Source: a virus. From it: a stretch of DNA of 25,992 bases. The stretch lies in IMG/VR virus record IMGVR_UViG_3300032322_000109, positions 1 through 25,992 of that record. One strand, 5' to 3'. Made by a program: the position numbers and the translations under genes. Numbering within the stretch: the first letter of the stretch is position 1; each line of letters opens with the position of its first letter. Below, piece after piece: positions 1 through 25,992 of this stretch. The notes under the pieces were generated by a model that searched no databases, was not told the origin of the DNA, and saw only the letters and a list, made by a program, of their open reading frames with translations.

Positions 1-128
1 CTACGATTCATAACGGCACGAACACCGATGCCTAAATGTTCTGCTAATGCTGTGGGGCTAGGATATGACCGCCACTTCTCTATAAATTCGTCATCACCAA
101 TGTAATCACCATATTGATTTTTAGCCAT
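1..128 (-). CDS. Partial helix-turn-helix protein (N-terminal part only)
   Basis: Reading the - strand from an ATG at 128 gives an open frame of 42 codons that runs off the left edge of the window, so only the N-terminus is present. Residues 14-42 look like a helix-turn-helix: FIEKWRSYPSPTALAEHLG is a first helix and turn, followed by a recognition-helix-like IGVRAVMNR. This is the only gene on the - strand and it diverges from the nuclease gene at 186. From memory, a similar N-terminal helix-turn-helix precedes a metallophosphoesterase domain in some uncultured aquatic phages; it could equally be a small regulator. The catalytic or effector part lies outside the window, so the function cannot be decided here. 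Confidence 0.6.
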   Translation of the reverse strand, partial: MAKNQYGDYIGDDEFIEKWRSYPSPTALAEHLGIGVRAVMNR

Positions 129-185
129 ATAAGACCCTAATCGTGATAAAGTTAGCCTATATTAACTGAATATTGTAAATAAACA
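129..185. promoter_or_regulatory. Divergent intergenic region with an operator-like dyad
   Basis: This 57-base AT-rich gap is the only place where transcription must diverge, so it probably holds promoters for the left gene and for the + strand genes. The half sites GTTA (151-154) and TAAC (163-166) form a dyad with an 8-base spacer. A TATATT box lies at 158-163 inside the dyad. No convincing -35 box stands 16-18 bases upstream on either strand. The dyad could be bound by the neighbouring helix-turn-helix protein, but that is inference. Confidence 0.25.
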
Positions 186-497
186 ATGACTTACGCACGA
201 ATAGACACCAATCATAGGGAAATTGTGGATGCTTTGCGTAAGTTAGGCGCAACAGTTGTTAGTTTAGCTTCTATGAAACACGGTTGCCCTGATCTTTTGG
301 TTGGATTTCAAGGCGAAACAATGCTGATGGAAATTAAGAAAGACGAAAAAGCCAAGTTCACGCCAGATCAGTTGGAGTTTATGGCGAAATGGCGAGGTGG
401 GTCAATTAGTCGGGTAGATTCAGTTGACTCAGCAATTCGTGCGCTTGGAGTTATCCAAGTAAAACATCCAAAAACTAATGGCTATGACATCTTTTAG
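186..497 (+). CDS. VRR-NUC-like small nuclease (PD-(D/E)XK fold)
   Basis: The 103-residue protein has the compact layout of phage VRR-NUC or Holliday-junction-resolvase-like nucleases. An N-terminal helix carries E12. The core motif is GCPDLLVGF followed by MLMEIKK, giving D36, E49 and K51 as the probable metal-binding and catalytic residues of the PD-(D/E)XK signature. The rest (LTPDQ-like FTPDQLEF, then a helix) also fits the family. Such enzymes cut branched or single-strand/double-strand junction DNA, and in phages are tied to recombination or to trimming DNA before packaging. No strong Shine-Dalgarno site precedes the ATG. The last 15 residues are less conserved in character. Family assignment is good; the exact substrate is unknown. 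Confidence 0.75.
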   Translation: MTYARIDTNHREIVDALRKLGATVVSLASMKHGCPDLLVGFQGETMLMEIKKDEKAKFTPDQLEFMAKWRGGSISRVDSVDSAIRALGVIQVKHPKTNGYDIF

Positions 498-507
498 TTT
501 GTATAAT
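479..507 (+). promoter_or_regulatory. Candidate sigma70-like promoter
   Basis: A perfect TATAAT box lies at 502-507 in the short gap before the Dps-like gene. The hexamer 17 bases upstream (479-484, TGGCTA) matches the -35 consensus at only three of six positions. AT-rich DNA gives such boxes by chance, so this is only a candidate. Confidence 0.25.
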
Positions 508-526
508 TGCTAAAAGGAGTTTTTTT

Positions 527-883
527 ATGCAAAATTGTTCCCTATTTGTAGCTACATTGCTACATTCTGCGACTAATACGCACTTTTTTCATTGGTCAAC
601 CGATTCTTATTCCAAACATATTGCTTTGGGCGAGTATTACGATGGAATTGTGGAACTAACAGACAGTTTTGCAGAAGCTTATATGGGCAAATACGGCAAA
701 TTAACCGATTTCCCAAGCGTTTACCACCAGCCAAAAGACCCCATCAAATACCTAGAATCCCTACAAAAGTTTGTGGCTGATGCCCGTCAAGATTTACCGC
801 AAGATTCTGAGTTACAAAACCTTATTGACGAGATTGCCGATTTAATAAACACCACCACTTATAAACTTAAGTTCTTGAAATAA
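527..883 (+). CDS. Dps/ferritin-like protein (DUF5856-type)
   Basis: The 118-residue all-helical protein resembles Dps-type ferritin-like proteins shortened for phages. The first helix ends in NTHFFHWST (H19, H22), which matches the TxxxHWN signature of Dps, and the second helix has H31, E36, D39, E43, D46 and E50 spaced as in a ferroxidase site. A C-terminal helix (residues 78-115) completes a bundle. Dps proteins bind DNA and oxidise and store iron; phage DUF5856 proteins have no proven role that I know. A strong AAGGAG at 514-519 stands 7 bases before the ATG. It is followed 12 bases later by a tiny basic gene. The ferritin-like call is from motif spacing, and iron binding is not shown. 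Confidence 0.6.
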   Translation: MQNCSLFVATLLHSATNTHFFHWSTDSYSKHIALGEYYDGIVELTDSFAEAYMGKYGKLTDFPSVYHQPKDPIKYLESLQKFVADARQDLPQDSELQNLIDEIADLINTTTYKLKFLK

Positions 884-895
884 AAGGAAATTATT

Positions 896-1081
896 ATGCC
901 ACTCGTTAAATCTGGTAGCAAGGAAGCCGTAGGCAAAAACATCAAAAAAGAGATGGAAGCTGGCAAACCTAAGAAACAAGCCGTAGCCATTGCACTAGCT
1001 ACTGAGCGTAAGTACGCTAAAGGTAACCGCAAGTCTAAGCTTGAAGATGCTTATGCTCGTTACATTGAAGAAAAAGCTTAA
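896..1081 (+). CDS. Small basic phage protein, DUF6496-like
   Basis: This 61-residue protein is rich in lysine and arginine. The pattern MPLVKSGSK, then NIKKEMEAGKPKKQAVAIAL, matches the small DUF6496-type proteins found in many phage genomes and also in some bacteria. Family members have no known function that I can name. The sequence suggests two amphipathic helices joined by a GKPKK turn, which would suit nucleic-acid contact, but this is inference. AAAGGAA at 883-889 serves as ribosome binding site. It is the first of four tiny basic genes leading to the terminase. Confidence 0.65.
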   Translation: MPLVKSGSKEAVGKNIKKEMEAGKPKKQAVAIALATERKYAKGNRKSKLEDAYARYIEEKA

Positions 1082-1103
1082 AAATTCTTGAAATTTCTTG
1101 AAA

Positions 1104-1406
1104 ATGAGCCGCCAAGACCAAATTCGTGCAGCAATGGATAAGCACGATAAACCAATACCTAAGACTACAACGGGTAAAGGTAAGAATTACTTGCCAACAG
1201 AGCAAGGCGCAGGAATGACGGCTAAAGGGCGTGAAGCCTATAATCGCAAGAACAACGCTAATTTAAAAGCCCCCGCCCCAAATCCAAAGACCGAAGCTGA
1301 TAAAGGTAGAAAAGCCAGTTTCTGTGCAAGAATGGGTGGAGTTGTCGCTAAAAGCAAGAACGCTGAACGAGCAAAAGCTAGCATGAGGAGATGGAACTGT
1401 GGCTAA
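1104..1406 (+). CDS. Small basic phage protein, DUF6321-like
   Basis: The 100-residue protein shows the pattern of the DUF6321 family of phage proteins: GMTAKGREAYNRKNNANLKAP, a linker, KASFCARMGGV and a C-terminal RWNC. The two cysteines (in SFCARM and RWNC) are hallmarks of the family. Its role is unknown; I recall members lying beside packaging genes in other aquatic phages. I chose the ATG at 1104 over the TTG at 1098, although neither has a clear Shine-Dalgarno site; the gene may depend on coupling with the upstream gene. It overlaps the next gene by 8 bases. Confidence 0.65.
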   Translation: MSRQDQIRAAMDKHDKPIPKTTTGKGKNYLPTEQGAGMTAKGREAYNRKNNANLKAPAPNPKTEADKGRKASFCARMGGVVAKSKNAERAKASMRRWNCG

Positions 1407-1575
1407 ACAAGGACTATATGCAAACATTCACGCCAAGCGTGAACGGATCAAAGCTGGTTCAGGCGAAAAGATGCGTAAGCCTGGCACTAAGGGTGCACCA
1501 ACAGCTAAAGACTTTAAAGAATCCGCTAAGACATCCCGCAAAGAAATGCTTACTAAAGCTATGAAGGATATGTAA
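1399..1575 (+). CDS. Tiny basic phage protein starting with GTG
   Basis: The 58-residue frame starts at GTG 1399 and reads V-A-K-Q-G-L-Y-A-N-I-H-A-K-R, then AGSGEKMRKPGTKGAPTAKD and a final Lys-rich helix. GAGGAG at 1385-1390 stands 8 bases before the GTG and supports the start. The YANIHAKRxRI and SGEKMRKPGxxGAPTxxxF pattern recurs, from memory, in many phage genomes as an uncharacterised short protein. It has about 15 Lys or Arg and few acidic residues. It overlaps the gene before it by 8 bases and shares one base with the gene after it (TAATG), so the run is translationally coupled. Confidence 0.7.
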   Translation: MAKQGLYANIHAKRERIKAGSGEKMRKPGTKGAPTAKDFKESAKTSRKEMLTKAMKDM

Positions 1576-1724
1576 TGGAACACATGAATCGCAAATTTAA
1601 AAAGGAAGATGCTTTACTAAGACCGCACAAAGAGACAACTTTGGAGAAAAACCAAAGGATGCGTGAGCGCAGAAAAGCTATGATTGCCAAGCAATTCAAT
1701 AAATTCCAAAAGGATATTGCATAA
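1575..1724 (+). CDS. Tiny basic hypothetical protein
   Basis: The ATG at 1575 shares its A with the TAA of the preceding gene. The 49-residue product is mostly a charged helix: MEHMNRKFKKEDALLRPHK, then KNQRMRERRKAMIAKQFNKF. I do not recognise the family. A second ATG four codons in is possible. It is the fourth of four small basic proteins that lead into the terminase genes, and coupling to its neighbour is the main reason to believe it is translated. A 50-base gap with no clear promoter separates it from the small terminase. Confidence 0.5.
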   Translation: MEHMNRKFKKEDALLRPHKETTLEKNQRMRERRKAMIAKQFNKFQKDIA

Positions 1725-1774
1725 CAATAAAAGTAGTTTAGAATTACCTAACTAAATCAATCACTTGAGGCAGT

Positions 1775-2062
1775 ATGGAAAATAAACAATTAAGAAATAT
1801 TAAAGGGGCTGGCAGACCTGCTGGTAGCCCTAATAAATCCACCGCATTGGCTAGAGAAGCCATAGCTCGTTTTGTTGATGGTAACAGCCATAAGCTACAA
1901 GAATGGCTAGAAGCTATTGCTGACGATCCTAAGTATGGCCCTAAACACGCATTTGATTGCTTTATGCAAGTAGCTGAGTACCATGTACCCAAGTTAGCCC
2001 GTACAGAGCATACTGGCAGCGAAGATAAACCCATTCGATATGTGGTTTCATGGAAGAAGTAG
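1775..2062 (+). CDS. terS: Terminase small subunit
   Basis: The 95-residue protein begins with a basic GRPAGSPNKSTALAREAIARF segment (about residues 13-33), which is typical of small terminases and of their DNA-binding region. The rest is helical and ends in VPKLARTEHTG, also typical of the family. The subunit recognises the packaging site on concatemeric phage DNA and hands it to the large subunit. The gene overlaps the large terminase gene by 13 bases, which is the usual order and coupling. TTGAGG upstream serves as a ribosome binding site. At 95 residues it is short compared with P22 gp3 (162 residues). Confidence 0.8.
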   Translation: MENKQLRNIKGAGRPAGSPNKSTALAREAIARFVDGNSHKLQEWLEAIADDPKYGPKHAFDCFMQVAEYHVPKLARTEHTGSEDKPIRYVVSWKK

Positions 2063-3408
2063 CCGACTATACTGATGTCAACATAGAGCTATACAAGCCC
2101 AGAGAAGTTTTCCTAGACTTTCACGATAGAAACCAACGCTGGGCTGTAATAGTAGCGCATAGACGATGTGGTAAGACTGTAGCCTGTATTAATGACTTGA
2201 TTTGGCGAGCCATTACTGAAGGCAAGGAGAACGCTAGATATGCCTACATTGCACCGTACTACGCTCAAGCTAAGTCTATTGCTTTTGATTACCTTATGCA
2301 GTTTAGTGAGCCTGCAAGGGTTAAGCACAACATCTCAGAGCTGTGGGTGGAGTTATTCAATGGGGCTAGAATTCGTCTATTTGGTGCAGACAATCCTGAT
2401 GCTCTTAGGGGTTTATATCTAGACGGAGTAGTTTTAGACGAATACGCTGACATGAAGCCTAAGATATGGGGCGAAGTAATCCGACCCTTATTGGCTGACA
2501 GACAGGGCTGGGGTGTGTTTATTGGTACTCCTAAAGGCCATAATACCTTTTATGACATCTATCAGTACGCCACCTTAAATGAGGATTGGTACTCCAAAGT
2601 CCTACGGGCTAGTAAAACAAAGCTGATTGACCAGGCTGAGTTGGATGACGCTTTAAAGGCTATGACCATAGACCAATACCAGCAAGAGTTTGAGTGCAGC
2701 TTTGAGGCTGCCATTATTGGGGCGATCTACGGCACAGAAATGCGTAGGCTTACTGACGCAGGGCGTATTGGCAAAGTTGAGTGCGACCCAATGTTTCCTG
2801 TGCATACAGCATGGGATTTGGGCTTTAACGATGCTACGGCTATTTGGTGGTATCAAGTCATACACGGTGAGATCAGAATCCTTGATTACCATGAGGCACA
2901 CGGTCAACCGATTGTGTATTACGCCAATCAAATTAAAGAGCGACCCTATGAATATGGCATACATTGGTTGCCACACGATGCAAGAGCTAAAACTTTAGCA
3001 AGCGGTGGAAAGTCAATAATTGAACAATTAATTGACAAATTGCCCCAAAAAAGTGGGAATTTGTTTAAAATAGTACCTAATTTGTCATTGCAAGACGGTA
3101 TTCAAGCAACACGCCTAGCATTGGCTAGAACTTGGTTTGATGGAATGAAGTGCCAAGAAGGTATCGAATGTTTGCGCCAATATCAAAGGGAATTTGATGA
3201 AGATAAGAAAGTATTTAGAGACAAGCCTCGCCATGATTGGACTTCGCATGGAGCAGATGCTTTTAGGATGCTTTCTATTGCTTGGAAGGATGAAGCAGAA
3301 ATTGAGCGACAAAATCAGCCAATTAAAGGCATTTTTGTCGGGCAAACTGATGTAACTTTAGAAGAAATGTGGCGTGAAAAACCCGCAGTTAAAAACCAAA
3401 GGTATTAG
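2050..3408 (+). CDS. terL: Terminase large subunit (packaging ATPase and nuclease)
   Basis: The 452-residue protein has the two domains of the packaging motor. The ATPase has a Walker A-like AHRRCGKTV (residues 36-44, K42), a Walker B GVVLDEYADM (D130, E131), and a coupling motif IGTPKGHN. The RNase H-like nuclease begins at AWDLGFNDATA (about residue 255) and has further acidic metal ligands in RILDYHE, LPHDARA and HGADAFR. Together these drive DNA into the prohead and cut the concatemer. Length and motif order are normal and no key residue is missing. The ATG lies inside the small-subunit gene, so the two are coupled, and the portal gene follows after 2 bases. Confidence 0.95.
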   Translation: MEEVADYTDVNIELYKPREVFLDFHDRNQRWAVIVAHRRCGKTVACINDLIWRAITEGKENARYAYIAPYYAQAKSIAFDYLMQFSEPARVKHNISELWVELFNGARIRLFGADNPDALRGLYLDGVVLDEYADMKPKIWGEVIRPLLADRQGWGVFIGTPKGHNTFYDIYQYATLNEDWYSKVLRASKTKLIDQAELDDALKAMTIDQYQQEFECSFEAAIIGAIYGTEMRRLTDAGRIGKVECDPMFPVHTAWDLGFNDATAIWWYQVIHGEIRILDYHEAHGQPIVYYANQIKERPYEYGIHWLPHDARAKTLASGGKSIIEQLIDKLPQKSGNLFKIVPNLSLQDGIQATRLALARTWFDGMKCQEGIECLRQYQREFDEDKKVFRDKPRHDWTSHGADAFRMLSIAWKDEAEIERQNQPIKGIFVGQTDVTLEEMWREKPAVKNQRY

Positions 3409-3410
3409 AT

Positions 3411-5708
3411 ATGCAAGATACGCTGAATAAGACTTACACCGATTGGTACAACACAATCGCCCAGTACGACAAATCCTTTCGGGAATGGGAAGCAAGAGTA
3501 CCAAGAATCTTAAAGCGTTATCGTGATGACAGCCGTACCCGTAACAACCCAAATGCTCGTTTTAACATCCTTTGGTCTAATGTTCAGGTTCTACAACCCG
3601 CAGTATTTGCTAGACTTCCCCGCCCAGATGTAAGCCGTAGATTCCGAGACAACGACCCTGTAGCTCGTGTAGCTTCCATGATGCTTGAAAGAGCCTTGGA
3701 ATATGAGATTGAGCATTACTCAGATTACGCTTCTTCCATGAAAAATGCGGTATTAGACCGCTTACTAGGTGGGCGTGGCACTGCTTGGATTCGTTACGAA
3801 CCCCACATTGTTGGTGAAGAAAACGAAGTTGGTGATGGTTTGGCAGGGCAAATGCCCGATGATGGACTTCAAATTACCGAGGATGCCGATGAATCTGAAA
3901 CGGAAAACGCTCAATTATTGGAATCGCAAGAACGCATTGAGTATGAGTGCGCCCCTGTTGATTATGTTAATTGGCGTGATTTTGGTCATTCTGTAGCTCG
4001 TACTTGGGAAGAAGTAACGGCTGTATGGCGTAAAGTCTATATGAGCCGCCAAGCCTTAATTGATCGGTTCGGTGAAGAATTAGGCAACAAGATTCCATTA
4101 GATACCAAGCCTGAGTCGGATAAATGGGCGCAAAAGCAGATGGTAGCCGAGCATTTCCAAGCTTGTGTATATGAAATTTGGGATAAAGAGCAAGGTAAAG
4201 TCTTTTGGATTAGCAAGTCAATGGGCGAGATTCTCGATGAACGGGATGATCCGCTACAGTTAGAAGGCTTCTTTCCTTGCCCTAAACCGCTGTACGCTAC
4301 CCTCACAACCGACAGCTTAGAGCCAGTTCCTGACTTTGTACTGTATCAAGACCAAGCTAAACAGTTAGATACCCTAGCTGACCGCATTGATGGCTTTATT
4401 AACGCTCTTAAAGTTCGTGGCGTTTACGATGCTTCCGAGCCAAGCCTAGCCAGATTGTTCTCTGAGGGCGAAAACAATGCGTTGATCCCTGTCAAGAATT
4501 GGGCTGCTTTTGCTGAGAAACAGGGCATGAAAGGCGCTATTGATCTTGTAGACATTACCCCAATTGCCCAAGGTTTGATGATGGCCTATCAAGCCATGGA
4601 GCAAGTTAAAGGGCAGATTTACGAGATTATGGGTATTGCCGACATTCAGCGTGGGCAGACCGATCCTAATGAAACCCTTGGCGCACAGATCATTAAGTCT
4701 AATAATGCCGCTGGCAGACTTAAGACGATGCAACACGCAGTTGTGGACTTTGCGACCTCGTTACTGTCTATCAAAGCGCAGATTATCTGCAAGCACTTTA
4801 CTGACGATACGATCCTCAAAATTAGTGGTGCAGCGCAACTTAGCCCACAAGATCAACAGTTAATCCCACAAGCCTTACAGCTTCTGAAAGACGAACCCGC
4901 TAAGAACTTCCGTATCGAAGTAACTAGCGATTCCATGATCTATCAGGATGAGCAACAAGAAAAAGCCGACAGAATTGAGTTCCTAAAAGCCGTTACAGGT
5001 TTTATGCAAGGCGCTGTGCCTATGGCTCAATCTGTGCCTGAGTTTGCCCCTGTACTTATGGAGATGCTGAAGTTTGGAGTTACCGCATTTAAAGCTGGTA
5101 AGAGTTTAGAAGGTTTAATTGATGAAACTGCCGATAAATATAGGAATCAGGTTAAAGCGATGGAAGGACAGCCTAAGCCACCACCACTTGAAATTCAGAA
5201 AATCCAAGCCCAAGCACAAGCCAAGGCTCAGGAATTGCAAGCCCAGGCTCAGCTTGAGATGCAGAAGCTACAGGCTACCAATGAGCTTGAGAAGGCCAAA
5301 CAGGAATACCAAGCCCAAGAGAATCAGCTTAAGTTTCAATTGGAAGAGCAGCGAAATGCTCAACAAATCCAGATGGAAGCTCAAATGGGTCAGATGAAAG
5401 CAGAAATGGACAATAATAAAGAAATCCTACTTGCTTATCTAGACAATAGCACTAAAATTGAAACAGCACGGATTTCTCAAGGATTAGATGATGGTTCAGA
5501 AGCCTATATCCAAAATGTAGAAACCGCTAAATTAATTCAAGATATGATGGGATACAATATGCCACAACATCCGCTAGAGCCAATTGTTCAAAACTTGCAA
5601 CAGCAAAATCAGCAACTAGCGCAAATGATTTCTGCTATTTATGACCGATTAAATCAACCTAAGACCGTGATTCGTGATGAAAACGGTAAGATCGTAGGAG
5701 TTAAATAA
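3411..5708 (+). CDS. P22-type portal protein
   Basis: The 765-residue protein has the size and pattern of P22-type portals (P22 gp1 is 725). The N-terminal LWSNVQVLQPAVFARLPRPD and RVASMMLERALEYEIE are typical; the crown and wing follow. The C-terminus (about residues 586-690) is a long Gln/Ala/Glu-rich coiled coil with repeated QAQAQ-type stretches, comparable to the barrel helix of P22 portal. The ring of twelve subunits sits at one capsid vertex, holds the terminase during packaging and carries the tail. An acidic linker near residues 135-170 (about DADESETENA) is unusual but within the family range. Its TAA overlaps the next ATG by one base. Confidence 0.92.
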   Translation: MQDTLNKTYTDWYNTIAQYDKSFREWEARVPRILKRYRDDSRTRNNPNARFNILWSNVQVLQPAVFARLPRPDVSRRFRDNDPVARVASMMLERALEYEIEHYSDYASSMKNAVLDRLLGGRGTAWIRYEPHIVGEENEVGDGLAGQMPDDGLQITEDADESETENAQLLESQERIEYECAPVDYVNWRDFGHSVARTWEEVTAVWRKVYMSRQALIDRFGEELGNKIPLDTKPESDKWAQKQMVAEHFQACVYEIWDKEQGKVFWISKSMGEILDERDDPLQLEGFFPCPKPLYATLTTDSLEPVPDFVLYQDQAKQLDTLADRIDGFINALKVRGVYDASEPSLARLFSEGENNALIPVKNWAAFAEKQGMKGAIDLVDITPIAQGLMMAYQAMEQVKGQIYEIMGIADIQRGQTDPNETLGAQIIKSNNAAGRLKTMQHAVVDFATSLLSIKAQIICKHFTDDTILKISGAAQLSPQDQQLIPQALQLLKDEPAKNFRIEVTSDSMIYQDEQQEKADRIEFLKAVTGFMQGAVPMAQSVPEFAPVLMEMLKFGVTAFKAGKSLEGLIDETADKYRNQVKAMEGQPKPPPLEIQKIQAQAQAKAQELQAQAQLEMQKLQATNELEKAKQEYQAQENQLKFQLEEQRNAQQIQMEAQMGQMKAEMDNNKEILLAYLDNSTKIETARISQGLDDGSEAYIQNVETAKLIQDMMGYNMPQHPLEPIVQNLQQQNQQLAQMISAIYDRLNQPKTVIRDENGKIVGVK

Positions 5709-6112
5709 TGCCATCCAATTTAAAATATTCTAACGGCACTAGAAATGCCCAACAACAAGGTTTAATTACCTACGCTGGCACAGGTTCTATTATTCGTCTG
5801 TATGACGGTAGTCAACCTGCCAATGCCAATACTGCTATTTCTACCCAAACCTTGTTAGTTAGCTTAACTATTGCTGGTGGCTTTGGTACAGATTCCAACG
5901 GAACTATTACATTAGGTGCGGTAACTAGTGGAACAGCAGTAGCTTCAGGCACAGCAGCATTCTTCAGAATTGTTAAATCTGACGGCACAACCGTAGTAAT
6001 GGATGGCTCAGTTGGCACATCGGGTTCAGATTTGAATCTAAATACTACGACTATCGCTTCAGCACAGACAGTCAGCATTACAGCAGGAACAATCATCCGA
6101 GCTAACAGTTAA
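5708..6112 (+). CDS. Beta-rich virion structural protein
   Basis: This 134-residue protein is rich in Thr, Ser, Gly and Ala with little charge, typical of a beta-structured virion protein. The pattern IIRLYDGSQPANAN, LLVSLTIAGGF, FFRIVKSDGTTVVMDGSVGT and SDLNLNTTTI matches a family that I recall from many phages and prophages, usually beside capsid or tail genes. Its precise place in the virion is not known to me; head decoration or fibre base are both possible. It starts inside the portal stop codon (TAATG) and is followed by the first fibre gene after 8 bases, so it opens the fibre block. Confidence 0.6.
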   Translation: MPSNLKYSNGTRNAQQQGLITYAGTGSIIRLYDGSQPANANTAISTQTLLVSLTIAGGFGTDSNGTITLGAVTSGTAVASGTAAFFRIVKSDGTTVVMDGSVGTSGSDLNLNTTTIASAQTVSITAGTIIRANS

Positions 6113-6120
6113 GGTAAATC

Positions 6121-7503
6121 ATGGCACTTGTTCTAAAAGACAGAGTTCAAGAAACGAGTACCACGACAGGTACAGGGACATTAACGCTTGCTGGTGCTGT
6201 TACGCAGTTTCAGACATTCTCAGCCGCAGTTGGCAACGGAAACACTACTTATTACACTATTTATAACGCTGGTGGATCACAATGGGAAGTAGGCCTTGGT
6301 ACGGTAGGCGCAGGAACACTTAGCCGTGATACTGTACTTTCATCTAGTAACGCTAATGCTTTAGTTAGTTTTACAGGCACTTTGTATGTGTTTGGTGATT
6401 ACCCTGCTGACAAGGCTGTATTTAAAGATGCTAGTGGCGTAATCAATAACACTACATTTAACGCTACAACAAGCGTTATTACCCCTATTGTACAGGCTAC
6501 AAATTCAGGTGGATTAGCACTTAAAAACTCCGCAGGAACTACTCAAATCAGTATGGGTGGTGGCGGTGGTGACAATGTGTCAATTAATGTAGCTACAAAT
6601 ATTAATGGTGCAAATGCACAAATAGACATCAGCCCTACTGGTACAGGTCATGTCCACATAAAGCCTACAGGCACAGGATCGCTTGAGATTGCTCCTACAA
6701 ATGTAGGAACAATAAACAATATGACTATCGGTGCAACAACGGCTGTTGCTGGTAGTTTTACTAATTTAAGCGTAACTGGCACGACTAGTTTTGATGGCGC
6801 AGAAGGTACAGCAGGTCAAGTATTAACTTCTGCTGGTACAGGCAATACCCCTACATGGGCTACACCAACCACAGGTACAGTAACTAGCGTTGCTGCAAGT
6901 GCTGGAACAGGCATTAGCGTATCAGGTAGCCCTATTACTGGTAGCGGTACGATTACCATTACCAATACTGCGCCCGATCAAACGGTTGTATTGACCGCAG
7001 GTACAGGGATTAGCACTAGCGGTACATATCCTAGCTTTACCATTACAAACTCAGGCGTAACTGTTTACCCTGGTGCTGGTATTGCTAATTCTACAGGTAG
7101 CGCATGGGGAACAAGCTACACCACTAGCGGTAGCGGCACAGTTGTCGCTTTGGCTACTGCCCCTGCACTTAATACACCAGTAGTCACAAATTACACAGAA
7201 ACGCTTTATGCCCCTTCTGCTGGCTCTAGCTTTACTGTTGATTTGGCTAACGGCACAGTACAAAAGTTAAGCCTTAACGCTAACGGCACAATTACATTGC
7301 CAAGCTCTGTAGCTGGTAAATCTTTTGTAATCATTGTTACTTACTCCGGTGCATTTACTTTGACTTGGGCTGGTGGTTCTACGATTAAATGGCCTGGTGG
7401 CACAGCGCCTACAGCATCATCCGCAAACGGTAAGTTTGACATCTTTACTTTCTTTTGCGATGGAACTAACACATATGGCAATTCGTTCGGCCTTAATTAC
7501 TAA
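6121..7503 (+). CDS. Tail fibre / receptor-binding structural protein 1
   Basis: The 460-residue protein starts with a conserved virion-anchor type domain (MALVLKDRVQETSTTTGTGT, then FQTFSAAVGNGN, WEVGLGTVGAG, LSRDTVLSSSNAN, PADKAVF; residues 1-102) that I recall from many aquatic phages. The middle (about 120-340) is a Thr/Gly/Ser-rich run of short beta repeats such as PTGTGHVHIKPTGTGSLEI and AGTGISVSGSPITGSGTITI, as in trimeric fibres. The C-terminus (about 345-460) is a distinct globular-looking domain, ending in an FCDGTNTYGN motif. There is no signal peptide or membrane segment. It is likely host-facing. Its TAA shares a base with the ATG of the HNH gene. Confidence 0.7.
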   Translation: MALVLKDRVQETSTTTGTGTLTLAGAVTQFQTFSAAVGNGNTTYYTIYNAGGSQWEVGLGTVGAGTLSRDTVLSSSNANALVSFTGTLYVFGDYPADKAVFKDASGVINNTTFNATTSVITPIVQATNSGGLALKNSAGTTQISMGGGGGDNVSINVATNINGANAQIDISPTGTGHVHIKPTGTGSLEIAPTNVGTINNMTIGATTAVAGSFTNLSVTGTTSFDGAEGTAGQVLTSAGTGNTPTWATPTTGTVTSVAASAGTGISVSGSPITGSGTITITNTAPDQTVVLTAGTGISTSGTYPSFTITNSGVTVYPGAGIANSTGSAWGTSYTTSGSGTVVALATAPALNTPVVTNYTETLYAPSAGSSFTVDLANGTVQKLSLNANGTITLPSSVAGKSFVIIVTYSGAFTLTWAGGSTIKWPGGTAPTASSANGKFDIFTFFCDGTNTYGNSFGLNY

Positions 7504-8132
7504 TGGGTAAATTTGTAGATTTAACTTCTATTCGTGTTGGAAGGCTTACGATATTGCATCGAGGTAAAAACATAGCTAAACAACCATCATGGGTTTGCTT
7601 ATGTGATTGCGGAAATGAAACTCAAATTGTTGCTAGTAGTTTAAAGTCTGCAAGAACTAGGTCATGTGGCTGTTTAAGAACAGAAGTAACAAAAAAAACA
7701 ATGACAACTCATGGAATGACAAATAGCTCTGAATACAGTATTTGGTCTGCTATGAAAAAGCGTTGTCTTGATGCAAATAACCAAGACTATAAAAACTATG
7801 GTGGTCGTGGAATTACTGTATGCGATAGATGGGTTGATTCATTTGTCAATTTTTATGCTGATTTAGGTGCAAAACCTAATGCCTATTCTTTAGATAGAAT
7901 TGATGTTAACGGCAACTATGAGCCGTCTAATTGCAAATGGTCAAGCCTAGAAGAACAAGCAAACAATAAAACCAATAGCGTCAAATACACTTTAAATGGG
8001 GAAACTTTGACAATTACACAATGGTCTAAAAAGTCAGGTTTAAAAGTTGCATCTTTAAGAAAAAGACTAACTCAAGGCATGGAATTATCTCGTGCTTTGG
8101 TTAATGTTGACTATAGGAGCTGTAATGTTTAG
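7503..8132 (+). CDS. Free-standing HNH homing-type endonuclease
   Basis: The 209-residue protein matches a common phage HNH endonuclease pattern. A zinc ribbon-like region has C32, C34 or C36, C55 and C57 (VCLCDCG and RSCGCLR). The middle has HGMTNSSEYSIW, KRCLDANNQDYKNYGGRGIT and VCDRW. The core is SLDRIDVNGNYEPSNCKW followed by EQANN (residues 119-145). A C-terminal helix-turn-helix-like ITQWSKKSGLKVASLRKRL (about 161-179) may read DNA. Such genes spread by cutting homologous loci that lack them. It sits between two fibre genes, starting in the stop codon of one and overlapping the other by 8 bases. It has no Shine-Dalgarno site of its own, so it depends on coupling. Confidence 0.82.
   Translation: MGKFVDLTSIRVGRLTILHRGKNIAKQPSWVCLCDCGNETQIVASSLKSARTRSCGCLRTEVTKKTMTTHGMTNSSEYSIWSAMKKRCLDANNQDYKNYGGRGITVCDRWVDSFVNFYADLGAKPNAYSLDRIDVNGNYEPSNCKWSSLEEQANNKTNSVKYTLNGETLTITQWSKKSGLKVASLRKRLTQGMELSRALVNVDYRSCNV
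8115..8119 (+). promoter_or_regulatory. Ribosome binding site inside the endonuclease gene
   Basis: AGGAG here lies 5 bases before the ATG at 8125. It fixes the start of the second fibre gene at 8125 rather than the in-frame codon at 8092, and it lies within the last codons of the HNH gene. Confidence 0.7.
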
Positions 8133-10068
8133 TGCTGCATCTAAAACTAGCAGTCAACCTGCCGTTGCCGCCAATTACATTGAGGATGTATTTTCTACTT
8201 GGTTGTATACAGGTAACGGCTCTACTCAAACTATTACCAACGGCATAGATTTAGCTGGTAAAGGTGGAATGGTTTGGACAAAAAACAGAAACAATACTCA
8301 AGGTAACGCTGTTTTTGATACTGTACGGGGTAATACTAAGTATTTGCTAACCCAAACAACAGACGGCAATCAGACATCAACCGATGACATAACCGCATTT
8401 ACCTCAACTGGCTATACTCTTGGTGACAATGCAACAACTGGTAATACCAATTATTCTTCAGCATATACTTACTGCTCTTGGACATTTCGTGAACAAGCCA
8501 AGTTCTTTGACATAGTTACTTATACTGGTAATGGTGGGACACAAACTATTAACCATAACCTTGGATCAACTCCAGGAATGGTTATTATTAAACGCATAGA
8601 TAGTACCAGTCTAGTAGGTTGGGTTACTTATCATAGATCAGTATCAAGCCCAAATGATAATTATCTTTTGCTAAATAGTACTGCTGTACCAGCATCTGCC
8701 CCAGCTTGGATTTCTCCAACATCTACAAATTTTACTATTGGTAATTATTCAGATGTAAACGCTAATGGTGGAACTTTTGTAGCCTACCTATTCGCCCATA
8801 ACGCTGGTGGCTTTGGTACAAGCGGAAACGATAATGTAATTAGTTGTGGAAGTTTTACTACGGATGGTAGTGGTAATGCTACTGTTAATTTAGGTTACGA
8901 ACCGCAATACATTTTATGCAAATATTCATCTTCTATAAGCCCTTGGTATGTGTTTGATGTAATGCGAGGTTTTTCTTTAACTGCACAAACAGCTTTATTT
9001 CCAAACACTAGCTCTGCTGAAAATACTTATACTGGAACTGGAATATTTCCAACAGCAACAGGGTTCTCCACATTAGGAACATCTTTGTTTGACCCTAATG
9101 CAACTTTAATCTACATGGCAATCCGTAGACCGATGAAAGTGCCTACTACTAGTACTAGTGTGTTTAGCCCTATAATTTCATCTGGCAGTACAGGAACAGT
9201 TTTAACAACTGGGTTTCCTGTTGATTTGCAAATGTTAGCTGACAGAGATGGTTTTAATGGAGGTACAAACGTAGTTGATAGATTGCGTGGTGTTAGCTCA
9301 ACAGCGACAAACTTTGGTAATCGGTTATTAACTGCAACTACTGGCGCAGAAAATAGTACATTTTTACCAAGTAGAAATTGGAATAACACTAGTTTTGCAA
9401 TGCCTTCAAGTTGGGGTGGAGGCAACAACGTGTTTTGGAGCTTCCGAAGAGCTCCAGGATTCTTTGATGTAGTCTGCTACAATTCTAACGGTATTGCTGG
9501 CACTCAAATACCCCACAACCTTGGCGTTAAGCCACAGCTAATGATTGTTAAGTGTCGCAATAATGCAGTTCGATGGGTTGTGTATGCTGAGCCATTAGGC
9601 GCAACCAAGTATTTAGTACTTAATTTAGATTTTGATGCTGCAACAAACATTGACCCTTGGAATAATACTGAGCCAACCGCATCTGTTTTTACTGTTAAGG
9701 ATGGTACGCAATCAAATGCAGGATTTGGCTACACCTATTTAGCCTACCTATTTGCTACTTGCCCAGGCGTATCTAAAGTAGGTTCTTACACAGGTAACGG
9801 TGGCACACAAGCTATTGCGTGTGGGTTTACTGGCGGGGCTAGGTTTGTATTAATTAAGCGTACAGACTCTACAGGTGATTGGTATGTTTACGATACCGCT
9901 AGGGGTATGGTTGTTAGTACAGATCCATACTTATTGTTAAATTCTGCAGCGGCAGAAGTAGCTACTACAAACTCTGTAATAACAACAACGGGTGGATTTA
10001 CGCTCACTACATCTTTTGGCGACACCAATGCAAGCGGTGGCTCTTACATTTTCTTAGCAATAGCTTAA
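8125..10068 (+). CDS. Large tail fibre protein with repeated lectin-like modules (DUF7483-like)
   Basis: From the ATG at 8125 the product has 647 residues. It is built of related modules, each beginning with a GNGxTQTI-like strand: near nucleotides 8209, 8521, 8855, 9477 and 9788. Typical blocks are YTGNGGTQTINHNLG, PGMVIIKRID, WVTYHRS, YLLLNSTA and FVAYLFAH. I recall this organisation from large fibre proteins of aquatic phages with DUF7483-type repeats, thought to be concanavalin-like carbohydrate-binding folds. That suggests receptor or surface-sugar binding. The modules are degenerate, so they are probably old duplications. The start is chosen from the AGGAG at 8115-8119; the upstream in-frame codons belong to the HNH gene. 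Confidence 0.68.
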   Translation: MFSAASKTSSQPAVAANYIEDVFSTWLYTGNGSTQTITNGIDLAGKGGMVWTKNRNNTQGNAVFDTVRGNTKYLLTQTTDGNQTSTDDITAFTSTGYTLGDNATTGNTNYSSAYTYCSWTFREQAKFFDIVTYTGNGGTQTINHNLGSTPGMVIIKRIDSTSLVGWVTYHRSVSSPNDNYLLLNSTAVPASAPAWISPTSTNFTIGNYSDVNANGGTFVAYLFAHNAGGFGTSGNDNVISCGSFTTDGSGNATVNLGYEPQYILCKYSSSISPWYVFDVMRGFSLTAQTALFPNTSSAENTYTGTGIFPTATGFSTLGTSLFDPNATLIYMAIRRPMKVPTTSTSVFSPIISSGSTGTVLTTGFPVDLQMLADRDGFNGGTNVVDRLRGVSSTATNFGNRLLTATTGAENSTFLPSRNWNNTSFAMPSSWGGGNNVFWSFRRAPGFFDVVCYNSNGIAGTQIPHNLGVKPQLMIVKCRNNAVRWVVYAEPLGATKYLVLNLDFDAATNIDPWNNTEPTASVFTVKDGTQSNAGFGYTYLAYLFATCPGVSKVGSYTGNGGTQAIACGFTGGARFVLIKRTDSTGDWYVYDTARGMVVSTDPYLLLNSAAAEVATTNSVITTTGGFTLTTSFGDTNASGGSYIFLAIA

Positions 10069-10077
10069 AGGACAATT

Positions 10078-10593
10078 ATGTTAGTTCGAATTCGTGATAC
10101 TGGTGCTGTAATGTATGAATCAGAGTTTAGAAAAATAAACTCTAATACATCTTTTCCTCATCCTATTTCTGCTGAAACGCTAAATGAGTTTGGTGCGGAT
10201 GTGGTTTTAGATGGCCCACAAGCTACAGGCGGTACTGTTTACCAACATTCCCAACAAGATGGCGTTGAGGAAGTAGACGGCAAGTGGTACACCAAACACA
10301 TTCTTGGCCCGATCTTTACTGACACCCCTGCTACAGAAGATAGCCCAGCTAAGACCGCAGCCGAGAACGAAGCTGCTTACAAAGCCGTTAAAGATGCCGA
10401 GCAAGCAAAGTCAGTTCGTGAATCAAGAGATCAAAAATTAAAAGATAGCGACTGGACACAGGTAGCCGATGCCCCTGTTAATAAAGAGGATTGGGCAGCT
10501 TATCGTCAAGCCTTACGCAATTTGCCAGCACAAGAGGGCTTCCCTTGGACAGTTACTTATCCTACAGAGCCAACAGAGGTCGGGAGTAGCTAA
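10078..10593 (+). CDS. Tail fibre-associated assembly chaperone-like protein
   Basis: The 171-residue protein ends in a domain that I recognise from phage tail assembly chaperone (Phage_tail_APC-type) proteins: SRDQKLKDSDWTQVADAP, then WAAYRQALRNLPAQ and GFPWTVTYP (about residues 114-165). The N-terminal half (VRIRDTGAVMYESEFRK, then WYTKHILGPIF) looks like small fibre-assembly proteins. An acidic/basic helix (residues 82-115) links them. AAAGGA just upstream is a good ribosome binding site. It lies directly downstream of the large fibre gene, as fibre chaperones often do. Its TAA shares a base with the next ATG. A structural role instead of a chaperone role cannot be excluded. Confidence 0.6.
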   Translation: MLVRIRDTGAVMYESEFRKINSNTSFPHPISAETLNEFGADVVLDGPQATGGTVYQHSQQDGVEEVDGKWYTKHILGPIFTDTPATEDSPAKTAAENEAAYKAVKDAEQAKSVRESRDQKLKDSDWTQVADAPVNKEDWAAYRQALRNLPAQEGFPWTVTYPTEPTEVGSS

Positions 10594-11264
10594 TGCTAGG
10601 TTTTACACCGTTATCGACTAATCCCATATCGGATATACAACTTCCTGCCATTACAGGAACGATTAATGTAACCGATAGTAACGATACTGCTAACCTTACA
10701 GGTGATGTATCTGCCGCTATTGTTACGGGGACTATTTCGGCAACGGATAGCAACGATACAGCCAATATTACAGGTGCTGTTTTAATACCAATTACAGGCA
10801 CTATTTCTGCTACAGACGGTAATGACACAGCAAGCATTGAAGGTTTTGTTGGCATACCTGTAACAAGCGATACCCATGACGGCTTTACGAAGGAAGAAAT
10901 CCGTAGAGCTAGAAATTTAGACAGAAAAATAAAAGCTAAACAATTAGCACTATTACAGGCTCAAAAAGAGTCGAAAACACGCAGAAAACAACAAATTAAA
11001 GATTTGGTTGATCCACCAAAAGTTGTTGCAAAAGCCAAACAAAATAAATTACAATCAATTCAAGAGGTTAAAGCTGATATACCGTCTGCTGATACACAAG
11101 AATTAGAACGGTCTATCGCTTACCTAGAGAACCAAAAAAACAATCTGTTAAAGACGGTAGCGTATAGGCAAGAGGTAGCACGGATTCAAACCCAACTCGC
11201 CATCCTAGAAGCACAGCGTTTAGCAGAGCTAGATGACGAGGAAAGCTTATTACTACTACTTTAG
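10593..11264 (+). CDS. Repeat and coiled-coil virion protein
   Basis: The 223-residue protein has two halves. Residues 20-89 hold three tandem copies of a beta repeat (ITGTINVTDSNDTANLTG and two variants). Residues 95-217 are a Lys/Gln/Glu-rich helical region with heptad-like spacing, which suggests a coiled coil. The C-terminus is acidic then ends in five leucines. The opening MLGFTPLSTNPISD is a pattern I recall at the start of several phage structural proteins. I do not know the function; position next to fibre genes suggests a fibre or fibre-linker part. The glycosyltransferase frame begins inside its last 30 bases, in the -1 frame. Confidence 0.5.
   Translation: MLGFTPLSTNPISDIQLPAITGTINVTDSNDTANLTGDVSAAIVTGTISATDSNDTANITGAVLIPITGTISATDGNDTASIEGFVGIPVTSDTHDGFTKEEIRRARNLDRKIKAKQLALLQAQKESKTRRKQQIKDLVDPPKVVAKAKQNKLQSIQEVKADIPSADTQELERSIAYLENQKNNLLKTVAYRQEVARIQTQLAILEAQRLAELDDEESLLLLL
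10650..10859 (+). repeat. Three tandem imperfect coding repeats of 72, 69 and 69 bases
   Basis: Units start at 10650, 10722 and 10791 and each encodes ITGTI(N/S)-TD(S/G)NDTA-type sequence of 23-24 residues. The DNA is more diverged than the protein, mostly at third positions, which suggests selection on the repeated fold rather than recent duplication. Confidence 0.75.
11238..11251 (+). promoter_or_regulatory. Putative ribosome binding site and ATT start of the glycosyltransferase
   Basis: GAGGA at 11238-11242 stands 6 bases before ATT at 11249, in the frame of the glycosyltransferase. The frame is closed by TGA at 11234-11236. No ATG, GTG or TTG occurs in frame before the ATG at 11429, although the homologous N-terminal domain clearly lies between them. 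AUU starts are rare but documented (infC of E. coli). A -1 frameshift from the preceding gene or a sequence error are the alternatives. Confidence 0.4.
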
Positions 11265-12154
11265 ACCCCCACGCCCAGTTCAGACTGGCTTACGATCATT
11301 TACACGCAGGTCGTTACGAACAAGGTTTTAAGCTTTTTGAGTACCGTTGGCATCCTGAAATCATTGCCGAAGAGTCGGTTAAATATGCCCCAGCCCTAGA
11401 CATTCCTGTATGGCGTGGTGAACCTTTAATGGGTAAGTCAATTACAGTGCAGATGGAGCAAGGGTTTGGTGACATAATTATGTTTGCCCGTTTCTTGCCA
11501 GCACTAAAGGCGTTAGGGGCTTCTAGGGTTGTTGTTTTACAAGAATCTTCCCTGCACTACTTATTGGGTCAAATTACTGCTGTAAATGTGTTTTCTAACA
11601 GCTTAGAAGATGGAATAGCCAAAGAATCTGATTATTGGATTGGCTCAATGTCTTTGCCGTATTACATATCTTTGTCGCATCCCCTTGTAAAGTCCATGTT
11701 TCCTGTAAATCGCAAGAAAATTGTGGGTTCTGAGGGCTATTTACACGCCATTCCAAGTAATATTCCCCCAAAAATAGGGGTTAATTGGGAGGCATCAAAA
11801 CAAATTCTGTATTACATCAAGTCTATTGACTATCGCCACATGGAAGAATTGGTCGGTTCGGACTGCTATAGCCTAAATCCTAAATCTGACGGCTTATTTA
11901 ACCCACTTCCTAACGATGGTTGGAAGAAAGATTGGGTAAAAACCGCCCAACACATTAAAGCGTGTAGAGGAGTTGTGACAGTAGACACAGCAACTGCCCA
12001 TTTAGCGGGTGCTTTGGGGGTTAGAACCATCGTTTTGCTGCCAAAAGAAGAGTTTGTATGCTGGCGATGGAAAAACGCCCGTTGGTATGACTCTGTAGTC
12101 TGCCTAAGACCCAATGAATACGACCAAATTCCTGAATTAATAAGGAGAATGTGA
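11249..12154 (+). CDS. GT9/heptosyltransferase-like glycosyltransferase with TPR-like N-terminus
   Basis: The frame is about 301 residues if it starts at ATT 11249. Residues 1-60 (HAQFRLAYDHLHAGRYEQGF, then LFEYRWHPEI and VWRGEPLMGK) look like the last TPR unit and linker seen before GT9-type domains. The catalytic part has EQGFGDIIMFARFLPAL, KIGVNWEAS, TVDTATAHLAGALGVRTIVL and a W-R-W plus RWYDSV end, all typical of this family. Such enzymes transfer a sugar from a nucleotide-sugar donor. In a phage this may modify a virion protein or the host surface sugar; the target is unknown. The ATG at 11429 falls inside a conserved block, so it is not the true start. The TGA overlaps the next ATG. Confidence 0.7.
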   Translation: MTTTLDPHAQFRLAYDHLHAGRYEQGFKLFEYRWHPEIIAEESVKYAPALDIPVWRGEPLMGKSITVQMEQGFGDIIMFARFLPALKALGASRVVVLQESSLHYLLGQITAVNVFSNSLEDGIAKESDYWIGSMSLPYYISLSHPLVKSMFPVNRKKIVGSEGYLHAIPSNIPPKIGVNWEASKQILYYIKSIDYRHMEELVGSDCYSLNPKSDGLFNPLPNDGWKKDWVKTAQHIKACRGVVTVDTATAHLAGALGVRTIVLLPKEEFVCWRWKNARWYDSVVCLRPNEYDQIPELIRRM

Positions 12155-12528
12155 TGATTTGCCCTAAATGTGGCTACACAGAAAGCAATCATGTTGAAGC
12201 CAAAACAGACAAAGAAAAGTATTTAGAGTTCTGGGGGTTTACCCTAGGTACTCCAGAGGCAGAACAAGCTTGGGAAGAGAAAGAAAAGATGACTAGGCGT
12301 GATGCCCCAATGGTAATGTCTGACATTGAAGGCTATGTTTCTCAAGTTGATGGCACTTGGATTAAAAGCCGTAGCCACCACAGAAGTCACCTAAAACAGC
12401 ACCGCATGATTGAGTTAGGCAATGATGTTCCTACGCAACACAAACCTGCTGAAATCGACAAAAAGACCCAAGAAGCCCGTAAACGCACTATTGCTGAACT
12501 GGCTTATTCCAAATTACGCTATAACTAG
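12154..12528 (+). CDS. Small conserved head-module protein with zinc-knuckle-like N-terminus
   Basis: The 124-residue protein begins MICPKCGYTESNHVEAK; CPKC with the nearby H is a possible half zinc site. The centre has a pattern that I recall as conserved among podovirus genomes next to scaffold genes: MVMSDIEGYVSQVDGTWI, then KSRSHHRSHLKQHRMIELGND (split here for length). Its function is unknown. AGGAG at 12143-12147 is 6 bases before ATG 12154 but only 3 before GTG 12151, so I use the ATG. It is placed just upstream of the scaffold gene (9-base gap), consistent with a head assembly role. Confidence 0.6.
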   Translation: MICPKCGYTESNHVEAKTDKEKYLEFWGFTLGTPEAEQAWEEKEKMTRRDAPMVMSDIEGYVSQVDGTWIKSRSHHRSHLKQHRMIELGNDVPTQHKPAEIDKKTQEARKRTIAELAYSKLRYN

Positions 12529-12537
12529 GAGAATTGC

Positions 12538-13620
12538 ATGGCAGACCGCAGAGAAATGCTTGAAGAAGCCCTAAATCAGGCCGAAGATGGTACTTTAGAA
12601 GCGCCAGAAGAAAAGGAAATATCCGATGCGCCAGAGGAAACTGTCGAAAGGGATGAAAAAGGTCGTTTTGCCAGCAAAACTGAGGAAACAGTTGAGGAAT
12701 CAGCTGATGCGGTCGAGGATCAGGCAGAGGTTGAACCTGCCACCAACGAACAAACCCCAGAAGTTACTGAAGAGCTTGTTCAAAAGCCAAAATTCGCTCG
12801 CCCTACAACTTGGAAGAAAGAATATCTTGGAATCCTTGACAAAATCGAGGCTGGCGAACCCTTAAGTGACGAAGAAAAACAGAAACACTTTGAATACTTT
12901 AACCAAAGGGAATCTGAATATAAAAAAGGCGTATCGGTCTACAAGGCTGAAGCTGACAATGCTAAAGAGTTAAATGAAGCCATTGCGCCATTTAGACCTG
13001 AGTTAGAACAACAAGGAATTAAGCCTGCTCAATGGGTTAACAATCTAGGTAGGGCGCACATGATTCTTACAAAAGCGCCTTATGAACAAAAAGTTCAGCT
13101 GTTTCATAGACTTGCACAAGATTATGGAATACAATTAAATCAAACGGATATTGCGCCAGCACAACAGCAAACGCAAGACCCTTATACGCAGCAATTAATG
13201 CAGCAACTTCAGTATATGAATCAAGAAGTTAGCTCCATTAAAAGCAAGTATGAGCAGGAAGAACAAACTCGGTTAGTTAACGAGATAGAGAAGTTTAAAA
13301 GTTCGGGGCAAGCTCCGCACTTTGAATTGGTTAGGGAAGAAATGGCTCAACTACTTGAGCGCAATTTAGCCTCAGACCTGAAATCGGCTTATGAGAAAGC
13401 TGTTCGTTTGAAAGATGAAGTATGGGCGCTGGAGCAGGATAAACTCCTTAAATCCGCATCCCAACAAGCATCTAAAACGCAGCAAGTAGCTAAAGCCAAA
13501 GCAACGGCTGTAAGTCCACGCTCTGTTACTCCTAACGGAACAATGACAACGGTTGAAGCAAAAGACAGGCGTTCATTGATTGCCAAGCAGTTAGGCGAAG
13601 CAATGAGCGATAGAGTTTAA
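12538..13620 (+). CDS. Capsid scaffolding protein
   Basis: The 360-residue protein has the usual scaffold layout: an acidic, low-complexity N-terminus (residues 1-82), then a helical body with TTWKKEYLGILDKIEAGEP, HFEYFNQRESEYKKGVSVY, AIAPFRPELEQQGIKP and NNLGRAHMILTKAP, a Gln-rich stretch (about 200-225), and a basic C-terminal tail that may contact the coat protein. Scaffolds guide coat-protein assembly into a prohead and leave or are cleaved before packaging. It lies immediately before the major capsid gene with a 23-base gap, the usual order. AGGAG precedes the ATG. There is no recognisable protease domain. Confidence 0.85.
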   Translation: MADRREMLEEALNQAEDGTLEAPEEKEISDAPEETVERDEKGRFASKTEETVEESADAVEDQAEVEPATNEQTPEVTEELVQKPKFARPTTWKKEYLGILDKIEAGEPLSDEEKQKHFEYFNQRESEYKKGVSVYKAEADNAKELNEAIAPFRPELEQQGIKPAQWVNNLGRAHMILTKAPYEQKVQLFHRLAQDYGIQLNQTDIAPAQQQTQDPYTQQLMQQLQYMNQEVSSIKSKYEQEEQTRLVNEIEKFKSSGQAPHFELVREEMAQLLERNLASDLKSAYEKAVRLKDEVWALEQDKLLKSASQQASKTQQVAKAKATAVSPRSVTPNGTMTTVEAKDRRSLIAKQLGEAMSDRV

Positions 13621-13643
13621 ATTAATTTACAAAGGAAAATATC

Positions 13644-14618
13644 ATGGCATTTGCTAATTCAGCAATCACCGATATTATCGCTACTACCATTCAAAGCCGT
13701 AGCGGTGAGTTGGCTGATAACTTAACGCAGAACAATGCGATTCTGCAAAGACTTAATTCCAAAGGCAATGTACGCCCATTCTCAGGCGGTAATGTCATTT
13801 TGGAAGAAATTATGTATAACGACCCAAGCACCAATAACGCTAATTCGTATAGCGGCTATGAAGTGCTAAACATTGCTCCAGATAGTCCAATTTCTGCTGC
13901 TCAGTACAAGATTGCTCAGTACGCTGCTGCAGTTACTATGTCTGGCTTGGAAATGCTCCAAAACAGCTCCAAAGAAGCTATCATTGACCTGTTAGATGGT
14001 CGTATGCAAGTTTCTGAGGCTCGCTTGCTAAACCGCATTTCTGGTGACCTATATGGTGACGGAACTGGTAACGGTGGTAAGAATGTGGATGGTTTGGCTG
14101 CTGCTGTTTCTGCAACCCCATCTTCTGGCACATACGGTGGTATTAACCGTGCTAACTGGGATTTCTGGCGTAACCAGATCACCACAGGCGCAACTGCAAA
14201 CACTATGTTGGCCAAGATGACTGAAGCTGCTATCAAGCAGATTCGTGGCACAGACAAGGCTGACCTCTACATTGCTGGTAACAATATGTATCAGTATTTC
14301 GTAGGCGCATTGCAAGCTATTCAGCGTATTACTACCGAAGAGAGCGGCGCAGCTGGTTTCGCATCCCTCAAGTTCTACGGTGGCGGTACATCTGCTGATG
14401 TTATCCTCGGTGGCGGTATTGGCGCACAAGAAAATACAAACTATATGTATCTCTTGAACACCAATTACATTTTCTTCCGTCCACACAAAGAGCGTAATTT
14501 CGTACCTATCGGTGGTGAGCGTCAAGCCATTAACCAAGATGCGATTGTTAAGCTCTATGGTTGGGCTGGTAACCTCACAACAAGCAACTCCCAGTTGCAA
14601 GGTTTGTTGACCACCTAA
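13644..14618 (+). CDS. Major capsid protein
   Basis: The 324-residue protein carries the pattern of a phage coat protein: ITDIIATTIQSRSGELADN at the N-terminus, NAILQRLNSKGNVRPFSGG, IMYNDPSTNNANSYSGYE, SGLEMLQNSSKEAIIDLL and a C-terminal FRPHKERNFVPIGGERQAIN. Length and order match HK97-fold coat proteins of podoviruses. Codon choice looks more uniform than in nearby genes and the start has AAAGGA at 13633-13638, as expected for a highly made protein. It forms the icosahedral shell on the scaffold. The downstream gene and terminator suggest that scaffold, coat and decoration are expressed as a high-output block. Confidence 0.9.
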   Translation: MAFANSAITDIIATTIQSRSGELADNLTQNNAILQRLNSKGNVRPFSGGNVILEEIMYNDPSTNNANSYSGYEVLNIAPDSPISAAQYKIAQYAAAVTMSGLEMLQNSSKEAIIDLLDGRMQVSEARLLNRISGDLYGDGTGNGGKNVDGLAAAVSATPSSGTYGGINRANWDFWRNQITTGATANTMLAKMTEAAIKQIRGTDKADLYIAGNNMYQYFVGALQAIQRITTEESGAAGFASLKFYGGGTSADVILGGGIGAQENTNYMYLLNTNYIFFRPHKERNFVPIGGERQAINQDAIVKLYGWAGNLTTSNSQLQGLLTT

Positions 14619-14640
14619 TTTTTGATAAAGGAAACATATC

Positions 14641-14949
14641 ATGGCTTACTCAGTACTTCCCATCGCAGGAGTTGATTTAAACAATACGACTCCGATCAGC
14701 TTTGAATACACAACTGGCACAACTGCCATTGACATTCCAGCGTTTGGCCCACTAGGCGCACAAACTTTTGGTAATGACGGTTTGCGTTATGTATTTGCTC
14801 AAGCTGGTGTAGCAATTGCAGCATCTAGCGCTACTTGCATCATCAATGCCTCTACATTCCAAGTTACCTTGGGTTCTGCTGGCACATATTTGTCTGGTTC
14901 TTCTATGGCATCAGGCGATTTTGGCTGGTTTAGCAAGGCTAGTGTTTAA
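14641..14949 (+). CDS. Small capsid decoration-like protein
   Basis: The 102-residue protein has no charged clusters and is rich in small, beta-forming residues: TTPISFEYTTGTTAIDIPAF, then FGNDGLRYVFAQAGVAI and FQVTLGSAGTYLSGSSM. It follows the major capsid gene by 22 bases with an almost identical ribosome binding region (AAAGGAAAnATATC), so its output should be similar to that of the coat protein. Position and composition point to a decoration or cement protein on the capsid surface, but I cannot name a family. A terminator follows after about 20 bases. Confidence 0.6.
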   Translation: MAYSVLPIAGVDLNNTTPISFEYTTGTTAIDIPAFGPLGAQTFGNDGLRYVFAQAGVAIAASSATCIINASTFQVTLGSAGTYLSGSSMASGDFGWFSKASV

Positions 14950-14969
14950 TCTGTTTTTGTAGTAAAAAC

Positions 14970-15005
14970 AAGGGGTTACTCTTAACTGGGTAACTCCTTT
15001 TTCTT
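14970..15005 (+). terminator. Rho-independent terminator after the capsid block
   Basis: GGGGTTAC (14972-14979) pairs with GTAACTCC (14990-14997), with one G-T wobble and two extra A-T pairs at the base. The loop has 10 bases and a TTTTTCTTT tract follows. A second, AT-rich hairpin, TGTTTTT with AAAAACA around a 5-base loop, lies just before it at 14952-14970. The two share the A at 14970, so they are mutually adjoining. It separates the highly expressed head genes from the neck genes. Confidence 0.8.
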
Positions 15006-15040
15006 TAACTGTTGTACCTAAACCACTTTAGGAGATTGAT

Positions 15041-15658
15041 ATGGCAATAGATAGTGATGTTCAAGACGCAGATTCCCGTTTAGCGGTCAAGTTTTATAAA
15101 AAAGCAGTTAAGCTAGATCACGAATCAAACGAGGCTGGCAGACCAATTTTTAAGGATTGTGACTTTGTTAGGATTATGATTCCTGGCGATAATCTGACCG
15201 AAATTGACACATACGCCAATGAAAACCACAAACAGCGCTTTCCAAAACAATGGTTGCAATATCAAACTACCCAAGAATCATCTAATCAAATAGTCGGAAC
15301 GCCCGTAAGCGAATGGACTTTAATTAGCCAATCCCAAGCGGAAGAGCTAAAAGGCATTAAATTCCATACTGTTGAGCAGATTGCCAACGCTTCAGACCAG
15401 CAATTACAGCGGATCGGCATGATTGCAGGGATGTCACCAACTGCCTTTAGAGACAAAGCACGGGTTTTCTTGAATTTGGCTACCGAAACGGCTGAAGCCA
15501 CCAAAAGAGAAGAAGAAATTGCCCAATTAAAAGAAGAAAATGCTAAAATCAAGGCAGAAACAGATGCAAAGATAGCTGAGATGCAACAGCAAATGGCTAC
15601 ACTCATTGCGGCTGTTGGTAAACCGAAAGGTCGTAAACCCAAAGTCCAAGAGGAATAA
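15041..15658 (+). CDS. Neck/head-associated protein with coiled-coil tail
   Basis: The 205-residue protein has a globular N-terminal part (VKFYKKAVKLDHESNEAGRP, then VRIMIPGDNLTEID and RFPKQWLQYQ) and a helical part with TVEQIANASDQQLQRIGMIAG that looks helix-hairpin-helix-like (about residues 110-132). A coiled coil follows (about 155-190) with a basic end GKPKGRKPK. I recall similar proteins between coat and neck genes in podoviruses but know no proven function. It begins the post-terminator block, with AGGAG upstream of ATG 15041. No promoter was evident in the 36 bases between terminator and gene. Confidence 0.55.
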   Translation: MAIDSDVQDADSRLAVKFYKKAVKLDHESNEAGRPIFKDCDFVRIMIPGDNLTEIDTYANENHKQRFPKQWLQYQTTQESSNQIVGTPVSEWTLISQSQAEELKGIKFHTVEQIANASDQQLQRIGMIAGMSPTAFRDKARVFLNLATETAEATKREEEIAQLKEENAKIKAETDAKIAEMQQQMATLIAAVGKPKGRKPKVQEE

Positions 15659-15659
15659 T

Positions 15660-16565
15660 ATGTCATCTACGATGCTTCAACTCGTGAATCAAGTCCAATC
15701 GGAATTGAACTTAGCCGTTTCTGTAAGCGTTGCTGGTAACCCCAATCAAGATGTTCAACAGATATTGTCGTTAATGAACGCTGCTGGATACGAGCTTACA
15801 AAAGAATACAATTGGCAAGCATTAGAGTTGGAGTATCGTTTTTACACCAATTATTTGCAATTAATAGGTTCTACTACAGGCTCAAACAGCCCTATTTTGA
15901 CTGTTGTTGGTGATGCCACAAGCCTAAATAGCAATTATTCCATTACAGGCACAGGAATTAACCAAGATACCTATGTTTCTAGCGTAAATGGTCAAGTTAT
16001 AACAATGAGCCAACACGCAAGTGGAACTTATGCTGGTCAAACCATTACTTTTAGCCAAACAAAGTACGATTTACCGCCTGATTTTGAGACTATTACCGAT
16101 AATACGCATTGGGATAAAACAAAACATTGGCAGATGCTAGGCCCTGAAGATGCTCAACAATGGCAATGGCTAAAATCTGGCTATATTTCTACAGGCCCTC
16201 GGATTAGATGGCGTATTTTAGGCAGTCAGTTCCAAATTTGGCCACCATATAACACCCAAGAATATTTAGGTTTTGAATATCGATCAAAAGGCTGGGCAAG
16301 AAGCTCTACAGGAGCAGTTAAAAACAGCTTTACAGCCGATAACGACACGACTGTCTTTGATGACCGTGTCATGGTTTTATTTACAAAACTTAAGTATTTC
16401 CAAATTAAATCGTTTGATACTACTGCACTGCAACAAGACTATATGCGGTACTTAAACATCGCTAAAGCCAATGACAAAGGATCGGCAACCCTCAGTTTTG
16501 CACCGTATCCGAGCAAGGTTCTTATTGGTTACGCCAATATTCCTGATACTGGTTATGGAACATAA
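15660..16565 (+). CDS. Head-completion/tail adaptor protein, P22 gp4-like
   Basis: The product is 301 residues from ATG 15660, which has AGAGGA at 15649-15654; the in-frame codon at 15606 lies inside the preceding gene. The N-terminus (LVNQVQSELNLAVSVSVAGN, then LSLMNAAGYELTKEYNWQAL) resembles helical neck adaptors such as P22 gp4. The C-terminal half has YDLPPDFETITDNTHWDK, then GPRIRWRILGSQFQIWPP and DDRVMVLFTKLKYFQIK. Residues about 62-134 form a Thr/Ser-rich beta insertion. The adaptor would sit below the portal and start tail assembly. Assignment rests on position and pattern; sequence identity was not tested. Confidence 0.65.
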   Translation: MSSTMLQLVNQVQSELNLAVSVSVAGNPNQDVQQILSLMNAAGYELTKEYNWQALELEYRFYTNYLQLIGSTTGSNSPILTVVGDATSLNSNYSITGTGINQDTYVSSVNGQVITMSQHASGTYAGQTITFSQTKYDLPPDFETITDNTHWDKTKHWQMLGPEDAQQWQWLKSGYISTGPRIRWRILGSQFQIWPPYNTQEYLGFEYRSKGWARSSTGAVKNSFTADNDTTVFDDRVMVLFTKLKYFQIKSFDTTALQQDYMRYLNIAKANDKGSATLSFAPYPSKVLIGYANIPDTGYGT

Positions 16566-16567
16566 TT

Positions 16568-18325
16568 ATGCCCATTCCAAAGCAAAGAACGGCTTTAACT
16601 GCGTCTATAACAGCGCCTATTGGGGGTTGGAACGCTAGGGATTCTGTGGCAGCAATGCCCCCTACAGATGCAGTTAGCCTTACTAATTTTTACCCTACGC
16701 CTACCGATGTAATCTTGCGTAGCGGGTACACCGTATATTCTTCAGGAATAACGGGGCAAGTCAATACCCTAATGAATTACGCAGGAACTAGCACACAGAC
16801 CTTGTTTGCTGCTGCTAGTACTACTATTTACAACTGTTCTACTACAACTGCTACCTCAGCTTACAGCACTTCCTTAGACAAACTACAGCATATTAATATC
16901 TCAACTGCTGGCGGTAAGTATTTAGTGGCTTGTAACGGAATAGACGCTACGATTGTTTATGACGGCACAGCTTGGTTTTCGATTGCTCCTACAGCAACAG
17001 CCCAAACCATTAGCTCAATTACTAATTCGACTACAACAGCTACTTTAACGACTGCTATCCCGCATGGTTTAGTGACAGGGAATCGGGTTACCATCTCTGG
17101 TGCAAGCCCAGCTGCCTATAACGGCACTTATCGTATTACTGTGACTGGGGCTAGTACATTTACCTACACAATGGCAACCAATCCAGGAGGTAATGCTACA
17201 ACAGTAGGGTCTTATACCGTTTTGTTTGCCATAACAGGTGTAAATAGTAACAAATTTGTTAATGTAAACCTGTTCAAAAATAGGCTGTATTTCACCGAAA
17301 AAGACACCCTAAAAGTATGGTATTTGCCCGTAGATTCTATTTCTGGCGCTGCTTCACAGCTTGATTTTGGTGGAATTGCTAGAAACGGTGGTTTCTTACA
17401 AGGCATGGCTACTTGGACTATTGATGCTGGTCAAGGCGCAGACGATTACGCTGTATTTATTACCAATATGGGCGAAATTATCGTTTATAACGGTACTGAC
17501 CCTGATGACCCAACAACATGGGCATTAAAAGGCGTATGGCAATTGGGTTATGTGTATAGCCGTAGATGCTATTTTAAATGGGCTGGTGACATCCTTTTGT
17601 TAACCCAAGACGGCTTAGTTCCCCTAGCTTCCGCACTTCAATCCTCACGCTTAGACCCTAGAGTTAACTTAACAGACAAGATTTTCTACGCCATATCTCA
17701 GGCGGCAGACCTATATTCCACCGAGTTTGGCTGGCAAGTGACCTACTTTGCTAAACAAAATATGCTAATTATTAATGTGCCAAAAACCACAGGCACTGAG
17801 CAATATGTAATGCACGGCATATCTAAAGGCTGGGCTAATTTCTCTAATATCAACGCTAAATGCTGGGAATTACAGGGCGATGATATGTACTTTGGAGGCA
17901 ACGGCTTTGTAGGTAAGTTTTGGGATACCTATGCCGATAATGGAGCGCAAATCTCTGCTACCTGCCAACAAGCGTATAGCTACTTTGACAACCCAGGTCA
18001 GCAAAAACGCTTTACATTGGTGCGCCCAACATTCTTTGTTGATGTGGGTACGCCAGGCGTTTATTGTGGTATTAATACCGATTTCCAGACCCAAAACAAC
18101 CTTGGGCAAGTCTCATTTCAGCCTGTTTCGACAACTACAGCACGGTGGGATTTTGCTACTTGGGATAGCGATATATGGGCAGGAAACCTAGTAGTTTCTC
18201 GCCAATGGCAAGGAGTTACAGGAATTGGCTACTCAGGCGGTATTAATTTAAACATGATTTCAGCTGGTATTGATGTTCATTGGGTATCAACCGATTATGT
18301 TATGGAGCGTGGTAGTGTTATTTAA
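16568..18325 (+). CDS. DNA stabilisation / tail hub protein, P22 gp10-like
   Basis: The 585-residue protein matches the pattern of packaged-DNA-stabilisation proteins like P22 gp10 (472 residues): PIGGWNARDSVAAMPPTDAV at the N-terminus, followed by LRSGYTVYSS, LFAAASTTIYNCS, then LYFTEKDTLKVWYLP, GFLQGMATWTIDAGQGADDY, and VWQLGYVYSRRCYFKWAGDI. These strands suggest a beta-propeller-like ring. Residues about 141-213 are an extra immunoglobulin-like Thr-rich domain containing TTAIPHGLVTGNRVTISG. The protein seals the tail and holds the DNA after packaging. It follows the gp4-like gene by 2 bases, the same order as in P22-type phages. Confidence 0.75.
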   Translation: MPIPKQRTALTASITAPIGGWNARDSVAAMPPTDAVSLTNFYPTPTDVILRSGYTVYSSGITGQVNTLMNYAGTSTQTLFAAASTTIYNCSTTTATSAYSTSLDKLQHINISTAGGKYLVACNGIDATIVYDGTAWFSIAPTATAQTISSITNSTTTATLTTAIPHGLVTGNRVTISGASPAAYNGTYRITVTGASTFTYTMATNPGGNATTVGSYTVLFAITGVNSNKFVNVNLFKNRLYFTEKDTLKVWYLPVDSISGAASQLDFGGIARNGGFLQGMATWTIDAGQGADDYAVFITNMGEIIVYNGTDPDDPTTWALKGVWQLGYVYSRRCYFKWAGDILLLTQDGLVPLASALQSSRLDPRVNLTDKIFYAISQAADLYSTEFGWQVTYFAKQNMLIINVPKTTGTEQYVMHGISKGWANFSNINAKCWELQGDDMYFGGNGFVGKFWDTYADNGAQISATCQQAYSYFDNPGQQKRFTLVRPTFFVDVGTPGVYCGINTDFQTQNNLGQVSFQPVSTTTARWDFATWDSDIWAGNLVVSRQWQGVTGIGYSGGINLNMISAGIDVHWVSTDYVMERGSVI

Positions 18326-18393
18326 TGAATCAAGGGTTTATAATTGGCATTGCCGATCACTTGGTTCTAACTTAATTACTTAGGAGCAAGTGA
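18326..18393 (+). promoter_or_regulatory. Intergenic gap with TATAAT box before the ejection genes
   Basis: The gap is the second longest in the + strand cluster. It holds a perfect TATAAT at 18339-18344 but no good -35 box, and AGGAG just upstream of ATG 18394. A 16-codon frame starting in the preceding stop codon is too short to call a gene. It may mark the start of the ejection-protein transcript. Confidence 0.25.
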
Positions 18394-19752
18394 ATGTTGC
18401 CATATAACCCACAAATGTTTGGTACAACGCCAAATCAAAGCGGCTTGACAGGGCTAGCTGGCCCTCTTGGTGGTATGCCAAGTCAGCCTGTAAACATGGC
18501 TGGTGGCGATACTTATCAAATGCCTAGCATTTATGAAACTGATAGTTTTGGTGCATCTAGCAGTCCTGGGGCAAATTTAAACCAAGTTGCCAATACCATG
18601 ACAAACCAAACTGCTAATACTATTGCAAACCAAACTGTTGCTAACCCAACTGCAAATACCGACCAAATTAGTGGTTTATATCGAAATTTATTAGGTCGTG
18701 CGCCCGATCAAGCAGGACTACAGTATTGGCAAAGTCAGTTAGCTGCTGGCAAATCTATTGAAGATATTACCAATGCCTTTAAAAGCACACCCGAATATCA
18801 GCAAAGACAGCAAGTGCCTAGAAATCCATTCGGTATTAATACACCTAATCAATTTGCTGCTTCTACCGATCCTTATATTCAAGCGGCTCAACAAACTACA
18901 TTAGGGAATTTAGCTGGCGCACAACAAGCCGTAGCCGCCAATCGTGTTAATCAAATCACACCATACTCTAATTTACAGTATGAGCAAACTGGTACGGATG
19001 CCAATGGCAACCCTATTTGGACTGCTCGCCAAACCGTTGCACCTCAATTGCAACCCGCTTTAAGTGGTTTACAAAGCCGTGTGGCTCAAACCGCAGGACA
19101 AGCATTTAACCCACAAACTCCTAGTGTTGGAATTAACCCTGGCGAAACTTATAGCGATGCAATCATGCGTAGATTGCAACCTCAAATTGATCGCCAAAAC
19201 ACAGCATTAGACGCACAATTAGCTAACCAAGGCATTATGCCTGGATCAGAGGCTTATAACCGTGCCAAGACTTTACAAGCACAACGCCAAAATGATCTAT
19301 TAACTGCTGCTCAAGTTGGCGGCATTAATGTTGGACTACAAGCAAATCAACAAGGTTTTAATCAAGCTTTACAGCAATACAATTTGCCATTAACCCAACT
19401 TGGTGCATTTCAGCAAGCTACTCAACCTGGTTATATCAATGCTCCTGCTCAAGCAGCGGTCGCTGGCCCTGATTATTTAGGTGCTTATACAACAGGTCAA
19501 GCTGCTCAGATAGCCGCTAGAAACGCTGAAGCTGCTCGCCAAGCTAATCTTACTTCTGGTTTATTTGGTTTAGGCGGCACTGCCTTACTTAGCAGCGGTG
19601 GATTGCCTGGACTATTAAACATTGGCAAAGGTTTAGCAAACTCAAATTTAATTAATTCAATAGGTAATAGTTCTATTTATGGAAGTGGTTTTGCTACTCC
19701 AACAATGTCAGAATCAGATGTATTAACTGAAAGAATATTTAATTTAATTTAA
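18394..19752 (+). CDS. Ejection (internal virion) protein with DUF4214 domain
   Basis: The 452-residue protein starts with a low-complexity Pro/Gly/Asn-rich part, including an Asn/Thr-rich run with NQTANT-like units (residues 62-88). A DUF4214-like domain (QISGLYRNLLGRAPDQAGLQ to TPEYQQ, about residues 91-137) follows; in other proteins it is found with phycobilisome-linker-like and surface-repeat proteins. The rest is Gln/Ala-rich helix (about 165-395), then a Gly-rich, hydrophobic stretch (TSGLFGLGGTALLSSGGLPG). This mix of amphipathic helices and a hydrophobic end suits proteins that leave the virion and cross the host envelope. Ejection role is inferred from position after the neck genes and from composition. 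Confidence 0.6.
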   Translation: MLPYNPQMFGTTPNQSGLTGLAGPLGGMPSQPVNMAGGDTYQMPSIYETDSFGASSSPGANLNQVANTMTNQTANTIANQTVANPTANTDQISGLYRNLLGRAPDQAGLQYWQSQLAAGKSIEDITNAFKSTPEYQQRQQVPRNPFGINTPNQFAASTDPYIQAAQQTTLGNLAGAQQAVAANRVNQITPYSNLQYEQTGTDANGNPIWTARQTVAPQLQPALSGLQSRVAQTAGQAFNPQTPSVGINPGETYSDAIMRRLQPQIDRQNTALDAQLANQGIMPGSEAYNRAKTLQAQRQNDLLTAAQVGGINVGLQANQQGFNQALQQYNLPLTQLGAFQQATQPGYINAPAQAAVAGPDYLGAYTTGQAAQIAARNAEAARQANLTSGLFGLGGTALLSSGGLPGLLNIGKGLANSNLINSIGNSSIYGSGFATPTMSESDVLTERIFNLI

Positions 19753-19754
19753 TT

Positions 19755-20117
19755 ATGACACCATCTGAAATTATTTCTGCTGATTTACAAAAAAATGGCA
19801 TTGAACCTACAGAAATTCTGCGGGCAATTGCTGTTGGGCTAAAAGCTAAAACGCTTATTCAGCTTCAAGAAAATAATTCAATTTTATTGCTTAGAAAAAT
19901 TGGTGATGGTGCGGTTGAATTGCATTTATTTACTGTAGATGCACCACTTAAACTTGCTAAATCTGTCATTGCTTTTATTAAAAAGATTAAAGCTTCTGAC
20001 ATTGAGCGTGTTTACGGCAAAGCCGATAATGAACAAATTATCCAATTGTTAAGAAATATGGATGTTCCTGTAGAAGAATCTGACAATCCTGAATATAACT
20101 GGATGGCAATAGTATGA
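19755..20117 (+). CDS. Short GNAT-like protein among ejection genes
   Basis: The 120-residue protein has a strand-helix pattern that recalls small GNAT-fold phage proteins: ILLLRKIGDGAVELHLFTVD, then PLKLAKSVIAFIKKIKASDI and IIQLLRNMDVPVEESDNPEY. T7 gp13, an internal virion protein of similar length in the same kind of position, has an acyltransferase-like fold. An acetyl-CoA-binding RxxGxG/A loop is not visible, so catalysis is doubtful. No Shine-Dalgarno site precedes ATG 19755, which is 2 bases after the preceding stop, so translation is probably coupled. Its TGA overlaps the next ATG (ATGA). The fold call is by pattern only. Confidence 0.5.
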   Translation: MTPSEIISADLQKNGIEPTEILRAIAVGLKAKTLIQLQENNSILLLRKIGDGAVELHLFTVDAPLKLAKSVIAFIKKIKASDIERVYGKADNEQIIQLLRNMDVPVEESDNPEYNWMAIV

Positions 20118-20995
20118 GCATACTTAAGTCAAAACATAATGGTTGGACTTGGCAAATGGAACGCCATTTAAATGGTGGCCCATCTCTTAACCCAATAAAT
20201 ATTATTTCTGACGCTGTTTCTAGCGTTGGTGATGCTTTGGCTGACATTGACCCAGGCCCTGCAATTGGTAAAGCTAGCTCAGAAGTAGATACTTTTGTAA
20301 ATCGTGAAATACCTGGCGGTTGGGTATTGCCTGCTGTTGTAGCTGTAGCTATTACTACAGGATATGTTGATCCATCTTTATTGGCTGCTGAAGCAGGTGC
20401 TGCTGGAACAGCTAGTGCTGCTAGTGGTACAGCATTGACTGCTGCAGAAGCAGCCGCAGCATTGGAAGCCGCAGCAATCGCAGAAGGATCTACTACTGCA
20501 GGAATGGTGGCAGCAGCTAATACAGGATTGCCAGCAGGAACGGTAACTTTAGGTGGCGCTGGAACGGTTGGTTTAACAGCAAGTAATGCAGCACCAATTG
20601 TTGATTATTCAGCAGAAGCAGTATTAACGCCTGGCGGTAATGTTGTTCCTGCAACAACTTTGCCTACAGAAATGGCTGGCATAGATGCACAAATAGCTAA
20701 AGCTGGTGCTGAAGCGCAAACACTTACCGCTAAAGATGCTTTAAGTGCGGCTAATCGTGCTAAATCATTAGCTGGCATATTAAACGGTGGGCAAATGGGT
20801 ATGAACACACCTAATATAGGTATAAACACACCCACTTTTGAGCAATTTGGTGGATTGTATCGTAGCAATCAGCTTCCATTTTTAAACGCACAAACACCAC
20901 AAACTCAGCCATTACAACAAACTCAAAACTTTTTGGCTGAACTATCCGAGCAAGGCAAAACAAACGATTTGGCTACATTATTAAGGAACATATAA
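20114..20995 (+). CDS. Ala-rich putative ejection protein
   Basis: The 293-residue protein has a short basic N-terminus, then an amphipathic region containing GGWVLPAVVAVAITTGYVDP (residues 68-87), which is hydrophobic enough to span or lie in a membrane. Residues 90-150 are extremely Ala-rich helix. The later part has Gly/Asn-rich MNTPNIGINTP repeats. Its first codons overlap the GNAT-like gene by 4 bases and its stop shares a base with the next gene. I recognise no conserved family. Position between other low-complexity proteins of the post-neck block points to a protein injected with the DNA. The Ala-rich part could also insert in the host envelope. Confidence 0.5.
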   Translation: MSILKSKHNGWTWQMERHLNGGPSLNPINIISDAVSSVGDALADIDPGPAIGKASSEVDTFVNREIPGGWVLPAVVAVAITTGYVDPSLLAAEAGAAGTASAASGTALTAAEAAAALEAAAIAEGSTTAGMVAAANTGLPAGTVTLGGAGTVGLTASNAAPIVDYSAEAVLTPGGNVVPATTLPTEMAGIDAQIAKAGAEAQTLTAKDALSAANRAKSLAGILNGGQMGMNTPNIGINTPTFEQFGGLYRSNQLPFLNAQTPQTQPLQQTQNFLAELSEQGKTNDLATLLRNI

Positions 20996-22155
20996 TGGCA
21001 CAACCTTTTTTAACCGACCAACAAATTTTAGGACAAACCCCTGAAACGGCAGAAATTGCTCGTCAGCGCAAAATCGCTGATTTGCTAACTAGCCAAGCGT
21101 TTAATCAACCACAGGGCGGTATGGTATCAGGTCGTTATGTAGCCCCATCTTGGGCGCAACAGTTACAACCATTAGCAAGTGCATTAGGTGGTAGCTATTT
21201 ATCTGCAAAAACAGATGAAAAAGCAGATGCTTTAGCTAAAGCGTTGCGTCAAAGACAAGTAAAGGAAATTGAAGAATATAGCCGTTTACAGGAAACTGAC
21301 CCAGGCGCTGCCCTTGGTTTTGCATTGGCATCTAACAACCCAACATTACAAAATATTGCTAAAGAAGAACTTAAAGGCGTTAAATTGGGTGAAGGCGAAG
21401 TCTTTACTAAACCTCGCTTGGGTGGTGGTGTTACTGAAATGCGTGGTGGAGAAAAATTCCGTGCGCCATTGCAAGTTGACACAGGAACTTCAATTGAGTT
21501 TCGTGATCCTAAAGACCCTACTAAAGTATTGCAAGTTGTTCCTAAATCGCAAATGCCTCAAGCTGGTCAAGTGGTTGAAACTGCAAATGGCCCAATGATT
21601 GTTAATACTCGCACTGGTGAAGCCAAGCCAATTATGGCTGGCGGTGAAGCATTGCCACCTAAATTATCTTCTGAGCAACAAAAAGACATTTTGAGCATTA
21701 ATCAGCAAAAAGCAACTATTGATGGCGCAATTAAAGATGTTCAAAAACATAAAGATGCGTTTTCGTTTGGTCGTGGCGCAATGCAAAATTTGCCTTACGG
21801 TGAAACAATTGCAGGTCGTTTTGAAACACCTGAACAAACTCGTACACGGGCTTATGTGTTTAACAATGTGTCGGCAGTTATTAAAGAACGAGCTGGTACA
21901 GCGCAAAGCGGACAAGAATTGCAACGCATTAACTCATTCTTGCCAGCTGTAACCGATAATGCAGATCAAATTATTAATAAATTAGAAGGCTTTAAACAAT
22001 ACCTTGCTGATATGGAAAAAGGCACAAGAGCGACCACATCTAAGCAATTTACACCTGGTTTATCACCACAAGATCAAGAAGCATTAAATTGGGCTAATTC
22101 CAATCCCAACGACCCTCGTTCTGCTCAAATTAAACAGCGTTTAGGACAAAAATAA
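20995..22155 (+). CDS. Putative ejection / internal virion protein
   Basis: The 386-residue protein has a charged helical first third (TAEIARQRKIADLLTSQAF, then KADALAKALRQRQVKEIEEY), a central beta-rich part (LGGGVTEMRGGEKFRAP, then VVPKSQMP, VETANGPMIVNTRTGEAKP; about residues 135-215), and a helical C-terminus containing AYVFNNVSAVIKERAGTAQS. The C-terminal portion (about 225-345) resembles long-helix regions of phage injection proteins by general character only. The ATG shares a base with the preceding stop (TAATG) and the next gene starts one base after its stop. Function is inferred from synteny; no enzymatic motif was seen. Confidence 0.5.
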   Translation: MAQPFLTDQQILGQTPETAEIARQRKIADLLTSQAFNQPQGGMVSGRYVAPSWAQQLQPLASALGGSYLSAKTDEKADALAKALRQRQVKEIEEYSRLQETDPGAALGFALASNNPTLQNIAKEELKGVKLGEGEVFTKPRLGGGVTEMRGGEKFRAPLQVDTGTSIEFRDPKDPTKVLQVVPKSQMPQAGQVVETANGPMIVNTRTGEAKPIMAGGEALPPKLSSEQQKDILSINQQKATIDGAIKDVQKHKDAFSFGRGAMQNLPYGETIAGRFETPEQTRTRAYVFNNVSAVIKERAGTAQSGQELQRINSFLPAVTDNADQIINKLEGFKQYLADMEKGTRATTSKQFTPGLSPQDQEALNWANSNPNDPRSAQIKQRLGQK

Positions 22156-22156
22156 T

Positions 22157-23485
22157 ATGGCCTTTGATCCTGATAAATATCTAGCCCAAACAGCGCCCGC
22201 TTTTAATCCTGATGCTTATTTAGGCATTAAGGATACACGGGGCAATATCATTAATACAGATGTGCCTACGGTTGCTGGACAAGTTCCTAACCCACCTATG
22301 GTTCAACCTAGAAGAACTGGTGCAGATTACGCTAAAGCTTTGTATCAAGTGCCAGCAACTTTAGCTTCAGGTGCAACATTGGCAATTCCAAGCGCAGTAT
22401 CAGCATTAGCAACAGGCGAGCCACCATTAGCTATGGCTCAACGCAATATGTACCAACCCACAAGCCCTGTTGCTCAAGAAGCATTAAGCGCTATTGGCGG
22501 TGCTTTAGAAGCAACTAAATTGCCACCTGTTATACCTAATGTAGGCATGATCCCTAGCTATGCTCGTATGGCAGGGGCAACTCAGCCAGCAATAGCCGAG
22601 GCTACTCAAACAGTTAGACCTGCTGTAACTCAAATGGCTCAAGCATTGCGTAAGCAACCTTCAATTGTTGAAACAGCCCCAACTACAGAAGCATTGGCAC
22701 AAAGATCATCTGAATTGTTTAATGTTGCCAAACAATCTGGAGTTGAATTAAACGCTAAAGACTTTGCTACTAACATGGCATCTATAGCTAAAGATTTGCG
22801 TAATGAAGGTTACGACCCACGCTTGTATCCAAAACTTGCTGTTGCAGTAGAAGAATTAACCAACGCTCAAATTCCTAAAGATTTCAATGAATTAAGCACT
22901 TTGCGTAAATTTATTCAAAACGCACAACGCAGTACAGAGCCACAAGAACGCAAATTAGCTACAACTTTAAAAGAAGATTTTGATGCTTATGTATCTACTA
23001 TTCCAGAATCTTCTATTGTTGGTGGTGACAAACAAGGATTAACGGCTTGGAAAGAAGCTAGAGATACCTATTCCAAATTAAGTAAATCAGAAATATTTAC
23101 TAATATGCTTGAAAGAGCAGAATTAGATAAGAGCAAATTTACCCAATCTGGCACAGAAAATTCATTAGCCACTCAGTTGCGTAATTTAGCAAAGAATGAC
23201 AAGCAAATGCGTTTGTTTACTAAAGCAGAACAAGAGGCTATTAAAGAAGCTGCTAAAGGTGGAACAATGCAGAATTTATTAAAATTCTATGGAAGATTTA
23301 CGCCAAGTGGCCCAGTAAGCGGTATTTTTGCTGGCGGTGCAATTATGGCTAATCCTGCTGTTGGCATACCGTTAGAGTTGGGCGCTATTGCAGCACGATC
23401 AAAAGCAACAAAAATGCGTAAAGAAAGCGTTGAAAAATTAGCCGCACTAATGAGGGCTGGCAAACAAGAAGTTACAGGAGAATAA
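22157..23485 (+). CDS. Putative ejection protein with FxPDxYL repeat
   Basis: The 442-residue protein opens with two copies of an F(D/N)PDxYL motif (FDPDKYLA and FNPDAYLG), a pattern I recall at the N-terminus of several phage ejection or tail proteins. A hydrophobic region follows (LYQVPATLASGATLAIPSAV; about residues 62-81). The middle (about 165-365) is a helical, charged domain. Near the C-terminus PVSGIFAGGAIMANPAVGIP (about 384-403) is a second Gly/Ala-rich hydrophobic segment, and the protein ends in a basic helix. This matches proteins that form a channel across the envelope during DNA entry. No lytic transglycosylase motif was seen. Confidence 0.55.
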   Translation: MAFDPDKYLAQTAPAFNPDAYLGIKDTRGNIINTDVPTVAGQVPNPPMVQPRRTGADYAKALYQVPATLASGATLAIPSAVSALATGEPPLAMAQRNMYQPTSPVAQEALSAIGGALEATKLPPVIPNVGMIPSYARMAGATQPAIAEATQTVRPAVTQMAQALRKQPSIVETAPTTEALAQRSSELFNVAKQSGVELNAKDFATNMASIAKDLRNEGYDPRLYPKLAVAVEELTNAQIPKDFNELSTLRKFIQNAQRSTEPQERKLATTLKEDFDAYVSTIPESSIVGGDKQGLTAWKEARDTYSKLSKSEIFTNMLERAELDKSKFTQSGTENSLATQLRNLAKNDKQMRLFTKAEQEAIKEAAKGGTMQNLLKFYGRFTPSGPVSGIFAGGAIMANPAVGIPLELGAIAARSKATKMRKESVEKLAALMRAGKQEVTGE

Positions 23486-23487
23486 GA

Positions 23488-24678
23488 ATGGCACGAAACG
23501 GATCAGGTACATATGTATTGCCTAGCGGTAACCCCGTAGTTACTGGCACAAGCATTACCTCAAACTGGGCAAATACAACCCTTAGTGATGTGGCTACAGC
23601 CTTAACAGGCTCGGTTGCTTCTGACGGTCAAACGCCAATGACAGGCGCTTTACAGATGGGTAATAACAAAGTTACAGGTTTGGCTAACGGCACAGCTTCT
23701 ACAGACGCTGCTACTGTTGGTCAGATTTCTAACCCCAATATTACTGGCGGTTCGATTGACGGCACACCGATTGGCAACATTAGCCCATCTACAGGTCGTT
23801 TTACTACCTTAAATGTATCAGGTGGCGCTACTTTAGCAGGAACTTGTACTGCTCCAACCGTTACACCTGGCTCTGATAACACCACAAAAATAGCGACTAC
23901 TGCTTTTGTACAATCTGCTATTGCTGCTGTATCGTCAGGCGTTACATCGTTTAATACCCGCACAGGCGTGGTTACGCTAACTTCTGGTGATGTGACAACC
24001 GCATTAGGTTACACACCATATAACGCTGGTGGCGCTACTGTTATTACAACAGGGAACATCAGCACTTATGCGCCTAGCCCAACAGGTAGCGGAGCAAGTG
24101 GCAACTGGAACATTAATGTTACAGGTAATGCTGCAACCGTTACCAATGGGGCTTATACAAACGCAAGTAATTCATTTACTGGAAACAATACATTTAACCC
24201 TAGTTCTGGTGCTGGAGTATCTACCAAAGGACTTAGTTGGTTTGGCTCAAGCTGGTTTGCTGGCTGGGATGGTTCTACAAATTTAAACTTGGATTACCCA
24301 CAAAACACCACCAAAATTCAGTTTCAAAACACAGGAACAATATTAAATGTCACAGGTACATACGGCACTATTTCCGATGCAAGAATTAAAGAAAATGTTG
24401 TGCCTTGCAGAAACTACTTAGATAGCCTTTGCCAATTAGATGTAATTAATTACAACATTGTTAATAACCCACAAAAAATGCTTGGTTTTATTGCCCAACA
24501 AGTCGAGCAAGTAATTCCAGGTATAGTAGAAACAGCGCCAAACGCTCAATACAACATAGAAGATTTTAAGTCTATTAAAACTACTGTATTGATCCCAATG
24601 TTGGTGCAAGCAGTTCAAGAACTTAAAGCTGGCCTAGATGCCGCTAATGCTGAAATTGCAGCCTTAAAAGGAGCTTAA
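23488..24678 (+). CDS. Tail fibre with C-terminal peptidase S74 self-cleaving chaperone
   Basis: The 396-residue protein begins MARNGSGTYVLPSGNPVVTG, TGALQMGNNKVTGLANGTAS: a virion-anchoring N-terminus I recall from many tail fibres. The centre is a Thr/Gly-rich beta region. The C-terminus (about residues 294-396) is a peptidase S74 intramolecular chaperone: TISDARIKENVV, then MLGFIAQQVEQVIPGIV and a final helix. The family's serine-lysine pair is present as S296 and K301, five residues apart as in the endosialidase prototype, so trimer folding and autocleavage before S296 are expected. AGGAG upstream supports the start. It is probably the receptor-binding protein of this end of the tail. Confidence 0.85.
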   Translation: MARNGSGTYVLPSGNPVVTGTSITSNWANTTLSDVATALTGSVASDGQTPMTGALQMGNNKVTGLANGTASTDAATVGQISNPNITGGSIDGTPIGNISPSTGRFTTLNVSGGATLAGTCTAPTVTPGSDNTTKIATTAFVQSAIAAVSSGVTSFNTRTGVVTLTSGDVTTALGYTPYNAGGATVITTGNISTYAPSPTGSGASGNWNINVTGNAATVTNGAYTNASNSFTGNNTFNPSSGAGVSTKGLSWFGSSWFAGWDGSTNLNLDYPQNTTKIQFQNTGTILNVTGTYGTISDARIKENVVPCRNYLDSLCQLDVINYNIVNNPQKMLGFIAQQVEQVIPGIVETAPNAQYNIEDFKSIKTTVLIPMLVQAVQELKAGLDAANAEIAALKGA

Positions 24679-24679
24679 T

Positions 24680-24844
24680 ATGTTTATGATTGACTGGCTT
24701 TTTGACAAGATGGGCTATACCAAAAAAGTATATTGGGCTGAAATATTATCCACTCTGAATGAGACTAAACCAGCTAAAAAGATTGTTAAGCATAAACCTA
24801 CAGTCAAAAAAACTACAACTCGACCTGCACGAAAGAAATTATAA
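24680..24844 (+). CDS. Small basic hypothetical protein at the head of the lysis cassette
   Basis: The 54-residue frame starts at ATG 24680, 6 bases after GGAG (24670-24673), and overlaps nothing. The N-terminal part is MFMIDWLFDKMGYTKKVYW, a short amphipathic helix; the C-terminal third is strongly basic (KKIVKHKPTVKKTTTRPARK). I do not recognise it. The good ribosome binding site and the tight fit between fibre and holin genes argue that it is translated. A regulator of holin timing or a small membrane-associated protein are possible but unsupported. Confidence 0.55.
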   Translation: MFMIDWLFDKMGYTKKVYWAEILSTLNETKPAKKIVKHKPTVKKTTTRPARKKL

Positions 24845-24846
24845 TC

Positions 24847-25062
24847 ATGGCAGACTTAGACAATTTCGATATGTTTAAGTTTGGCGGGTTAGTCAAGCAA
24901 GTCGAAACTTTACAAGAAAAAGTTGATGTCATGGATAAAGACATCAAAACATTATTAGCTATGGCTAATCAATCCAAAGGCGGTATGTTTGCTGGTATGG
25001 CAATCGCATCCTTTATTGGTGGATTAGTTACTTACTTTACCTCTTGGTTTAGCCATAAATGA
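24847..25062 (+). CDS. XhlA-like single-span holin
   Basis: The 71-residue protein has an N-terminal coiled coil (LVKQVETLQEKVDVMDKDIK, about residues 15-34) and one C-terminal membrane segment (GMFAGMAIASFIGGLVTYF, about 46-64) followed by a short basic end. This is the layout of XhlA-type holins, which sit in the inner membrane and help form the lesion that lets the endolysin out. No strong Shine-Dalgarno site is seen. The TGA overlaps the ATG of the next gene (ATGA), and the endolysin gene follows that, so the three form a lysis cassette. Confidence 0.65.
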   Translation: MADLDNFDMFKFGGLVKQVETLQEKVDVMDKDIKTLLAMANQSKGGMFAGMAIASFIGGLVTYFTSWFSHK

Positions 25063-25427
25063 TTCTAGAAACCATCATTGGCGCTTTAGTGCCAGTAGGC
25101 GTAGAAGGCATTAAACAGCTTATAGGGCGTTTTAACGGTGGAGTTCGCCCAACCACCATTGCAGAGCAAATTCAGCTAGATAACAGCGAAATTGCCCGTT
25201 TAGAAGCCCTTGCCAAGCTCGATAACCCTTTTGGACAACCTAGCCAATGGGTCATAGACTTAAGAGCGTCATCTCGCTATATTGGGGCGTTAGTTGTGAT
25301 TGTTGTTGGACTATCTACCTTATTCTTACCTGTTGACCAGTATGTGCAACGCATAGCCTTAGAAGCTGCCAACATAGCCTTTGGATTCTTATTTGGTAGT
25401 CGCATTATGGCAAACCTGAAAAAATGA
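25059..25427 (+). CDS. Holin of the 3TM (GTA-type) family
   Basis: The 122-residue protein looks like holins of the 3TM family. An N-terminal weak membrane segment (about residues 2-16), a charged middle with IARLEALAKL and WVIDLRASSRYIGALVVIVV, and two stronger membrane helices (about 72-90 and 99-116) can be seen. The DLRASxRYIxALVV stretch is characteristic of this family. Holins of this family permeabilise the inner membrane at the set time of lysis. It overlaps both neighbours by 4 bases, ATGA at each end, so the three genes are translationally coupled. Confidence 0.7.
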   Translation: MILETIIGALVPVGVEGIKQLIGRFNGGVRPTTIAEQIQLDNSEIARLEALAKLDNPFGQPSQWVIDLRASSRYIGALVVIVVGLSTLFLPVDQYVQRIALEAANIAFGFLFGSRIMANLKK

Positions 25428-25960
25428 GATTTGAGGAGTGTTTAAAACGCATCCTAAAGCACGAAGGCGGTTTTGTTAATGACCCCCTAGACTCAGGCGG
25501 TATGACCAATCTAGGCGTTACAAAGCGTGTTTGGGAAGAGTTTGTAGGGCATCCTGTATCTGAAGCCGATATGCAAGCTTTAACCCCTGAAAGGGTGGCT
25601 AAGTTATACAAACAACGGTACTGGAATCCCGCTTATTGTGAAGTCTTACCGAAAGGCCTAGATTATGTGGTATTTGATTTTGCCGTTAATGCAGGAACAG
25701 GGCGAAGCGTTAAGACGCTACAACAGGCAATTGGATGTGTGGCTGATGGAGTTATCGGGCCTAAGACTATGGCAGCAATTAATAGTGCAAACGCTAAAGA
25801 CATTATTTCAAAATTCTCAGACGCTAGGACAGACTTTTACCAAGGGATAGTGGCAAGAAAACCCGACCAGGTTCGCTTTATTAAAGGCTGGCTTAATCGG
25901 GTTGAAGAAACTAGAAAACTAGCTCTTGAGGAATATAACCAAGACAATAAAGAGTCCTAG
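25424..25960 (+). CDS. Endolysin, glycoside hydrolase 108 (N-acetylmuramidase)
   Basis: The 178-residue protein has a GH108 domain (residues 2-90) with ILKHEGGFVNDPLDSGGMTN: E14 in HEGG is the catalytic glutamate, followed by GVT and, further on, YWNPAYCEVLP and DYVVFDFAVNAGTG. A C-terminal peptidoglycan-binding-like domain (about residues 98-120, LQQAIGCVADGVIGPKTMAA) completes the usual two-domain fold. It cleaves the glycan chain of peptidoglycan after the holin acts. No signal peptide is seen, so it depends on the holin. Its ATG overlaps the 3TM holin stop codon by 4 bases. Confidence 0.9.
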   Translation: MRFEECLKRILKHEGGFVNDPLDSGGMTNLGVTKRVWEEFVGHPVSEADMQALTPERVAKLYKQRYWNPAYCEVLPKGLDYVVFDFAVNAGTGRSVKTLQQAIGCVADGVIGPKTMAAINSANAKDIISKFSDARTDFYQGIVARKPDQVRFIKGWLNRVEETRKLALEEYNQDNKES

Positions 25961-25992
25961 TAGCAACAGACCTTTTTCAGTCCAATACGCCC
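25961..25992. other. End of window, nothing recognised
   Basis: The last 32 bases after the endolysin stop contain no gene start or terminator hairpin that I can support. No Rz/Rz1 spanin frame is visible within the window. Confidence 0.4.

Follow-up and report, generated by a model that had tools for sequence, protein, structure and literature searches.

Initiation at an internal AUU is found in gene 26 of bacteriophage T4. Several bacterial genes also begin with this codon. The infC gene of Escherichia coli, which encodes initiation factor 3 (IF3), has a conserved AUU start (PMC5472188), and in the same species the AUU start of pcnB limits yield (Binns & Masters 2002, as cited in PMC13009471). 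In Staphylococcus, cvfC1 combines a conserved AUU start with an extended Shine-Dalgarno (SD) sequence (PMC13009471). The pncA gene (BBE22) of Borrelia burgdorferi has AUU as its true start and was misannotated in databases (PMC13398362). A survey of start-codon switches found that AUU is almost never reached (PMC5622118). With regard to the sequence context of starts, an E. coli reporter showed more re-initiation when GAGG stood shortly before the overlapping start of the downstream gene (PMC2268962), and an A directly behind the start codon (position +4) has been suggested, as one of several explanations, to aid initiation through base pairing with U33 of the initiator tRNA (PMC9841429).

A literature search, with subscription journals mostly outside its coverage, brought up no report of a phage gene family in which an AUU start is conserved. 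Here, we describe a phage glycosyltransferase (GT) family that has kept AUU in more than 100 distinct sequences.

Results

Gene layout at the junction

The window, i.e. the whole stretch of DNA that was analysed, is the IMG/VR virus record IMGVR_UViG_3300032322_000109 with a length of 25,992 bases. Judging from its genes for a terminase large subunit, portal, tail-fibre and head proteins, it apparently stems from a tailed phage. A tRNA search of the window found none. The gene that precedes the GT sits between the tail genes and the GT gene, whose start lies inside its last 16 nt (Table 1). It directly follows the tail-fibre and tail-chaperone genes. PHROG and Pfam searches with the preceding protein gave no PHROG match and no confident Pfam match. 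Its N-terminal half (window 10593-10870) contains repeated units of the type ITGTISATDSNDTANITG, for which there was no family match.

The initial annotation had described a GT frame that is open from 11237 and holds no ATG, GTG or TTG before 11429, a GAGGA 6 nt upstream of an ATT at 11249, and a 16-nt overlap with the preceding gene, relative to which the GT is read in the -1 frame. These coordinates were confirmed: GAGGA occupies 11238-11242, and the frame runs from 11237 to the TGA at 12152-12154, with none of the three standard start codons between 11237 and 11429. An AUU start, a -1 frameshift fusing both proteins and an assembly error had been offered as explanations. The findings described below strongly support the first and contradict the other two.

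Table 1. Features at the junction of the preceding gene and the glycosyltransferase gene (window coordinates).
Feature	Position	Strand	Details
Preceding gene	10593-11264	+	223 aa; stop TAG 11262-11264; C-terminal tail ..LDDEESLLLLL-stop
TGA closing the GT frame upstream	11234-11236	+	limits how far upstream the GT can start
SD core GAGG	11238-11241	+	7 nt before ATT
ATT (AUU), proposed GT start codon	11249-11251	+	next base A (+4) also invariant
Overlap of preceding gene and GT	11249-11264	+	16 nt; upstream frame fixes T, the third base of the start
Glycosyltransferase gene	11249-12154	+	301 aa; predicted TPR-like helical hairpin and GT9-like (heptosyltransferase-type) GT-B fold
Region coding for the TPR-like helix pair	11267-11350	+	residues 7-34; conserved; upstream of the first in-frame ATG
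First in-frame ATG	11429-11431	+	residue 61 (ATT being residue 1); variable among relatives (L/I/M); rejected as start codon

Sampling of relatives

A scan of IMG/VR with the window GT returned 401 relatives, of which the best 80 were used. Further IMG/VR scans were run with the upstream gene and with GT proteins ~61% and ~50% identical to that of the window. All scans together gave 278 located GT loci, 216 of them distinct, with loci found by several queries collapsed by sequence. All relatives are metagenomic, and the AUU counts refer to located loci, so that for IMG/VR they are to be read as 'at least'. Loci were classed as window-type or sister-type by protein similarity, independently of the start codon. 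The window-type sequences with ATT span about 60-100% protein identity to the window.

In a phage collection, a DNA search with the region gave no match. At the protein level, the upstream gene likewise had no match among phages, and the GT gave only five distant records of 23-27% identity. A scan of genome contigs returned only bacterial TPR-GT proteins that are ~25-39% identical, and thus no host could be named. The phages carrying the AUU-start GT form a large uncultivated group, probably from freshwater.

ATT and GAGG are conserved in the window-type subfamily

An in-frame ATT without a standard start codon is present in 106 of 107 distinct 65-nt window-type junctions from IMG/VR, the exception being locus L165, which has ATG. 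GAGG followed by seven bases and ATT (GAGG-N7-ATT) occurs in 103 of these 106 junctions; the perfect GAGG-N7 is absent from L044, L113 and L185. An independent assembly from another metagenome (L001) encodes a GT protein 99.7% identical to that of the window and has an identical junction. In all 127 junctions examined for this distance, the upstream stop codon ends 13-19 nt after ATT, and in most relatives the upstream TGA that closes the GT frame is part of GATGAG, 9-12 nt before ATT. The arrangement of an in-frame ATT in place of a standard start codon is thus confirmed as real and not an artefact.

When the junctions were anchored on the DDE codons of the upstream gene instead, ATT stood at one constant position in 81 of the 83 distinct tails. 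In the two remaining tails (L032, L175), GATGAAGAGG replaces GATGAGG, which places GAGG 3 nt later, and ATT is 3 nt later too. The codon therefore tracks the SD element, as is expected of a start codon.

We mapped the junction bases onto a GT protein tree of 104 rows from which the start region had been left out. Across these rows, the ATTA at +1 to +4 never changes; the rows were anchored on ATT, which makes +1 to +3 partly circular, whereas +4 and the DDE-anchored count are unbiased. In the upstream gene, +1 and +4 fall on third codon positions. As a control, the upstream-gene third positions -6, -3, +7, +10 and +13 changed 25, 27, 8, 29 and 28 times on the same tree. ATT versus ATG requires two changes, and ATT forms one clade. 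It is therefore one long-kept evolutionary state rather than many inventions, and the sequence counts are not independent events. The conservation of the third base, T, is in part imposed by the upstream frame.

Sister-type loci and loci that lost the overlap

In the sister subfamily, which shares this upstream tail, the GT mostly begins with an ATG that lies 12 nt downstream of the ATT site and overlaps the upstream stop codon as ATGA. At the site of ATT, its 38 tails carry ACT (16), TTT (8), ATT (6), CGT (3) and other triplets, and +4 is A in 13 of them. GAGG is present in 11 of the 38 sister-type upstream tails as against 81 of the 83 window-type ones. Fisher's test, with relatedness ignored, gave 7e-21 for ATT at the site and 1e-16 for A at +4 between window-type and sister-type.

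L165 is nested in the ATT clade of the GT tree. Here, the upstream gene stops 14 nt before the GT frame opens, i.e. the overlap is lost, and an ATG stands in the exact column of ATT in a gap-free alignment (MSSNLNPHQQYKLAY versus ITTTLDPHAQFRLAY), although this is one sequence only. The N-terminal residues read MSSNLNPH in L165 versus ITTTLDPH.

Five sister-type GT loci (L163, L169, L173, L174, L266) have no overlap with the upstream gene. They show GGAGAAGG ~20 nt before the ATG, with an out-of-frame ATTACTTGCC in between; the spacing of GGAGAAGG to the ATG looks too long for that SD.

At four loci (L140, L149, L153, L172), a relative of the upstream gene is present but no GT can be recognised after it. 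In L153, GAGG-N7-ATT is retained and leads into a short open frame, which would fit a recent deletion of the GT; in L140, L149 and L172 the motif was lost or never present. On the 41003-bp contig of L062 (IMGVR_UViG_3300028393_000135), two differing GAGG-N7-ATTA junctions lie 36 kb apart on the minus strand, at 2682-2701 and 38899-38918. The seven other tested contigs have one each. The double junction represents either two GT copies or a chimeric assembly.

The segment before the first ATG belongs to the GT

From about codon +5, the GT frame combines amino-acid conservation with synonymous variation, a pattern of purifying selection. Few parts of the protein are as well conserved as the segment AYDHLHAGRYEQGFKLFEYRWHP, which is encoded by the codons ahead of the first ATG. 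AlphaFold2 predicts the GT with a mean pLDDT of 90.3 and places helices at residues 7-19 and 23-34 (pLDDT ~93), leaving only six residues of the overlap region without structure. Distant bacterial homologues are longer, start at ATG and contain this segment as their last TPR. The distant marine relatives L082 and L084-L100 have a TPR extension that starts at ATG; their only use here was as evidence that the TPR-like part is a portion of the GT.

In its catalytic part, the GT resembles GT9 (heptosyltransferase-type) enzymes, with a predicted GT-B fold and a putative activity. The Pfam family PF01075 (Glyco_transf_9) scores 22.1 bits against a cut-off of 22 and matches 27 of 28 aligned members at E values up to 0.1. 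A solved structure was sought by sequence and none was found. The best fold matches in the PDB, which include 3tov, 1psw, 2h1h and TibC, are to GT9, WaaC, WaaF-type, heptosyltransferase II and TibC enzymes, with a TM-score of only ~0.5 and 10-15% identity to the GT.

Alternative explanations

Might a different non-AUG codon close by, at positions -2 to +12 of the GT frame, be the real start? Near-cognate codons do occur there in some members, for instance ATT at -1 in 36 of 127 junctions and AAG at -2 in 17. However, only position 0 is near-cognate in all 127, compared with at most 45 of 127 for any other position; position 0 is the anchor of this count, and the independent DDE anchor agrees with it. 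It is also the only position that aligns with the ATG of L165. We give a start at another such codon a slim chance.

Slimmer still is the chance of a programmed -1 frameshift in the overlap, by which the upstream gene and the GT would be fused and the SD-like GAGG would act as a stimulator, as in dnaX. The -1 frame of the GT, a stretch of ~28 nt in which both frames are open together, and the upstream location of GAGG would all suit such an event. Yet an X XXY YYZ heptamer is missing from the overlap of all 127 junctions, and the zero-frame codons xxA TTA cannot re-pair at -1. Nor does the region fold better than its shuffles (window 11205-11300, z = +0.48; the fold test was done on the window only). 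Relatives moreover use a separate ATG, at the ATT residue in L165 and 12 nt further on in the sister type, and frameshifting would need neither an invariant ATT nor the coupled movement of GAGG and ATT. Transcriptional slippage was also considered and rejected, as the overlap has no long homopolymer.

If the GT started at the internal ATG 11429, or at another downstream codon, the segment before it would be untranslated. This ATG is the first standard start codon of the frame and the one that gene finders report, but its residue varies between L, I and M among relatives, and most relatives have no NTG in their first 29 codons. The segment that would be skipped is well conserved with synonymous variation, is confidently predicted as a helix pair and matches the last repeat of the longer bacterial TPR-GT proteins. 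The initial annotation had taken this TPR-like segment for the normal N-terminus of the GT, which our data bear out; relatives starting at the residue of ATG 11429 were looked for, and the opposite was found. The probability that we leave to a downstream start is minimal.

An indel is possible on a single metagenomic contig, but the same junction is shared by over 100 distinct contigs of many different metagenomes, in which an assembly indel could not recur, and purifying selection on the GT speaks against a decayed gene (a pseudogene was likewise rejected), so that the probability of an error or of decay is practically nil.

Other genes of the window

The gene after the GT (12151-12528) is listed from GTG 12151, and ATG 12154 overlaps the GT stop codon by 1 nt. 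ATG 12154 is the more likely start, because the GT-less L153 begins its homologous gene with ATGATTTGTCC. The mechanical ORF at 15606-16565 begins with TTG 15606 inside the preceding gene; ATG 15660, which has GAGG 6 nt upstream, is more likely to be its start. An HNH endonuclease gene (7503-8132), possibly a homing endonuclease, is inserted in the structural gene block.

Discussion

From the conserved arrangement of the junction, we conclude that the GT is very probably translated from AUU at 11249-11251, with the start set by the GAGG 7 nt upstream. The first residue would presumably be formyl-methionine. Ribosomes that end translation of the preceding gene at 11264 would do so within 16 nt of the AUU, and initiation at the GT could be coupled to the translation of this gene. 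We consider such coupling probable because GAGG and AUU both fall within the final codons of that gene, and because GAGG near an overlapping start raised re-initiation in the E. coli reporter (PMC2268962). That reporter did not use a natural AUU start, and for the phage we only infer coupling.

The overlap also offers a reason for the choice of codon. In the upstream frame, the third base of the start serves as the middle base of codon 7, and it is T in all 83 window-type, all 38 sister-type and all 4 GT-less tails. The reason is that codon 7 invariably specifies one of the hydrophobic residues in the DDEExLLxLL tail. Were the start NTG at the same spacing, the upstream frame would read TGN, i.e. 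Cys, Trp or a stop in the preceding protein. If the third base has to be T, no codon other than AUU comes within one mismatch of AUG. As far as the aligned sequences tell, AUU has thus probably been kept because the upstream tail forces a T at the third position of the start. The relatives point to two routes by which this would be left behind: an ATGA start past the tail, as in the sister class, or an AUG after loss of the overlap, as in L165. A regulatory purpose, i.e. a low yield that is sensitive to IF3, would be compatible with the same data and inseparable from the constraint by sequence alone.

On balance, we lean towards a general form of this model, in which the upstream frame bars every NTG at the position proper for the SD, AUU persists in the clade along with GAGG-N7 and an A at +4, and a return to AUG requires loss of the overlap or a shift of the start. 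If this is true, the weak start would also fix a low ratio of the GT to the preceding protein of the structural region.

Gene finders that are restricted to ATG, GTG and TTG cut ~55-60 residues from the GT or drop it altogether, and viral glycosyltransferase catalogues are therefore wrong for this phage group. The natural series of AUU with overlap, AUG without overlap and ATGA overlap is suited to the study of overlap-driven start-codon choice.

Comparison with known systems

In terms of its fold, the phage GT is akin to GT9 and TibC-like enzymes, from which it is distant in structural and sequence similarity, as given above. As regards its start, the AUU of infC serves the autoregulation of IF3, whereas the start of the phage GT lies inside another gene and autoregulation is not expected. 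The Borrelia pncA gene resembles the phage GT in that the annotated protein was truncated and lacked a needed N-terminal part. In contrast to the GT, it is a metabolic gene, chromosomally unrelated, whose longer N-terminus is backed by genetics, biochemistry and a crystal structure.

The closest parallel in conservation is with cvfC1, where AUU and its SD are also conserved across related genomes. There, the gene opens its operon behind a very strong extended SD, and Ribo-Ret was used to map it (PMC13009471). The SD of the phage GT consists of the four bases GAGG at a fixed spacing, and the start codon of the GT lies within the upstream gene. The AUU codons of pcnB and T4 gene 26 are not known to be fixed in a large clade through overlap with a preceding gene. 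AUU starts are thus already known from infC, pcnB, Borrelia pncA and cvfC1, and the GT described here adds a new phage case to them.
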